64,000 nt of DNA from Gemmataceae bacterium (lineage in GTDB: Bacteria; Planctomycetota; Planctomycetia; Gemmatales; Gemmataceae). Below are positions 1 through 64,000 of the stretch, one piece after another. Below the pieces are notes generated by a model. The model made no database searches, was not told where the DNA came from, and saw only the letters and a list, made by a program, of their open reading frames with translations. The stretch spans positions 1-64,000 of the forward strand of contig JAIEPT010000073.1 in assembly GCA_019748295.1 (NCBI GenBank), in the 5' to 3' direction. The position numbers and the translations under genes are program-made. Positions within the stretch are counted from its first letter, which is position 1; every line of letters begins with the position of its first letter.

Positions 1-73
1 ACGCCACTATCCCGATCTTCGACGCCCCAGCGACATTTCGCCGCCAGTCTCCAATCACAGTGAAATATCCGGG

Positions 74-306
74 CTAGGCCCGCCGTTGACGGCGGGTTTC
101 TTGGCCCAAACGTCGCGTAACGAGGCCCGTTCACGGGCCTTCTCGCCGTTTGGCTTCAGCCGTTTTCAGCAATTGAAGGGCCTGCGGCTTCAAGCCGAAC
201 CGCGAGAAGGCCCGTGAACGGGCTTGGCGGAATGCTTTTTCTTGCCGCACGTCACCCGCCGTCAACGGCGGGCCTAGACGCTTCGCGAAAGCCCCGTGAA
301 CGGGGC
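74..306. repeat. Nested inverted-repeat cluster upstream of nothing visible
   Basis: The 425 bases before the first gene hold no convincing coding region but several perfect palindromes: 79-96 (CCCGCCGT, two-base centre), 123-140 (AGGCCCGT), 208-225, 255-272 and 291-306. Bases 74-96 are the exact reverse complement of 255-277, and 126-163 pairs imperfectly with 185-222. The whole stretch can therefore fold as one long nested stem. It lies just downstream of the minus-strand kinase that stops at 426, so it could terminate or protect that transcript. Function is inferred only. Confidence 0.75.
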
Positions 307-425
307 TCGGAAGCGGGTTACGTCCGTCGCAGCTCTTTCTTCGGCAGTTGTGCACAGCGGAGGCCTCGCCCTCCCAATCCCCTGCCAGGCCTGCGATTTG
401 GAAAGACCGATCCGAGCAGTCAACT

Positions 426-2498
426 TCAATGAGCGCCGAGCAGCGCGTGAAGCGAGCGGATGTCGGCGGGCTTGACGAGGTGATGGTCGAACCCCGCCTG
501 CTTGCTGCGTTGGATGTCGCGGTCTTGGCCGTAACCGGTGAGGGCGATGAGGAGCGTGTTGCGAGGATCGAGCGTCTTGCGAAGCCGACGCGCGAGTTCG
601 TAGCCATCCATCCCGGGCAGGCCGATGTCCAGCAGCGCGACCTGCGGCGGGAAAGCCTCGGCCGACGCGATGGCTTCGTTGCCGTCGCGGGCGGTTCGCA
701 CTTCATGCCCTGCGGCGCGCAGCAGCCATGCGATGCTTTCGGCGGCGTCCGTGTTGTCGTCCACGACGAGAATGCGCCGACGCGGTTCAGGCCCGGCGGA
801 GGAAGGCGCCGGCTCCGCGGGTGCGGGTTCCGCGGGCACGAACGTGGGGAGCCGAACGATGAACTCGCTCCCTTGATTGAGCCCCTTGCTGATCGCCTGC
901 ACCGAGCCGCCGTGCATTTCGACAAGCCGGCGCACCAGCGTCAATCCAATGCCGAGTCCGCCTTGAGAGCGATCGAGCGTGCGTTCCGCTTGCGTGAACA
1001 GATCGAAGATCGAGTGCAGCATTTCCGCGGGGATGCCCATGCCGGTGTCCCGAATCCGAAATAGGACGTCGGCCCCTTCGGTTTCCACGCAGACTGCGAT
1101 CGATCCGCCTTCGTTCGTGTATTTGGCGGCGTTGTTGAGCAGGTTCGTGAAGATTTGGGCGAGACGCACCGAGTCGCCGTTGACGTAGATCTTTTGCTCC
1201 GGCAACCGCATCGAGAGAGCATGGCGGCGCGATTCGATGAGCGGACGACTGGCCTCGACCGCCTGTCCAATGACGTTGGCGATGGGCACCGGGGCGGGCT
1301 GAAGACGGATCTTGCCCCGCGTGATTCGCGAGATGTCGAGCAGATCGTCCACGATGCGGGCAAGATGGCGGACCTGCCGGTCCATCATGTCCTCGACGCG
1401 CCGCAGCTCCGTGACGTTGGGAGCGAGCTTGCGAATGAGCTGGACGCCGTTGACGATCGGCGCCAGCGGGTTGCGCAACTCATGAGCGAGCATCGAGAGA
1501 AACTCGTTCTTGCGGCGATCGGCATCTTGCAGGTCGCGGTAGAGCTTCGCATTGTCCAGCGCCGTGGCAGCACGGCCCGCGAGATCCTCGAACAACGCGT
1601 GATTGGCCGCATTGGACAAGGCTCCTGGGGTACGGATGGCGACGGCGATGGCGCCGATCGTTTGCTCCCTCGCCAGCATCGGAAACACCAGCGTGGAGGC
1701 GAAGGCAGGCATATCCCCTTCCGCCAGCGGCATAAGTGGGATGCCGTCCAGGGACGCGAATTTGCCGGTTTGCAGGGCCGACTGCAATTGGCGAGCGAAT
1801 GCCGGATGAAGCGGTTCGGCCGACTCGATCGCCTGGGACCGGAGTTGTCCTTCGTCGTTTTTCCAGACGAATTCGGCTCTTCGCAATGAGCCCCGATCGT
1901 CGGTGAATGCGATGGCGACCAGATCGGCTTGAGAGGGAACGACGAGCTTCAAGAAGGCCTGAAGCGTGGGATCGATTTCGAGCGAGCTGGAGAGAACCTT
2001 GCTCGCCTCGGCAAGAAAATTGAGCCGGAGAGCCGTGTCTTCCGCGGCGGCGCGGGCGGCGCGTTCCTCGGCGAACGCGACGCGTTCGTCGGCCTGCCGC
2101 TTCACTCGCTGCGTCATCAGGTAAAGGTCGATGAACACGCCGACCTTCGTGCGCAGCACCTCGGGGACGATCGGCGACAGCAAGTAATCGACGGCGCCGA
2201 GCGCATATCCCTGCGTGGTGTGCATTTCGTCCGCATACGCGGTGATGAAGATGATCGGCGTGTGGGCGGACTTGCGGCGTTTGCGGATCATGGCGGCGGT
2301 TTCGTAGCCGTCCATGCCCGGCATGTTGACGTCGAGAAGGATGACCGCGAAGTCGCGCTCGAGGACCAGCCGCAACGCTTCCTCGCCGGAGCGCACGCTA
2401 ATTACGTTCTGCCCCAAGCCCTCGAGTACCGATTGGAACACGAGGTGCTTTTCGGGCAGATCATCGACGATCAGAATATCGACTTTTTCGTCGCTCAC
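426..2498 (-). CDS. Hybrid sensor histidine kinase/response regulator (REC-GAF-HisKA-HATPase-REC)
   Basis: This 690-residue protein has no membrane segment and is probably cytoplasmic. In order it shows an N-terminal receiver domain (about 7-122, acceptor Asp in LLDVNMPGMDG), a helical linker, a GAF-like domain (about 150-310), a HisKA dimerisation domain (His in MLAHELRNP, about 336), an HATPase domain with N box NLLNNAAKY (about 456) and G boxes (DTGMGIP, GLGIGL), and a C-terminal receiver (about 573-690, Asp in LLDIGLPGMDG). The family autophosphorylates on His and passes phosphate to Asp. The N-terminal receiver suggests it is itself controlled by another kinase. A 346-base repeat-rich gap separates it from the giant HAMP kinase upstream on the same strand. 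Signal and output are unknown. Confidence 0.93.
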   Translation of the reverse strand: MSDEKVDILIVDDLPEKHLVFQSVLEGLGQNVISVRSGEEALRLVLERDFAVILLDVNMPGMDGYETAAMIRKRRKSAHTPIIFITAYADEMHTTQGYALGAVDYLLSPIVPEVLRTKVGVFIDLYLMTQRVKRQADERVAFAEERAARAAAEDTALRLNFLAEASKVLSSSLEIDPTLQAFLKLVVPSQADLVAIAFTDDRGSLRRAEFVWKNDEGQLRSQAIESAEPLHPAFARQLQSALQTGKFASLDGIPLMPLAEGDMPAFASTLVFPMLAREQTIGAIAVAIRTPGALSNAANHALFEDLAGRAATALDNAKLYRDLQDADRRKNEFLSMLAHELRNPLAPIVNGVQLIRKLAPNVTELRRVEDMMDRQVRHLARIVDDLLDISRITRGKIRLQPAPVPIANVIGQAVEASRPLIESRRHALSMRLPEQKIYVNGDSVRLAQIFTNLLNNAAKYTNEGGSIAVCVETEGADVLFRIRDTGMGIPAEMLHSIFDLFTQAERTLDRSQGGLGIGLTLVRRLVEMHGGSVQAISKGLNQGSEFIVRLPTFVPAEPAPAEPAPSSAGPEPRRRILVVDDNTDAAESIAWLLRAAGHEVRTARDGNEAIASAEAFPPQVALLDIGLPGMDGYELARRLRKTLDPRNTLLIALTGYGQDRDIQRSKQAGFDHHLVKPADIRSLHALLGAH

Positions 2499-2516
2499 TT
2501 GTGGCGTCCGAGTTCT

Positions 2517-2684
2517 GCCGCTTGCGGCTTCGCGATCCGGCTGCTTCTAGTTTACGCTAAGAGACCGTTTCGGAACCCCTGTCTTCCGCTTGCGGCTTGG
2601 CGTTCGGAGATAGCCCTGGTCTCGCTAGGCCGCAAGCGGCAAACGCGTACGGACGGTCTCGAAATAACCTCGAAGCCGCAAGCG
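2517..2684. repeat. REP-like palindromes (GCCGCTTGCGGC type)
   Basis: In the gap between two kinase genes the motif CCGCTTGCGGCTT occurs at about 2517 and 2586, and its complement GCCGCAAGCG occurs at about 2630 and 2673. Each core is itself nearly palindromic, so the four copies can form alternative hairpins. No coding sequence is seen here. REP-like elements of this type are common in intergenic DNA of large bacterial genomes. Confidence 0.6.
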
Positions 2685-2721
2685 ACTAATTCATTAAGGC
2701 GAGCAGCCGGAACTGGTCTAG

Positions 2722-2822
2722 CTCCCTCTCCCTCCGGGAGAGGGTTGGGGTAAGGGCGCCTTTTCTCGCGTAACGCCACGTCGCACGCCCTCACCCCCGG
2801 CCCCTCTCCCGGAGGGAGAGGG
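2722..2822. repeat. Inverted repeat with CCCTCTCC/GGAGAGGG arms
   Basis: Arm 2722-2757 (starting CTCCCTCTCCCTCCGGGAG) is complementary to 2786-2822 over about 35 bases with a few mismatches, and each arm contains a smaller hairpin. It starts 22 bases after the stop codon of the minus-strand HAMP kinase, so it could act as its transcript end. There is no clear U-tract. Confidence 0.7.
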
Positions 2823-2844
2823 GAGAAATGCAGGCGCCGCTCGC

Positions 2845-5800
2845 CTAACGATGCAGCCAGGCGCGGAGCACGGCGAGCATCTGGTCGGTGGCGACCGGTT
2901 TCGAGAGATAGTCCCAAGCCCCCGCTTCGATGCACTTTTCGCGATCCCCCTTCATAGCCTTCGCCGTGACGGCGATGATGGGAAGCGTGCGAAGCTCAGG
3001 GAATTTGCGGATCTCGCGCATCGTGTCGATGCCGTCCATGTCGGGCATCATGATGTCCATGAGCACGATATCGACGTCGCTTTGAGCGAGAAGAATCTGG
3101 ATCGCATCGCGGCCGTTGATGGCGGACACGATGTTCATGTCGTGATCTTCGAGGACGGTGGACAACGCGAAGATGTTTCGCATGTCGTCGTCCACGATCA
3201 AGACCTTCTTGCCGGGGAGCACTTTGTCGGATGAATGCAGATTCTCAAGAACCTTTCGCTGGAGTTCCGGCATCAATTCCACGGGACGATGCAGTGCGCT
3301 GGAGGCGAGGTCCAGCAGTCGCTCGGAAGAGTGTACTTGCCGAACCTTGAGGCCGCGGATGCGCTGGTCCCAAGCCGACTCGTCCTTGGAAACGGGTTGG
3401 CCGTCCGTGTAGACGAGGACCGGGAAGCAGGTGCCTTCCGTCTCGTTCTGGATCTGGTCGGCAATCAACTCCGGCGTCAACTCGCCCGCCGCCGAACCGA
3501 CGACCATGCAGTCGATTCGCTTGGACCGTAAGGCGGCCACGGCGGCCGATCCGTTCGGCACTCGGGTTACTTCGACGTCATCCCCCGCCAAAACTTCGAT
3601 CAGCCGATTGCTGCGCTCATCGTCGGGTTCGACGAGGAGCAGGTCCTTCTTGTCGCGTGCCGTGTACTCAAGCAAGAAGTCGAGCAGTTCGTCCACGATT
3701 TCCCGAGTCTTGATCGGCTTGGCGACGAAGGCGAGCGAACCGGAATCGAGCGCGCGTTCGCGAGACTCTTCGGTCGAGACGACGCAAACCGGGATGTGCC
3801 GCGTCTGCATGTCGTTCTTCAGGCGCTCCAGCACGCGCCAGCCTTCGATGTCCGGCAGCAGAATGTCGAGCGTGATGACATTCGGCTTGTACTCCCGCGT
3901 CATGGCGAGTGCCGCGGTGCCGAGCGACGTCACCAGCCCCTTGAATCCTTTGTCACGGGCCGCATCAAGCATGAGCCGGGCGAAGCCAAGGTCGTTTTCG
4001 ACGATCAGAAGGACCGAATCGTCCGGCCCGATCGAATCGCGGTCGTCGCCGACTTCGTTGACGAGTCGCGGCGTCTGCGGTTCGTCTGCCGACGCGAGGA
4101 CCGGCCCCTCGAAGTGTCCGCTGAAGTTCGCCAAAGAGAAGGGTTGGGGCGGCGTGGAGCGAGGCATTGCTTCCGCAGTGGGGATAAACGGTTTGCGCGG
4201 CTGCCGCGGGACGTAGGTCTGCGGCAAGTACATCGTGAACGTCGAGCCCTTGCCCGGCGTCGAAACCAGGCGGATTTCGCCGCCGAGCAGTCGCGACAGT
4301 TCGCGGCTGATGGCGAGGCCAAGGCCGGTGCCGCCGTACTTTCGGCTCGTCGAGCCGTCCGCCTGCTGGAACGCCTCGAAGATGATCATCTGCTTGTCGA
4401 GCGGGATGCCGATGCCGGTATCGGAAACCGACATGGCGAGGACGGTGGGAGCGCGGTTGAGTTCCTCGTTCTCCGGATTCCAGCCGCTCTTCGCGGCTTC
4501 CACCGTCAGCGTCACCTGGCCTTCGTGCGTGAACTTGAACGCGTTGGAAAGCAGGTTCTTGAGCACCTGCTGCAGACGCTTCGAGTCCGTGTAGACCGAG
4601 CGAGGCAACTCGTTGGCCATGCGGATCGCGAAATCGACGTTCTTCGATTCGGCGACGTGGCGGAAGGTGCGTTCGACGTAGTTCCGCATGTCGTCGAGCC
4701 GGACTTCGCCGACTTCGACGACCACGGTGCCCGATTCGATCTTCGACAGATCGAGGATGTCGTTGATGAGCATGAGCAGGTCGTTGCCGGACGAGTGGAT
4801 CGTCTTGGCGAACTCGCGCTGCTTGGGGCTGAGGTTCCCCTCGGGGTTTTTGCTGAGCTGATCGGAGAGGATGAGCAGGCTGTTGAGCGGCGTGCGGAGT
4901 TCGTGCGACATGTTCGCCAAGAACTCGGACTTGTACTTCGAGGTGAGGGCGAGCTGCTTCGCCTTCTCTTCGAGCGCCTGGCGGGCCTGTTCCACTTCCT
5001 GGTTTTTGCGTTCCACTTCCTGGTTCTGGTGGGCCAAGAGGCGGGCCTTTTCCTGCAGCTCTTGGTTGGTGTTCTGCAGCTCTTCCTGCCGGCTTTGGAG
5101 TTCCTGGGCGAGCGACTGGGACTGCTTGAGCAAGTCCTCGGTACGCATGTTCGCTTCGATCGTGTTGAGCACGATGCCGATCGATTCGGTGAGTTGATCG
5201 AGGAACGCCTCGTGCGTCGGGTTGAACTGCTCGAGCGAAGCCAATTCCAGGACGCCCTTCACCTGGCCTTCGAAGACGACGGGAAGGACGATGATGCTCT
5301 GAGGCGTCGCGTTTCCCAAGCCGGAGGCGATGCGGACATAACCCGCGGGCGGATTGACGAGGTGGATCTTCCGTTTCTCCAACGCGCACTGCCCGACCAG
5401 TCCTTCGCCGAGGCTCAGTCGGCTGCCTACCGCATCCTGGCCGCGGTCGGCATAACCCGCGAGCAACGTCAGTTGCTGCATGTCGCGCCCGGAATCGAGC
5501 ACGTAGAAGACCGCCTGCTGGGCACTCACCACCGGCACGAGTTCCGAAAGGATGAGCCGGCCGACGGTGTTGAGATCCTTCTGCCCCTGGAGCATGCGGC
5601 TGAACTTGGCGAGGTTGGTCTTGAGCCAGTCCTGCTCGGAGTTTTTCTGCGTGGTGTCCTTGAGGTTGCGGATCATCTCATTGATGTTGTCTTTGAGAGC
5701 CGCCACTTCGCCCTGGGCTTCCACCGTGATGTGGCGGGTGAGATCCCCCTTGGTCACGGCAGTGGCCACCTCGGCGATGGCACGCACCTGCGTGGTGAGG

Positions 5801-8800
5801 TTGGCCGCGAGTTGGTTCACGTTTTCCGTAAGGGCCTTCCACGTACCGGCGGCTCCAGGCACTTTTGCCTGCCCGCCGAGCTGCCCTTCGACGCCTACCT
5901 CGCGGGCCACCGTCGTCACCTGGTCGGCGAACGTGGCGAGCGTGTCGATCATGCTGTTGATCGTGTCGGCGAGGGCGGCGATTTCGCCCTTCGCATCCAC
6001 CGTGAGCTTCTGCTTCAAGTCGCCGTTGGCCACGGCGGTCACGACCTTGGCGATACCGCGCACCTGGCTGGTGAGGTTGCCGGCCATGAAGTTCACGTTG
6101 TCCGTAAGATCCTTCCACGTACCCGACACGCCCTTCACCTGGGCCTGGCCGCCGAGCTTTCCTTCCGTACCCACTTCGCGGGCCACGCGGGTCACTTCCG
6201 AGGCGAACGAGCTGAGCTGATCGACCATCGTGTTGATGGTGTCCTTCAGCTCGAGAATTTCGCCCTTCACATCGACCGTGATCTTCTTCGACAAGTCGCC
6301 ATTGGCGACGGCGGTGGTCACGGCCGCGATGTTGCGGACCTGTGCCGTCAGGTTGCCGGCCATGAAGTTCACGGAGTCGGTGAGATCCTTCCACGTACCG
6401 GCCACGCCCTTCACATCGGCCTGACCGCCGAGCTTTCCTTCCGAGCCCACTTCGCGGGCCACGCGGGTCACTTCCGCCGCGAAGGAGCGAAGCTGATCGA
6501 CCATGGTGTTGATGGTGTTCTTCAGCTCAAGGATTTCGCCCTTCACATCGACGGTGATCTTCTTCGACAAGTCGCCGTTGGCCACGGCCGTGGTCACTTC
6601 GGCGATGTTGCGAACCTGGGCGGTAAGATTGCCGGCCATGAAGTTCACGGAGTCGGTCAAGTCCTTCCACGTGCCGGCCACGCCCTTCACCTGGGCCTGA
6701 CCGCCGAGGATGCCTTCGGTGCCCACTTCACGGGCCACGCGCGTCACTTCCGCGGCGAACGAGCGGAGTTGATCCACCATCGTGTTGATGGTGTTCTTTA
6801 GTTCGAGAATTTCGCCTTTCACGTCGACAGTAATCTTTTTCGACAAGTCGCCATTCGCCACGGCCGTGGTCACTTCGACGATGTTGCGCACCTGGGCCGT
6901 CAGGTTGCCGGCCATCGAGTTCACGGAGTCCGTGAGATCTTTCCACGTGCCCGCGACCCCCTTCACGTCGGCTTGGCCGCCCAGTTTGCCTTCCGTACCC
7001 ACTTCGCGGGCCACGCGGGTCACTTCCGCGGCGAACGAGCTGAGCTGATCGACCATCGTGTTGATCGTGTTCTTCAGCTCGAGAATTTCGCCCTTCACGT
7101 CCACCGTGATCTTCTTCGACAAGTCGCCCGTGGCCACGGCTTTCGTCACGTCGGCGATATTACGCACTTGGCTTGTAAGGTTCGACGCCATGAAGTTCAC
7201 GGAGTCGGTGAGATCCTTCCACGTGCCGGCGACCCCCTTTACATCCGCCTGACCGCCGAGCTTGCCTTCGGTACCCACTTCACGGGCCACGCGGGTCACT
7301 TCGGCCGCGAACGAGCTGAGCTGATCGACCATCGTGTTGATGGTGTTCTTCAGCTCGAGAATTTCGCCCTTCACATCCACCGTGATCTTCTTCGACAAGT
7401 CGCCTGTGGCGACGGCGGTAGTCACCTCGGCGATGTTACGCACCTGGGCCGTCAGGTTTCCGGCCATCGAGTTCACGGAATCCGTGAGATCTTTCCACGT
7501 GCCCGCGACCCCCTTCACATCGGCTTGGCCGCCGAGTTTTCCTTCCGAGCCCACTTCGCGGGCCACGCGAGTCACTTCGGCGGCGAACGAACGGAGTTGG
7601 TCCACCATGGTATTCACGGTGTTCTTCAGCTCGAGAATTTCGCCCTTCACATCGACGGTGATCTTCTTCGACAAGTCGCCGTTCGCCACGGCCGTGGTCA
7701 CTTCGGCGATGTTGCGGACCTGGGCCGTCAGGTTGCCGGCCATGAAGTTCACGGAGTCGGTGAGATCCTTCCACGTGCCGGCCACGCCCTTCACGTCGGC
7801 CTGGCCGCCGAGCTTTCCTTCCGAGCCCACTTCGCGGGCCACGCGGGTCACTTCGGCGGCGAACGAACGGAGTTGATCCACCATCGTGTTGATGGTGTCT
7901 TTGAGTTCGAGAATTTCGCCCTTCACATCGACGGTGATTTTTTTCGACAAGTCGCCGTTCGCCACAGCCGTGGTCACCTCGGCGATGTTACGCACCTGGG
8001 CGGTGAGGTTGCCTGCCATCGAGTTCACGGAGTCGGTGAGATCCTTCCAGGTGCCGGCGACCCCCTTCACGTCCGCCTGACCGCCGAGCTTGCCTTCGGT
8101 ACCCACTTCGCGGGCCACGCGGGTCACTTCGGCCGCGAACGAACTGAGCTGATCCACCATCGTGTTGACGGTGTTCTTCAGCTCGAGAATTTCGCCCTTC
8201 ACATCGACGGTGATCTTCTTCGACAAGTCGCCGTTGGCGACGGCCGTCGTCACTGCGGCGATATTCCGCACCTGGGCGGTGAGGTTGCCGGCCATGAAGT
8301 TCACGGAATCGGTGAGATCCTTCCAGGTGCCCGATACGCCTTCCACGCGGGCCTGACCGCCGAGCTTTCCTTCGGTACCCACTTCGCGGGCCACGCGGGT
8401 CACTTCGGAAGCGAAGGATCGAAGCTGATCGACCATCGTGTTGATGGTCCCCTTCAACTCGAGGAATTCGCCCTTCACATCGACGGTGATCTTCTTCGAC
8501 AAGTCGCCGGTCGCGACGGCGGTGGTTACTTCGGCGATGTTGCGGACCTGGGCCGTCAAGTTGCCGGCCATCGAGTTGACGGAGTCGGTAAGATCCTTCC
8601 AGGTTCCCGCGACGCCCTTTACCTTGGCCTGGCCGCCGAGCTTGCCTTCGGTGCCTACTTCACGAGCCACGCGGGTCACTTCGGCCGCGAACGAGCCAAG
8701 CTGATCGACCATTTTGTTGATGGTTTTCGCCGTGCGAAGGAACTCGCCCTGCAGCGGCCGTTCGCCGATTTCCAGGGCCATCGTCTGCGACAAATCGCCC

Positions 8801-9153
8801 TGGGCCACGGCGCCGATCACGCGAGCGGTTTCGCTCGTGGGATGGACCAGATCGCTGACGAGTTCGTTGACGGACTGGATCGCATCCGACCACGACCCGC
8901 TGACGTCGCCCAGCGAGGCGCGCTGCGTGATCCGCCCCTCTTTGCCGACGACGCGGCTGAGGCGGTCCAGCTCGTTGGCCATCCGTTGATTGAGTTCGAC
9001 GACGTCGTTGAACGCGTCGGAGATTTTGCCCGCGACCCCGGTCCACTCCAGGGGGAGCCGGGTCGTGAAATCGCCCTTTTTAAGAGCCGCTAAGGCGTTG
9101 AGGAGGGCTTTCGGTTCGAGGTCGCGCGCAAGCGCTTCGTGGAGCATCGTCAT
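2845..9153 (-). CDS. Giant hybrid histidine kinase with tandem HAMP array, GAF and three receivers
   Basis: The 2102-residue protein begins with a HAMP-type array: an atypical first region (1-147), nine almost identical 92-residue units (about 148-975, each with [14 protein letters not shown] and [10 protein letters not shown]), then two diverged units (to about 1160). After this come a GAF domain (about 1185-1340), a long Gln/Glu-rich coiled coil, HisKA ([12 protein letters not shown], about 1418), HATPase (NLLSNAFKF about 1531; GTGLGLAI) and three receiver-like domains (about 1709, 1834, 1981). The first and last receivers keep the acceptor Asp ([17 protein letters not shown]); the middle one reads CMVVGSAAG and has none. 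No membrane segment is visible, so it resembles the soluble poly-HAMP kinases related to fungal Nik1/Os-1, which sense osmotic or other intracellular stress. The actual stimulus is unknown. Confidence 0.95.
6229..8712 (-). repeat. Nine tandem 276-bp coding repeats (HAMP modules)
   Basis: Nine in-frame units of exactly 276 bp run head to tail inside the kinase gene; landmarks recur at 6231, 6507, 6783 and so on to 8715. Most differences between units are synonymous or conservative (NSM/NFM, ANG/ATG, LRS/LSS). The near identity means copy number can change by recombination, and assembly across the array deserves care. Confidence 0.95.
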
Positions 9154-9270
9154 AAGGGCGGATCCTCTGCTGGGCGAAAAGACAGAAGGCCGATCAATTT
9201 GTAACGCGCGGAAGTGCGGAAGTACAGACGCGGACTCTGAATCATGGGAGTTGGGTTGCCGAATACACGT

Positions 9271-9549
9271 TCAAACAGACGCCGGATCATTCGGCAGGCG
9301 ACCCGAGCGGTTCTTGTCCAGGATGGCAAGCAAGATGAGAGCGAAAGCGGAGAAGCGGATCCAATAGTTGATGTCGCCGTCTGATCTTGCTTCATGAAAT
9401 CCAATAGCGATTCGATTGACGGCGAGGATGAGGAAACTGGCCGAAAAGAGCAGAAACAACCGATCTCGCGTCGTCCGCCAAAACTGGAGGAAGTGTGCGG
9501 CCGCCACGAGGAAACCCATAGCGATGGCGCCGATCATCATGTTGTGCAT
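9271..9549 (-). CDS. DUF5985-type small membrane protein (second of pair)
   Basis: This 92-residue protein has three predicted membrane helices and no known enzymatic motif. The pattern GAIAMGFLVAAAHFLQFWRTTRDRLF near the N-terminus (read here in pieces: AHFLQFWRTT, RDRLFLLF) and the ending LAILDKN match what I recall of the DUF5985 family, which typically occurs as adjacent gene pairs. It begins 8 bases after the stop of its partner, in the same operon, and ends 117 bases before the giant HAMP kinase. Function is unknown; a role in membrane signalling next to the kinase is only a guess from position. Confidence 0.75.
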   Translation of the reverse strand: MHNMMIGAIAMGFLVAAAHFLQFWRTTRDRLFLLFSASFLILAVNRIAIGFHEARSDGDINYWIRFSAFALILLAILDKNRSGRLPNDPASV

Positions 9550-9557
9550 GCGATCAC

Positions 9558-9815
9558 CTATTTGGTTCCCCAGATAAGTCCCGCAACCAGAGTCGATACG
9601 CCTAGCAGAGCGAAGCTCCTGCGGAACAACAACAAATCGATCTCAGGAAACAAAACCACATCCGCGAAAAGAATGGCGTTCTCCACGGCGAATGCGGCGA
9701 AGGCGACGGCAACGGCCAAGAGCAGCGGCACTCGCGTTCGCAGCCAACCGCGCAACATCAGCACGCTGCATGCGAACGCAGTGGCGGCACACAGCAAATA
9801 GACAGTACCCTCCAC
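9558..9815 (-). CDS. DUF5985-type small membrane protein (first of pair)
   Basis: An 85-residue hydrophobic protein with three membrane helices (TVYLLCAATAFACSVLMLRG, AFAAFAVENAILFADVVL, and a C-terminal helix ending GLIWGTK), typical of DUF5985 as I know it. I chose the GTG at 9815 rather than the ATG at 9887: the GTG follows a GGGAGAG ribosome-binding site and overlaps the upstream stop codon as TAGTG, a usual translational coupling. The 24 residues added by the ATG start look like read-through of the upstream gene. Function is unknown. Confidence 0.75.
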   Translation of the reverse strand: MEGTVYLLCAATAFACSVLMLRGWLRTRVPLLLAVAVAFAAFAVENAILFADVVLFPEIDLLLFRRSFALLGVSTLVAGLIWGTK

Positions 9816-10210
9816 TACTCTCCCTTTCTGATGCGAAACGCGTCCGCAAAGGCGCGCAGCGGATCCTGCGCGCGGGCGTAGGCCCATTTGATCAGCGTGA
9901 CGGGCCGTTCATTGTAAAGAGCTAGCAGGCGGCTCATGAGGCTCCATCGATCCGGAGCCAGCAAGGCCAGCCCGCAGCGCGGCGTCGCTTCCGTCCGATC
10001 GATACGCAACAAGCCGCGCCGTTCGAGGGAGGAAATATGGTTCCCCGCATGATCGAGGGGCGTTTGAATGAGTCCGGCCATCTCGGCGAAGGTCCATAGC
10101 CTTTCAGGCTTTTCGCCGCACAGGCGCAATAGCTCCAATTGCTCAATGGAATCGACGTTCGATTCCAAAAAGCGACGTAGATCGTCAGGAACAAGCGAGT
10201 TCGAACTCAA
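9815..10210 (-). CDS. Winged-helix regulator-like protein
   Basis: The 131-residue protein has a small helical/winged-helix region: PDDLRRFLES, DSIEQLELLRL, TFAEMAGLIQ and ISSLERRGLLRI fit helix-turn-helix plus wing. The C-terminal segment (LYNERPVTLIKW, DPLRAFADAFRIRK) is a motif I associate with small regulators encoded beside DUF5985 genes. The start is uncertain: an ATG at 10420 would overlap the preceding gene by over 130 bases, whereas a TTG at 10210 places the conserved DLRRFLE segment at the expected N-terminus but lacks a clear ribosome-binding site. It is coupled to the DUF5985 genes, so it may regulate or report on that membrane pair. Target unknown. Confidence 0.6.
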   Translation of the reverse strand: MSSNSLVPDDLRRFLESNVDSIEQLELLRLCGEKPERLWTFAEMAGLIQTPLDHAGNHISSLERRGLLRIDRTEATPRCGLALLAPDRWSLMSRLLALYNERPVTLIKWAYARAQDPLRAFADAFRIRKGE

Positions 10211-10287
10211 GGGTTGCGTGTTGCGGCCGCAGCGACCGATGAATATAGTTCCGAACCGATCCAGAGCAAGTGCAATGTCGCAGACGG

Positions 10288-10635
10288 CTAAAGCATGCCG
10301 ATCTCGCGCAGAGGCTGGGCCAGCGTTTCCGACGCGGATTGCGTTACCTTCGTCGAGGTCTGTCCATTCTCGTGCTTCAGATAGATCACGTTCAGAATCG
10401 CCATCTGAAACATGCCCCACGCTCGCTTGGCGCGGTCCGCCTCCTGCAAGAGCTGCATGATTTCATGCTGTTCCACCCCATCGCCTTCACGTCCATCCAG
10501 TGCCGCGAAGGCGACCGCGTGCTGCTCGTCCTGAGTGAGCCCGCCGATGTTCGGGAAGAGTTCGTCCCGATCCGCCGCGAGCCACTGCTCCCGGCACGCA
10601 ATGGCGAGTTTCGCGCGTTCTTGCGGAAGGTTCAT
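10288..10635 (-). CDS. Hypothetical helical protein at head of DUF5985 operon
   Basis: A 115-residue, mostly helical, soluble protein that I do not recognise. It starts MNLPQERAKL and ends PLREIGML. The ATG at 10635 is preceded by GAGG at good spacing; an upstream start at 10683 is possible. It lies 77 bases before the regulator-like gene on the same strand and probably opens the operon. No catalytic or metal-binding motif is visible. Its reality rests on reading-frame length, ribosome-binding site and natural composition. Confidence 0.5.
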   Translation of the reverse strand: MNLPQERAKLAIACREQWLAADRDELFPNIGGLTQDEQHAVAFAALDGREGDGVEQHEIMQLLQEADRAKRAWGMFQMAILNVIYLKHENGQTSTKVTQSASETLAQPLREIGML

Positions 10636-10737
10636 GATGGTCCTCACGATGCGGCGACAGAAAACGAGATCGCCAAGCAGCACTGCGATTCACTGACGCA
10701 CCATACTGCGCATTGCCCGGCGATTCTTGCTCTCAGA

Positions 10738-10871
10738 TTTGGGCGGCACGGGTGGCACGCCCTGAACGGAGTGAAGGGCGTGGTGAAGCCCGCCAAATGT
10801 CTTATGCAAGTTGGATGCTGCGTCGGCGCCGCTTCCACGCCCTTCACTACGTTCAGGGCGTGCCGCCCAAA
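10738..10871. repeat. Inverted repeat in intergenic gap
   Basis: Arm 10835-10871 (CCACGCCCTTCACTACGTTC and onward) is complementary to 10738-10783, which carries an extra nine bases (GGTGGCACG) near its start. Outside that insertion there is one mismatch in about 37 bases. It lies between the start of the DUF5985 operon and the 3' end of the KaiC-linked kinase, both on the minus strand, so it could be that kinase's transcript end. Confidence 0.7.
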
Positions 10872-10897
10872 CTACCAGGGCGTATCCAACGGGAAAC

Positions 10898-12478
10898 CTA
10901 CACCGAGATCTGTTGGCCCAGATGCTGGTTCCATTCCTTCAAAATGGAAATCAAGGACTGGGGATCAACTGGTTTCTTCAGGTGGTGATCGAAGCCGGCC
11001 TCCAACGCCCGCTTGCGGTCGTTATCCTCGCCGTATCCGGTTACCGCGACAAAGAGGCAGTTCGCGAGCACCGGCATCTGGCGAAGTCGGCCCACCAGTT
11101 CATAGCCATCCATCGTGGGAAGACCGATGTCGCAAACCGCGACGTGCGGCTTGAATGCTTCGACCGATCTCAGCACATCCGCAGGATCGTATTTGCACAT
11201 CACCTCGTGCGAGAAAAAGCTCAGGTACATCGCCAGGGAGTCCGCCGAATCCACGTTGTCGTCGACGATCAACACGCGGAGCGGTTTCGTCGCGGCGGTT
11301 CCGTCGGTTTCGCTTGTCTTCGTCGCCGGCGGCGTCGCATCGAGCGGCAGAGCGGGCAAGCGGATCGTCGCCTCCGCTCCCAGTCCTTCGCCTTCGCTCG
11401 AAAGTTCCACCGACCCGCCGTGCCGTTCGGCCAGCGCTCGCAACACGGTCAATCCGATGCCTAATCCGCCTTGCGTGCGATCCAAGGTGCGTTCGGTCTG
11501 GGCGAAAAGATCGAAGACATTCCGAAGTTGCTCAGCGGAAATCCCCACGCCTGTATCCCGCACGCGAATCTCCGCCGCGCCGCCATCGCGGTTTGCCGAG
11601 ACGATGACGCGTCCTCCCGCCGGGGTGAACTTGAACGAGTTGGAGAGCGCATTGCCGACCATCTGCTGGAAACGAGCCGGGTCCGCGTCGATGTACAGCG
11701 GAGATGCGGGCAGATCGGTCGTGAGTTCGAGCAATCGTTCCTGCGCCATGGGCGCCATCATGGAAACCAACTCGCCAAGAGCCTTCGAGACGTCGAGCGT
11801 TTCCTTGTGCAGCGTGATCCTTCCGCGCGTGATGCGGGCCACGTCAAGCAGATCGTCGACCAATCGCGACATATGAGCCACTTGTCGCGCGATGATGTCT
11901 CGAGCGCGCTCGAATCCGCCGTCTTCAGGGCGCTTGAGCCGAAGCAGTTCGGCGGCACTTCGCATCGGGGCGAGCGGATTGCGAAGCTCGTGAGCGAGCA
12001 TCGCCAGGTACTCGTCCTTGCGGCGATCCGCTTCCATCCGTTGGTGAAGGAGATCGCGAACCTGATACTGCTTGCGACGGGCTCGCAGGGCCATCCTTAC
12101 CGTCGTGATCAACGTGGGGAGCGCCAGCGGCCGGCTGAGGAACGAGAGGTTGCCGAGCCATTCGAGCGAATTTTCCCATGTCGTCGGCGAATCCGCATCT
12201 CCACCCACGAGGATGACGGGCAAATCGCTCCAGGCGGGCTGTTTCGAGATGATGCGCGAAATGCAATCGATCGCGTTTTGCGTGAGCAGTTCGCTGGCGA
12301 TAACGATGCAACCGGCGCCTTTCTCCGCCTCGGCGCAGAGGTCCGGAACCTCGCGGCAATTGCGGCAGCCGAATCCGGCGTCGGCGAGAATGCTGGACGT
12401 GAGCGCGCCGTCGCGGCCGGCCGCCCACACAAGCACTCGCAGATCCAACGCCTCCGACTCATTCACCTTCGACCTCAT
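10898..12478 (-). CDS. Hybrid histidine kinase with degenerate N-terminal receiver, coupled to KaiC-like gene
   Basis: This 526-residue protein has a receiver-like N-terminal domain (about 12-135) in which the usual acceptor position reads CIVIASE, without Asp. HisKA follows (MLAHELRNPLAP, about 162), then HATPase (NALSNSFKF; DTGVGIS; GLGIGL) and a C-terminal receiver (about 400-520; VDDNVDSAD, Asp in AVCDIGLPTMDG, Lys in HHLKKP). Its start overlaps the stop of the KaiC-like gene by four bases (ATGA), so the two are made together. KaiC-like ATPases are often paired with histidine kinases; the pseudo-receiver may be the contact surface, as KaiA- or SasA-type input domains are. No membrane segment is seen. 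Confidence 0.93.
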   Translation of the reverse strand: MRSKVNESEALDLRVLVWAAGRDGALTSSILADAGFGCRNCREVPDLCAEAEKGAGCIVIASELLTQNAIDCISRIISKQPAWSDLPVILVGGDADSPTTWENSLEWLGNLSFLSRPLALPTLITTVRMALRARRKQYQVRDLLHQRMEADRRKDEYLAMLAHELRNPLAPMRSAAELLRLKRPEDGGFERARDIIARQVAHMSRLVDDLLDVARITRGRITLHKETLDVSKALGELVSMMAPMAQERLLELTTDLPASPLYIDADPARFQQMVGNALSNSFKFTPAGGRVIVSANRDGGAAEIRVRDTGVGISAEQLRNVFDLFAQTERTLDRTQGGLGIGLTVLRALAERHGGSVELSSEGEGLGAEATIRLPALPLDATPPATKTSETDGTAATKPLRVLIVDDNVDSADSLAMYLSFFSHEVMCKYDPADVLRSVEAFKPHVAVCDIGLPTMDGYELVGRLRQMPVLANCLFVAVTGYGEDNDRKRALEAGFDHHLKKPVDPQSLISILKEWNQHLGQQISV

Positions 12479-13986
12479 TTCGAAATATTGCTCGAAAGCT
12501 CTGCTGCCTTGCCGATGAACTCCGGCCTGCCGGTGAGTACGCCTTGGAACTCCATGAGCTGTTCCCCGATGTCGATGCCCGACTGACCGATCGACATCTC
12601 ACGAATGTGAACCTGGTGGGGACCAGTTCGCTTTTTCACCACGGAAATGGCGCGTCGCACGGCGCCGAAAGCCTCGAAATACCGAAGAAGCAGCACGTCG
12701 TCGGCCAGATAGCTGACGTCCACGGGCGCCACCACGCTTTCGCCCACGACTCCATGCTGCGGGAGCGTGAGAATGGTGACGACGTTCTTGTGGCTTAGAT
12801 ACGTCAGCAATTCATGCAGATGCGTCGTGAGAAACCGCTCCTCGGGCATCGCCGAAAGATAGCCGCTCAGCGAATCGATGACGACGACATTCGCCTTCTC
12901 TTTTTCGACTCGGTCCATCAATAGATGGGCGAATTGGCCGGGCGAGAATTCCGCCGCCTCGATCCGACGTATCGACAGCGAGCCTTCGTCCTGATAGCGG
13001 CTGACGTTGAGGCCGAGCTTGTTGCCGCGAGTGCGGAAGGCGCGAACGGTCTCGTCGAAAATGAAGATCGCCGCCTTCTCGCCTCGTGCCGCGGCCGCGG
13101 TGGCGAAGCTGGTGGCGAGCGTGCTCTTGCCGACGCCCGCGGGGCCCATGATCAGCAAACTCGTGCCTCGATCGATTCCGCCCCCCAGGAGGTCGTTCAG
13201 CGCTGGCACGCCGCTGCTTACCAGCTCATCGGGCAGATCCTCGAGGTGTTCAGCCGCGACGAGACGCGGATAGACGTCGATCCCGCCCGTCTTGATGGAG
13301 AAATCGTGGAAGCCGTCGCGAAATGGGATGCCGCGCATCTTGTGAACGCGCAAACGCCGACGCTGTCCGCCATAGTCAGGAGCGTCCAAGTGAAGCGTCA
13401 TGTAACCATGCACAAGCGCCTCAGCCTGGATGTCGCCAGGTTGGCCACGCGTCGCTTCCTGCATCAAAATCGCCGTACATCCCTGGACGGCGAGAAACTC
13501 CCGAAACGTCAGAACTTGCCTTCGATATCTCAAGGCATCCCGGGCCAACAGCTTGATATCGGAAAACGGATCGAACACCACGCGAGTGGGCTTGTGGCGC
13601 TCGATGGCTTGGAGGATCGACTTCGTGGTTTCGTTCAGTTCCACATCGGCGGGCGAAAAGAAGGAATACTGGCCCTCCGCCTTGAACATGTCGTCGGATA
13701 CCACCAAATTCAGAATCTCGACGCCGTCAAGCAACCAACCGTGCGAACGAGCGGTGTCTTGCAATTCGCGCTCGGTTTCGGACAGGGTGATCCAGAGCGT
13801 ATTCTCCCCTTTCCGCCGCCCCTCAAGGATGAAATGAAGCCCTAAGGTCGTCTTCCCCGCCCCCGCTTCGCCTTCAATCAGGTACATATGCCGCGCAGGA
13901 AACCCCCCGCCCAAAATCTCGTCGAATCCTGGAATTCCGGTCGCGGTTCGCTCGATGTCCGTGGGCTTCAGTGAGTGAGTCGGCAT
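12475..13986 (-). CDS. KaiC-like double-domain RecA-fold ATPase
   Basis: The 503-residue protein contains two KaiC domains. Each starts with a G-F/V-P-x-LDxxLGGG-like motif (GIPGFDEILGGGFP; GVPALNDLLGGGI) followed by a Walker A (GEAGAGKTT about 41; GPAGVGKST about 286) and a Walker B-like strand (RVVFDPFS; VVVIDSLSG). Such proteins are ATPases that form hexamers and act as signalling switches rather than necessarily clocks; no KaiA or KaiB is visible here. The gene heads a two-gene operon with the hybrid kinase. The ATG at 13986 is the only good start. Circadian function is not supported by the window. Confidence 0.92.
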   Translation of the reverse strand: MPTHSLKPTDIERTATGIPGFDEILGGGFPARHMYLIEGEAGAGKTTLGLHFILEGRRKGENTLWITLSETERELQDTARSHGWLLDGVEILNLVVSDDMFKAEGQYSFFSPADVELNETTKSILQAIERHKPTRVVFDPFSDIKLLARDALRYRRQVLTFREFLAVQGCTAILMQEATRGQPGDIQAEALVHGYMTLHLDAPDYGGQRRRLRVHKMRGIPFRDGFHDFSIKTGGIDVYPRLVAAEHLEDLPDELVSSGVPALNDLLGGGIDRGTSLLIMGPAGVGKSTLATSFATAAAARGEKAAIFIFDETVRAFRTRGNKLGLNVSRYQDEGSLSIRRIEAAEFSPGQFAHLLMDRVEKEKANVVVIDSLSGYLSAMPEERFLTTHLHELLTYLSHKNVVTILTLPQHGVVGESVVAPVDVSYLADDVLLLRYFEAFGAVRRAISVVKKRTGPHQVHIREMSIGQSGIDIGEQLMEFQGVLTGRPEFIGKAAELSSNISK

Positions 13987-14227
13987 GAATGTTCCTTCAA
14001 CCTCTCGAAGTAAGGAATGGGACTGCTTGCATTAAGCTAGTGGCTGCACCGGTGGTCGGCGAAAATCGCAGTTCCCTCGCAAAAGCGACTCAATTCGTCC
14101 ACATTTAGAGACGAAGATGCCCGCTGCAACCACCCCTCCTAGCAACCCTCGCGCCAATATTTCGACTACTTCGGATAGCCTGTTTTCGCGACGTCAAAAC
14201 CGATCGAAAGGTTTTTGCTGAATGCAG

Positions 14228-16396
14228 TTACCAGCCAATCGACAAGGTAGGCAAAATGTTCGCGTAATCATCCGTCCAAGCGGCCAAATCGCCGCTCGCC
14301 CTTGCACGCGGCCACGAGCCCCGCACGTTTGCAGGAATGTCCTCTTCCTTCCTCGCGACCACGATCCACACGGAAGCACGGCGACCGTTCTCGTACTCTT
14401 CGTCCGCCATATCGTTGCGGTTCTCCGCTTTCATGCGGCATGCCCACCCACGCTCGGCTGCATGCTTGGCCACCACCGGTTCCAGATCAAGGAAGCGGTT
14501 GGAGACATGCACGAGAAGCAACCCGCCCGGCCCGAGACGGCGGTCGTAAATGTCCATGGCTTCGGACGTCAGCAGGTGGATGGGGATCGCATCGGAGCCG
14601 AATGCGTCGATCAGCAGCGCGCCGAGCGTGTCCTTGGAATGGGCGAGCGAAAGACGCGCATCGCCCAGTTCGACATCCACTTTCCCCTTGGCGTCCTCCA
14701 GATAGGTGAAATATTTCCGATCTCGCGAAAGCGACACGACTGTCGAATCGATTTCGAAAAACGTGAAGTGCTGACCTTTCTCCGCATACGCGGCCAATGA
14801 GCCGGTACCCAGGCCGACGACGCCGACCCGTTCACGCCGGACATCGCCTTCGAGCCCTTTCATCACCTGACCGACGGGCCCTTTGCGGTGGTAGTAGGTC
14901 AGCGGCTCGTAGCGCAAATCACCGCTCGTCGCCTGCATGCCGTGCAGGGTGCTGCCGTGAAGCAATTGGCGGAAGCCCTCCTTCTCCGTCACTCGCAAGC
15001 TGCCGAAGAAGCTGCGCGTCCGCTCAAGCACCGCCCCCTGCGGCTCGGGATGGAACAGCATAGCGAGGAATACCGCCGCCATGCCCAACCCGAAGCGCCA
15101 CGGCCGATCCGCGAAGAGGAACACCGCGACCAACGCCGGGCCGCAAACCGTCGCGGGGTGGATGTCGTTCCTTTCGAGCACGGACGAGGCGAGCGGATAA
15201 ACAATCGGGATTGCGACAAGCAGAAGCAGGAAGACGGCCGCCGGGATGACGGCATCGGCCCAGATGAACCCATCCCCCTTCTCGCGCGGCAACAGAAGGC
15301 CCAGGGCAACCAGCATTAGCGGATATTCATACGGCCCTCGGAAAAATATCGGCCCCACCAGGCCATTGAGCGAGCCGCCGAGCACTCCGCCCAGCGCAAG
15401 GCAGAAGTAAAACGCCGTGAGATGCGAAGGATCCGGTCGCCGGGCCGCGAGTACGCCGTGGCAATACATGGCGAGGACGAAGAACCCGCCCAGGTGCAAC
15501 ATCAACACCAAGGGCAACGGTTCGGAGGCTTGAATAAGCACGCCGATCGCGAGCGCCACGGCAGCGAGCGGCGCCCAGCGGATCATCAATTCATGAAACC
15601 CAGCGGAATGTCCTGATCGGAACACCAGTGCGAAGGTGAGCAAATACAGGCCAAGCGGCATCACCCAGAGCAGCGGGATCGGCGCCACGTCCGTTGTGAG
15701 AAAAGTCGTCACGCTCAGCATCAAGCTCGATGGCACGATCGCCAGCGCGACCCACATCGCCATCTGCTGCCATGTCGGCGCCGGGCCTGCGGGCTTGGCA
15801 GCCGCATCCGCTTGTGCCGGTCGGCTTTGCAGCATCGCCGCCATGCACGCCGCGGAGCAGATGCCGAGGATTAAAAACCCCCATCGCCATGCGTTGAACT
15901 GCTGGCTCAACGAAAACAACGGCTCCACCAGTAGCGGATACGCGAGCAAACCCGCGAAGCTGCCGAGGTTGCTCGCCGCGTAGAGGAAGTAAGGATCGCG
16001 CTGTGCCGTCCCCGCGTACCACTTCTGAAAAAGCGGCCCGCTTGCCGACAGCAATGCGAACGGCAATCCCGCACTCAGCAGCAAAACGCCGACAAGCCAG
16101 AGTGCCGGCTGCGAAGGCGACGCTGCGGGTTCCTCCAATCGGATCGGCAGCAGAAAGAAAGCCGCCGCCAACGCCGCGACATGCAGCACCGCATGCAGCC
16201 GAACGCCCAGCCATCGCGGCCCCAGATGGGCGAGCCCATAACCCGCTAGCAGCCCGGCCTGGAAGAAGAGCATGCACGTGGCCCAGACGCTCGGGGCCCC
16301 GCCGAGGAACGGCAGCACGCGCCGCCCCACCATCGGTTGCACGAGCATGAGCAGGACGGAACTGACGAGAATCGCCGCGGAAAAAAGCCACTGCAT
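14228..16396 (-). CDS. Multi-spanning membrane protein fused to spermidine synthase-like domain
   Basis: This 722-residue protein has a long N-terminal membrane portion (roughly 12 or more helices to about residue 440) similar to the fused MFS/spermidine synthase family. The C-terminal domain carries the Rossmann SAM-binding motif VVGLGTGSLAAYA (about 524) with the acidic residue at FFEIDSTV, followed by VELGDARLSL and LLIDAFGSD, as in spermidine synthases. I infer an aminopropyl- or methyl-transfer-like activity at the membrane, but the substrate is unknown and polyamine synthesis is unproven. It stands alone, divergent from the DUF805 gene. Confidence 0.85.
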   Translation of the reverse strand: MQWLFSAAILVSSVLLMLVQPMVGRRVLPFLGGAPSVWATCMLFFQAGLLAGYGLAHLGPRWLGVRLHAVLHVAALAAAFFLLPIRLEEPAASPSQPALWLVGVLLLSAGLPFALLSASGPLFQKWYAGTAQRDPYFLYAASNLGSFAGLLAYPLLVEPLFSLSQQFNAWRWGFLILGICSAACMAAMLQSRPAQADAAAKPAGPAPTWQQMAMWVALAIVPSSLMLSVTTFLTTDVAPIPLLWVMPLGLYLLTFALVFRSGHSAGFHELMIRWAPLAAVALAIGVLIQASEPLPLVLMLHLGGFFVLAMYCHGVLAARRPDPSHLTAFYFCLALGGVLGGSLNGLVGPIFFRGPYEYPLMLVALGLLLPREKGDGFIWADAVIPAAVFLLLLVAIPIVYPLASSVLERNDIHPATVCGPALVAVFLFADRPWRFGLGMAAVFLAMLFHPEPQGAVLERTRSFFGSLRVTEKEGFRQLLHGSTLHGMQATSGDLRYEPLTYYHRKGPVGQVMKGLEGDVRRERVGVVGLGTGSLAAYAEKGQHFTFFEIDSTVVSLSRDRKYFTYLEDAKGKVDVELGDARLSLAHSKDTLGALLIDAFGSDAIPIHLLTSEAMDIYDRRLGPGGLLLVHVSNRFLDLEPVVAKHAAERGWACRMKAENRNDMADEEYENGRRASVWIVVARKEEDIPANVRGSWPRARASGDLAAWTDDYANILPTLSIGW

Positions 16397-16533
16397 GAAA
16401 TGCGTCTCACGTCGGAACGCGATACCGGCACGTGGTTCAGTACTACGGATGCAGCCAGACGATTGACAGACGGCAACAAATCAGGAAGAATCCGGCCATC
16501 CCTGCGGCAGTCGGCGAAGCGAGGACGTTCGAA

Positions 16534-17088
16534 ATGAAGTGGTATCTTTTGATCTGGAAGCGTTATGCCGAGTTCGGCGGACGCTCGCGGCGGGCCGAGT
16601 ATTGGTTCGCCTTCCTTTTCAACATGCTCTTTCAATTCCTCGTTGTCGGCGTCGGCATGGTCCTCCTTCCGCCGCTGGTGGCCGGATCTTCGCGCGTAGC
16701 CGCCCTTTTCATCGGACTGGCATCGATGGCGGCATTCGGCATCTATTCAATCGCAGCCTTCGTTCCATCGATTGCCGTGACGGTCCGGCGGCTTCATGAC
16801 ACGGGTCGAAGCGGTTGGAATCTCCTCTTCGCCCTCATCCCCATCGTGGGGCCAATCCTGCTGATCGTCTGGCTGGCTCAGGAGGGCGAACCGGGAACCA
16901 ACCAGTGGGGTTCCAATCCGCGAACGCGGGAGTGGGGGGAGACGGAAGAGAATCCGCACGTCGATATCTACATTCAAGCCAAGCAAGCAAACGTTCGCCC
17001 CGGCGACACCTGCAACACCTGCGGCGCCCGCCTCGCGAAGAAGGAACAAGCCGTCGGCGTCTGCACGTCCTGCATGGCCCGGGCTTAG
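16534..17088 (+). CDS. DUF805 membrane protein with C-terminal zinc ribbon
   Basis: The 184-residue protein has the DUF805 signature: MKWYLLIWKRYAEFGGRSRR-type N-terminus (FGGRSRRAEYW), membrane helices, VRRLHDTGRSGW, then a helix ending LLIVWLAQEGEPGTN. After a polar linker the C-terminus carries CNTCGARL and CTSC, a probable four-Cys zinc ribbon not usual in the family. I chose the ATG at 16534 because homology starts there; the frame is open from 16432 but that part looks non-coding. Function of DUF805 proteins is unknown. Confidence 0.87.
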   Translation: MKWYLLIWKRYAEFGGRSRRAEYWFAFLFNMLFQFLVVGVGMVLLPPLVAGSSRVAALFIGLASMAAFGIYSIAAFVPSIAVTVRRLHDTGRSGWNLLFALIPIVGPILLIVWLAQEGEPGTNQWGSNPRTREWGETEENPHVDIYIQAKQANVRPGDTCNTCGARLAKKEQAVGVCTSCMARA

Positions 17089-17350
17089 AGAGCAATAATA
17101 ATCGCTCTCCGCGTGAAGTCAGCGGCGATGCAAGGTCAGACCGCCGCGGAAACAAGCTTATATAGCTTGTTGGAAAACTCTCCGAAATCAACTCGACAAG
17201 TCAGATCCATTTGGTCGCCAAGAAAGGCGGGCTAGGCGGCATTGGATCGAGTGCCGAAATCGCGACCGATTTGCGGTAGCCTCACCGCGTTCGGCGTGAG
17301 AAAATTCGCTGCGTGCTTATTCGGAAACTTGATTCGGCAAAGGTTCGCTC

Positions 17351-18619
17351 ATGAAGCAGTGCGTGGCACTTGTTGCTTGGGTCGTCATCGTCGGCAGCGG
17401 GTTAATCGCGGCGGAGCCAAGCGGCTCTTCGCCGTGGCCTCAATTCCGCGGGCCGACGGGCCAAGGGATTGTCGAAGGCAAGCTTCCCACGAGTTGGGGC
17501 GAAGGGAAGAATATCGCCTGGAAGACGCCGATTCCGGGCAAGGGTTGGTCGTCCCCGGTCATCGCGGCAGGCAAAGCCTGGGTCACGACGGCCGTATCCG
17601 ACAAGGGCGGATCGGTGAGTTTTCGCGTGCTCGGCATCGACCTGCAATCGGGCGAAGTGAAGCACAACGTCGAGTTGTTCGCCACGCCGAAAGGCCCGTC
17701 GCTGCATGCCCGCAACACGGCCGCATCGCCTACGCCAGTCGTTATCGGCAATCGCGTCATTGCTTCGTTCGGCGGCGATGGCGTCGGCTGCATTGATGCG
17801 AAGACGGGCGAGGTGCTTTGGAAGAACGACGACCTCCGCGTGAACTACATGACCGGCCCAGCAAGTTCGCCCGCCCCCTACAAGGATATGGTCATTATTC
17901 CCTGCGACGGCGCCGACGTTCAGTTCGCTATCGCCCTCGATGCCGCGACCGGCAAGCAACGCTGGAAGAAGGAACGGCCGATCGCGGCGACGCGCAAATC
18001 GCTCGACGAACGCCGAGCGTTTTCGTCGCCGCTTGTCATTACGGTGGGGAAGCAGGACCAGGTGGTCATGCCGGGTTCGCATTGCGTCTACAGCTATGAC
18101 CCGAATACGGGCGACGAACGATGGCGCGTCCGCTATACGGGTTTTTCCAACGTGCCTCGTCCGGTCTTCGCTCATGATCTCGTGTACCTCACGAGCGGGT
18201 TCGGCAATCACGAAATGATGGCGATTCGTCCCGACGGCAAAGGCGACGTCACCGACACCCACGTCGCCTGGAAGCAGAAAAAGGCGATCCCGAACATCCC
18301 CTCCCCTGCCATCGTCGGCGACCGCATGTACCTGATCGGCGACAAGGGCGTGCTCAGTTGCCTCGACGTCAAGACCGGCGCGCAGAAATGGACCGAACGC
18401 ATCTCCGGCTCTTTTTCCGCCTCGCCGATGGTGGCCGGCAATACCATCTATATCTTTAGCGACGAGGGCTTCACGATCTTGTTCGAAGCCGGCGACGAGT
18501 TCAAGCAGTTCGCCCGCAACGAACTGACGGGCCGCATCCAGGCGAGCCCTGCAGTCGTCGATGGAAGCCTTATCCTTCGCACTGATGCCAATCTGTATCG
18601 CATCCGCGAAACGAAGTGA
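17351..18619 (+). CDS. Secreted PQQ-like beta-propeller protein
   Basis: The 422-residue protein starts with a Sec signal peptide (hydrophobic core VALVAWVVIVGSGLIA, cleavage near AAEP). The mature part has WPQFRGPTGQGI, characteristic of the planctomycete PQQ-like propeller family, and repeated blades with A-A-x-G-x/D-x-x-T/S-G-x-x-x-W patterns (DAKTGEVLWK, DAATGKQRWK, DPNTGDERWR, DVKTGAQKW). These proteins often resemble dehydrogenase or BamB propellers but lack a visible PQQ-binding catalytic set here, so I call a binding or scaffold role only. It is single, with an inverted repeat 13 bases after its stop. Confidence 0.9.
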   Translation: MKQCVALVAWVVIVGSGLIAAEPSGSSPWPQFRGPTGQGIVEGKLPTSWGEGKNIAWKTPIPGKGWSSPVIAAGKAWVTTAVSDKGGSVSFRVLGIDLQSGEVKHNVELFATPKGPSLHARNTAASPTPVVIGNRVIASFGGDGVGCIDAKTGEVLWKNDDLRVNYMTGPASSPAPYKDMVIIPCDGADVQFAIALDAATGKQRWKKERPIAATRKSLDERRAFSSPLVITVGKQDQVVMPGSHCVYSYDPNTGDERWRVRYTGFSNVPRPVFAHDLVYLTSGFGNHEMMAIRPDGKGDVTDTHVAWKQKKAIPNIPSPAIVGDRMYLIGDKGVLSCLDVKTGAQKWTERISGSFSASPMVAGNTIYIFSDEGFTILFEAGDEFKQFARNELTGRIQASPAVVDGSLILRTDANLYRIRETK

Positions 18620-18631
18620 TCACGGTGTTCG

Positions 18632-18737
18632 CCAAGCCCAGGGGCGACCGTAGGGAACTCCTGGGATCGGAGTGTCGAAGCGAGACGTCATTTCGGCCTG
18701 GAACCCAGGAGCTCGCTGCGCTCGCCCCTGGGCTTGG
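18632..18737. repeat. Inverted repeat between convergent genes
   Basis: Bases 18632-18668 (starting CCAAGCCCAGGGGCGA) pair with 18701-18737 (ending TCGCCCCTGGGCTTGG); the outer 16 bases are perfect and the inner part has a few mismatches. It sits between the 3' ends of the propeller gene and yceH, where a bidirectional terminator would be expected. Confidence 0.8.
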
Positions 18738-18748
18738 AACATGCGTCT

Positions 18749-19447
18749 TCAAATACCTCCCAGCTTCGCTTGCAAGTCGCTCAGATTGGCTTCCAATCGG
18801 CGGACGGTTTCCTTCAGCTCATCCAGTTCCCGCCGAAGTTCGGCCAACTCGCTGCGAGATTCCACGGCGCCTGCTGACGGTGCAGCCGTTCGCGGGGCTG
18901 CGTCCTCGGTCGGCGCGGCGGCGTGGAGGCGGGCGAGTTCGGCGGGGGCGTGAAAGCCGTGGGTAATCAGCGTGCCGCGACGGCCTTCGGGCCCGAGCAA
19001 GACGACGAGTTTCCGCTGCACGAGCGGCGTCAAATGCGTGCGGAGAGCGGCCACGTCCTCAATCGGTTCCATACGTGCCGCCCTGCCCCGCAACTCGCCT
19101 TCCGTTTGCGGCCCGCGCAGCAAGAGTTCCGCAAGGATCGCGAGTTCGACCTTCTCGACCTCCCACACCGCATACATCTGGTGCTTGAACCGGTCCACCC
19201 GACCCCCGGTGATGCGGATGATCAGTCCCTTTTTCTGCAAGCCGGCAAGCGTCTGCTCCACGGCGTCATCCGTCAAATTCATGACCGGATCACGGTTGCT
19301 CTTCTGATTGCTGCCGGTGGTGAGTCCATTGAGCGACATGGGGTAGGCTTCGGGCGTCGTCTTCGCCTTTTCGACAAGCACGCCAAGCACACGGCGCTCG
19401 AGGAGGCCGAGCGGTTCCCAGGTTTTGGTTTCGGCGGATTCGGACAT
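18749..19447 (-). CDS. yceH: YceH/UPF0502 family protein (DUF480)
   Basis: The 232-residue protein matches the YceH family: LLERRVLGVLVEKAKTTPEAYPMSLN-type start, TGSNQKSNRDPVM, a second winged-helix half with LAELLLRGPQTEGELRGRA, and a C-terminal coiled coil (ELAELRRELDELKETVRRLE). Two tandem winged-helix folds are known for this family; its role is not established. The chosen ATG at 19447 gives the conserved N-terminus; upstream in-frame sequence has no family match. The Ala/Pro-rich stretch before the coiled coil is a linker. Confidence 0.9.
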   Translation of the reverse strand: MSESAETKTWEPLGLLERRVLGVLVEKAKTTPEAYPMSLNGLTTGSNQKSNRDPVMNLTDDAVEQTLAGLQKKGLIIRITGGRVDRFKHQMYAVWEVEKVELAILAELLLRGPQTEGELRGRAARMEPIEDVAALRTHLTPLVQRKLVVLLGPEGRRGTLITHGFHAPAELARLHAAAPTEDAAPRTAAPSAGAVESRSELAELRRELDELKETVRRLEANLSDLQAKLGGI

Positions 19448-19672
19448 CGCGGCGCTCCGTGAGAGATGCTGACGATGGTACGCGCGGGGGCACTCGACCG
19501 CAACCAGGTGCTCGGCGAGAGGGCAGCTGCGCGGCGAAAATTCTTTCGGCATTTTGTCTTGCGGCGAGCGCACGCAGGGCTTACGATGACCTTCGGATGG
19601 CGCCGCATCGCGCGGGCCGTCTCCTGCCTACACTCCTGCCTTCTGCCTGCCAAAACTTAGGGGGGTTCTTCC

Positions 19673-20965
19673 ATGCTCAACTTATGGGGCGCTTCGCAAC
19701 GCTTCTGCGACAACCTGTCGCGGCGTAATGTCCTCAAGATCGGCGCGTTTGGTGCGGGGCTTTCCCTCGCCGACATGCTGCGAGCGAAAGCGAACGCCAA
19801 TCCCGGCCAGCCCGCGGGACAGCCGACGTCTCCCAAAGCCGCCATCATGATCTACCTGCCTGGCGGCCCGTCCCACATGGACATGTACGACCTCAAGCCC
19901 GAAGCTCCCATGGAGTATCGCGGCGAATTCAAGCCGACCAGCACCAATGTCCCCGGCATCCAGATCTGCGAACTGATGCCGCGCCAGGCCCGCATGATGG
20001 ACAAGCTCGCCATCATCCGCTCGGTGGTGTCCGTCGATGAACACTCCGATTCGCTGGTGATGTCCGGCTACAGCGAAAACACCAATCGCATCCAGCACCA
20101 TCCTTCGTTCGGCTCAGTCGTTTCTCGCCTCCGCGGCAATGCGGGGGGCGATATTCCCCCCTTCGTCAGCCTTCGCGGCCAATCGATCGGCAGCGAGCCG
20201 GGCTACCTCGGCATCTCCCATCGCGCGTTCACGCCCGATGGTCCTGGCCTGAGCAATCTCGCGATGGCGAACGGCGTCAACCAGGATCGCACCGACGATC
20301 GCCGCAGCCTGCTCCACTCATTCGACGCGGTTCGCCGCGACATCGACTCGACGGGAACCATGCGGGGCATGGATACCTTCTCCCAGCGCGCGTTCGAGAT
20401 GGTCGCCTCGGGCTCCACTCGCCGGGCGCTCGATCTCAACCGCGAAGATCCGCGCTCGCGCGATCGCTATAAGGGGATCGAAGGCTTCCTCACGGCTCGC
20501 CGACTCGTCGAATCCGGCGTCGGCTGCGTCACGCTGTCGTACGGCGGATGGGATACCCACTCGGACAACTTCCCGACGCTGCGCCGCCAGCTGCCGGAAC
20601 TCGATCGCGGCATCAGCAACCTCGTCCAGGATTTGCACGACCGAGGCTTGGAGCAGGATGTGCTCGTCGTCGTCTGGGGCGAGTTCGGTCGTACGCCTCG
20701 CGTCAACAACACGAACGCGGGTCGCGATCACTGGTCGCCGGTCATGTCCGCGCTGGTTGCCGGCGGCGGCATGAAGATGGGCCAGGTCATCGGCTCCTCG
20801 AACGCTCGCGGCGAAGTGCCACGCGACCGCCGCGTCACGGTGCCGCAAGTGCTCTCGACGTTCTACCAGGCGATGGGCATCGATCCGGCCATGACGTTCC
20901 CGAACCAAACGGGCCGCCCAATGTATATCCTCGACGACCGCGAACCGATCCGCGAACTGCTGTAA
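19673..20965 (+). CDS. DUF1501 (sulfatase-like) secreted protein
   Basis: The 430-residue protein opens with a twin-arginine-type leader (SRRNVLKIGAFGAGLSLADML), implying export of a folded protein. The body has the DUF1501 landmarks IYLPGGPSHMDMYDLKP, GWDTHSDNF, VVWGEFGRTPRVN and GRDHWSP, which form the alkaline-phosphatase/sulfatase-like fold; the metal ligands would be among the Asp/His of these motifs. DUF1501 genes are strongly expanded in Planctomycetota and often pair with DUF1549/DUF1553 cytochrome-type genes, which are absent here. Substrate unknown. A terminator hairpin follows 26 bases after the stop. Confidence 0.93.
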   Translation: MLNLWGASQRFCDNLSRRNVLKIGAFGAGLSLADMLRAKANANPGQPAGQPTSPKAAIMIYLPGGPSHMDMYDLKPEAPMEYRGEFKPTSTNVPGIQICELMPRQARMMDKLAIIRSVVSVDEHSDSLVMSGYSENTNRIQHHPSFGSVVSRLRGNAGGDIPPFVSLRGQSIGSEPGYLGISHRAFTPDGPGLSNLAMANGVNQDRTDDRRSLLHSFDAVRRDIDSTGTMRGMDTFSQRAFEMVASGSTRRALDLNREDPRSRDRYKGIEGFLTARRLVESGVGCVTLSYGGWDTHSDNFPTLRRQLPELDRGISNLVQDLHDRGLEQDVLVVVWGEFGRTPRVNNTNAGRDHWSPVMSALVAGGGMKMGQVIGSSNARGEVPRDRRVTVPQVLSTFYQAMGIDPAMTFPNQTGRPMYILDDREPIRELL

Positions 20966-20991
20966 CCAGGCAGATGAATTCGAATTCGGAT

Positions 20992-21021
20992 AGCCCAGGA
21001 TGAAGTCCTGGGCTTTCTCTT
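20992..21021 (+). terminator. Rho-independent terminator after DUF1501 gene
   Basis: A 9-bp perfect stem AGCCCAGGA/TCCTGGGCT with a five-base loop is followed by the T-rich run TTCTCTTT. It lies 26 bases after the DUF1501 stop and immediately before the small gene pair. Confidence 0.75.
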
Positions 21022-21035
21022 TAGCCTTAACCAAG

Positions 21036-21256
21036 ATGAACGACCATCCGAACAAGCACATTCGAGAAGCCATCGATTTTGCGGTCTCGATCGGCTGGAG
21101 GCTGGTAAATCAAACGCACGCGCCCATGCGTGGGGCTGGCTTTATTGCCCAGCCGATACCCGTGGCGGCTGCATTGCGTCGGTTTACGGGACGCCTCGCG
21201 TGCCCGAACACCACGCTCGCTACATTCGTCGAATGGTGGATGCGTGTCCGCACTGA
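21036..21256 (+). pseudogene. HicA-like small gene broken by a one-base frameshift
   Basis: The frame from the ATG at 21036 reads MNDHPNKHIREAIDFAVSIG followed by WRLV, then becomes nonsense. Shifting by one base at 21107 restores KSNARAHAWGWLYCP, GGCIASVYGTPRVPEHHARY and IRRMVDACPH to a TGA at 21254-21256. The joined 73-residue product matches a small family I know with the pattern NKHIREAIxYA..GWR..KS..HAWG.LYCP....GC..SV..TPR.P..HAR.IRR.VD.CPH, which resembles HicA-type toxins. One missing base after GGT explains it: natural inactivation, sequencing error, or (less likely, no classical slippery site) programmed shifting. The next gene starts eight bases later. Confidence 0.75.
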
Positions 21257-21264
21257 GCCAAATC

Positions 21265-21522
21265 ATGAAGTGCTACCAGTTCGACCTGATCTTGAAAGAC
21301 GTCTCCGACATCTCGGACGAGATGGCGGATCGGCTATTCGCATGCGGATGCGACGATGCGACACCGATGTCCCGCAATGGAGTCGCATGGCTTCACTTCG
21401 ACCGGGAAGAGGCATCCCTTGAAGCGGCGATCCGATCCGCGGTGATGAATGTTCGAGCGAGCGGATTGGACGTGCTGAAAGTCGAGATCGAAGCTGAAGC
21501 CGATTGCCTCACCACACGTTGA
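21265..21522 (+). CDS. Small acidic partner protein (HicB/antitoxin-like position)
   Basis: The 85-residue soluble protein begins MKCYQFDLILKDV and contains SDEMADRLFACGCDDATP, GVAWLHFDRE and LEAAIRSAVMNV. I have seen this family directly downstream of the HicA-like family, so a toxin-antitoxin or regulatory pair is a reasonable inference. The ATG at 21265 lies eight bases after the frameshifted gene's stop; the frame is open upstream to 21130 but that part overlaps the first gene. Exact function unknown. It converges with btaB, which ends 29 bases away. Confidence 0.75.
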   Translation: MKCYQFDLILKDVSDISDEMADRLFACGCDDATPMSRNGVAWLHFDREEASLEAAIRSAVMNVRASGLDVLKVEIEAEADCLTTR

Positions 21523-21551
21523 GCAACACGCATCGACAGCAGGCAGCTGCT

Positions 21552-22313
21552 TTAGAGCGGCTTGCGGCCGGCGAACACGTAGTAGGGCGCGGTCACGAAG
21601 GGCAGCCACGGCACTCGGCCGCGGTGTTCGGCGAAGTAGACCGGTTCGAAGTGGCGATGCAGATAGGGAATGTGGTCGGGATTGGGATGCACGTTGTCGT
21701 TGCCGAACCAAATGGGCCAAAAGCTGCGGGTGCACCAGCCGTGTTTCGCGAACCCCGCCGCGGGATGCTTGCGTGCGACGTAGAAGTCGACCACGCCGAG
21801 GATGCCGCCTGGCTTCAGAACCCGCATCGCGTTTTCCAGCGCGGCGAACCAGTCGGGGATCATCGTCAGCGAATAGGAAAAAGTGACGACGTCCGCCGAT
21901 TCCGGCAAGGCGAACGTCGTGACGTCTTCCACGTGCGTTTTGGCGTTCGTCCAGCCGTGCTTCTTGATGCGTTCGTCGGCCACTCGAAGAAGCGAGGGGG
22001 AAAGATCGACGAGGTGCATCTGCTTCAGCATGCGGACGCGCTCGCCGAGGTATTCGAGATTCGACCCGGTCCCCGCCCCCATTTCGACCCACACGCCGTC
22101 GGCTGGCGTTTGCAGGGCCTGGTAAAGTTCCTCACGGCCGTGGAGCAGCTTCTTGCGGAAGGCGTCGTAGGCGTCGGCCTGGCCGGAGTAGAACGATTCA
22201 AGCCGTTCCTGGTGCGTATTGCCGCGGATCGGGGCAAACGCGAGGCGATAGAGCACTTTCAAATCCGCGACGATCGACATGGCATCTTTCGTTAAGGCGA
22301 GCGGCGATTGCAT
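21552..22313 (-). CDS. btaB: BtaB-like SAM-dependent N-methyltransferase (betaine lipid synthesis)
   Basis: The 253-residue protein is a class I methyltransferase: VWVEMGAGTGSNLEYL (motif I, about residue 75), LVDLSPSLL (acidic residue binding SAM), VTFSYSLTMIPDW and LKPGGILGVVDFY. The N-terminal YRLAFAPIRG...FY.GQADAYDAFRK and the ending HVPY..APYY-like region (RVPWLPFVTAPYYVFAG) are typical of BtaB, which trimethylates diacylglyceryl-homoserine to DGTS. It is downstream of btaA in the same direction, separated by about 230 bases with a hairpin. The ATG at 22313 has a strong GAGGGAG site; alternatives at 22361 and 22280 are weaker. Membrane-associated action is inferred. Confidence 0.88.
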   Translation of the reverse strand: MQSPLALTKDAMSIVADLKVLYRLAFAPIRGNTHQERLESFYSGQADAYDAFRKKLLHGREELYQALQTPADGVWVEMGAGTGSNLEYLGERVRMLKQMHLVDLSPSLLRVADERIKKHGWTNAKTHVEDVTTFALPESADVVTFSYSLTMIPDWFAALENAMRVLKPGGILGVVDFYVARKHPAAGFAKHGWCTRSFWPIWFGNDNVHPNPDHIPYLHRHFEPVYFAEHRGRVPWLPFVTAPYYVFAGRKPL

Positions 22314-22383
22314 TTTCTCCCTCTCCCGAAGGGAAGATCTTGCATCTTCGAATAACGCCAACTCGAAAATCGGCGTCTCACAC

Positions 22384-22442
22384 TAACCCCAAGCGTCATG
22401 TCAGCGAGGGATGACGTTGGCCTCGCTGACGCTTCGGGTTAA
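22384..22442. repeat. Hairpin-forming inverted repeat between btaA and btaB
   Basis: TAACCCC...AAGCGTCA and CAGCGAGG on the left pair with CCTCGCTGACGCTTCGGGTTA on the right (read in pieces), giving about 20 bp with a three-base bulge. It lies in the 230-base gap of the btaAB transcript and could set relative expression or stability. No T-tract is clear. Confidence 0.65.
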
Positions 22443-22543
22443 TGCAGAAACTCCCTCGCCTCATTGCTCCGAAACCACCTGCGTCGAAGCTGCAAGATCC
22501 TGGAGAGTGGGGAGGAAGACAGCTGCTCGCTTGTACCTTCAGC

Positions 22544-23743
22544 TTATGCCGCGTTCAAATCGGCGATGTAGAAGCTGCCGTAGGTATGCACGCGGTCTTG
22601 CTCGTGCAGCTGGCTGGCGAGGGTCCGGTCGTACTTCAACCACTCGCCCAGCGGCCTCGTGACTCCTTCACGCCGCACCGGGATCGGATCGACGTAGTCC
22701 ACCGTGAGCCCGCCGGAACGGAACAAGATCCGGGTATGTTCGTCGGCCCGGTCGGAAAGGGCCTGCCATTGGTGACGAAGGATCGGTTGCCGATGCGTGC
22801 TGAGCCAGTCCATATGATCGAGCAGCACGAAGCGCGAGATCTTTTCGTCGCCGCTGTTCAAGAAGCGGAGCACCGACCCAGTATATGTCTCGACGCGATC
22901 GACGAGCCCGCCTTTGAGTTTGGCGAAGTTCTCTTCCTTGAGATACTCGGGGCAACATTCGCGCGAATAGCTGCCGGTGAGATAGACGCGCCAGAAATAG
23001 TTGTCCTGGAACGGCAGCTTCGTGAACACCGCCTGAATGCTGTCCTCGATGAACTTCGCGATCCCTCCGGGATACGTCTTATCCACCTGCTGACGCTGCG
23101 CCCGCGGCACGCCCATCAGCGAAAGCGTCAGATCGCGGCCCGCGACCCATTTCATGAATTCGGTCCAGAAGACTTCGTGCAGCTGATTTGAGTAAATCTT
23201 CTGCTGATCCGCGAGCGACTTCGCATTCAAGAAATCTTCCATCGCCGAACGCACTTTGGCGATCCGATTGATGTAGACGTTGATCCCGTAGGCCAAGACG
23301 CCCGAGGCGCCGAAGAAGTAGAACGAAGGCCGAGGCCCCCTCCCCGCGAAGACGCCGATGTGGCGGTCCCAGTAACGCCGGCTCCGCGGGCCAAGTTCCG
23401 GCCGAAGGGCGGTGCGGTAGAGTTCATCCGCGTTCTTGGCGGCCCCGTCGCCGAACATCGCGAAGAAGTCGTCGAACTCGAGCGTGCGGATTCCCGCGAT
23501 CTTGAGTTCGAGAAGCGCGTTTTGTCGGTGGTTCATGTCGATCGCGTAGATCTTCTTCGGCCCCAGGCATGCGTAATCGAGCGCGTTGCAACCGGCAGAG
23601 GTGATCATGGCGAGCGTGTCGTTCGGCCCTAGATTCAGGGCCTGCCGATCGAGCCGGGGATCTTCCCAGCAAGTGTTGTAGACGAGGTTGTGCCCATGCA
23701 CCCATTGGAAGCAGAAGTTGGAGATCCAATCGCCGAGCTTCAT
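22544..23743 (-). CDS. btaA: BtaA-like S-adenosylmethionine:diacylglycerol 3-amino-3-carboxypropyltransferase (DUF3419)
   Basis: The 399-residue protein matches DUF3419/BtaA: VYNTCWEDPRLDRQAL near the N-terminus, MITSAGCNALDYACLGP, IYAIDMNHRQNALLELK (SAM binding), and FVLLDHMDWL in the C-terminal half. BtaA moves the aminocarboxypropyl group of SAM to diacylglycerol, the first step of DGTS betaine lipid synthesis. The ATG at 23743 follows GAAGGA. A plcP-like gene ends 57 bases upstream and btaB follows downstream, giving a complete phospholipid-to-betaine-lipid route. Length is near that of bacterial BtaA. Confidence 0.92.
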   Translation of the reverse strand: MKLGDWISNFCFQWVHGHNLVYNTCWEDPRLDRQALNLGPNDTLAMITSAGCNALDYACLGPKKIYAIDMNHRQNALLELKIAGIRTLEFDDFFAMFGDGAAKNADELYRTALRPELGPRSRRYWDRHIGVFAGRGPRPSFYFFGASGVLAYGINVYINRIAKVRSAMEDFLNAKSLADQQKIYSNQLHEVFWTEFMKWVAGRDLTLSLMGVPRAQRQQVDKTYPGGIAKFIEDSIQAVFTKLPFQDNYFWRVYLTGSYSRECCPEYLKEENFAKLKGGLVDRVETYTGSVLRFLNSGDEKISRFVLLDHMDWLSTHRQPILRHQWQALSDRADEHTRILFRSGGLTVDYVDPIPVRREGVTRPLGEWLKYDRTLASQLHEQDRVHTYGSFYIADLNAA

Positions 23744-23800
23744 GGTTTGGTTCCTTCGGAGAGCCTGAGAGAAAGGCTCCGGCCGCCTGGAGATATCACG

Positions 23801-24502
23801 TCAATCCGTCACATGGTGGAGCTGCACGCCGCGTTCGTCGTCGGCGGTCACATAGGCGCACGGCGATTCGGTCCACGAACCGGTGTTGAGGTAATGAATC
23901 TCTTCCACCTTCGTGTCTTCGGCAAAATGGGTGTGTCCGGTGATCACGCCCGGATAGCCGTGATGGCGGGCAAACGCCACCGACTGATCGCGGACGTAGG
24001 CGAGAATCCCGCCCCACCGCTTGGACTTTCTCTTGAGCCACTTGGCGAGCTTTTTGTTGATCTTGGTCGTGAATTGGTACGCGATGAACGCGACTTCCGT
24101 GACGAGCGGATAGCGCATGGTCGGGTCGAACCGGTCCCCGTGGAGCACGAGATAGCTCTGATCCCGAACCGAGAGCAAATACTCTTCCAGCATCGGCACG
24201 CCGAGGAGAGCCGGGAGCACGTTGCCGGTGGTGAGATGCCCGTTGGCCTCGGCGGGGACGAAGTCGATCTCGTGATCGTGGTTGCCGCGAATAAGCACCA
24301 GCTCGACCGACCTGGCGAGGTCGCGGAAGCGATTCAGCACCGACCAATGGTGCTTGTCGAGCTTCCGCAGATTGACGTTGTGGATGGTGTCGCCGTTCAA
24401 GATCAAACGTCCGAACTTTTCCTTATCCAGCACATCATGAACGGCGGAGCAGCAACTATGTTTGCTGCCGAGATGAATGTCGGAAAGAATAAGAGTCCTC
24501 AT
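23801..24502 (-). CDS. Metallophosphoesterase, probable PlcP-type phospholipase C
   Basis: The 233-residue protein has all calcineurin-type metal motifs: SDIHLG (about 7), NGDTIH (about 37), RGNHDHE (about 73), VLHGDRFD and GHTHFAE (about 190). The fold is that of UDP-2,3-diacylglucosamine pyrophosphatase (LpxH/YbbF) but rhizobial PlcP, the phospholipase C used in phosphate-starvation lipid remodelling, belongs to the same family. Linkage to btaA and btaB favours the PlcP reading: it would release diacylglycerol from phospholipids for BtaA. No signal peptide. An AGGGGGG site precedes the ATG. LpxH-like or other phosphoesterase activity remains possible. Confidence 0.85.
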   Translation of the reverse strand: MRTLILSDIHLGSKHSCCSAVHDVLDKEKFGRLILNGDTIHNVNLRKLDKHHWSVLNRFRDLARSVELVLIRGNHDHEIDFVPAEANGHLTTGNVLPALLGVPMLEEYLLSVRDQSYLVLHGDRFDPTMRYPLVTEVAFIAYQFTTKINKKLAKWLKRKSKRWGGILAYVRDQSVAFARHHGYPGVITGHTHFAEDTKVEEIHYLNTGSWTESPCAYVTADDERGVQLHHVTD

Positions 24503-24508
24503 GCCCCC

Positions 24509-24526
24509 CTGTTATCGCGGCGTTAT
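24509..24526. promoter_or_regulatory. Possible Pho-box-like direct repeat
   Basis: CTGTTAT, four bases, then GCGTTAT resembles two Pho-box half-sites with the usual 11-base period. It starts only seven bases upstream of the plcP-like ATG and is in reversed orientation to the gene, so a normal activator position is doubtful. Confidence 0.2.
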
Positions 24527-24600
24527 GAGAAAACGGAATGAAGGGCATGTGTGTTCCAAACGGAAGTTCGGGACTTGGACGTCGCACGGAGAGCAGCGGA

Positions 24601-26553
24601 CTACGGACGGTTTTCGTCGCGATTCAGCTGGTACGACTTGATCTTGCGGTCCAGAGTTGATCGTTCGATGGCCAGGATGGTCGCTGCCTGACTCTTGTTC
24701 CACTCGGTGTGTTCCAGCGTCGCGAGGATGTGGCGCTTTTCGATCTCTTCCAGGGCGACCGGTTCGTAGGCCAATGGCGCTGTCGCGCTGCTCAGCAATT
24801 CCAGCGACGACAACCAAATGTCGCTGGGTTCCAGGATTTGGCCTTTGCTGAGCACGACGGCCCGTTCCACGGCGTTGCGCAACTCGCGGACGTTGCCCGG
24901 CCAATCGTAGGCTTCCATCTTCTTGATCGCCGCGGGGGAGAAGCCGCGGATGCGTCGCCCCGCTTCGCGCACGAATCGCTGGAGAAAATGGTTTGCCAAG
25001 ATCGGGATATCGCTGCGGCGTTCGCGGAGGGGGGGCGCCTGAATCTCGACGACTTGCAGGCGGAAGAAGAGATCGCGGCGAAACTTTCCTTCGCCGATCA
25101 GCTTTTCGAGCGGCTGATTCGTGGCCGCCACGACCCGGACGTCGGTTTTGATGGGCGTGCCTCCGCCGACGCGTTCGAAGGGATGGCCTTCGAGCACGCG
25201 GAGCAGCTTCGCCTGGGTGTTGACCGCCATCTCGCCGATTTCATCCAAGAAGATCGTGCCGCGATTGGCCGCCTCGAACTTGCCGACCTTCTTTTCCGTC
25301 GCTCCGGTGAAAGCTCCCTTCTCATGGCCGAAGAGTTCGCTCTCCAGCAGCGTCTCGGCGATCGCGGCACAGTTAAGGCAGATGAAAGGACCGGCTTTAC
25401 GCGGGCTGGTGTAATGGATGGCGCGGGCGACCAACTCTTTTCCCGAGCCCGACTCGCCGCGGATGAGCACCGTCGCATTGGTCCCCGCGACACGCGAGAT
25501 TTGTTCGTGGATGTTCGCAATCGATTGGCTGTCGCCCACCAGTTCCGACTCGACGCCGAGCTGAGTGCGAAGCTGCTCGTTTTCGTCCTGGAGGGTTTCT
25601 TGCCGAAGGAGCTGACCGACCGCGATCGCGAGTTGCTTCGCGACGGCGACGACGAACTCAAGATCTTCCGCGTTGAGCACCTTGTGCGGGTCGGTGCCGT
25701 AGAGATGGATCAACCCATGCACCTTGGGGCCAACGACGATCGGCGCGCAGATGAGACTGGTCGCCCCCAGGTGCGTGAGGCTTTCGCGGTTCCGCAGATA
25801 GCGATCGCGGGCCACGTCCTCGGCCAGCACCGCCTCACGGCTTTGCAGCACTTCATGCGATACGAACTCGGAAACCGGCGAATAGAAGCGGAGGCTTGGA
25901 TCGCGATGTCGGCTGACCGTGACTTCCAGTTCGCGCCCTTCTTTCAGCGTCAGGATGGCGCCCACATCGGCGGCTTGGATCGATTCGAGCAAGCCGTCAA
26001 GTACGATGCGGGCCAGTTCCTCGAACGAGACGGCCGAACCCATGTCGAAGGCGAGGCGATAGAGGTGCGACAGATCGCGGCTCAAGCTGCGAGTGGTCGC
26101 GGCCTTGGAGCCGACCGTGGTCGTCTCCTCCTGGCCGTCAGGGGGCAGCGGCGTGAGGAAGCGAGTATTGCCCAGGCGTTTGCGGATTTGCAGCGAGTCG
26201 GCGGGGGCCGGGCTGCCGATCTCGGGGAGTTGGTCGAACTCCTCCACGAAGACGATGTTGGTTCGGCCGATCTGAAACTCGTCGGTCGGCGTGAGTTCCC
26301 ATTCGGCGTCGGCGGAAAGCGTGGCGCCGCGAACGCGCGTGCCGTTGAGGCTTTTCAGATCGCGCAGCCGCCAGTGCCCTTCGGAGAAACTGACCTCCGC
26401 ATGCTCGCGCGAGGCGAGTTCGTCCTTGAGGACGATGCGCGACGTATTCGCGCGCCCAAGCGTGTAGCGCTGGCCGGCTTCGAGGGGAAAGACGTCCCCG
26501 TAGCCGTCATCGTGGCGAAGGACCAGGAAAGGGCCGTTCGGTGCGGACTGCAT
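24601..26553 (-). CDS. Sigma54-dependent activator with FHA and GAF domains
   Basis: The 650-residue protein has an N-terminal FHA domain (about 25-110; YTLGRANTSRI, LASREHAEV, LKSLNGTRVRG), a GAF domain (about 175-320), an AAA+ sigma54-interaction domain (Walker A GESGSGKE about 367, GAFTGA about 411, FLDEIGEM, and the arginine finger region FRRDLFFRL) and a C-terminal Fis-type helix-turn-helix (NKSQAATILAIERSTLDRKI, about 615-640). It should activate sigma54 promoters in response to a phosphothreonine-bearing partner through FHA, in the manner of myxobacterial FHA activators. No adjacent Ser/Thr kinase is seen. Targets unknown; the neighbouring lipid trio is on the same strand but nothing links them directly. 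Confidence 0.94.
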   Translation of the reverse strand: MQSAPNGPFLVLRHDDGYGDVFPLEAGQRYTLGRANTSRIVLKDELASREHAEVSFSEGHWRLRDLKSLNGTRVRGATLSADAEWELTPTDEFQIGRTNIVFVEEFDQLPEIGSPAPADSLQIRKRLGNTRFLTPLPPDGQEETTTVGSKAATTRSLSRDLSHLYRLAFDMGSAVSFEELARIVLDGLLESIQAADVGAILTLKEGRELEVTVSRHRDPSLRFYSPVSEFVSHEVLQSREAVLAEDVARDRYLRNRESLTHLGATSLICAPIVVGPKVHGLIHLYGTDPHKVLNAEDLEFVVAVAKQLAIAVGQLLRQETLQDENEQLRTQLGVESELVGDSQSIANIHEQISRVAGTNATVLIRGESGSGKELVARAIHYTSPRKAGPFICLNCAAIAETLLESELFGHEKGAFTGATEKKVGKFEAANRGTIFLDEIGEMAVNTQAKLLRVLEGHPFERVGGGTPIKTDVRVVAATNQPLEKLIGEGKFRRDLFFRLQVVEIQAPPLRERRSDIPILANHFLQRFVREAGRRIRGFSPAAIKKMEAYDWPGNVRELRNAVERAVVLSKGQILEPSDIWLSSLELLSSATAPLAYEPVALEEIEKRHILATLEHTEWNKSQAATILAIERSTLDRKIKSYQLNRDENRP

Positions 26554-26780
26554 GAGGTCTCGGAGAGTACGCCGCTTGGGTTATGGGGAATGAAGTTACC
26601 ATACGCCGCTGTGCGGAGAGAGGACAGATCGACCGAGCCGCGATCGTTGAAAGGAAACATCGTGCGTGGAGTCGCCTAGGCGGCAGATCTTGCCTGATCT
26701 GCCGGCGATCCGGCAACTTCGTCAGGATTGCGCGACAGTGCCGTCTATAGGGATTCCGATGATTGCACCAGGAGGGCGGC

Positions 26781-27005
26781 ATGCGACGATTCTTGCTGGC
26801 AACGATCTTTCCCCTGGCGCTCGTGGGCTGCCTTAATCCTCTCTACTCGCGCGTCGATCGACTCAGCGAGCAAATGTCGGAGATGAGCGCGAAGCTTGAT
26901 GAAACCAACAAGCAGCTCGCCGCTCTCGAAAAGCAACTTGATACGGCCAGCTCCAAGATGAACTCGTTCGGCGGCTTGTTCGGTTTTCCGTCACCGAAGA
27001 AATAG
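26781..27005 (+). CDS. Small coiled-coil lipoprotein
   Basis: A 74-residue protein with a lipoprotein signal (RRFLLATIFPLALVGC; lipid-modified Cys17) and one long amphipathic helix with heptad hydrophobics (VDRLSEQMSEMSAKLDE, NKQLAALEKQLD). Size and layout resemble Lpp-type or other outer-membrane spacer lipoproteins, but I see no family match. The ATG at 26781 follows GGAGG at good spacing; the in-frame ATG at 26763 is less likely. It is divergent from the sigma54 activator and followed by a palindromic repeat element. Confidence 0.75.
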   Translation: MRRFLLATIFPLALVGCLNPLYSRVDRLSEQMSEMSAKLDETNKQLAALEKQLDTASSKMNSFGGLFGFPSPKK

Positions 27006-27043
27006 CCATGAGCACCCGCAGATCCCGACAGGTCTAGCAATCT

Positions 27044-27270
27044 TTTACGCCAACGGCGTTGCAGCGCACAGCCCAGGGTTGCGAGCGAAGCGAGCTACCC
27101 TGGGTAACGCAAGAAGAGAGATGGACTATCCCGGAGGGATTGGAGCCACAGATATCCACGAGTTGCTCGAACCCCTTTGGGGTACTTGCAGAGAATCGGA
27201 GCAATGACCCAGGGTAGGCTCCCTTCGGTCGCCAACCCTGGGCTGTGCGCTGCTACGCCGTTTGCGTAGA
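27044..27270. repeat. Palindromic intergenic element, copy 1
   Basis: A ~227-bp element begins TTTACGCCAACGGCGTT and ends with a degenerate complement (CTACGCCGTTTGCGTAGA). Inside each end lie AGCGCACAGCCCAGGGTT and its complement AACCCTGGGCTGTGCGCT. It is homologous to 53185-53414 over its full length. The short reading frame across it is not conserved between copies, so it is probably non-coding. It could be a REP/MITE-like element or an RNA-level hairpin. Confidence 0.85.
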
Positions 27271-27377
27271 AGATCGGCAGCTTTGCACTTCGGCGCTAAC
27301 ATTTAGCGATTAAAGGCAGGCGGCGTACTTCATGAAGTACGCCGTCTGCCTCCCGTCGCTACGCCAGGTTTCGAAAC

Positions 27378-29597
27378 CTATCGACGACGACCCTTGGCGG
27401 CGTTGCCCACGCTTGGGGCAACTCGTTGTTGTCGCGCTTCAACTTGGGGCGCCGGCGTGGCGACAAACGCTTGCCGCGGTTGCGGCACGTTCAGCGTCGC
27501 TCGGCCACCATCGCCCTTGTTCTTCCGCGCTGGCGGGTCCGCTTTCGGCGATGCCTTCGGCGCCTCGCGTACCGGGGCGGGCTGCGCCTTCGGTTGCGGG
27601 GCAGGCTGAGGCATCGGCTGAGCCTTCGGCGCTTCCCGGACCGGCGGCGGATCGAACCGCTTTGGTTGCGGCTGGGGCTGCGGGACCGGCTGAGGCTGCA
27701 CTTTCGGTTGTGGTTGCGGGACCGGTTGCGGCATCGGTTGCGGCACCGGTTGCGGCTGCACCTTTGGCTGAGGCATCGGTTGCGGCTGAGGCGCCGGTTG
27801 CGGATTCACCTTGGGCTGCGGCACAGGATCCACGAACTTCGGAAACTCCTTCTTCGGCATCGGGTTGACCTTCGGCGTCGGATCAACTTGCTTGGGGAAC
27901 TCCTTTTTCGGAACCTCGAACTTCGGCTGCGGGTCGATCTGCTTAGGGAATTCTTTTTTCGGCTGCGGCATCGGATCGATCTGCTTGGGAAGCTCCTTTT
28001 TCGGCACAGGAGCCGGATCAACCTGTTTCGGGAACTCCTTCTTCGGCAACGGGTCGGGTGTCGGATCGACCTGCTTCGGTTGCTTCTTCGGGAATGGATC
28101 GACCTTCGGAATTGGATCAACGACCTTGGGATCGATGATTTTCGGATCGACCGGCATCGGCTGCACCGTCTTCGGTCCCTTGCCGACATTGCCGCCAGGA
28201 TCTTTACCTCCTGTGCCCGTTCCGCCCGTTCCCGTACCAGTACCGCCTGTCGCGGTTGCGGTGTTGATGATCTTCAACACCTGCGGACGTGCGTTCGGCT
28301 CGTTCGCCTTCGGCGCGATCGCGGGCTTTTCGGTTTCCGTCCGAAGCGTCTGCATTTCGCGGAACTGGCGGATGCGTTGTGCTTGCAGTTTCGCCTGACC
28401 TGCGTCCACCTTCGTCACTTTCACGTTGTTGGTCGTCACGGATTGATCAACCGTCTCCACGACGCGGATCTTGTTGATGTTGACGTTCTTGACGTTAGTG
28501 TTGTTGTTGACAGTCGTGATCTGGTTAATGATCTTCGTCTGCTCCGCCAAGTTGCGGGGCGGGATGAAGCCGCGGCCGGCAGTGCGGTCCTGGAAGGTTT
28601 GACGAACGCCCGTCGCCCAGTTCGGGTTCGCCCGATTCTCATAGCGATAATACGCGAACAAAGGATCTTGGCGACGATCGAACCAGGGGCGATAGCCCAT
28701 GCGAGCGTAGTTCGCTCCATAGTAATCGCCAAAATAGAAGTGACCCGCTGCCGGCCTCGCGAACAGCGAATCAAGAAGCAGCGGCAAAGCCACTACATGG
28801 CGAGGCTGGTATGTCCACCGCGGGTTCTGCCAGTACGCTCGCTGGAACGCGACCGGGGCGAAGAGGAGGCCCCGGTGTTCCAGCGGATAGTCCCAGTAGC
28901 CGTTAACGAAAAGATATCCGGAGGGCGTTCCCAGATAGCGGGCGGGAACCCAAACCCGATCCCGGCGATAGCGAGCGTAATAACCTGGCCGCCAGACGTA
29001 TTGGGTTTCCGTATACGTCCAGTTGCCGGGCACATAGAAGGCATCTTCCGGGCCAGCGACCTGCGGTTCTTCCTCCTTTGGTGCGGGGGGCTCCGGCAGG
29101 TAATAAGCTTCTTGTTCCGCGCGAGGCGCCCAGAAACCCGGAATCCAGGTCCATCCTTCGGGCGTATTGGCCCAGTGGCCGGGAACGAACGTTCGGTTCG
29201 GCGGCGGCACGCGATAGACGCCTGTCACCCAGATGAATTGGTTGTTGTCGCCATCGAACGCCCAATAACCTGGGATCCACTCCGCGTTCTCGTCTTCAGG
29301 ACGCACATTGGGAGCGATCTCGGGCAAGGGTTCGGGCGGCTGCTGCTTAACCGTGACAGCCGCTTCAACCCGCGTATCCGCAGGTTGAGCGAACGCTTCA
29401 TGTACGGGGCCGCGCGTGAGAACCTCTTTCGGCTCAAGGCCAGGGATCGGACCACCGTCCGCCGGCTGCGGCGGAATTTGATCCTGAACGTCAGGTGGAA
29501 TTTGGACAGGCGGAAGCTCGGGTTGAGCGAACGCGACGGCGAACAGCAAGCCGAATGCGGCCAAGCTGCCCAACGCCACGCGAAGCATCGACGACAT
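27378..29597 (-). CDS. Exported YXWXGXW-repeat protein with Pro/Lys-rich tail
   Basis: The ~739-residue protein starts with a Sec signal (MLRVALGSLAAFGLLFAVAFA, cleaved before QPEL). Residues about 90-230 contain repeated YXWXGXW-like motifs (WIPGYWAFDGD, FVPGHWA, WIPGFWAP, YVPGNWTY, WRPGYYARYR), a family common in planctomycetes and some proteobacteria. A middle Asn/Val-rich segment follows (TTVNNNTNVKNVNINKI). From about 470 on it is low-complexity: PKKEFPKQVDP-type repeats then (PQP)n tracts, ending in basic NAAKGRRR. I chose the ATG at 29597; the frame continues to a TTG at 29621. Likely cell-surface or outer-membrane-associated; no enzymatic motif is seen. Confidence 0.88.
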   Translation of the reverse strand: MSSMLRVALGSLAAFGLLFAVAFAQPELPPVQIPPDVQDQIPPQPADGGPIPGLEPKEVLTRGPVHEAFAQPADTRVEAAVTVKQQPPEPLPEIAPNVRPEDENAEWIPGYWAFDGDNNQFIWVTGVYRVPPPNRTFVPGHWANTPEGWTWIPGFWAPRAEQEAYYLPEPPAPKEEEPQVAGPEDAFYVPGNWTYTETQYVWRPGYYARYRRDRVWVPARYLGTPSGYLFVNGYWDYPLEHRGLLFAPVAFQRAYWQNPRWTYQPRHVVALPLLLDSLFARPAAGHFYFGDYYGANYARMGYRPWFDRRQDPLFAYYRYENRANPNWATGVRQTFQDRTAGRGFIPPRNLAEQTKIINQITTVNNNTNVKNVNINKIRVVETVDQSVTTNNVKVTKVDAGQAKLQAQRIRQFREMQTLRTETEKPAIAPKANEPNARPQVLKIINTATATGGTGTGTGGTGTGGKDPGGNVGKGPKTVQPMPVDPKIIDPKVVDPIPKVDPFPKKQPKQVDPTPDPLPKKEFPKQVDPAPVPKKELPKQIDPMPQPKKEFPKQIDPQPKFEVPKKEFPKQVDPTPKVNPMPKKEFPKFVDPVPQPKVNPQPAPQPQPMPQPKVQPQPVPQPMPQPVPQPQPKVQPQPVPQPQPQPKRFDPPPVREAPKAQPMPQPAPQPKAQPAPVREAPKASPKADPPARKNKGDGGRATLNVPQPRQAFVATPAPQVEARQQRVAPSVGNAAKGRRR

Positions 29598-29829
29598 ATT
29601 TTGGGCCCGCCACAATGACAAGGGACATCATGCAAGATTGATCTGCTGGCTGGCAGCAACAAGCAAACACGCGAAGGCGGGAGAACTTGCGCCGAGAAGG
29701 GCTTGAACGTGCATGACGCGTGCCGTATGGTGAAGTCCGGCTCGTTTCGTCCTACGCGAAGGACCACCCGTCTTCGTCGGCTCGATGCATTCCCGCACTT
29801 AAGGTCTCGTAATCTCCAGGAGTTGCGCC

Positions 29830-31536
29830 ATGGCGAAAGCTCGCGGCGAGTTTACCGATGTTTTGGTCAAGCGAGGCCTCCTCAGCCCCGACCAGTTGAA
29901 CGAAGCTCGCTCGCTGATGCAGCAATCCGGCGCCAAAATGCAGGATGCGCTCGTCAAGCTCGGCTACTGCTCGCTTGACGACATCATGGGGGCCGTGGCC
30001 GAAAATTCGGGCATGCAGTCCGTCAAATTGGCGGAACTCACCATTCCCGGCTCCGTGATCGAACTCGTTCCGGAATCGGTCGCGCGCGAAAACGTGGTGA
30101 TTCCGCTCGATCAGCAGAACAACACCCTCAAGATCGCGGTCCACGACCCGTCCGACTTCGAGACGCTGACGAAGCTGCAGTTCATCCTCAACCGCGACAT
30201 CCAGCCTGTCCTCGCGGCCAAAGAAGAGATCATCGACGCTATCAACCGGCACTATGGTCAGACGGAAACCGAGTCCGTCGATTCGATGTTGCAGGAATTC
30301 ACGGACACCCAAATCGATTTCACGGAGACGGAACAGACCCAGGCCGCCGGCGACGACTTCGAAACCACTTCACCCGTGGTGAAACTCGTCAACTTGATCA
30401 TCCAAGAAGCCGTGGCGCTGAAGGCCAGCGATATCCATATCGAGCCGTTTGCCGACCGCATCCGCATCCGCTACCGGATTGACGGCGTGCTGGTCGAGCG
30501 GGACAGCCCCCCGCGCCGGCTTCTCGCTCCGCTGATGTCCCGCATCAAGATCATGGGAAACATCGACATCTCCGAGAAACGCCGTCCGCAGGATGGCCGC
30601 ATCAAGATGAATCACAAGGGAAAGCATTTCGACCTTCGCGTCAGCTTCCTTCCGACGAACCATGGGCAATCGGTCGTCATGCGCGTGCTCGACCGAGCGA
30701 GCATTCAGGTGAGCATCCGTGACCTGGGGTTCTCCGAAGAGGACATGAAGAAGTTCCAGAACGTGATCAAGCGTCCAAACGGAATTGTGCTGGTGACCGG
30801 GCCCACAGGATCGGGGAAGACGACGACGCTTTATTCCTGCCTCAACGAACTTAATCGGCCCGATCGAAAGATCATCACGGCCGAGGATCCCGTGGAGTAC
30901 TATCTGCCTGGGATCAATCAGGTCGAGGTGAAGCACAACATCGGCCTGGACTTTCAGCGCATCATCCGGGCGATGCTGCGTCAGGCGCCGAATATCATTC
31001 TGGTGGGGGAAATTCGCGATAAGGAGACTGCTGAGATCGCTGTCCAGGCCTCCTTGACAGGACACATGGTTTTCAGCACGCTACATACGAACGATGCGCC
31101 TAGCGCTATTACACGCTTGCAGGATATTGGCGTGCCGCCATTCCTCGTCGCATCGTCCGTGGTTGCGATTTTAGCGCAGCGTTTAGTGCGCCTGATCTGC
31201 CCCAAGTGCAAAGAACCGGACACCCCGCCCCCGCATGAAATCAAGGCAGCTGGGCTTACGCCTCAACAGGCAGCTGCGGCAACTTTCTTTCGTGGCCGCG
31301 GCTGCTCGCATTGCCATCACACAGGCTACAAAGGCCGCAAGGGCATTTACGAATTCATGCGTATGAACGGGGCGATGCGCGAGATGACTTTCAACCGAGA
31401 GCCGGCTCAAGCCATTCGTCGTCAGGCACGTCTACACGGCATGAAAACCCTTTTGGAAGACGGAGTTAACAAGTGTTGCATTGGAATGACCACGCTTGAG
31501 GAAGTACTAAGCATCTGCCATGCGGCTGCGGGGTGA
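29830..31536 (+). CDS. PilB/GspE-type assembly ATPase (first of two)
   Basis: The 568-residue protein has an N-terminal MshEN/GspE-N domain (about 1-150), then the ATPase core: KASDIHIEPF, Walker A GPTGSGKTTT (about 323), Asp box DPVEYYLPGI, Walker B ILVGEIRDKETAE (about 387), and a zinc finger of CPKC (about 456) and CSHC (about 491) as in GspE/PilB. It powers pilin or pseudopilin polymerisation at the inner membrane. It opens the plus-strand pilus cluster. Codon choice seems looser in the last ~500 bases than in the rest. Whether it is PilB or GspE cannot be decided from sequence alone. Confidence 0.93.
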   Translation: MAKARGEFTDVLVKRGLLSPDQLNEARSLMQQSGAKMQDALVKLGYCSLDDIMGAVAENSGMQSVKLAELTIPGSVIELVPESVARENVVIPLDQQNNTLKIAVHDPSDFETLTKLQFILNRDIQPVLAAKEEIIDAINRHYGQTETESVDSMLQEFTDTQIDFTETEQTQAAGDDFETTSPVVKLVNLIIQEAVALKASDIHIEPFADRIRIRYRIDGVLVERDSPPRRLLAPLMSRIKIMGNIDISEKRRPQDGRIKMNHKGKHFDLRVSFLPTNHGQSVVMRVLDRASIQVSIRDLGFSEEDMKKFQNVIKRPNGIVLVTGPTGSGKTTTLYSCLNELNRPDRKIITAEDPVEYYLPGINQVEVKHNIGLDFQRIIRAMLRQAPNIILVGEIRDKETAEIAVQASLTGHMVFSTLHTNDAPSAITRLQDIGVPPFLVASSVVAILAQRLVRLICPKCKEPDTPPPHEIKAAGLTPQQAAAATFFRGRGCSHCHHTGYKGRKGIYEFMRMNGAMREMTFNREPAQAIRRQARLHGMKTLLEDGVNKCCIGMTTLEEVLSICHAAAG

Positions 31537-31736
31537 GTTTGCGAATCCTCGCGGGATAGCTCTTCCCGCAATTTTGGCCAATGGATTGCTGTCAAACCGA
31601 TGACGCATGCTTAGAGCGGCTCCGAATTGCGGTGAGAGCTGAACGCGCGTCTAAAAAAGTGAAGTTGCAGCCCGCTGTTGCTTCGCTTTGGTTCACCTGA
31701 TTGTCGGTAAGCTCCGGCCGAGACAGAAGAAAAGGA

Positions 31737-31764
31737 TTGCCTCCCCCACCAAATCAGGGATAAT
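31737..31764 (+). promoter_or_regulatory. Sigma70-like promoter upstream of pilT
   Basis: TTGCCT (31737-31742) and GATAAT (31759-31764) are separated by 16 bases, about 50 bases before the GTG start of pilT. This is the clearest housekeeping-type promoter I saw in the pilus cluster and would let pilT be expressed apart from the preceding pilB-like gene. Confidence 0.4.
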
Positions 31765-31816
31765 AGGGTGAGGACCGAATCACATCAACCTTCACGGTCT
31801 TCTAAGGATTCGAACT

Positions 31817-32962
31817 GTGTCTTCCGGCAATGTGCTGATCGACAAATTGCTCACGACGGTCATTCAGATCAAAGCGAATGACCTTCACATCACCGTCGGC
31901 TCCAAGCCGATGGTGCGGCATCAGGGCCGTCTGCGCCCCTTGGAAACGAAGATCCTGACGCCGGACGACACCGTCCAACTCATGAAGAGCATCTCCCCCG
32001 ACCGCTGCCAGCAAGAGCTGCAGGAGAAGGGAGGGACCGACTTCGCCATCGAGTTCACGGGGGGCGTTCGCTTCCGTGTCGCCATCTTCCGGCAGCGCGG
32101 GTGCATCGGAATGGTGCTTCGGCGCATTCCGAGCGGGTTCCTTACCTTCGAACAGATGGGAATGCCGGAGGCGGTCAAGAAACTGATCATCCGTCCTCGC
32201 GGACTCATGCTCGTCACCGGCCCCACCGGTTCCGGCAAGACCACTAGCCTCGCGAGCATGATCAACTTCCTGAATCACAACTACGATCGGCACATCATCA
32301 CTTTGGAAGACCCGATCGAGTATTTCCATCAGCACCAGAAGAGCCTGCTCAACCAGCGCGAGATCGGCACCGACTGCCCATCGTTTTCCGAAGGCCTTCG
32401 CCGCGCACTCCGTATGGACCCGGACATCATCATGGTCGGCGAAATGCGAGATTTGGAAACGATCCACTCCGCAATCGAAGCGGCCGAAACAGGCCACGTC
32501 GTGTTCGGCACGCTGCACACGAACTCGGCTTCCGCCACGGTCAACCGTATTATTGACGTCTTTCCGAAAGAGCAGCAGGATCAAGTCCGTACCCAGCTGG
32601 CAACAGCATTGATCGGCGTCTTGTCGCAGACCTTGCTCCCCAAGAAGGGGGGCGGGGTGGTTGCGGCTTACGAGATGATGGTCGTTACGCCCGCCATCCA
32701 AAACCTGATCCGCGAAAACAAGACGTACCGCATCGACTCCAGCATTCAGACCGGGCTCAAAGACGGCTCCTTCCTGATGGACGAAACGCTGTTTCGCCAC
32801 TGGCGCAACGGCCTCGTCGAGAAGGAAGAAGCGTTGCTGAAATCGCAACGCCCCAACGAACTCGCCGCCCGCATCGCCCTGATCGAACGGGGCGAACTTG
32901 AGGAAGACGACGACGAGGAGGATGAAGAAGAGGAAGACGCGGACGAAGATGACGACGATTAA
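31817..32962 (+). CDS. pilT: PilT twitching-motility/retraction ATPase
   Basis: The 381-residue protein is a PilT-type hexameric ATPase: ANDLHITVGSKP at the N-terminus, Walker A GPTGSGKTTS (about 135), the AIRAG-region equivalents, Walker B IIMVGEMRDLETI (about 203), and HTNSASATVNRIIDVFP typical of PilT. It lacks the Cys4 finger of PilB. The C-terminus has an unusual acidic tail of about 25 Asp/Glu residues. The GTG start at 31817 is supported by AAGGA eight bases upstream. PilT retracts pili, so the cluster probably makes a dynamic type IV pilus rather than only a secretion pseudopilus. Confidence 0.95.
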   Translation: MSSGNVLIDKLLTTVIQIKANDLHITVGSKPMVRHQGRLRPLETKILTPDDTVQLMKSISPDRCQQELQEKGGTDFAIEFTGGVRFRVAIFRQRGCIGMVLRRIPSGFLTFEQMGMPEAVKKLIIRPRGLMLVTGPTGSGKTTSLASMINFLNHNYDRHIITLEDPIEYFHQHQKSLLNQREIGTDCPSFSEGLRRALRMDPDIIMVGEMRDLETIHSAIEAAETGHVVFGTLHTNSASATVNRIIDVFPKEQQDQVRTQLATALIGVLSQTLLPKKGGGVVAAYEMMVVTPAIQNLIRENKTYRIDSSIQTGLKDGSFLMDETLFRHWRNGLVEKEEALLKSQRPNELAARIALIERGELEEDDDEEDEEEEDADEDDDD

Positions 32963-32966
32963 CGGA

Positions 32967-33058
32967 ATTTCAAATTGAAAATTGAAGATTGCAAATTGAA
33001 GAACGCCGACATCGCTCCGTCAATTTGCAATTCGAAATCTGCAATTTGCAATCTTCGG
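32967..33058. repeat. AT-rich inverted repeat between pilT and pilB-like gene
   Basis: Repeats of AAATTGAAAATTGAAGATTG on the left pair with GCAATTTGCAATCTTC on the right, in a 121-base gap otherwise much richer in AT than its surroundings. It probably folds in the transcript. Confidence 0.6.
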
Positions 33059-33083
33059 CAAGGTGTTCCCTCTCAGAGATCGA

Positions 33084-35303
33084 ATGATGGCCAATCCGAA
33101 CGATAACGGTACGCCGAAGCCGGGGATTCCCGCGAAGCCGGCGGTTCCTGCGCAGGGAGCCGCTTCGCGTCCGGGCGTTCCGGTGAAGCCGGCCGCTCCA
33201 GGCGCCGCCCCCACGCCGCGTCCCGCCGTACCCGGTGCTGCTCCTCGCCCGGCTGTTTCCGGTCAAGCCCCCGTTGCGCGTCCCGCTGGCGTCGTTCCCG
33301 TAAAGCCCGTTGCTCCAGGTCAGGCTCCGCCGCCATCGCGACCAGCGGTTCCGGGCCAAGCGCCTGCGGTCGGCAAGATCGTTCCAACGGCTCCGAAGCC
33401 CGCGGCGAAGGTTCCGGAAAAACCAGCGCCCGCCCGCCCTGCCTCGGGGGCGGCCGCTCCCGGCGCCAAACCCGCCGCTCCTCCGGCCAAAACCACCGGT
33501 CCGTCCAAGATTCCGTCCAAGATCGGCGGCAAGCCCGCGGTACCAGCCAGCAAGTTCAAGCCCGAACCCGTTCGCGGTTCCGGCGGCGGACGCACCTCCG
33601 GGCGACGCCTCGGCCAGGTCCTCGTCGACCTCGGCTACATCGACGACGGCCAACTGTGGGAACTGCTCGACGAAGCCAAGAGCAAGGGCGTGATGATCGG
33701 CCAGGCCGCCATGTCGCGCGGCCTGATCACCGAACCGCAGCTCATGCAGGCTCTGGCCGACCAGTTCGACCTCAAGCTGCTGCCGGCCGAAGAACTGAAG
33801 CCGACGTCCGAAGCGCTCGCCCTGGTTCCGGAGCCGATGGCGAGCGTCTACAAGGTGCTGCCGCTTTCGTTTCGCGATCAGAAGTTGACCGTCGTCCTCG
33901 GCGATCCGGCCAACCTCGCTTCGCTGGACGATCTGCGGAACTTCCTCGGCATCCAGGAAATCACCACGGTCCTCGCCGCTCCGAATGCGATTGCCGAGGT
34001 GCTCGCCAAGTGCTACCTCGGCAAGGAAGAGTCGATCGCCGACATCGTGAGGGGGCTCGGCGAAGACGACGGAGAAGGCCATTCGGGGCGCGAAACGAGC
34101 ATCGATCTCGACAAGATGATGGACGAGGCCGATTCCGCCCCGGTCCGCAAGCTGCTCAACATGGTGATGCTGCTCGCCATCAAGGACCGGGCCAGCGACA
34201 TTCACTTCGAGCCGTTCGACGACGAGTACAAGCTGCGCTACCGCTGCGACGGCGTGATGTACGAAATGGTGCCGCCGCCCCGCCACTTGGCGAACGCCAT
34301 CTCGACGCGCATCAAGGTCATGTCGAACCTCGACATCGCCGAGCGCCGCGTCCCCCAGGACGGCCGCATCGAACTGAATGTCGGCGGCAACCCCGTCGAT
34401 ATGCGAGTCTCGATCCTGCCGACAATGTACGGAGAATCGTGCGTCATCCGCGTGCTCGACCGCGGCAACGTCGGCCTCGACCTCAACCGCATCGGCATGG
34501 ATCCCGCCCTCCTCGTCCCGTTCAAGGAGATGATCCGCAAGCCGAACGGCATCGTGCTCGTCACCGGTCCCACGGGATCGGGAAAAACCACGACGCTCTA
34601 CTCGGCCCTCGCCGAGCTGAACGAAATCACCGACAAGCTGATCACGACCGAAGACCCCATCGAATACGACATGGACGGCATCATTCAGGTGCCGATCAAT
34701 GCCGACATCGGCGTGACGTTTGCAGCAGCATTGCGTGCGATCCTTCGTCAGGATCCGGATCGCATCCTCGTCGGCGAAATCCGCGATTTGGAAACGGCCC
34801 AAATCGCGGTGCAGTCAGCCCTCACGGGCCACATGGTGTTCAGCACGCTGCACACGAACGACGCTCCCAGCACGATCACCCGTCTTCGCGACATGGGCCT
34901 TGAGACGTTCCTCATCACCGCCACGCTCGAAGGGATTCTCGCCCAGCGGCTCGTTCGCAAGATCTGCGAGGATTGCCGAACGGAGTTCGATCCCAGCCCC
35001 GAAATGCTCATGGAACTGGGCCTGCGAACGGAGGATACGGTCGGGAAAAAGTTTTATTACGGAAAAGGCTGCGACCGCTGCAACAACAGCGGCTACCGCG
35101 GGCGCACCGGGATTCATGAACTCATCACCATGAACGACGAACTGCGCGACATGGTCTCTTCCGGAGCCTCGACCGACCAGATGCGCGAAACCTGCCGCAA
35201 GCACGGCATGTCCACGCTCCGCGAAGCCGGCCTCCGTGCCATCCACCTCGGAATCACGACGATCGACGAAATCGTTCGCGAGACAGTGGTGGATAACGAT
35301 TAG
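33084..35303 (+). CDS. PilB/GspE-type ATPase with Pro/Ala-rich N-terminal extension (second)
   Basis: The 739-residue protein begins with about 165 residues dominated by Pro, Ala, Lys and Val (PGAAPRPAVSGQ, KPAVPASKFKP), then an MshEN-like domain (RLGQVLVDLGYIDDGQL, about 170-300) and the ATPase core: RASDIHFEPFDDEY, Walker A GPTGSGKTTT (about 493), Walker B ILVGEIRDLETAQ, and CEDC plus CDRCNNSGYRGR zinc-finger halves. The low-complexity start is absent from the sister ATPase. Start chosen at ATG 33084 (33087 also possible; a GTG at 33063 is open). Two PilB-like ATPases and one PilC imply two assembly modes or systems sharing a platform. Confidence 0.92.
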   Translation: MMANPNDNGTPKPGIPAKPAVPAQGAASRPGVPVKPAAPGAAPTPRPAVPGAAPRPAVSGQAPVARPAGVVPVKPVAPGQAPPPSRPAVPGQAPAVGKIVPTAPKPAAKVPEKPAPARPASGAAAPGAKPAAPPAKTTGPSKIPSKIGGKPAVPASKFKPEPVRGSGGGRTSGRRLGQVLVDLGYIDDGQLWELLDEAKSKGVMIGQAAMSRGLITEPQLMQALADQFDLKLLPAEELKPTSEALALVPEPMASVYKVLPLSFRDQKLTVVLGDPANLASLDDLRNFLGIQEITTVLAAPNAIAEVLAKCYLGKEESIADIVRGLGEDDGEGHSGRETSIDLDKMMDEADSAPVRKLLNMVMLLAIKDRASDIHFEPFDDEYKLRYRCDGVMYEMVPPPRHLANAISTRIKVMSNLDIAERRVPQDGRIELNVGGNPVDMRVSILPTMYGESCVIRVLDRGNVGLDLNRIGMDPALLVPFKEMIRKPNGIVLVTGPTGSGKTTTLYSALAELNEITDKLITTEDPIEYDMDGIIQVPINADIGVTFAAALRAILRQDPDRILVGEIRDLETAQIAVQSALTGHMVFSTLHTNDAPSTITRLRDMGLETFLITATLEGILAQRLVRKICEDCRTEFDPSPEMLMELGLRTEDTVGKKFYYGKGCDRCNNSGYRGRTGIHELITMNDELRDMVSSGASTDQMRETCRKHGMSTLREAGLRAIHLGITTIDEIVRETVVDND

Positions 35304-35322
35304 AGCTTTCAGCAGTCAGCTT

Positions 35323-35416
<94 letters not shown>

Positions 35417-35428
35417 GAGGACTCTCCG

Positions 35429-36691
35429 ATGCCCACGTACAAATTCGAAGCGATGGATACGACCGGCGGCGAAGTCAAGGACTCCGTCGATGCGACCAGC
35501 GAAGAAGAAGCCCAACAAAAAATTCGGCAGATGGGCTACTTCGTTACCCGTCTGACCGAAGTCGCCGCCAAGACCGGCAAGAAGGGGGCGAAGAAAAAGG
35601 CCGAGGTCAAGAAGGGCAAGAAAGGCAAGGTCATGACCCTCGGCGGGGTCAAATCCAAAGACCTCGTGGCCTTTACCCGCCAATTCTCCGTGCTCCAAGA
35701 CGCCGGCCTTCCCGTCCTTCGCAGCCTCAAGATTCTCGAAGGCCAGATGAGGCCCGGTTCGCTGAAAAACGCCCTGATCGACGTCGTCGAAGACGTCGAA
35801 TCGGGCAACACCCTCAGCGAAGCCTTCGGCAAGCATCCCAAGTGCTTCGACCGGCTCTACGTCAACATGCTCCGCGCCGGCGAAGCGGGCGGCGCCCTCG
35901 AAGTCATCCTTCGACGCCTCGCCGAGTTCAAGGAAAAAGCCCAGAAGCTCGCGGGCCGCGTCAAAGGCGCCATGATCTATCCGTGCGTCATCGTCGGCGT
36001 CGCGGTGGCGATCCTCTCGTTCATCATGATCTTCATCATCCCGAAGTTCGAAAAGATCTTCGCCGACTTCAAGATCAAGCTCCCCTGGATCACCGAGATG
36101 CTCATCGGCGTCTCGCGCTGGTTCATGCGATATTGGTACACCCTGCCCCTCTTCCCCCTGGCATTCTGGCTCACGCTCAAGCTGATCCGGCTCAACAAGG
36201 CCGGGGCCTACGTGCTCGACAAGGTGAAACTGCAGATCCCGGTGGCGGGGGGCATCATCCGAAAGACGATCATCGCACGAACGACGCGAACCCTCGGCAC
36301 CCTGATTTCGTCCGGCGTGCCCATCCTCGAAGCGCTCTCGATTTGCCGAGAGACGTGCATGAACATGGTGTTCGAGGAAGCCTTCAACCGCATCTACGAA
36401 TCGATCCGCGAAGGCGAAACGATCTCGGCCCCCTTGAAGGAAAGCCGGCTGGTGGACGACATGGTGGTCAACATGGTGGACGTCGGCGAAGAGACCGGCG
36501 ACCTCGATACCATGCTCAACAAGGTGGCCGACGTCTACGACGAAGAAGTGGACGTCGCCGTCGCCTCGCTGATCAGTTTGCTCGAACCGATCATGATTGT
36601 CGTGCTAGGTTTGATCGTGGGCACGATCGTGATCGCGATGTTCATGCCGATGCTCGCGCTGCTCGAAGGCTTGAGCGGCGGCAAAAAGTAA
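35429..36691 (+). CDS. pilC: PilC/GspF-type inner-membrane platform protein
   Basis: The 420-residue protein contains two T2SSF domains (about 75-200 and 290-410), each beginning with the pattern FTRQFSVLQDAGLPVLRSLK / RTTRTLGTLISSGVPILEAL (given here in separate motifs), with three membrane helices. A Lys-rich linker (GKKGAKKKAEVKKGKKGK) after residue 45 is unusual. It is the platform on which PilB/GspE and PilT hexamers act. It lies 125 bases after the second PilB-like gene and just before the prepilin genes. Confidence 0.94.
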   Translation: MPTYKFEAMDTTGGEVKDSVDATSEEEAQQKIRQMGYFVTRLTEVAAKTGKKGAKKKAEVKKGKKGKVMTLGGVKSKDLVAFTRQFSVLQDAGLPVLRSLKILEGQMRPGSLKNALIDVVEDVESGNTLSEAFGKHPKCFDRLYVNMLRAGEAGGALEVILRRLAEFKEKAQKLAGRVKGAMIYPCVIVGVAVAILSFIMIFIIPKFEKIFADFKIKLPWITEMLIGVSRWFMRYWYTLPLFPLAFWLTLKLIRLNKAGAYVLDKVKLQIPVAGGIIRKTIIARTTRTLGTLISSGVPILEALSICRETCMNMVFEEAFNRIYESIREGETISAPLKESRLVDDMVVNMVDVGEETGDLDTMLNKVADVYDEEVDVAVASLISLLEPIMIVVLGLIVGTIVIAMFMPMLALLEGLSGGKK

Positions 36692-36827
36692 CGCAATGGG
36701 CTTTCGGCCGTCAGCTATCGGCTGTCGGCCGAACGCAAAGTTCGGCGCCCCGTCATGTCTCGCTGAAGTTCGGTTTGGCTGACAGCCCCCTTCGCTGCCA
36801 GCCGCCAGTTCCGCATTGGAGAAGACC

Positions 36828-37673
36828 ATGTCGAAGACCCTGCGCTCGCGCCCGGGCTTCACGCTCATCGAACTGCTGGTGGTGATCGCCATCATCGGCG
36901 TGCTGGTAGCGCTGACAACCGCAGGAGTGATGCGAGTTCGCGTCAGCGGCACTCGCTCGCAGGTCTCGATCGAGATCGGGCAGCTTGATGCAGCCTGCAA
37001 AGCGTTTAAGGCCAAGTTCGGCTTCAATCCGCCAAGCCGGCTTAGGCTTAGCGATACCGCTACCGATTACACGACCCCAGCTTTTCAAGAGACCACCACC
37101 TATTTGACCTCGATGTATCCCAAGATCAATTTTGCTGCGTTTGCCTCGTCTTATTCAGATTTGCGGAAACAATCGAGTTTGCCTACCGGATCCGAAACTC
37201 TGGAAGGTCATCAGTGCCTCGTGCTTTTTCTTGGCGGCCCCGCGTTTAACAACAATCCGAACGGTTTCTCAACAAACCCTACGAACCCCTTCGACACGGC
37301 CGGCGATCGGGTCAAGTTCTACGAGTTCCAGTCGGGACGACTTGTGAAGCTCAACGCAAGTTCGCCCTTCCCGTCCTACAAGGATGCCTGGACGACCAAT
37401 GTTTACGCATACCTCAGCTCGGGTCGCCGAGCCAACGGCTACAACTCGCCGAGCGACGGCACGGGCCTCGGTGTAAGCCCGTATTTCACGACGGCTGGCC
37501 CTCCTGTCGTGTATGTGAACTCGAACACCACGCAGATCATCTCGGCGGGTCAGGACGGTATTTTCGGCCCCGGCGGCCTCATCGATCTCGCGAACCCCGC
37601 CGTCAGCGGAACCGCTTCCGACGATCAAACGAACTTTACGTCGGGCATCCTTGCCGCCGGACAAAGGAGTTGA
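36828..37673 (+). CDS. Prepilin-like protein 1 (GspG-like)
   Basis: A 281-residue protein with a prepilin N-terminus: basic leader ending in Gly, then FTLIELLVVIAIIGVLVAL with the essential Glu5, cleaved by prepilin peptidase. The C-terminal domain has SAGQDGIFGPGG, reminiscent of the calcium-site loop in GspG pseudopilins. It is the first of five consecutive prepilins, in one operon. ATG 36828 preferred; a TTG at 36816 is open. Whether it is the major subunit is not shown. Confidence 0.88.
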   Translation: MSKTLRSRPGFTLIELLVVIAIIGVLVALTTAGVMRVRVSGTRSQVSIEIGQLDAACKAFKAKFGFNPPSRLRLSDTATDYTTPAFQETTTYLTSMYPKINFAAFASSYSDLRKQSSLPTGSETLEGHQCLVLFLGGPAFNNNPNGFSTNPTNPFDTAGDRVKFYEFQSGRLVKLNASSPFPSYKDAWTTNVYAYLSSGRRANGYNSPSDGTGLGVSPYFTTAGPPVVYVNSNTTQIISAGQDGIFGPGGLIDLANPAVSGTASDDQTNFTSGILAAGQRS

Positions 37674-37676
37674 TCC

Positions 37677-38609
37677 GTGAATCGAATCCTTCGCCATCGC
37701 CGCGGCTTCACGCTGGTCGAGTTGCTGGTGGTCATTGCGATCCTGGCAGTCCTCGTCGGCCTCACCGGCGCGGGCATCTTCCAGTGGATCAACAGCCAAA
37801 AACGCCGAAACAGCGAGAACACGCTTCGCACGGTGTATCAGACGCTGAAGAGCCACTGGTCCGAAGTGGTGAGCGAGGCCCGCAAGGAGCCGATCCCCAC
37901 GGAAGTCATGAACTTCGCCGGCAACGACCCGGATCGCGCCCGTGTCATCTGGATCAAGACCCGGCTCATCGAAGCGTTTCCGGTTCGTTATGCCGAGGTG
38001 CAGGTCGCTGACCCGTATCTCAGCTATCCACTGAGGTTCATTCCTCCGGGCAAACGGCGTTACATGCTGAGCTACCAGGCAGCGCTAAGCGGCAAGACCT
38101 CGCCGAACGATCCGGCCATTGAATCGTCCGTGCTTCTGCTCAAATCGCTCGGCATGAAGCGGGGTTCGGGCCCCCTGAACGCGGACGACCTCGGGACCGC
38201 GACGCAGATCAAGACCAGCGATGGCGTGCGAGCGATTGTGGACGGCTGGAGCAATTCGGTCTATTTCGTGCGGTTCGCGACAAGCAACGCAGCGCTCAAT
38301 GCGGCGAATCCGACGCCGAACGTCGATCCGCTCGATCCAAAGGGAACGATCCTCAGCTCTTCCTGGTCCGGTCAGCCGGATGCGACCGTCATGCCCTCGT
38401 CCACGAAGCTTGCGCGAATCACGGCCTGGTATCACGCGCCAAACGGTGCGACCCAGGCGTGGTATACGATTCCCGTGATCGCTTCCGCGGGCCAGGACGG
38501 CCAACTCGGGCTGAACTCGGCTGCGGCCCCCTTCGACAACCTCGGCATCAGCAATGCCGGCCAGGAAGCGGATAACCTTTACTCGTACAAACTTGGCGGA
38601 ACGCCTTGA
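37677..38609 (+). CDS. Prepilin-like protein 2
   Basis: The 310-residue protein has leader RILRHRRG followed by FTLVELLVVIAILAVLVGL, a class III prepilin signal with Glu5. The C-terminus repeats the SAGQDGQLGLNS motif of the previous gene, suggesting the two arose by duplication or share a calcium loop. A GTG start at 37677 follows AAGGAG, three bases after the preceding stop. It is larger than usual pseudopilins (about 150-200). Confidence 0.88.
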   Translation: MNRILRHRRGFTLVELLVVIAILAVLVGLTGAGIFQWINSQKRRNSENTLRTVYQTLKSHWSEVVSEARKEPIPTEVMNFAGNDPDRARVIWIKTRLIEAFPVRYAEVQVADPYLSYPLRFIPPGKRRYMLSYQAALSGKTSPNDPAIESSVLLLKSLGMKRGSGPLNADDLGTATQIKTSDGVRAIVDGWSNSVYFVRFATSNAALNAANPTPNVDPLDPKGTILSSSWSGQPDATVMPSSTKLARITAWYHAPNGATQAWYTIPVIASAGQDGQLGLNSAAAPFDNLGISNAGQEADNLYSYKLGGTP

Positions 38610-38622
38610 GGAGGAACCGCCC

Positions 38623-39474
38623 ATGATGAACCCAACAACAAAACGTACTGGCTTCACCCTCATCGAACTTTTGACGGTGATATCGCTCATCGGCGTGCTC
38701 GGAGCCATGGGCGTCTATTTCCTCCCCTCCTTCAACGACTCCGCGCGAGCCGCCAAGGGAGCGGGACAGTTGCAGAACTGGCTGCAGATCGCCCGCACGC
38801 GCGCCATGCGCGACGGGGTTCCCACAGGTCTGCGGATGCAAGCCTTCGGCAGCACCAGTGCGACGGCGAAGTTTCAATACGTCGCGCAGCCGGATGATTA
38901 CTCGGTCGGGCAGGCGACCGTTACGGCAAATAGCCCTACCGTCACCTTCTCAGCTCCATGCGACCTTTTCGGTTCGACGGGCGACAACGTCAGGGCTGGC
39001 GATTTCATCGAGTTTCTGGCGAGCGGGTTGGTGCATCAAATCAAGTCGGTGGATGGTCAGACGGCATTGACCCTGGTCCCCAATTCGGCCCCGCAGTTTT
39101 CGATCACGCCGTCGGGCCAAAGCTATGCCAGCTCAACGACGCTCATTCCGAATTACCGCATCATCCGCCAGGCGCGAGTCTCGGACGACGAAGTGCTCGA
39201 ATTGCCCAGCAATATCGTCGTTGAGCCGGGAAAGTCGATCCAGACTCCGAGCAATGCTTCGCTCATGGCCCCCTCGGATGTGCTCTTCTCGCCGAGCGGC
39301 TCGGTCATGACGCCGGGAGTGGGCGATCGCGTGATCTTTTGGGTCCGCGACGTATCGCGGGCGAACGTCACTGACGGCGACCCGACGCTCATCGTCGTCT
39401 ACGCCCGCAGCGGTTCGGTGGCAGCTTTCCCCGTCAATCCCGCAGCGGGTTCCGAATACAGCCTGGTGAAGTAA
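38623..39474 (+). CDS. Prepilin-like protein 3 (GspH-like)
   Basis: The 283-residue protein begins MMNPTTKRTG then FTLIELLTVISLIGVLGAM, a prepilin signal. The region AKGAGQLQNWLQIARTRAMRDG is like the helix of GspH/FimT-type minor pseudopilins. A GAGGAGGA ribosome-binding site lies nine bases before ATG 38623; the frame is open upstream to 38554 but that part overlaps the previous gene. The stop overlaps the next start by one base. Confidence 0.87.
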   Translation: MMNPTTKRTGFTLIELLTVISLIGVLGAMGVYFLPSFNDSARAAKGAGQLQNWLQIARTRAMRDGVPTGLRMQAFGSTSATAKFQYVAQPDDYSVGQATVTANSPTVTFSAPCDLFGSTGDNVRAGDFIEFLASGLVHQIKSVDGQTALTLVPNSAPQFSITPSGQSYASSTTLIPNYRIIRQARVSDDEVLELPSNIVVEPGKSIQTPSNASLMAPSDVLFSPSGSVMTPGVGDRVIFWVRDVSRANVTDGDPTLIVVYARSGSVAAFPVNPAAGSEYSLVK

Positions 39475-40442
39475 TGCATGCCAACATCGCAACACGGAAC
39501 CGCCGACCGGGCGCCACGCTGATCGAGGTTCTCGTCGCCATCTTCTTGATGGGCATCGGGATGCTCGCGCTGCTGACGCTGTTCCCGATCGGCGTCCTCC
39601 GCATGGCCCAGGCAATCAACGACGAACGGGCCGCTCAGGCTTCGGCCTCCGCGGTTTCCGTCGCGAACATCAAGGATCTGCGGCACGATTCGTCGCTTAC
39701 CTCGCCAACCGATCTCTTCAAGCAACCCGATGCTTCGCTGACGGTTGCGGACCCCGATGGCCGCAGCTACGGCGTCTTCATCGATCCGGCGGGATGGCTG
39801 AACGCCCTGGGCGCGTTCCAGAGCTTCGCGGGCGGCGAAAAAGCGGCTCCGCGAGTGCTGCCTTCCTTCATCCAAACCTCGACGGGCCGCGGCCTCGATA
39901 CGCTCCGCTGGTTCGCGATCAACGACGACGTCATTTTCGACCCCGACACGGCTCTGCCCAAGCCGAACGCTTCAAGCTTCGACCGCGACACGCGATTTAC
40001 CTATGCGTACTTGATGCAGCGTCCTCGACTCAGCGACGCTTCCCTCGTGGAAATGTCGGTGCTCGTCTTCAATCGCCGGCCGATCACGCTTCGCGGCGAC
40101 TTGACGCCAGCCGAAAACGCTTACCCAGCAAGCTACGACACGTCCAAGAACATGGTGACCTTGGATTTTTCGGCTCCGACGGCCGTGGCTCCCACGCTCG
40201 CGGCGGGGGATTGGATCTACGATTGCTCGGTGCAAAACTCGGCAACGAATCCCGGAACCGCCGCCCCGCATGCGTATTTTTACCGTGTCGTCTCGATAAA
40301 CGACCTGGGCGGAAACAAACTTCAGATCGAAGTGCAGACGCCGCTCCGCGGCTTCCCGGCGAATGCCCTGACCGCGGGCCGGGTGATGGTGCTTGACGGT
40401 CTCTACGAAGTCTTCGAGAAAGGCGCAGGGCGACTGCCATGA
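39474..40442 (+). CDS. Prepilin-like protein 4 (PilV/GspI-like)
   Basis: The 322-residue protein has RRPGATLIEVLVAIFLMGIGMLALLTLF-type N-terminus (read as GATLIEVLVAIFL and MGIGMLALL), where Ala replaces the usual Phe after the cleavage Gly, as seen in several PilV/GspI-like proteins. The ATG overlaps the preceding stop (TAATG) and its own stop overlaps the next start by four bases, so translation is coupled. The rest shows no recognised domain. Confidence 0.85.
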   Translation: MHANIATRNRRPGATLIEVLVAIFLMGIGMLALLTLFPIGVLRMAQAINDERAAQASASAVSVANIKDLRHDSSLTSPTDLFKQPDASLTVADPDGRSYGVFIDPAGWLNALGAFQSFAGGEKAAPRVLPSFIQTSTGRGLDTLRWFAINDDVIFDPDTALPKPNASSFDRDTRFTYAYLMQRPRLSDASLVEMSVLVFNRRPITLRGDLTPAENAYPASYDTSKNMVTLDFSAPTAVAPTLAAGDWIYDCSVQNSATNPGTAAPHAYFYRVVSINDLGGNKLQIEVQTPLRGFPANALTAGRVMVLDGLYEVFEKGAGRLP

Positions 40443-41458
40443 TTCGCTACCTCCGAATTCGCCGAATCCGCGCCGGCTTCACGCTCATTGAACTGATGGT
40501 CGTGATGGCGCTCACGATGTTCATCATGGCCGTGCTGGCCCAATCGTTCGGCACCGGCCTCGATACCTTCCGCAGCCTCAAAGGCATCGGCGATTTGCAA
40601 GACGGGCTGCGCACCGCGACGACCATCATCCGCAGCGATTTGACCCAGGATCATTTCGAGGGGAAACGCCGTCTCAGTGACCCGAATTTCTGGCAAACGC
40701 CGGTTCGCGAAGGCTTCTTCGCAATTCGCCAAGGAAGCAACTCTACGGATGAAGGGGCAGATTCGGACAACCTGCGGTCGCAACGCGCCGTCGATCATGT
40801 CCTGCACTTCTCGGTGAAGCTCCGCGGCAACCGCAAGGAGAACTTCTTCTACGCCAACGTGCCACCCACTTCAGTGCTGCTGTCCAAGACAAGCAACTTA
40901 GGCGTGCAACCGTTCGACGGGACGTATATCGATCAGGCAAACGCGATCTATGGAAGCCAATGGGCCGAGGTCGCGTACTTTCTCGTAAAAACCGGAACGG
41001 TGATCACGCCTGAAAATCCCACCGGACCTGGCACTCCGCTCTATTCGCTTTACCGATGCCAGCTCATCGGCGTGCCTGCCAGCACCTCGGTCAACAACCA
41101 AGAACCTGGACAGATCGCAAGTTACGGATCCATGTCTTGTTACCAGGACACGGCAACCTCCAAGCAATGCTTCTATACGCCCAACGACTGGTCCCAGGGA
41201 AAACGTCGCATCGACCCGAATCCGGCGACGATTCCGACGAATTTTCAGCCGCTTTCGTCGCTGGTGCTGCAAAACGTCGTGTCGTTCCAGGTGCAGGGTC
41301 TGAAATCCCCTTCCGTCACGGGACAGTTCGAGGACGTCACGTCCTTCGACACCACGGCGAATCCGGCCTACTTGCTTCAGGCCGTCCAAGTCACCCTCCG
41401 CGTTTTCGATACTGCGACGCGGCAGGTTCGGCAGGTCACGGTCGTGCAGGATCTGTAA
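40439..41458 (+). CDS. Prepilin-like protein 5 (GspJ/PilW-like)
   Basis: The 339-residue protein begins RIRRIRAGFTLIELMVVMALTMF, with the prepilin cleavage site and Glu5, then LDTFRSLKGIGDLQDGLRTATTIIRSDL, similar to the GspJ/PilW minor pseudopilin helix (pieces quoted separately). C-terminal TLRVFDTATRQVRQV fits a GspJ-like beta domain. It overlaps the preceding gene by four bases. The following gene is GspK-like, so the order H-I-J-K matches a pseudopilus tip operon. Confidence 0.87.
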   Translation: MIRYLRIRRIRAGFTLIELMVVMALTMFIMAVLAQSFGTGLDTFRSLKGIGDLQDGLRTATTIIRSDLTQDHFEGKRRLSDPNFWQTPVREGFFAIRQGSNSTDEGADSDNLRSQRAVDHVLHFSVKLRGNRKENFFYANVPPTSVLLSKTSNLGVQPFDGTYIDQANAIYGSQWAEVAYFLVKTGTVITPENPTGPGTPLYSLYRCQLIGVPASTSVNNQEPGQIASYGSMSCYQDTATSKQCFYTPNDWSQGKRRIDPNPATIPTNFQPLSSLVLQNVVSFQVQGLKSPSVTGQFEDVTSFDTTANPAYLLQAVQVTLRVFDTATRQVRQVTVVQDL

Positions 41459-41545
41459 ACGCAAGGGGCAGCGAATACGTCATGTCGTCGCTGCTTCAGT
41501 GATGGCTCAAGTCTCGATCTTTCAACTCGCTCCGCGAGGTTCGTC

Positions 41546-44500
41546 ATGTTGCTTTCCACACGTCGCAATCGCCGCCGCCGAGGCATTGTGCTTTTGATCG
41601 TCATGGCGATGTTGGCCCTCTTCGCCGGCGTCGCGCTGAGTTTCGCGTTCTTCGCCGACGGCGAAGCGACCTTGGCCCGCATTTCGCGCGACAGCGAACG
41701 CCAGACCGCCCCCGATGCGGACCCGGAGATGCTTCTATCGTATTTCCTCTCGCAACTCATCTACGATGCGAACGACACCAACGGCGTTTATTCCGCGCTG
41801 CGTGGGCATTCTCTCGTCCGCAATCTCTACGGCTACAATTCCGCGGGAAGCAACACGACGCCGCACAACGGATCGGGACGGCTCAGCTATCAAGTGACGC
41901 TCGGCACGCTCGGCAATGCGGACAACAAGAGCCTCATCAATTACCAGTACCATCCGAGCGACTCCTTCCTTCGCGATCCCGAACACAAGGGAACCCGCGC
42001 CAATCCTTCCGCGGCGCTCGCTCAGTTCCTCGGCGAAGCGAACCCGGCTTACACGTATCCGGACCTCAACAACGTTTTCCTCGGCGCCGTCAATGCGAAA
42101 GGCGAAGTGCTGCGGCAGTCGTTCTACCGTCCGGAGACCGGCGGCAGCCTGACGGGCAATAATAATGTCGATCGCTACAAAGTGCTCCGACCGCATCCGT
42201 CCTATCACACGCAATTCCCCGCCCCCGAAGACGGCGGCGGCGACGTCAAGAATCTCGATTGGGCCCTCGGCGTGCCCAATGGCGGCGGCGGCTATTTCAT
42301 GAACGATTCGTATTGGATTGATGCGGGCTTTCCTGTGCTGACTGCCCCCGACGGTCGAAAGTACAAGCCGCTCTTCGCTCCGTTCGTCATGGACCTGGAC
42401 AACCGCCTCAATCTCATGGTGGCGGGGAACTACAACACTGCGGCAAGCAAGAGCCTCTCGAATCAGGGTTTCGGCCCCTTCGAGCAGAACCTGGCTCCGC
42501 TGGACGGCACGGGAAAATCCCGCATCGTGGCGGCCACCGACATGGCGACCCTGTTCCGCGGAGCATCGAAGAGCCGATATGGTTCCGACAGCCTTCCGGA
42601 CGCCGCGACTTCGGTAACCCCGAGTGCGGCGCCCTACTACGCGATGTACGATTTCGACTTCGACACCTCCGCTTCGGGCACGCCTTCCAATTGGCAGGTT
42701 CCGGCCGCGAATTCGTTCAGCATGTTTCCCACATACCCTGCCGCCTGGCTAGGCGGCGTGGGCGAAACGACCAACCACCCGGCCGGGTACTCCTATTGGT
42801 TCGCGACTGGCGCCGGGAACGACCTGCGGCCGATCGCGGCGCAGAACATGGAAGCCCTGCTCCGCTTCGGAGGCAAGAACTCGCCGGCTCTGACGAGCGA
42901 CCTGTGGACGCTGCTCCCCAATACGCTGACCCCGAACCAGCCGAACTACAATGCGAAGGCTCGCGGCCTGCTGACGACGCTTAGCATGAGCTTCGATCGG
43001 CCCCACATCTCTCCCTATATCAAGGACAACGTGGCTACCACCACGGTTTACAAATACGACGCGGCCGCAGGGTATCCGAAAGCACAAAGTGCTTATCCGG
43101 CGCCTGACCCAACTGCGACTCCAGCGGATCCGAGCAGCGAGTTCGGGAACGGCACGGCCGCGGATTATCGCTCCATTTTCGCAAGCCGTTTTCCCCGGCT
43201 CGACCTCAACCGCAAGCTGACCGACTATCCGTTGCCCGACGTCAATACGGGGACATTCGCATTGGGCGTCATGGCGGATGCGACGCAATTCCAGACCGCC
43301 GTCAGCGATCGTCAGCAATTCGCGAAGGACATCTTCAACCGCTTGCTCGCCGTCACCGGCGCCAGCAGCAATCCCACGGCGTTCGCGCCCACGGATCCTG
43401 AGTATCTGGCGGTGCGGCACCTCGCGCAGATTGCAGTCAACGTCGTCGACTACATCGACAACGACGACTACATGACGTCTTTCGACTGGAGGGGAGATCA
43501 GACCGAGATCCTCTTCGGCACCGAGATGCAGCGGCTTGTGCTGAATGAAGCCTACGTGCAATACGACAACGACCCGAAGGAAAACGGCGTCAAGAACAAG
43601 GTCTTCGGCACCGATCTTAACGCCCTCAAGTACCGCATGTGCGTTTGGATCGAGTTCCACAATCCGCTTTCCGCTCCGCCGGCCGGAGCCGCCTACCCGC
43701 GCGACAATGGGAAGGCTGTCCTTTCCCATGTCAACAACGAGGCGATCTATCGTGTCCATGTCTGCAAGCAAAACGCGAACGTGTGGGCCGACGAGAATTT
43801 CCGCGGCGAACCGAACGTGGCCGACATCATCAAAGGGAAGGACCAAACCGGCGCCAACGACGTAACCATGACGGTGAGCGCGTGGGGGGCCAACGCGATG
43901 GTTACGACCGACCGCGAAGTGCTGCCGGGCGCCGGCGCATTCAACGACGCCGCAAAGGCGAATAACGGCTTTTTCGTATCAGGTCCGGAGGTGGGAGCAG
44001 CCGATCGGTTCGTCATGAACCGCGACCCCAACCTCCCTGTGACGTTCTCCTCGCCGAACCTTGTCGCCTACTTCGACCTGCCCCTCAATCCGCAACGGCC
44101 GACGGTGGTGCTGCAACGGTTGGCGAACGAGCATCTGCCTTACAAAGACGCTCCGGGCCAGGCAGATCACAATCCCTATGTGACCATCGACTATCTGAAA
44201 AACGTCCAGGTGAGCGACCAACTCAAGTACGACGGCATGGCGGACCACAATCCGGCGGACATCACCACGATGGCTTCCTCCGGCCGACGTCAGCCATCGA
44301 GCGCGCTGAACGTGACGGCTCAGAACAGCACGCCAGGGGCGAATCAGCCGAAGCATACGTTCTTCCGGCAAAACAGCGTCGCAGCAACGCAGGCTGCATT
44401 TCCCGCGGCAGGCGAAACGATGGACGCGCAGTTCGAATGGGTCACGCATCTCGATCGGCAATTGATCAACCCGCTCGAACTGGTGCATGTTTCCACTTAT

Positions 44501-45493
44501 CGGCCTTCGGAGCTGACCCAGCGAATCGTTTCCAACAACGCGGGCCAGGCGGGGAACCAGAAGCATGCGGATGCGTGGATGGATTCCAGCTCGCTGCTCT
44601 ACCGCTTCCTGGAATTGACGACCACCAAGGACCGCATGGTCGGCAATCAACTTGGCGGCCGAGCCCCTGGGAAGATCAACATCAACACCGTATGGGACGA
44701 CGAAATCTTCCAGGCTTTGACCGACCCGCAATCGTGGAACAACTATGACGTCAACAAGTCGTCGCAGATCTTCACGGCCTTGAAGACTGCTCGTGACGGC
44801 AATGCGAACATGATCACGATCCCGAGCCCGATCCTGCCCCTTGGCGTGGGTCTCAATGGGACCAGCCAGTTGAACTTCGCGGCGCCTGGCGGAGTGTCGA
44901 CGAATCCGTTGCTGCTGACGCAGAACGCATCGGGAGTGAATCTTACCCATCGTTACCAACAGATGGAGTTGTTGCGGAAGATTCACAATAACGTGACGAC
45001 GACCAGCAACTGCTTCGCGGTGTGGGTGACCGTCGGGTTCTTCGAAGTGACGGACGACAACGTGAAACCCGCGAAGCTCGGCGAAGAGATCAGCCGGCGC
45101 GAGAATCGCCACATCCGCCATCGTTTCTTCGCGATCGTCGATCGCTCGGAGATTGTTGCGTTTCAGAATGCCCCGCTCACTCTCTTGAGCGGTACGGCAC
45201 CCGGTGTCTGCGAAGTGTCTTTGGGGGCGGGCCAGCATTTGGCGTCGCAAAAGACGGTCAACATCGGCACGGATGTTGTGTTGGAGCCCGGAATGGTGCT
45301 TGAGGTTGGAACCGGGCCGAACATGGAAGTCGTCCGGATCATTCAGGTGACGGGCGCAAATAAGCTTACGGCAAACTTTGCGGCACCTCCCGTCGGCAAG
45401 ACCGTGACCCTTCGCGGAAATCCGGGGCCGCAGACGCGGTATGATGTTCGCCGCGATTCGCAGGTGGTGCCGCATTACACGGTGATCGATTGA
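41546..45493 (+). CDS. Very large GspK/PilX-like tip protein
   Basis: The 1315-residue protein has a short basic leader RRNRRRRG followed by IVLLIVMAMLALFAGVALSF, like the non-Glu5 N-terminus of GspK/PilX. Near the C-terminus GRAPGKININTVWDDEIFQAL matches the GspK feature G+iNINtA..., seen here in pieces. Usual GspK proteins are about 320 residues, so most of the protein (about 60-1080) is extra, without a family I recognise and rich in Asn, Asp and Tyr. It ends the prepilin operon and is followed by a strong terminator. It may be the exposed adhesive or binding tip; this is inferred from position. Confidence 0.85.
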   Translation: MLLSTRRNRRRRGIVLLIVMAMLALFAGVALSFAFFADGEATLARISRDSERQTAPDADPEMLLSYFLSQLIYDANDTNGVYSALRGHSLVRNLYGYNSAGSNTTPHNGSGRLSYQVTLGTLGNADNKSLINYQYHPSDSFLRDPEHKGTRANPSAALAQFLGEANPAYTYPDLNNVFLGAVNAKGEVLRQSFYRPETGGSLTGNNNVDRYKVLRPHPSYHTQFPAPEDGGGDVKNLDWALGVPNGGGGYFMNDSYWIDAGFPVLTAPDGRKYKPLFAPFVMDLDNRLNLMVAGNYNTAASKSLSNQGFGPFEQNLAPLDGTGKSRIVAATDMATLFRGASKSRYGSDSLPDAATSVTPSAAPYYAMYDFDFDTSASGTPSNWQVPAANSFSMFPTYPAAWLGGVGETTNHPAGYSYWFATGAGNDLRPIAAQNMEALLRFGGKNSPALTSDLWTLLPNTLTPNQPNYNAKARGLLTTLSMSFDRPHISPYIKDNVATTTVYKYDAAAGYPKAQSAYPAPDPTATPADPSSEFGNGTAADYRSIFASRFPRLDLNRKLTDYPLPDVNTGTFALGVMADATQFQTAVSDRQQFAKDIFNRLLAVTGASSNPTAFAPTDPEYLAVRHLAQIAVNVVDYIDNDDYMTSFDWRGDQTEILFGTEMQRLVLNEAYVQYDNDPKENGVKNKVFGTDLNALKYRMCVWIEFHNPLSAPPAGAAYPRDNGKAVLSHVNNEAIYRVHVCKQNANVWADENFRGEPNVADIIKGKDQTGANDVTMTVSAWGANAMVTTDREVLPGAGAFNDAAKANNGFFVSGPEVGAADRFVMNRDPNLPVTFSSPNLVAYFDLPLNPQRPTVVLQRLANEHLPYKDAPGQADHNPYVTIDYLKNVQVSDQLKYDGMADHNPADITTMASSGRRQPSSALNVTAQNSTPGANQPKHTFFRQNSVAATQAAFPAAGETMDAQFEWVTHLDRQLINPLELVHVSTYRPSELTQRIVSNNAGQAGNQKHADAWMDSSSLLYRFLELTTTKDRMVGNQLGGRAPGKININTVWDDEIFQALTDPQSWNNYDVNKSSQIFTALKTARDGNANMITIPSPILPLGVGLNGTSQLNFAAPGGVSTNPLLLTQNASGVNLTHRYQQMELLRKIHNNVTTTSNCFAVWVTVGFFEVTDDNVKPAKLGEEISRRENRHIRHRFFAIVDRSEIVAFQNAPLTLLSGTAPGVCEVSLGAGQHLASQKTVNIGTDVVLEPGMVLEVGTGPNMEVVRIIQVTGANKLTANFAAPPVGKTVTLRGNPGPQTRYDVRRDSQVVPHYTVID

Positions 45494-45517
45494 CGGATCA
45501 ACAAGTCCGACATTCCC

Positions 45518-45558
45518 AAACGACGGGAAGCGAAACCAACGCTTCCCGTCGTTTTTTT
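45518..45558 (+). terminator. Strong rho-independent terminator ending the pilus operon
   Basis: A 15-bp perfect stem AAACGACGGGAAGCG/CGCTTCCCGTCGTTT with a seven-base loop is followed by a T-run. It lies 25 bases after the GspK-like stop and could also serve the convergent ABC permease gene on the other strand. Confidence 0.9.
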
Positions 45559-45680
45559 CCATTCCCACGTGCCGGGGAAGCGAACGGAACCGAAACGGAA
45601 CCGCTTGCAATCGTAAACCGTTTGCAAAGCACACTTTTCATCGCCGGTCGCATCGAAAACGGTACGGCAAATGGAACCGG

Positions 45681-47003
45681 CTACTCGTGGCGGAGGGCTT
45701 CGATCGGGTCGAGGCGGGATGCCTTCATGGCGGGGTAAAGGCCGAAGAAGATGCCGACGGCGATCGAGGCGCCGGCGGAGATGAGGACGGGGCGTCGGCT
45801 GAAGAGGAACGGCACGTGGACGCCCCAGAAAAACTGGGACGCCCATGCAATCAGGTAGACGCCGCCGAACCCGACGAGGACGCCGATCGCTCCGCCTAGG
45901 GATGTTTGCGTGATCGCCTCGATGAGAAACTGGAAGGTGATGTCCTTCCGTTTGGCCCCGAGGGCGCGGCGGATGCCGATCTCGCGGGTGCGTTCGGTCA
46001 CGGTGGCGAGCATGATGTTCATGATGCCGATGCCGCCGACGAAAAGCGATATGCCGGCGATGAACGCGAGGAGCTGCAAGTAGCGGTCGCGGGCCCGTTC
46101 CGCTTCCTTGAGTCGCGCCAGCGGCACCGTGACGGCCCAATCCTTCCTCAGATGGCTCGTGCTGAGCATGTCCTCGATCGCCGCCCCGGCATCCAGCACC
46201 TTGTCGGTGTCTTCAACGGTGAGCGTTACCTGGTGCAGTTCGACCTTCTCGCCGCCGCGGGCGCCGGACTGGCGGATGAATACCGTTTCCCCGAACCGCG
46301 CCCGGCAGGTACGGAGGGGGATATAGACGTCGTTGTTGTAATCCTCTTGCAGGCCGCTCGAGCTCGTCAGCGCCATGCGGTCTTTCAGCACGCCGACCAC
46401 GATGAACTGGTGCTTGTTCAGGACAACGGTCTGCCCCACCGGCTTCTCGAAGGGGAACAGCATTTCGGCCACATTGGATCCAAGGACGCAGACGTTCCGC
46501 ATCGATCGGCTGTCGCCTTCGTCCTGGTCGTTGTCCGAATCGATCAGGAATCGACCGATCGCCAGTTCGATCTGATTGACCTTGTCGTAGTCTTGCGTGG
46601 TGCCGATCACCCTGCCCTGCTGCATGCGGTCGAGCCGGCGGATTTCCTGTGGAGCGATGATCCGCATGGGAACGCTGCGTACGACGCTTTCGATAAGCAG
46701 AAATTGGTCGTAATCGCGGTAGGTCAGCCCATAGTTGGCGATGAACGATCGCCGCTGGCTCGAGCCGTCGTCGGGCGGTTTGAGGCTGTTGACGATGACG
46801 TTGGTGGCGCCTTGCCGTTTGATGTCTTCGAGAGCGTCCTGCATGCTTCCTTCGCCGAACGCGGTCATCGAGATGACGGCGGCAACGCCGATGATGATGC
46901 CGAGCACGGAGAGAAAGGCGCGGAGCTTGTTGACCCAGAGGCTTCGCAGGGCGAGGACGAGCGTGCCGCGGGTTTTGTCCCACCAGACCCAGAAGTCTTT
47001 CAT
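45681..47003 (-). CDS. MacB/FtsX-family ABC transporter permease
   Basis: The 440-residue protein has an N-terminal membrane helix (ALRSLWVNKLRAFLSVLGIIIGVAAVI), a large periplasmic MacB_PCD domain, and three C-terminal helices ending GLYPAMKASRLDPIEALRHE, the FtsX signature. It belongs to the type VII/MacB mechanotransmission class. It overlaps the ATPase gene by four bases (ATGA) and is the last gene of the export operon. Substrate unknown; lipoprotein, peptide or antibiotic export are all possible. Confidence 0.92.
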   Translation of the reverse strand: MKDFWVWWDKTRGTLVLALRSLWVNKLRAFLSVLGIIIGVAAVISMTAFGEGSMQDALEDIKRQGATNVIVNSLKPPDDGSSQRRSFIANYGLTYRDYDQFLLIESVVRSVPMRIIAPQEIRRLDRMQQGRVIGTTQDYDKVNQIELAIGRFLIDSDNDQDEGDSRSMRNVCVLGSNVAEMLFPFEKPVGQTVVLNKHQFIVVGVLKDRMALTSSSGLQEDYNNDVYIPLRTCRARFGETVFIRQSGARGGEKVELHQVTLTVEDTDKVLDAGAAIEDMLSTSHLRKDWAVTVPLARLKEAERARDRYLQLLAFIAGISLFVGGIGIMNIMLATVTERTREIGIRRALGAKRKDITFQFLIEAITQTSLGGAIGVLVGFGGVYLIAWASQFFWGVHVPFLFSRRPVLISAGASIAVGIFFGLYPAMKASRLDPIEALRHE

Positions 47004-47779
47004 GCTGCCGCCTCCGCTTCTTCCTCGGCGAGGATCTCGCTCAGAGCCTGGAGGAATTCCTCATTCGCTTCGTGCGAGGGCTGAGTGCGTTCGATGTTCC
47101 GCACGTCGGTTTCCACATGCCCATCGCGCATGCGGACGACGCGTTTCGCCCAGGCGGCGATGTCGTTCTCGTGGGTCACCATGATGATGGTCTTCCCCGC
47201 GTCGTTGAGCTTCACCAGCATCTGCATGATGTCGTCGCTCGTCCGCGAATCGAGGTTGCCGGTGGGTTCGTCGGCGAGGATCACTTGCGGGCGATTGACG
47301 AGAGCGCGGGCGATGGCGACGCGTTGCTGCTGACCGCCCGAGAGTTGCATGGGTCGATGATCGAGCCGATCGCCCAGGCCAACCATTTCCGCGAGGCGAA
47401 CGCAACGGCGATGCGTCCGATCGTCGAGCCTGGCGTTCTGATAGAAGAGCGGCACCTGGATATTCTCGACGACCGTGTATTGCGGCAGCAAATTGTAGGA
47501 CTGAAAGATGAACCCGAGATACTTGCTGCGGATGTCGGAGAGCTGATCGTCGTCCATCTGCGAGACGTTTCGGCCCGCGAGGAAATAGTCGCCGCGGGTG
47601 GGCCGGTCGAGGCAGCCGAGCTGATTGAGCAACGTCGATTTGCCGGAACCGGAGGGCCCCATGAGTGCGACGAAATCGCCTTCATCCACGCGGAAGGTGA
47701 CGCCGCGCAAGGCACGGACGACGACCGACTCCAGGAAGTAGGTTTTCTCTAAATCGTAAGTTTCGACAACAGCGTTCAT
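47000..47779 (-). CDS. ABC transporter ATP-binding protein (MacB/LolD-type)
   Basis: The 259-residue ATPase has Walker [10 protein letters not shown], signature [15 protein letters not shown], Walker [13 protein letters not shown] and the H-loop TVTHE-like MVTHEND. LolD/MacB-type residues ([18 protein letters not shown]) agree. Its start codon is only three bases from the end of the inverted-repeat cassette described separately, so no native ribosome-binding site is visible; the preceding bases read GTGGTTAGTAA. The permease follows with a four-base overlap. The adaptor and TolC-like genes lie beyond the cassette. Confidence 0.94.
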
Positions 47780-47782
47780 TTA

Positions 47783-48275
47783 CTAACCACAGAGGCACAG
47801 AGGACACAGAGAAAGAGAAGAAAAAAAAGTGAACTAAAGGACCATTCTTTTGATTCCGTTCTTCAGCAAGGCAACGTTGAAGTTGATCAGAAGGCCCGTC
47901 CTGGTTTTGCAGAGTTTCAGATAGGTAAGCAATTGCGCTTCGTGAACCGGCATCAGTTTCTCGACAGCCTTGAGTTCCACAACGAGCCGTCCTGGAAAGC
48001 AGTAGTCCATCACAAGATCGTGATCTACAAGTTGAACACCTTTGTAGGCGATCGGAACCCGCTCCAAAGGGAGAAAATCCAATCCACGTGACCGCAGTTC
48101 GTGCGTCAAGCAGAATTGGTAGACCGACTCAAGCAACCCAGGCCCCATTTCACGATGCACTTCAATTGCTGCACCAATAACCGCCTCCGAGAGCGTATCC
48201 CGATGCTCCATGGCTTGATCCCTTCCGGCAGTTGCCGTCTGCCTTTCTCTGTGTCCTCTGTGCCTCTGCGGTTAG
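47783..48275. mobile_element. 493-bp cassette with 33-bp terminal inverted repeats carrying a GxxExxY gene
   Basis: Left end 47783-47815 (CTAACCACAGAGGCACAGAG and on) and right end 48243-48275 are inverted copies with 32 of 33 bases matching. The cassette contains one gene and sits nine bases beyond the adaptor's stop codon (48285) and three bases before the ATPase start (47779), inside one operon. No target-site duplication is evident and no transposase is present, so it may be moved in trans or by recombination between repeats. The terminal sequence is a repeat I recall from several genomes near GxxExxY genes. Confidence 0.75.
47834..48211 (-). CDS. GxxExxY family protein
   Basis: The 125-residue protein contains the signature GPGLLESVYQ (GxxExxY), ELRSRGLDFLPL, DYCFPGRLVVELKAVEKL and HEAQLLTYLKL, with FNVALLKNGIKR at the C-terminus. 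The family is a compact PD-(D/E)XK-nuclease-like fold: E in LLESVY, D in MDYCF, ELK in VVELKAV supply the expected catalytic set. Its biological role is not established. A GGAAGG site precedes the ATG. It is enclosed by 33-bp inverted repeats and placed between two subunits of one exporter. Confidence 0.93.
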   Translation of the reverse strand: MEHRDTLSEAVIGAAIEVHREMGPGLLESVYQFCLTHELRSRGLDFLPLERVPIAYKGVQLVDHDLVMDYCFPGRLVVELKAVEKLMPVHEAQLLTYLKLCKTRTGLLINFNVALLKNGIKRMVL

Positions 48276-48284
48276 CACATTTCA

Positions 48285-50354
48285 CTACGCTTTCGGGGCG
48301 CCCTTGAAGTTGGGACCGCCGACCGGAGGAATCGCGGGACCGCCGGGGGGGCCGCCGGGGGGGCCGCTGGGGGAGAAGGGACCACCAGTGGGCATGTCGG
48401 GGCCGCCTGGTGGGGGTCCGCCGCCCATGCCCTTCTTTTTGCCGCCGCCCTTTTGGATTGGGGTGCCTTCGGTATCCGCTCCTCGCGACTTGCCAGGGGT
48501 GCCGGGACGCATGTCGTTTTTGTCGCCGAGCAATGGCCGCGGGTTGAGAACGACCTTGTCGCCTTCTTCGAGGCCCGACTTCACTTCCACCATTTGATCG
48601 TTGCTCATTCCGACCACGATGTCGCGTTGCTTCGGCTGCTTCTGTTCGTCCAGGACGTAGACCTTGCGGCTCGCTCCCATGGAGATGGCGCCCACAACCG
48701 ACTGAATGGGTACGGTCAACACCGGGCCGCCGGATTCGTCCGCGAGGATGGTCACTTCGGCGCTCATGCCGGGCTTGAGGCTGTCCACGAGTCCATCCAT
48801 GGAGACCATCGTCTGATAGACCTTGACGTCGCTGGCCATGAAGTCGGCCTGGGATGCGACGGTCGCCACGGTCTTCACATGGCCCGAGTACATCTTCCCG
48901 GGGTAGGCGTCCACTTTCACGTATGCCTTTTGGCCTTGCTTCAAGGTGCGGAACTCAAGTTCCTTGAACGAATCGCGCTGGTCCTCGAAGATCATGATCT
49001 GCGAGGTCAGGTCGAGCGGATCGCGGAGGTGAATCATCGAAGCGCGAATCGCATCGGAAAAACCGGTCGGCTGCAGCACTTCGCCCTTGAGTCGGGACAC
49101 CATCGCCTCATGCACGCGGGCGGAAACGAGCATGCGAGCCAGGTTGGGAATGCGCATCAGCTTTTGGCCCTCGCGAACTGGTTCCCCCTGGGCCACGATC
49201 GATTGCTGCGAGCCGCTGCCGAATCGGCTCTGCTCCGCCACGAAGTAGACGACGAGCCCTTCCTGCGGCGAGTACAGGCTGCACTTGCGGATTTCTTCTT
49301 TGACTTCCCACTGGCGAGACTCTTCCTGCTCAAAGACGGCCTTCTTCGAATCGCGGTCCGCCATGGCTTGCACTTCCTTCGCCTTGGCCTGCACCTTCGT
49401 GCGTTCCAAGGCGCGATCCGCTTCCTTCACCTTGCTCCAAAGGTCGGTCACCGTGCGTTCGACGGTGTACTTCTTGAACAGGTCAAGTTCGCTGACTACT
49501 TTCTTGAGGTTGAAATCGGAACTGTCGAGGCGGGCCTTTTCCGCGTCCGCCTGGCTGCGGCTTAAGTAACCTTTGCCTACCATGCGGAGCGACCATGCGG
49601 CGCGATCGACCCATTGCTCGCGTTCGGAGCGGGCGATTTCGATGCGGCCTTCGATGTCGCTAAGCGTTTGCAGGATTTCGCTCGTGCTTACGTCGACTGC
49701 CGTCGTCTTGTTGACTTTTTCGATATCTCGCTTGATGTCGGCAACGAGCTGCGTTGCCACGTATTTCTGAAGTTCGGGACGTTCTTGGATCTTGAGTACC
49801 GTTTCCGCCGGCGTTTCGCCCAGGTACTTGCGAAGGTCGAGTTCCGTGAGAATCTTGGACGTCTTCGCCGTCTCGATTTCGCTGAAGTTTTGGCTTTGGA
49901 CGATGGACACGTTTTCCTCGGCCGAGACGAGCGCGGCCTTGGCCTGGTTCACCGTGTTGTTCTGGTTTTTGAGCTGCTCTTGAAGGCCCGAGTCGTCAAG
50001 TTGCACCAGCAATTGGCCCTTATCGACGCGCGTGCCGTCGTCGATTACCCATTTGATGGTGGTGGCAATCGTCGAGCCTTTTGCCCCCGCTTTCACGCGG
50101 CAAACGATGTCGCTGTTTTCCGCCGACTCCAAGGCGCCCCGTTCCACGATCAGGAACTGCAGCTTCTCTTTCTTCACCTCCCACAAGGGTCCGGAAAAGG
50201 GAGCCGCATAGCCGGAGACGTTGCGGAGGAAATACGCGCCGACACCGGCGGCGCCAATGAGAAGGACGAAAGCGGGGAGCAGCATTCGCCGCACGAAGCC
50301 GGGCGTGGGGCGATCAGCGGGGATCGAGGAAGGGGCTCGTGTTGGCGAATTCAT
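48285..50354 (-). CDS. HlyD/MacA-type periplasmic adaptor with Gly/Pro tail
   Basis: The 689-residue protein has one N-terminal membrane helix (MLLPAFVLLIGAAGVGAYFL), a barrel-sandwich lipoyl half (IVCRVKAGAKGSTI, VDKGQLLVQLDD), a very long coiled-coil hairpin (about 110-380) and beta-barrel and membrane-proximal domains (VTILADESGGPVLTVPIQSV). The C-terminal 60 residues are Gly/Pro/Lys-rich (GGGKKKGMGGGPPPGG). The start at 50354 overlaps the TolC-like gene by 41 bases; ATG 50285 is also possible. It couples the ABC permease to the outer-membrane channel. Two seven-G runs near the 3' end could be slippage-prone. Confidence 0.9.
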   Translation of the reverse strand: MNSPTRAPSSIPADRPTPGFVRRMLLPAFVLLIGAAGVGAYFLRNVSGYAAPFSGPLWEVKKEKLQFLIVERGALESAENSDIVCRVKAGAKGSTIATTIKWVIDDGTRVDKGQLLVQLDDSGLQEQLKNQNNTVNQAKAALVSAEENVSIVQSQNFSEIETAKTSKILTELDLRKYLGETPAETVLKIQERPELQKYVATQLVADIKRDIEKVNKTTAVDVSTSEILQTLSDIEGRIEIARSEREQWVDRAAWSLRMVGKGYLSRSQADAEKARLDSSDFNLKKVVSELDLFKKYTVERTVTDLWSKVKEADRALERTKVQAKAKEVQAMADRDSKKAVFEQEESRQWEVKEEIRKCSLYSPQEGLVVYFVAEQSRFGSGSQQSIVAQGEPVREGQKLMRIPNLARMLVSARVHEAMVSRLKGEVLQPTGFSDAIRASMIHLRDPLDLTSQIMIFEDQRDSFKELEFRTLKQGQKAYVKVDAYPGKMYSGHVKTVATVASQADFMASDVKVYQTMVSMDGLVDSLKPGMSAEVTILADESGGPVLTVPIQSVVGAISMGASRKVYVLDEQKQPKQRDIVVGMSNDQMVEVKSGLEEGDKVVLNPRPLLGDKNDMRPGTPGKSRGADTEGTPIQKGGGKKKGMGGGPPPGGPDMPTGGPFSPSGPPGGPPGGPAIPPVGGPNFKGAPKA

Positions 50355-53022
50355 CGATCCAAACTCCACGCGGATCCAGAGGGAGCAATTCCAAGTCGAG
50401 GTACATCTGCTGCCGAGCAATACGGTAATTGGTCCAACTCGTCAGCAACTGGGTCTGCACCTGCGGCAGCCGAGCGTAGGCGCCCAAGAGCTGCTGGGTG
50501 AGGGCTGCGGCCGAAGCCGCGTTGTTGCCGCTCACATTCGGTACTGGCGGCGCCCGGAACGTTTCGAGCGAGCTTTCCACCTGCTGAAACGCGAGTTCCA
50601 CGGCCTGCTGCTGAATGCGATAGGTTTTCGCAAGCACCTGCAGATTGCGGAGATCCACGCGAATCTGATTGGCGATCGTGTCTTCCAACGCCATCAGGTT
50701 TCGCCGGGACCGTTGGTACGCGATCAAGCTCGCTCGATACGCATTCCGTTCGGCCAAGCGAACGATCGGCGCCTGAAAGTTCAGGACCAGTTGATGCCGA
50801 GTATATTCGGGACGGAACGCAAGAGGCGTGTCTTTGGTAGGCGGCGTCGAACTATCCACACTATATCCAACATTGAACACCCCCAACAAGGCATTCGCCT
50901 GGATTCTAAGTTGCCGCCAGGTATCCACAACCGTTGCGCGAGCGTTCATGAGTTCCAGGCGATTGTCGATCGCATGCTTCGTGGCGGCGACATACGCTTC
51001 CTCCAAATCCCCTTCCGCTAAATCTTGAGACGACAAGATCACCGGCGGCAGCGACGGCCAGCGTGCTCGCAACGCATCGATGCGCTCGGTGCTCGCCTCG
51101 GTAAGCACATCCGCGAAGGCGCTGCGCGTGTCGCGGAAACGAGCCAAGTGTTCTTCCGCCTTCGCCTTTTCGGTCGCAAAGACGTTCCACGGCAACGATT
51201 CGTAGCGGCGAACGACCTGCTCAAGGATGGCGATGACCAGATCGTTTTCCGTGCGTCTCAACGCTTCGCGTTCCTGCGACGTGATCGCCTGTTCGTTTTG
51301 CTCCTTGTTGGCTCTCTGATCGAGCAGATCGTTCCGCGCCTTACGCAGCTTCGCGATGGCGGCCGTCAAGGTCTTATCGTCCACCTTGGCCTTGTCCCAC
51401 CGAGCCCAGCGATCAAGGATGCGGGCGCGGAAGTTCCGAGTGGACCGCGTCAGCGGCGAATCCGTCATTAGCTTCCCAAGTTCGCCTCGAAACTGAGGCG
51501 CCTTGTCGCGGGCATCGGCCCGATCAGCGAGTTTCAGCGTTTCCTCGAATTGCCGAATCGACGTTTCGAATTCCTGGAATTGCCGCATCAGCGGTTGCGT
51601 CGCCGAGTCTTCGAGTTCGATCGGAATATCCACGGGAATGCCGATCTGAAGCTTCAGGCGGTCCAGGGCGTTGCGCGATTCCTGCTCGCGCTGAAGCACG
51701 GTGGCGCGGGCCTGCAGGAGCTGACTCTGCACCTGACCGACCTGCAACGAGGAAACGTCCCCACCCCCCTCGTAGGCTTGGAACAGCCGAAAGATCTCCT
51801 CTAAGCGGGTCACATTTTGCTCTTCGACATCCACCAGCGCCTGCTTCAGCACCGAGGGCAGAAAACCTTCCGCCGTCGGCGTGGCGAACGTCGTCAGATC
51901 GAGGCGCGAAGCGTTGCTCGGCGAAAGCTGAAGCGTGGCCGGATTGGTCGTTCCGAACACGACGTTCCCTGGAACCAGCGCGACACCGGCCACGGCGGGA
52001 GTCGCTACCGGGGCGATCGTCCCGAGGCCGGAAATGTTCTGGAAAAATTCCTTGCGGAAGCGGGAGAAGAGCCGTATCTGGTACAAGAGGTTCCGCTCCG
52101 CCTGCGTCAGCGGCTCGAGCGTGACGGCCCGGCCGCCGCCGCGAAGGAGCGGTTGCACCAAATCCAGGTTAACGGCGCCTACGCTCGTTGTCTTGCCCGC
52201 ATTGACGCCGGAAAGATTGATGACCGTTTGATTGGCGTAGTTGAAGAGCAGCAAGGCCCCCGTGGAAAAGACCTGCGCTGCTCCGGCATTGCCGTTCAGC
52301 CGCCAACGCGAGCCTGCGCCGCCGTTGTTCTTGCCGGTTCGCTCCAGGTATGCGGTTTCCCTGAAAAACGCCTGCGGGCCAAGTCCGAAACTTTCGAAAG
52401 TCACCGGCAGAGCCGCAAGATACAAGTCCTCGCGCCGGCTCTGATATTCCCGGCTATTGACCAGACCGAGTTCGACCGCCTGTTCCAACGTGATGAGGTA
52501 GCCGCGGCAGGGCTTGATCTCTTTCGAGGCTTCCTTCGCCGGCTCCTCCCCCACGGCACGAGGCGGAGGCAGGTCGTCGGGCAATCTGTCCGGAACCTGC
52601 ATCGACGCCAACTGAAGGACGGGCGGTTCCTTCGTTTGCTTCACGAGGCTGATGAACTTCGGCTCCGCGCGATTCCGGCAGTCGAATGCCGTGAGCATAT
52701 CGATGTAGCCGGTCCCTTCGACGCGGGCGATGCCGGACTTGCGATAAGGCCTCTGCGGACTGGGCGACAGCACCTTTGCGGCCGGGTCGTCAGGCGGCAT
52801 GGGCGGGCGGTCGGGATTCGTCGGGTCAGCGAAGCGGGCGCGCGGATCAGGATAGACGTTGGCGTTTTCGATCTTCCAAAAAGGATAGACGTCTCGGTCG
52901 GCAAGCACCTCGTTGACCGCCTTGTCGGTCCGTTCGCGGAACCAGCGGCGCGTGCAGCCGGAACCCGACGCCCAGAGCGTCAAGGCGATGAGGAACAAAA
53001 AGTAGGGAAGGCGTAAACGCAT
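50314..53022 (-). CDS. TolC-like outer-membrane efflux lipoprotein, extended
   Basis: The 902-residue protein has a lipoprotein signal with Cys23 (LTLWASGSGC) and two outer-membrane-efflux domains: the last part (TVVDTWRQLRIQANALLGV, NAYRASLIAYQRSRRNLMAL) is typical. TolC proteins are usually 450-500 residues; here about 150 residues of charged helices (about 460-640, e.g. AAIAKLRKARNDLLDQRANK) sit in the middle and a Pro-rich segment at the N-terminus. It heads the export operon in front of the adaptor, ATPase and permease, so it should be their channel. A palindromic element lies about 160 bases upstream. Confidence 0.9.
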   Translation of the reverse strand: MRLRLPYFLFLIALTLWASGSGCTRRWFRERTDKAVNEVLADRDVYPFWKIENANVYPDPRARFADPTNPDRPPMPPDDPAAKVLSPSPQRPYRKSGIARVEGTGYIDMLTAFDCRNRAEPKFISLVKQTKEPPVLQLASMQVPDRLPDDLPPPRAVGEEPAKEASKEIKPCRGYLITLEQAVELGLVNSREYQSRREDLYLAALPVTFESFGLGPQAFFRETAYLERTGKNNGGAGSRWRLNGNAGAAQVFSTGALLLFNYANQTVINLSGVNAGKTTSVGAVNLDLVQPLLRGGGRAVTLEPLTQAERNLLYQIRLFSRFRKEFFQNISGLGTIAPVATPAVAGVALVPGNVVFGTTNPATLQLSPSNASRLDLTTFATPTAEGFLPSVLKQALVDVEEQNVTRLEEIFRLFQAYEGGGDVSSLQVGQVQSQLLQARATVLQREQESRNALDRLKLQIGIPVDIPIELEDSATQPLMRQFQEFETSIRQFEETLKLADRADARDKAPQFRGELGKLMTDSPLTRSTRNFRARILDRWARWDKAKVDDKTLTAAIAKLRKARNDLLDQRANKEQNEQAITSQEREALRRTENDLVIAILEQVVRRYESLPWNVFATEKAKAEEHLARFRDTRSAFADVLTEASTERIDALRARWPSLPPVILSSQDLAEGDLEEAYVAATKHAIDNRLELMNARATVVDTWRQLRIQANALLGVFNVGYSVDSSTPPTKDTPLAFRPEYTRHQLVLNFQAPIVRLAERNAYRASLIAYQRSRRNLMALEDTIANQIRVDLRNLQVLAKTYRIQQQAVELAFQQVESSLETFRAPPVPNVSGNNAASAAALTQQLLGAYARLPQVQTQLLTSWTNYRIARQQMYLDLELLPLDPRGVWIDEFANTSPFLDPR

Positions 53023-53184
53023 GGTGTCGCAACCCGCAAACGCGGTAGTCTCGGCACAATCGTTATCGGCGGAGAAGTTCGCCCATCTTGAACGAATGAA
53101 GGAACGGAGAAAGCAAACGGCGCCTTGGTCAGGCGCAATATGGCAGTCTGGGAGACTTGAGGAAAGGCGGAGTGGTATCAGGTT

Positions 53185-53414
53185 TTTACGCCAACGGCGT
53201 TACAGCGCACAGCCCAGGGTTGGCGACCGCAGGGAGCCTACCCTGGGTTACGCATGAAAAGAAACCGCCTACCCCAACGGGGTTGAAGCAACGGATACCA
53301 CCGAGTCGCTCGAACCCCTTTGGGGCACTTCCGGGACGATTGGAACGATAGCCCAGGGTAGGCTCCCTGCGGTCGCCAACCCTGGGCTGTGCGCTCTAAC
53401 GCCGTTGGCGTAAA
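53185..53414. repeat. Palindromic intergenic element, copy 2
   Basis: About 230 bp starting TTTACGCCAACGGCGTT and ending AACGCCGTTGGCGTAAA, with sub-terminal AGCGCACAGCCCAGGGTTGG and its complement. Both ends match the first copy at 27044-27270 closely and the centre (CGAACCCCTTTGGGG) is also shared. It lies in the 480-base gap between tolC-like and flgE, both on the minus strand; nothing else recognisable is in that gap. Confidence 0.88.
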
Positions 53415-53503
53415 GACGAATGCCTCAGATGTGACACAATCGCTTCGCGTTGAAAGACTCTATCCAATTCTACCAGCCGGCTAATGGCGCCCATCCGCCC
53501 TCA

Positions 53504-55171
53504 TTAGCGAAGGATATTCGCGAGTTCCTGCAGCACCTGGTCGCTGGCGGTGATGATGCGTGCGTTTACCTGGAAGCCGCGCTGGGCGATGATTAGACGC
53601 GTGAATTCCAGAGCGACGTCCACATTGGAGGATTCGAGCGCCTTTTGAGCGACGGCGCCGCGGCCGCCGGAGAGGCCGGAGCCGACGAGTGCCGGGCCCG
53701 ATTCGCTGCTCAGGCTCAGGTAGTTGTCGCCGACTCGCGTCAAGGCGGCGGGGTTCGCGAAGTTCGCGATCGCGAGTTGGGCGATCGGCAGCGTGCGGCC
53801 GTTCGTGAACACCCCGTTGATCACTCCGTCTTGACCAATCGACAGACTTGACAAGAATCCAGCCGCAAAGCCATCCTGCCCGGTGGCAACGGCCGAAGAC
53901 GCTCCGCCGACTTGCGTGATGCCGTCGAAGCCGTTGGGCGTTCCAAGGTTGAACTGAAGGATTTGCGGCGTCGAGATGCCGTTGAACTGAACGGACAGAA
54001 ACCCATCGCCCACGCCGGTGCCGGAAACCTGCCGAAACGAGCCGTCCTCATTGAAGGTGATGCCTTCCACAAGACCATCGACAACGGTTCCCTCGGTGGG
54101 GGATACCGTTCCAAGGACGCGCCAAATGTTGTTGGCCATCTTCTGGAACGTGACTTCCATATTGCGCGGTGTGCCTTGCACGTCGTAGATCTGAATGCCC
54201 GTCTTCGTCGTGTCGCCGTCTTTGCCGAGCGTCGTCGTGGTCAGCGTGTAATTGCCCCACGTCGTCGCACCGGTATTTCCCAGCGTTTCGGCGATGAACA
54301 GGTTGAGCTTTGTCGGCCCCGTCTGATTGGCGGCGACAAGCAAGTTGCCCGCGGCGTCGATCGACGCCGTGGATCCGGCGAAGTTCGTATTGATGGCGTT
54401 GACCAGGTCGCCAAGAGTCGTCGCCGGGCCAACCGGCACCGTGGCGTTGACGGCGATGTTGCCGGCATTGACGCCCGTGAGCTTCAGCGAGTCGCCGGCC
54501 ACGTAGTCGATCGGATTGTCGTCCAGCGCATTGAGCAGCGTTGCCGCGGTGGCGGGAACTCCGCCGACCCGCAGCGGTTGAGCGGACGTCAGCAACTGTT
54601 CTCTGGGACCCACCGCACTGGTGCTGAGATTTCCTTGCAACGTGATCTTCGTCGTAGTGCGGCCCGGAATGCCCGCGCCGATCGGAATGCGGATATCGCT
54701 GAAGCCGGGCGTTTGGAATACGGGGTCCGCCCCGTTTCCTTCGCCGACGGTGCCGTAGCGCTGGACGCGAAAGCCGTTGGCGGGATCGACGAGGTAGTTG
54801 CCCGAATCGACGCCGAAGGAGCCGGCGCGGGTAAACACGTCTTCGAGGCCATTGCGAGCGACGAAGTACCCGGCCCCCTGGAGCGCGAGGTCCAAATCGC
54901 GACCGGTGGTCTCGATGCTCCCTTGCTGCATGTTCGGATCAATCGCGGCCACGCGAGCGCCCAGACCGATCTGAATCGGGTTGGTGCCGCCGAGTTGCTG
55001 GTTGCTGGTGTCAGCCGCCTGGTTGATCGTCTGATAGACAAGATCGCTGAAACGCACCCGCTGGGCTTTGAAACCCACCGTGTTCGAGTTGGCGAGATTG
55101 TTGCCCACCACGTCGAGCATCGTCTGATTGGCGCGAAGTCCGGTGACGCCCGTGAATAGCGAATTGGACAT
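53504..55171 (-). CDS. flgE: Flagellar hook protein FlgE
   Basis: The 555-residue protein has the N-terminal SNSLFTGVTGLRANQTMLDVVGNNLANSNT-type rod/hook motif (GNNLANSNTVGFKAQR), a central variable domain and the C-terminal SSNVDVALEFTRLIIAQRGFQVNAR with ITASDQVLQEL, all standard for FlgE; FlgF/FlgG are shorter. It polymerises into the universal joint of the flagellum outside the cell. Nine bases separate it from flgD upstream. It is the last of three hook genes in this window. Confidence 0.95.
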   Translation of the reverse strand: MSNSLFTGVTGLRANQTMLDVVGNNLANSNTVGFKAQRVRFSDLVYQTINQAADTSNQQLGGTNPIQIGLGARVAAIDPNMQQGSIETTGRDLDLALQGAGYFVARNGLEDVFTRAGSFGVDSGNYLVDPANGFRVQRYGTVGEGNGADPVFQTPGFSDIRIPIGAGIPGRTTTKITLQGNLSTSAVGPREQLLTSAQPLRVGGVPATAATLLNALDDNPIDYVAGDSLKLTGVNAGNIAVNATVPVGPATTLGDLVNAINTNFAGSTASIDAAGNLLVAANQTGPTKLNLFIAETLGNTGATTWGNYTLTTTTLGKDGDTTKTGIQIYDVQGTPRNMEVTFQKMANNIWRVLGTVSPTEGTVVDGLVEGITFNEDGSFRQVSGTGVGDGFLSVQFNGISTPQILQFNLGTPNGFDGITQVGGASSAVATGQDGFAAGFLSSLSIGQDGVINGVFTNGRTLPIAQLAIANFANPAALTRVGDNYLSLSSESGPALVGSGLSGGRGAVAQKALESSNVDVALEFTRLIIAQRGFQVNARIITASDQVLQELANILR

Positions 55172-55180
55172 GGGGGCCTC

Positions 55181-55624
55181 TCAAGCCGTGTTCTCGATTC
55201 CTTTCACCTGGGAGAGGGACATCCATGACCCTTTGACGCTAAGCTGCACCGCTCCGTTGTCGAAACGGATCGCATTCACGACGCCTCGTCCGGCCGTCGT
55301 CGAATTGGGTTGATCGTAAGTCACCGTCTTGCCCAGGAGCGACGCAGCCTGCGTCAGCCCCTGCAACCCTTGCAAAGACGACATTTGAGCCATCGACTGA
55401 TTGAGCTGCTGAATGCCCTCGACCGTCGAAAACTGAGCCATCTGCCCGACGAACTGCGCATCGTTCATCGGTTCCATCGGATTTTGGTACTTGAGCTGGG
55501 CCGAAAGCAGTTTGAGAAATTGGTTCTTGTCGATCGGCTTCCCGCCCGGCCCAGGACTCGCCGAATTGAGCGAGTCGAGCAACGCGGCAGCGTTGGGATT
55601 GGTGGTGGTCGCCGAGACTGCCAT
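55181..55624 (-). CDS. flgD: Flagellar hook capping protein FlgD
   Basis: The 147-residue protein has the FlgD N-terminal core: NQFLKLLSAQLKYQNPMEPMNDAQFVGQMAQFSTVEGIQQL (read as LKLLSAQLKYQNP and FVGQMAQFSTVEG). It is shorter than enteric FlgD (about 230), lacking most of the C-terminal domain, which is common in planctomycetes and others. It caps the growing hook so FlgE can assemble. It lies 20 bases after fliK and 9 before flgE. Confidence 0.94.
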   Translation of the reverse strand: MAVSATTTNPNAAALLDSLNSASPGPGGKPIDKNQFLKLLSAQLKYQNPMEPMNDAQFVGQMAQFSTVEGIQQLNQSMAQMSSLQGLQGLTQAASLLGKTVTYDQPNSTTAGRGVVNAIRFDNGAVQLSVKGSWMSLSQVKGIENTA

Positions 55625-55644
55625 GGCTCACGCTCCTTGAGGGC

Positions 55645-56955
55645 TCATGCCATCACATCGACCACGCCGGCTCCAGCCGCCCAGCGAAACCGCGTGATCA
55701 AGCGTGATGCGTCGTCCGCGGGCGCGGAGGTTAGAGATTGGACGAAAGATTCCGGCGGTTTGTAGGGGAGACGCGCTCCGCCGCTGTCGCGACCGACATT
55801 GAAGCTGCCCAGCGAGATGCCCCCCTCCGCGAGCCGTTGCCTAAGGGCATCCATTTGGCTTTCGAGCATCTGCCGCGCCTGGTCGCTCTCGGCCCAGACA
55901 CGGACGCTAAGCGAATGATCCTGAGAGGTGAGGTTGAGCCTCATTCGGCCCAGTTCAGGCGGATGCAGGTCGAAACGAAGCTCGACTCGCCCATGTTCGC
56001 GAGCCGTCTCGATTTGATCGACAATCCGATTCCTCACTTGCTCGGAGACCGAATCGGCGGCTTCGCGCGGCTTCGCTTCCGCACTCAACGGTCGGGCGCC
56101 TTCGGCATGCGGCGCCGGTTGCACCGCTTCGGCGTCGCCTTGAGCATTGACGAGGGCTTCCGTGTCGTCCGAATTCCTTCTCTTGTTCGCCGTCGTTTGC
56201 AGTTCGCTCCCCTTCGTCGGTTGCAGCGAGTCGAAGTTCAGGTTCTCGGCGTCCTGAATTGCAACCGTAGCTTCGAGCGACTCCGTCTGGCGTAGGTCGT
56301 CATCGCGCAGCGGCGGTTCGACCGGCGAGGGAGCCTCGGTGCGAAGCGACACGCCAGTCGTAGCGTCCGCGACTGCCAACTGGGCATTGTCGCTCTGCGC
56401 AACGGCGTCAGGCAAAGATGCCTTTTCAAGGAGGGGTATTGCCGGGGCTAAATCCTGAGGACTGCCCTGCTCTTGCACCGCGGCCAATTCCGGTGCGCCC
56501 GGTTGGACAAGCTGAACAGGCTGGGGTGCGAGGTTGGCCCCCGTCAAGACCGGCGGCTGCACCAGTTGGTTTGCAACCAGCGACGCCTCGCTCATTGCGC
56601 CGGTTGCCTTACTCGCCAATCCCGCCAACTCCAGCTTGCCGGCTAAGCCGCAACCACCAGCTTTCACCAGATCGGTATTGGCTCCCTCGGGCGAGAGGCC
56701 CGTGACCTGGACCGAAGGCGATTGCGGAGTTGCTTGCAGCAGTCCTACTCCAATCAACATGGCTTGAAGCATCTGCGAAAAGTTCGCGGCTTCGTCCGTG
56801 GTTCCGTCGCTCGTGCCAGGAACCGCAGTGCTGCCTGCAGCGGTCCCGGATGTTCCGTTGGCAGCAGTCGGAAGCAGCAGGGCGGCAATGGAGGCCATCA
56901 CGAAATTACTCAAGGCGGCTGAAACTTGGTGTGCGTCTCCCTTGGCAGCTGCCAT
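55645..56955 (-). CDS. fliK: Flagellar hook-length control protein FliK
   Basis: The ~436-residue protein has an unconserved, low-complexity N-terminal part and a C-terminal FliK domain: RVELRFDLHPPELGRMRLNL, SLSVRVWAESDQARQML and MDALRQRLAEGGISLG are characteristic. FliK measures hook length and switches export specificity. The start is uncertain: the frame is open to an ATG at 57087, which directly follows the T-run of a terminator and has no ribosome-binding site; the ATG at 56955 is preferred, and 56895 is possible. The gene leads flgD and flgE. Confidence 0.85.
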   Translation of the reverse strand: MAAAKGDAHQVSAALSNFVMASIAALLLPTAANGTSGTAAGSTAVPGTSDGTTDEAANFSQMLQAMLIGVGLLQATPQSPSVQVTGLSPEGANTDLVKAGGCGLAGKLELAGLASKATGAMSEASLVANQLVQPPVLTGANLAPQPVQLVQPGAPELAAVQEQGSPQDLAPAIPLLEKASLPDAVAQSDNAQLAVADATTGVSLRTEAPSPVEPPLRDDDLRQTESLEATVAIQDAENLNFDSLQPTKGSELQTTANKRRNSDDTEALVNAQGDAEAVQPAPHAEGARPLSAEAKPREAADSVSEQVRNRIVDQIETAREHGRVELRFDLHPPELGRMRLNLTSQDHSLSVRVWAESDQARQMLESQMDALRQRLAEGGISLGSFNVGRDSGGARLPYKPPESFVQSLTSAPADDASRLITRFRWAAGAGVVDVMA

Positions 56956-57092
56956 GCCGCTCGTTCCAACATGGGAAGACGCTTTCCTAAGTCTCGGAAG
57001 AAACCGTCCTTTCGCCGACGGAGGCGTTCCGAGCAATGGGAGCGTAGCTGGAAAGTGTTTCTTCCTGGCAGAAAAGGGTGCGCGCATGAAAA

Positions 57093-57115
57093 GAGCCGAC
57101 GCACTGCGTCGGCTC
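57093..57115 (-). terminator. Terminator before fliK
   Basis: GAGCCGACGCA and TGCGTCGGCTC form an 11-bp palindromic stem, followed on the minus strand by CTTTTC. It ends the gene that stops at 57138 and separates it from the flagellar operon. On the plus strand a shorter T-run also follows. Confidence 0.75.
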
Positions 57116-57137
57116 CTCGTTTTGACTTGTGCGTCAG

Positions 57138-57674
57138 TTACTGATGTACGGCTTGCGCCAATTCGCGGGCCGCTTGGTGGGCATCGACCTTATGCGATTG
57201 CGGCTCGACGGCGGGACCGCCTTCATCTTCCATCCGCGAAAGCGCATCCCGATCTTCCACATGCACGATCGTCGGCAGTCCCTGGAAGTCCCCTCGCAGC
57301 GCTCGCAGCGCTACCCTTTCCGCATCGATCTCCGCACCGGACCGCATGCCCATGCCATGCAGCATATCGCCGAGGATCGATCGGCGGGTGAACATGTATT
57401 GCGCCAGGAACAGTCCCGGGATCGCGGCCAAGGCGAACCAACTGGGATGCACCAAGATGCCGAGTGCGATGCCTGACAATACGCTCACGCCGACGCCTGC
57501 TTTCACCACGCGTCCAACAGACCACTCGCTGTCGAGTTGATCGAGTCGCTTGGAAATGGCTTCGGGGCCAGCATCAATGACGCATTTAAGGCGGCAAGCC
57601 AACGCGTCCTTTTCGCACTGGGTAGCCGGACTTGCGACTGCGGAAACGCCGAGCATCGTGTTCGTGGTCACCAT
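57138..57674 (-). CDS. Membrane protein with YgaP-like (DUF2892) segment
   Basis: The 178-residue protein has a hydrophilic N-terminal part (ISKRLDQLDSEWSVGR), two closely spaced membrane helices (VGVSVLSGIALGILV, FALAAIPGLFLAQYM) resembling DUF2892, and a hydrophilic tail. The ATG at 57674 follows AAAGGAGA. No enzymatic motif is seen. It is near other stress-type membrane genes (yihY-like, glsB) but is ended by its own terminator. Function unknown. Confidence 0.7.
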   Translation of the reverse strand: MVTTNTMLGVSAVASPATQCEKDALACRLKCVIDAGPEAISKRLDQLDSEWSVGRVVKAGVGVSVLSGIALGILVHPSWFALAAIPGLFLAQYMFTRRSILGDMLHGMGMRSGAEIDAERVALRALRGDFQGLPTIVHVEDRDALSRMEDEGGPAVEPQSHKVDAHQAARELAQAVHQ

Positions 57675-57767
57675 TAGAATCTCCTTTCGGAGTCGAGGGC
57701 AAGCATGCCCCATGGCACGCGTCAGAACAGCGAACGTTGACCGTTTTATGCAAGCGGCATGCCAACC

Positions 57768-58709
57768 TCATGCCGTCGAAGCGCCGCGTAGCTGCGCCGA
57801 CGGAGCGTTGCGCTGCGCATCCTTTTCCTTCCGCCCATCCGTCGGTTTGGCTCCCTTTACCGGCTTGAATCCCGAGCCATATCGGGTTGCGTAAACTTGC
57901 GTCAACTCCGCGCCGAAGAACAGGATTTGCGTGGAGTAGTAGATCCAGACGAGCAGGACGATGAAACTTCCCGCAGCGCCGTAGGCGGAGCCCACCGCGC
58001 TGTTGCCAAGGTAAAGCCCAATGAGGATCTTGCCGACCGTGAACAGTCCTGCCGTCATCAGTGCACCCATCCACACATCGCGCCAGGCAAGACGGACCGC
58101 CGGGAGAAGTTTGTAGACGCAGGCAAAGAGGATGGTAACCACGCCGAACGTCACGATTTGATTCAGCACCCCTAAAATCACCGACCATTCGGGCATCCAG
58201 TCCGAGACCATGCCGTTGACCACGCCAAGAAACGAGTCCATCAGCAGCGAAACGAGCAACAGAAACGCCAGGCCGCACACCATCGCGAAGCTCAGCAATC
58301 GGTCCCAGATGAAGCCGAAGAATCCGCTTGTCGAACCCGCTTGCACGTCCCATACGGTATTCAACGAATCTTGCAGCTCGATGAAGACGCTGGTGGCGCC
58401 GAAAAAAAGCGTCACAAGTCCGATGATGGTGGCAAGGATCCCCGCCCTAGGGGAGGAAGCGCTGGCGAGAACTTCTTGGATGGCCTTCGCCCCTTCTTCG
58501 CCGACCATGCCGCGTATCTGGGTCACGAGTTGTCCCTGCACCGCTTCCGGCCCGAAGACCAGTCCGCAGATCCCCAAAACCACGATCACGAGCGGCGAAA
58601 GCGACAGCACGGTGTAGAACGCGAGCGATGCGCCCAGGCGCGGAGCCTTGTCGTTCCACCAATTCATCGCCGCGTCGCGGACGAGTTCGTATGCAGCGCG
58701 CCAGTTCAT
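57768..58709 (-). CDS. YihY/UPF0761 family membrane protein
   Basis: The 313-residue protein has six membrane helices and the family hallmarks APRLGASLAFYTVLSLSPLV, GSAYGAAGSFIVLLVWIYYSTQI and FFGAELTQVYA. The old name ribonuclease BN is not supported for this family. The ATG at 58709 follows GGGGGAAG; the frame stays open upstream but that part overlaps the glsB-like gene. The C-terminus is hydrophilic and basic. Transport or envelope role is presumed, not shown. Confidence 0.92.
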   Translation of the reverse strand: MNWRAAYELVRDAAMNWWNDKAPRLGASLAFYTVLSLSPLVIVVLGICGLVFGPEAVQGQLVTQIRGMVGEEGAKAIQEVLASASSPRAGILATIIGLVTLFFGATSVFIELQDSLNTVWDVQAGSTSGFFGFIWDRLLSFAMVCGLAFLLLVSLLMDSFLGVVNGMVSDWMPEWSVILGVLNQIVTFGVVTILFACVYKLLPAVRLAWRDVWMGALMTAGLFTVGKILIGLYLGNSAVGSAYGAAGSFIVLLVWIYYSTQILFFGAELTQVYATRYGSGFKPVKGAKPTDGRKEKDAQRNAPSAQLRGASTA

Positions 58710-58759
58710 CGCTTCCCCCGGTGTTGCGTCCGTGTTCCAAGTGCTGATCGTCCGCCGAT

Positions 58760-59032
58760 TCACGTGTATTCGCGATAACTGTTGGCCCCCGCGATCGCGA
58801 GGATGAAGATCGAACCAAGAACGGCGAACACATAGCCCGGCCAGGCAACCATCGACATGGGTTCCGCATCCATCCCCCAAACGAAATAGGAGATGGCCCC
58901 GCCCACGAGCGCGCCGGCAATGCCGAGTCCCATGGTTGCCAGGATGCCCATGCCTTGCTTGCCAGGCATCATCAGGCGAGCGATGGCTCCGATGACGAGC
59001 CCTGCAACCAGCCAACCAATGATGTCGAACAT
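58760..59032 (-). CDS. GlsB/YeaQ/YmgE family membrane protein
   Basis: The 90-residue protein has three helices with Gly-rich faces: IIGWLVAGLVIGAIARLMMPGK, GILATMGLGIAGALVGGAI and a C-terminal helix. These are the transglycosylase-associated/GlsB signature, stress-induced proteins of unknown function. ATG 59032 has AGAGGA upstream. It is followed by the yihY-like gene on the same strand after 50 bases. Confidence 0.92.
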   Translation of the reverse strand: MFDIIGWLVAGLVIGAIARLMMPGKQGMGILATMGLGIAGALVGGAISYFVWGMDAEPMSMVAWPGYVFAVLGSIFILAIAGANSYREYT

Positions 59033-59479
59033 GATTCGTCCTCTTTCCTTTCGCAGCGCCTCGCACACGCAACAACCACGCGGCGAAGGTCGCAATCGAA
59101 CCTCACCGCAGACCTTTGGCAAGGAACGTGCCAAGATTTCTGCCACTTGAGAAGTAGCTGAAACTCGCAGTGGCTTCAGACAGCCGATCACAAAAAATGG
59201 ATTGTCGCGACGTGTACGACCGGATAGGAAAGGGGCTTGCGTCGTAGAATAGGCGAATGTCACGGCGGAACGATTATCGCCGAGAGCACGCCGAAGGAAT
59301 GAACCGGCTTCCTCGTAACGCTTCCTCGTAACGCTTCACTCAACTCCCGCCCAGGAGTCGCCCCTTGAGTAGGCAACGCAATTCCGTCGCCATTCCAACG
59401 GCTGACGACAATCCCACTACATCGCGGCGGCCTAACATCATTCACCCGGGCCACGCCGACGGCTCGTGCGGAGGCTGAC
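59033..59479. other. Intergenic region between glsB-like and hybrid kinase genes
   Basis: No gene is supported here. It must hold the divergent promoters for the flanking genes, though I see no convincing boxes. A 14-base direct repeat, CTTCCTCGTAACG, occurs twice in tandem at about 59310-59337. Confidence 0.6.
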
Positions 59480-61906
59480 GTGGAACCAAAACTCCGCATC
59501 TTGCTCATCGACGACGACCCAAACGATCGCGCGGTTCTGCGCGACCTATTGGCCGAAGCCGCTCCGGGACTTTACCTTCTTGACGAGGCGCTCGACTACG
59601 AAGAGGGAAGGCGCCGCCTTGCTCTTTGCGAGCACGATGTCGTGCTCCTCGACGATCGCCTGGGAGCGGGCAGCGGTTTGGATCTGCTGAGCTACGCCGT
59701 CGAAAACCGATGCCGAATGCCGATTCTCTTTTTGACCGATCAGCGCGACGGGGCCTTGGACGAGGAAGCCATCCGCGCGGGAGCGGCCGATTTCATCCCC
59801 AAGGATTCGCTTTCCGCGGACGGGCTGCACCGCGCCATCCGCCATGCCCTCGATCGGCAAAAGAATCAGGACGAACTTCGCGACCTGAACGTACGGCTCG
59901 AGCAGCGCGTGCAGGATCGCATGCGCGAGTTGCAGTTCATCAACGAACGGCTCCTCCGCGAAATCGCCACACGCGAAAAGGTGGAAGCGGACCTGCGTGC
60001 GAACGAGGAACATCAGCGGGTTCTCGTCGAACAGGTCAAGGATTTCGCGATCTTCCGCCTGGATATCGAGGGAAAACCGACGACCTGGAACGAGGGTGTT
60101 TGCCGAGTGTTGGGCTTCGAGGAAGACGAGTTCGTCGGCCGGCACGTCACCCCCGACATGTTCCTTCCGGAAGACGTGCGTGCGGGCATCCCTGAGCGTG
60201 AGTTGGAATACGCCGCTCAGCATGGGGCCGCGTCGAACGATCGCTGGATGCGACGCAAGGACGGCGCGGCTTTTTGGGCGAGCGGGATGACGACGCGCCT
60301 GCTCGATCATGCGGGCAAGCTGATTGGCTACACCAAGGTGCTTCGCGATCTCACCGAGAAGAAGCTTGCGGAAGACGCCGCGATGGAAGCGAGCGCTCGC
60401 CTGAAGGCGATCGTGGACACCGCCGTCGACGGCATCATCACCATCGATGGCCACGGCATGATCGAGTCCATGAATCCCGCGGCCTTGAAGCTGTTCGGCT
60501 ACCCGTCGAACGAAGTCGTCGGAAAGAATGTCGCCGTCCTCATGCCCAAGCCGGATTCCGGAGAGCCTGACGCATTCTTGGCAGAATATTACCGCACTGG
60601 CGAACCCAAAACTATCGGCCCCAATCGCGAGGTGGCGGCTCGGCGAAGCGATGGTTCCACCTTCCTGGCCGAACTGGCCGTCAGCGAAACGCGGCTCGAC
60701 GGGCGACGTGTTTTCACCGGCATCGTTCGCGACGTCACGGAACGAAAGCTTGTCGAAGCGGAGATGCACGATGCGGATCGCCGGAAGAACGAGTTTCTTG
60801 CCACCCTCGCCCATGAACTGCGAAATCCGCTGGCGCCGATCCGCAATGGAATCTATATGCTGCGCGTGTCGCAGGAGCAGCAGAACACGGAGATGTTCGA
60901 TTCGACGCTGAACATGATGGACGGGCAAATCCGCCACATGGTCCGCCTCATCGACGACCTGATGGATCTTTCCCGGATCAGCCGCGGCAAGGTGCAGCTT
61001 CGCAAGGACCGCATCGAATTGGCGTGGGCGATCAATGACGCGGTGGAAACGAGCAGACCCGCGATCGAGGAACGACAGCACAACCTTGTCGTGGAGTTGC
61101 CCGACCAGCCGATTTACCTGGACGCCGACACCGTCCGCGTTTCGCAGGTGCTCGCCAACCTTCTCAACAATGCCGCGAAGTACACCGAGCCGGGCGGGAC
61201 CATCCGCCTCTCCGCTCGCTGCGAGCCGGAAGCCAAAGGCATGTGCGATTACGCGGTGCTTCGAGTCGCTGACAACGGCATCGGCATTCCGCCGGAGCAA
61301 CTGCCCAACATCTTCGAACTGTTCGTGCAGGTGGATCGAGCTTCGAAATACGCTCCGGGCGGACTTGGCATCGGCTTGTCGCTGGTGCGCGGTTTGGTCG
61401 AATTGCACGGCGGCACGGTCGAAGCGCACAGCGAGGGCTCAGGCAAAGGGAGCGAGTTCACGGTTCGGCTCCCTGCCCTGCCCCTCAAGCCGCGAACGAT
61501 GGCGTCGCACACCGACGAGATGCCGATCCTCCAATCCATCCCCTGCCGCATTCTTGTGGTGGACGACAATCGCGATTCCGCGGACAGTCTCGCCGCGGTG
61601 TTGAATGCCGCGGGGCATCTGACCGCAGTCGCCTACGACGGACTGAAAGCAGCGGCCTTATCGGAAGAGTTTCAGCCGGAAATCGCGTTGCTCGACATCG
61701 GTCTGCCTGGATTGACGGGACATGAACTGGCGAGCGAGATTCGCCGTCAGGCCGCCGGGCGCGATTGCTTGTTGGTGGCGATGACGGGATGGGGGCAAGA
61801 CGAGGATCGGAAGAAATCAATGGAGGCGGGCTTTGATGCCCACCTCGTCAAGCCTGTCGACCTTGCTGATGTTCACGCACTTGTCCACGCATGGTCCGCT
61901 CGTTGA
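59480..61906 (+). CDS. Hybrid histidine kinase (REC-PAS-PAS-HisKA-HATPase-REC)
   Basis: The 808-residue protein begins with a receiver (ILLIDDDPNDRAV, Asp in VVLLDDRLGAG, about 60), then a coiled coil, two PAS domains (about 185-300 with GFEEDEFVGRHV; 305-420 with TAVDGIITIDGHG and GYPSNEVVGKNV), HisKA (His in ATLAHELRNPLAP, about 444), HATPase (NLLNNAAKY; DNGIGIP; GLGIGLSL) and a final receiver (about 690-805, LLDIGLPGLTG). It is soluble and would sense redox, light or a ligand through PAS. No regulator gene is adjacent; output probably passes through its own receivers or a remote partner. Confidence 0.94.
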   Translation: MEPKLRILLIDDDPNDRAVLRDLLAEAAPGLYLLDEALDYEEGRRRLALCEHDVVLLDDRLGAGSGLDLLSYAVENRCRMPILFLTDQRDGALDEEAIRAGAADFIPKDSLSADGLHRAIRHALDRQKNQDELRDLNVRLEQRVQDRMRELQFINERLLREIATREKVEADLRANEEHQRVLVEQVKDFAIFRLDIEGKPTTWNEGVCRVLGFEEDEFVGRHVTPDMFLPEDVRAGIPERELEYAAQHGAASNDRWMRRKDGAAFWASGMTTRLLDHAGKLIGYTKVLRDLTEKKLAEDAAMEASARLKAIVDTAVDGIITIDGHGMIESMNPAALKLFGYPSNEVVGKNVAVLMPKPDSGEPDAFLAEYYRTGEPKTIGPNREVAARRSDGSTFLAELAVSETRLDGRRVFTGIVRDVTERKLVEAEMHDADRRKNEFLATLAHELRNPLAPIRNGIYMLRVSQEQQNTEMFDSTLNMMDGQIRHMVRLIDDLMDLSRISRGKVQLRKDRIELAWAINDAVETSRPAIEERQHNLVVELPDQPIYLDADTVRVSQVLANLLNNAAKYTEPGGTIRLSARCEPEAKGMCDYAVLRVADNGIGIPPEQLPNIFELFVQVDRASKYAPGGLGIGLSLVRGLVELHGGTVEAHSEGSGKGSEFTVRLPALPLKPRTMASHTDEMPILQSIPCRILVVDDNRDSADSLAAVLNAAGHLTAVAYDGLKAAALSEEFQPEIALLDIGLPGLTGHELASEIRRQAAGRDCLLVAMTGWGQDEDRKKSMEAGFDAHLVKPVDLADVHALVHAWSAR

Positions 61907-62102
61907 TCGGTTCCTTTGCCGGCCGCGTCCTGACGGCGTTTGCGCAATTCCCGTCGCACATACAGGCGGGCGAGCAGAACGAGCCGCCGCATCGCCTGCA
62001 AAAAAACGCACTGAGCAGTCGCTTGCCGCAGCGATTGCAATTGCTGAATGAAGTTCCCACGGGGGCTGAACTTCCTCGAGTTTCGGGTTGAACCGCAGTC
62101 AT
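61848..62102 (-). CDS. Small Cys-rich protein, putative zinc finger
   Basis: A possible 84-residue protein reads CNRCGKRLL, FFCRRCGGSFC and SPACMCDGNC, giving eight or nine Cys in about 32 residues arranged as C-x2-C and C-x2-C-x4-C pairs, as in small zinc ribbons. It overlaps the 3' end of the kinase gene by 59 bases on the opposite strand and has only a weak ribosome-binding site before the ATG at 62102. The spacing of Cys is what makes me include it; its function is unknown. Confidence 0.45.
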   Translation of the reverse strand: MTAVQPETRGSSAPVGTSFSNCNRCGKRLLSAFFCRRCGGSFCSPACMCDGNCANAVRTRPAKEPINERTMRGQVREHQQGRQA

Positions 62103-62726
62103 CGTGGCACGTTGCCTAGAGTTTCGCTGTGCAAGTGAAAGCATGGCGAGACTCATAAGAGGCGGCGGGATTTCTCGCAATCCCAATCGAGGCCTGAGAA
62201 CACCCCTTCTCACCCTCTAGCGGTTGAATGCCTACGCAAGCAACTACTTGGGAAAACAAGCGATCGGGCACCGATCCCGAATTCCCCTTTGCGGCTCATT
62301 CCGAAAACTTTACACGTTCCTTAAAGTTCGCCGCAAGCGTCTCTTCCTTTCGGGACGACAGATACTGTCTGCCTCATTCTCATAGTTAGCATTTGCAATG
62401 CCGCGGAACGTCTAGTTAAGAATCTATGTCGTTCGCACAACTCCCCGTTTGCCGAAAAAGCAGCTGCGGAACTTTGGCACATCAATTGCCTTTGAATCGA
62501 CCATCGAAAAGCGACCACGGGTCATCGCATGTCGCGGTGATCGGACACGGCTGATCCGGCCGGTTCGTCGAAGCGACCGCTCGCTGACGGTTCCGAATCG
62601 CGTCGAGCTTGTCTCGGCGTTTTCACGGAGGGGAGCTTCCCAGGACGTGTCCGCCATGGGGTGGGCATCTCGCCCGGCATCTCTGGAAAGTTCGGCTTCC
62701 TTCCCATTCAACTAAGGAGTTTTGTC
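62103..62726. other. Intergenic region without a supported gene
   Basis: Over 600 bases lie between the small Cys-rich frame and the YqjD-like gene. Short frames on both strands have unnatural composition and no ribosome-binding site. It presumably carries the promoter of the plus-strand trio; I found no strong match to consensus boxes. Confidence 0.55.
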
Positions 62727-63128
62727 ATGGCGAATGCCACGAAAGCCAACGATCGTCAGGGTCAAGAATCTTCCCCGAACAAGGAACACGCCCAGCAAGG
62801 CGCGCAAGCCGCCATGGGCGCCGTCTCCGGGGCGGTCGATACCGTCAAGGAAGCTGCCTCCAGCGCCATGAACTGGGCTTCCGACATGGCCGGAAACGCC
62901 AAGAACTACGCTTCGACCGCCGCTGGCGCGGTCGGCGATCTGGGCAGCAACATCGGATCGCACGCAAGCGAATACGCTCACGACGCCAAAGAATACGCCG
63001 GCGTCGCCTACGACAAAGCCGGCGAACTCGGTCGCGATTTCTCCAACCTCGTCCGCCGCAACCCGATTCCGACCGTCTTGGCGGCCGTGGGCGTCGGCTT
63101 CTTGCTGGGACGCACGCTTCGGAGCTAG
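62727..63128 (+). CDS. YqjD/ElaB-like C-tail-anchored protein
   Basis: The 133-residue protein has a polar N-terminus, a long amphipathic Ala-rich helix (SSAMNWASDMAGNAKNYAST, EYAHDAKEYAGVAYDK) and a C-terminal segment RRNPIPTVLAAVGVGFLLGRTL, which matches the ElaB/YqjD C-terminal membrane anchor. Those proteins tether ribosomes or respond to stationary phase and osmotic stress. AAGGAG stands at good spacing before ATG 62727. It is first of a three-gene set. Confidence 0.8.
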   Translation: MANATKANDRQGQESSPNKEHAQQGAQAAMGAVSGAVDTVKEAASSAMNWASDMAGNAKNYASTAAGAVGDLGSNIGSHASEYAHDAKEYAGVAYDKAGELGRDFSNLVRRNPIPTVLAAVGVGFLLGRTLRS

Positions 63129-63131
63129 TTC

Positions 63132-63593
63132 ATGAATGCTCCCAATATGCATATTGCCGATCGCGGCGCGGCTGACGTGCCGCGATCGGGGGCTGCGGAG
63201 CCGGGAGTCGGCGAACTGATCGCCGGCATCCTCAAGGATTCCAGCAAGCTCATCGAAAACCATTTGGCGTTGTTTCGCACGGAACTCGGAAACGACTTGC
63301 GGAAGGTCAAGGAAGGGATTGTTCCGCTGGCCATCTCGGTGGTCATGGCAGTCATCGCGGCCGGGCTTTTCGTCACGATGCTTGTCGGCTTGCTTTCCTG
63401 GGCAATGCCGTCGATTCCTTGGTGGGGATGGTCCGGCATTCTGGCCGCTCTCTTTGGGATCGCTGCGGGCATCTTGTGTCATTCCGGCATCACGAAGCTC
63501 GCCTCCTTCAACCCCATGCCGGCCGAAACGGTGCAAACCGCGAAAGAGAGTCTGCAATGCATCAGCAACCAGATTTCGACCGACCGGACGTAA
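63132..63593 (+). CDS. Holin-like/DUF1469 membrane protein (YqjE-like)
   Basis: The 153-residue protein has a helical N-terminus (GELIAGILKDSSKLIENHLALFRTEL, read as LKDSSKLIENHLALF) and two membrane helices (VVMAVIAAGLFVTMLVGLL, GILAALFGIAAGIL) as in the phage-holin-superfamily DUF1469/YqjE family. It starts three bases after the previous stop, and its end overlaps the next gene by 37 bases. The YqjD-YqjE pairing supports a single envelope-stress unit. Not evidence of a phage. Confidence 0.85.
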   Translation: MNAPNMHIADRGAADVPRSGAAEPGVGELIAGILKDSSKLIENHLALFRTELGNDLRKVKEGIVPLAISVVMAVIAAGLFVTMLVGLLSWAMPSIPWWGWSGILAALFGIAAGILCHSGITKLASFNPMPAETVQTAKESLQCISNQISTDRT

Positions 63594-64000
63594 CCGACTC
63601 CAATTCCGAATCGGCCGCGGAGAAAGCCCAGATCCACGCCGAGGTCGATCAGACCTGCAACGACCTGGCGTCCAAGATCAAGGCTCTCGAGGAGAAAGTC
63701 CTCACTCCCGTCCACAAAGTTCAGGATGCCGTGCAATCCACGGTCGATGCGGTGCAGGGGACCGTTCACACGGCCAAGGAAAAGGTAGACAACGTGCGCA
63801 TGCAAGTGAGCGAGCATCCTTGGCTCGCGATCGGCGCAGGCGTGGTGGCGGGAATGATCGCTGGCTACGTCAGCGCGAATCCCGCTCGCCCTTTGAGCGG
63901 ATCGCGGACTCGGGCTCCAAGCGGCGGCTACCGCGCTGCTGGCGCTGCAAACGGTCACTCAGGCAGCGTGGGCAACGGGGCCGCCGCCGAATCCCCTGGC
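63557..64000 (+). CDS. DUF883/ElaB-like protein, runs off the window
   Basis: From ATG 63557 (site AGAGAG upstream) the frame is open to the window end, at least 148 residues. It reads AEKAQIHAEVDQTCNDL, coiled segments (LEEKVLTPVHKVQDAV, VDAVQGTVHTAKEKVDNVR) and then EHPWLAIGAGVVAGMIAGYV, the DUF883 membrane-anchor motif. A Gly/Ser/Ala-rich tail follows. It overlaps the holin-like gene by 37 bases. It is the third member of the set and is incomplete here. Confidence 0.85.
   Translation, partial: MHQQPDFDRPDVTDSNSESAAEKAQIHAEVDQTCNDLASKIKALEEKVLTPVHKVQDAVQSTVDAVQGTVHTAKEKVDNVRMQVSEHPWLAIGAGVVAGMIAGYVSANPARPLSGSRTRAPSGGYRAAGAANGHSGSVGNGAAAESPG

Follow-up and report, generated by a model that had tools for sequence, protein, structure and literature searches.

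A PD-(D/E)XK nuclease gene between inverted triple repeats: a candidate counterpart of REPIN/RAYT elements on an unrelated enzyme

The exporter operon of a Gemmataceae bacterium is interrupted by a small cassette, in which a single gene for a GxxExxY protein is enclosed by two inward-facing copies of a terminal repeat, here called R. The same arrangement is found in bacteria and archaea, gene-less R–R pairs are scattered through the genomes concerned, and the number of repeats in a genome follows the presence of the gene. The cassette probably belongs to a REPIN/RAYT-like family of small elements of the form R–GxxExxY–R, in which a PD-(D/E)XK nuclease would bind, cut and help to copy its own ends. 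Whether these elements form a prokaryote-wide class of mobile DNA, with a small PD-(D/E)XK nuclease, a triple 7-mer, no transposase, cut- or nick-primed copying and no target duplication, is a question on which the arguments for and against appear evenly balanced. To our knowledge, no function is known for the GxxExxY proteins annotated throughout bacteria and archaea, and no origin for the short CACAGAG, CACGGAG and CACGAAG repeats that litter many genomes. If the two belong together, each explains the other: the repeats gain an enzyme, and the enzyme gains a substrate.

The features of the locus are listed in Table 1, with positions in the window, i.e., the whole stretch of 64,000 nucleotides that was analysed. 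The inverted arms (47778–47815 and 48243–48280) are 38 nt long, 92% complementary and separated by 427 nt, and their core matches in 32 of 33 positions. The only gene between them matches PF13366 (E=3.5e-36, 124.6 bits, cut-off 22), and its 125-aa product also matches TIGR04256 (E=1.2e-37, 128.8 bits, cut-off 35). Coordinates and profile matches thus bear out the initial annotation, made from the sequence alone, which had described 33-bp ends around one enclosed gene. Neither a transposase gene of a known class nor a partner gene is present within the cassette. No further copies of the arm repeat were found inside the window, nor were any found in shuffled windows. The cassette transcript folds far better than shuffled versions (z = -5.5), in agreement with the long stem around the nuclease-like gene that had been predicted for it.

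Table 1. Features of the cassette and of the surrounding exporter operon
Feature	Position	Strand	Remarks
MacB-type permease	45681..47003	-	remainder of exporter operon, outside the element; assigned by ORF reading
ATPase of MacB-type exporter	47000..47779	-	downstream host gene of the insertion
Whole cassette	47783..48275	-	one gene-bearing element, about 0.5 kb
Left terminal repeat R	47783..47815	+	CTAACC + 3x CACAGAG + AAAG, inward-facing
Left R units	47788-47794, 47796-47802, 47805-47811		CACAGAG
GxxExxY nuclease gene, 125 aa	47834..48211	-	PF13366 PDDEXK_3 / TIGR04256; D69, E79, K81, Q93 present
Right terminal repeat R	48243..48275	-	inverted copy, inward-facing
Right R units	48264-48270, 48256-48262, 48247-48253		outermost CGCAGAG (48264-48270), then CACAGAG twice
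MacA/HlyD-type adaptor	48285..50420	-	upstream host gene; true start probably inside ORF

The cassette has been inserted between two genes that normally lie close together. This follows from the gap between adaptor and ATPase genes, which is 505 bp here and usually -1 to 127 bp in same-family relatives with a reliable calculation (four unreliable loci were left out), and from the G+C content of the cassette, which at 48–53% lies about 10 points or more below the roughly 60–65% of the surrounding operon. Long gaps were also observed in two relatives, namely 334 bp in L188 and 613 bp in L197. The adaptor stop codon (48285–48287) and the ATPase start codon (47777–47779) lie a few bases beyond the arms, and reading of the sequence 5' of the ATPase ATG revealed no Shine–Dalgarno-like sequence. 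The initial annotation had read the locus in the same way, as an insertion that fits between the two codons, leaves the ATPase without a ribosome-binding site and separates exporter genes that are normally adjacent; in relatives, both genes mostly stand side by side. The cassette is accordingly no fixed component of this locus. The closest relatives of its GxxExxY gene occupy other genomic contexts, and the nearest relatives of the source genome belong to other genera. The pentamer AAATG occurs on both sides of the cassette (TAGTGAAATGTG before CTAACC, and TAAATGAAC after GGTTAG). A search for a target duplication, which had been proposed as a check, found none in general: at every length and offset, the matches in 62 cassettes and 133 gene-less pairs stay within what chance would give. 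AAATG was therefore rejected as a target-site duplication and is taken as a chance match.

The end sequence occurs 33 times in the source genome with up to three mismatches, while the reversed control pattern does not occur at all. Nearly all copies form gene-free inverted pairs with ACC outermost, and the distance within a pair ranges from tens of bp to about 150 bp; where R is single, its partner is usually decayed. Gene-less elements often match the right cassette end beyond R as well (AAAGGCAG). Among about 20 repeat loci there is one cassette, and of the only four PF13366 genes in this genome, R is present at the cassette gene alone. The R-less genes lie near contig ends (L009 on C343 and L011 on C255) or within a longer open frame (L012 on C364). 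Taken literally, the 33-bp repeat is found here mainly without a GxxExxY gene, a pattern that had been named in advance as speaking against a link between the two. The link nevertheless stands, because it is found again in about 14 phyla and, between genomes, goes with the presence of the gene, and an excess of gene-less pairs is what MITE- or REPIN-like derivatives predict. The cassette had been described as a possible non-autonomous mobile unit whose cargo aids its spread. An inserted, repeat-flanked cassette with a gene tied to repeat spread is retained from this description, and the term non-autonomous is not: the cassette is more aptly regarded as the gene-bearing form, with the short gene-less pairs elsewhere as the non-autonomous copies. 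The repeat ends are no local accident, and the GxxExxY gene is very probably tied to the spread of the repeat.

The anatomy was compared at 80 loci, fetched by GxxExxY protein similarity alone (alignment A1), which represent about 14 phyla and include archaeal loci. Almost all of them share a T-rich ACC end followed by three CRCNRAR units in 8–10 bp steps, facing inwards on both sides, in cassettes of mostly 0.42–0.75 kb. Runs of at least two inward units occur on both sides in 58/80 loci and on at least one side in 72/80. Within 300 bp of the genes, 137 triple units were counted in 47 kb, compared with 36 in 370 kb farther away; their density near the genes is about 30 times that at a distance of 0.3–3 kb. 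A motif-free finder returned scores of at least 5 for 99 of 156 loci and for none of the 156 shuffled ones. In relatives from the same class, an inverted-repeat test revealed the same anatomy with the units CGCAGAG, CACAGAT, CACGAAA, CACGAAG, CACGGAT, and ACAGGAT. The unit varies between elements (e.g., CACAGAG, CGCAAAG, CACGAAG, CACGGAT) and is constant within one element. Dispersed triple units are present in 49 of 50 cassette-bearing genomes (3,868 matches versus 77 for a reversed control), whose cassette ends recur in dozens to hundreds of scattered gene-less copies. In G086, the 2.3 Mb genome of a Methanosarcinales archaeon that contains locus L134, 250 triple-unit copies were found, mostly as tight inverted pairs and forming two families, CGCAGAG and CACAGAG.

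On the protein tree the phyla are intermixed (29 changes), which suggests horizontal spread of GxxExxY cassettes. Neither 50,697 phage records nor the PHROGs gave a match that would indicate a phage origin, eight GxxExxY relatives were found in 2.9 million viral contigs, and plasmid matches were few (7 records). Two of the eight viral loci, L176 and L183 on viral-classed IMG/VR contigs, carry R on both sides. Phages or plasmids may serve as carriers of the element between hosts.

The units of R have the properties of putative recognition sites. The six units in one cassette agree in 93% of positions, whereas those of different cassettes agree in 75%, and unit spacing is equal on both sides in 64 of 70 cases. 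When the two arms of a cassette are compared, the units agree in 94% and the spacers in only 50%, which argues for independent reading of DNA units by a protein rather than for a paired stem. The last unit base (G, A or T) changes 6 times on the protein tree, compared with 15.6 times when labels are shuffled (0 of 200 shuffles as low). The repeat type thus follows the protein clade, as far as this last base is concerned; the other unit positions change often, 17 to 22 times on the same tree. These patterns in the sequences strongly support a candidate recognition of R by the GxxExxY protein. In G032, which contains two GxxExxY genes, the R around the second one is of the CACAAAA type, and many dispersed copies of this type occur in the same genome.

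An AlphaFold2 model assigns the GxxExxY protein a PD-(D/E)XK fold with confidence (pLDDT 93). The nearest folds in the PDB are Cas4 SSO0001, MGME1, and lambda exonuclease, all with low similarity, and a search by sequence returned no homologue with a solved structure. In 149 proteins, D69 is conserved in 100%, E79 in 96% (D in 4%), K81 in 99%, and Q93 in 99%; E28 (99%) and Y31 (98%) are conserved to a similar degree. Close pairs have dN/dS values of 0.06–0.13 and are thus under purifying selection. From the near-invariant D, E, K, and Q, the fold and the low dN/dS, the protein is predicted to be an active nuclease, and should be one kept by selection. It has the fold and the D...ExK...QxxxY core in common with PD-(D/E)XK nucleases of the Cas4, RecB, and lambda exonuclease type. 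It differs from them as a 125-aa single domain with a TM-score of only about 0.5, with no conserved Fe-S cysteines in the alignment and no partner genes. Assignment to a defence family was considered and rejected, as PADLOC indicated only a weak resemblance to Cas4.

Repeat copy number was compared in 59 relatives. At least four repeats are found in 25 of 32 PF13366-bearing genomes and in 3 of 27 PF13366-less ones (p=2.5e-7), counted with a consensus that leaves some R types undetected and in genomes of which many are draft or metagenome-assembled. Two genomes were observed with repeats that match no gene of their own: G026 has abundant CGCAGAG repeats with no match to its two GxxExxY genes, and G125 (Thioalkalivibrio group, 2.1 Mb assembly) has 56 repeats in an assembly in which a PF13366 gene was not found. 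Either such repeats are remnants, or the assemblies lack the cognate gene.

In Thioalkalivibrio, at least 10 repeats are present in 7 of 9 gene-bearing and in 1 of 21 gene-less genomes. The exceptions G110 and G111 hold the gene, with repeats of the searched type absent. One site between two genes is filled by a cassette in 7 species and empty in 8, the best of these filled/empty comparisons being between species, at about 80% identity. At the empty sites, the flanking genes are joined directly or via a short unrelated sequence; the join in G122 (...CTGGGGTGATACAGGCCCTTCAATGG) may be compared with the sequence after the right R in ALJ16 (GGTAATACAGGCCCTTTAATGG). Three further intergenic sites contain gene-less elements in gene-bearing species, with varying R type and sometimes nested. 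G113 and G120, the two gene-less species comparable at all three of these orthologous sites, have nothing there, and at one of the three the gene-less G122 retains a degraded copy. Composite elements were also observed (e.g., G115:C3:1655-1899 and sites A–C of L303), in which an outer CACGAAG-type R pair surrounds an inner CACAGAG-type pair, at a distance of 20–26 bp, and many repeats of this pattern occur in Thioalkalivibrio genomes. The nesting suggests a preference for insertion into elements already in place.

Movement of the element is read from the filled and empty sites of different species, and we infer a mechanism of the following kind. The GxxExxY protein, possibly in oligomeric form, would bind the three units of R and would cut or nick there. 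Host repair or replication could then carry R-flanked DNA to new places between genes, by copying or by joining, and gene-less R–R pairs would be mobilised in trans. A possible route is priming from the nick combined with template switching, as proposed for RpnA. The joining step is left to host repair or replication because target duplication is absent and the enzyme has no known strand-transfer domain. We know of no chemistry by which a PD-(D/E)XK nuclease alone could join DNA.

The same repeats could in principle arise in other ways. If the R–R pairs were ordinary MITEs, moved by a Y1 (RAYT-like) or another transposase, the GxxExxY gene might have been caught between two ends by accident. 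The large excess of gene-less pairs over cassettes would fit, as would the Y1_Tnp genes found in all 25 repeat-rich gene-bearing relatives. However, among Y1-bearing genomes, 25 of 30 with GxxExxY are repeat-rich and only 2 of 16 without it, whereas in GxxExxY-less genomes the presence of Y1 makes little difference (2/16 repeat-rich with Y1, 1/11 without). Inward R on both sides was found at none of 30 Y1_Tnp loci and at 21 of 59 GxxExxY loci of the same genomes. An accidental capture would also have to recur in about 14 phyla with different units whose type follows the protein tree, and the target duplication that marks most IS-derived MITEs is lacking. As R follows GxxExxY and not Y1, a Y1 transposase or RAYT as sole mover is not supported, and capture of a bystander gene is improbable. 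A Y1 transposase may still have a helping role, since all 25 of the relatives mentioned contain one. The variety of R types at old sites raises a further alternative, in which the nuclease cuts R-like sequences and repair copies the resident element into old, related sites, similar to homing or gene conversion. Three cassette lineages (about 50–68% identical) with three R types at one Thioalkalivibrio site would be expected from such replacement, and so would the different R types, nested in each other, at the same three intergenic places. As some of these places in gene-less species are empty and show no trace of R, new sites must also be gained, and homing of this kind is unlikely.

A role in regulation or self-recognition would make GxxExxY a defence or toxin-like nuclease and R its operator or protective site, with dispersed copies as decoys or marks and their spread as a by-product of recombination. 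Defence systems often contain PD-(D/E)XK nucleases, the Cas4 profile is weakly matched, GxxExxY is under purifying selection, and Rpn, once seen as mobilising, is now reported to be an anti-phage toxin-antitoxin system (PMC10327210). An operator would hardly be expected in inverted form downstream of most genes as well, the dispersed copies come in inverted pairs, as at the cassette ends, instead of standing singly, and the cassette includes no partner gene, so that such a role appears quite improbable. Finally, the R–R hairpin might act as RNA and be processed by GxxExxY in the manner of tRNA-splicing endonucleases, which have a related fold and are weakly present in the fold search. The stable folding of the transcript and the inverted repeat in every element would agree with this, but the spacers, which a paired stem would need, differ between the arms, and the cassette RNA has no Rfam match. 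Processing at the RNA level is accordingly very unlikely. The preferred reading is still that of elements mobilised by their own nuclease.

REPINs and RAYTs (REPtrons) combine REP doublets with IS200/IS605-like Y1 HUH transposases (PMC3116915, PMC3733652). The R elements resemble them in a dedicated, repeat-flanked nuclease gene, gene-less inverted pairs scattered over intergenic regions, an enzyme and a repeat that co-evolve, and horizontal spread. The enzyme, however, is a PD-(D/E)XK nuclease in place of a Y1 HUH transposase beside the repeat, and R consists of ACC and three direct units with neither a hairpin of its own nor a GTAG tag, whereas REP is a GTAG-tagged palindrome. Terminal inverted repeats, gene-bearing and gene-less forms, and nested insertions are features shared with IS elements and MITEs of the DDE type, from which the R elements differ by the absence of a DDE transposase and of target duplications. 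The only prior suggestion found of MITEs descending from an element with a PD-(D/E)XK gene concerns the hupL MITE family of Candidatus Thiomargarita nelsonii, for which an origin from PD-(D/E)XK_2 genes (PF12784/TIGR01784) was proposed (PMC4853749). That family involves another protein family, a 19-bp inverted repeat and a 10-bp direct repeat at the ends, and is described from one organism. RpnA (Rpn/YhgA-like) is a PD-(D/E)XK nuclease that promotes RecA-independent recombination, for which a template-switch model was put forward (PMC5350276). It belongs to a different family and is a non-specific nuclease, and inverted repeats are not mentioned in that work. A literature search, outside of which most subscription journals lay, found no relevant work on the repeats or on GxxExxY/PF13366, and no mention of GxxExxY together with repeats.

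The enzyme class, the ends and the presumed way of moving belong to no described class; strictly, the elements could be regarded as a variant of the REPIN kind. They appear to be an independent parallel to the REPIN/RAYT mobile repeats, with an unrelated enzyme as their basis. If this is true, the REPIN/RAYT way of life has a second, unrelated solution, and a very small nuclease has a modular target of three equal units that co-vary with the protein, whose recognition is directly testable. In environmental genomes, many intergenic palindromic repeats, and points at which assemblies break, may likewise be due to such elements.

Some further observations concern the assembly of the source genome. 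At six contig ends (C155, C64, C61, C322, C312, and C374), a common sequence is joined directly to R. It occupies the first 50–60 bases of L015, L017, L026, and L030 and the ends of L025 and L031, and its reverse complement is GTGCGCCGTGCAAAGGCGCTGGTTTTCAGTGGGTGCGAATCCCACCCGGCAGCTTGGTCA. By eye, this sequence resembles the 3' half of a tRNA-Cys, with the GCA anticodon stem-loop and the T-arm; ARAGORN called no tRNA. These contig ends may be assembly chimeras formed at the repeat, or a tRNA gene may really have received an insertion. The R–R loops of L013, L026, L030, and L033 contain other palindromic repeats (CCCAGGGGCGAGCGTAGCGAGCTCCTGGG, and GATCGGAGATCGGAGAATGAAGAATG with its complement), as if several repeat families were nested in one another.
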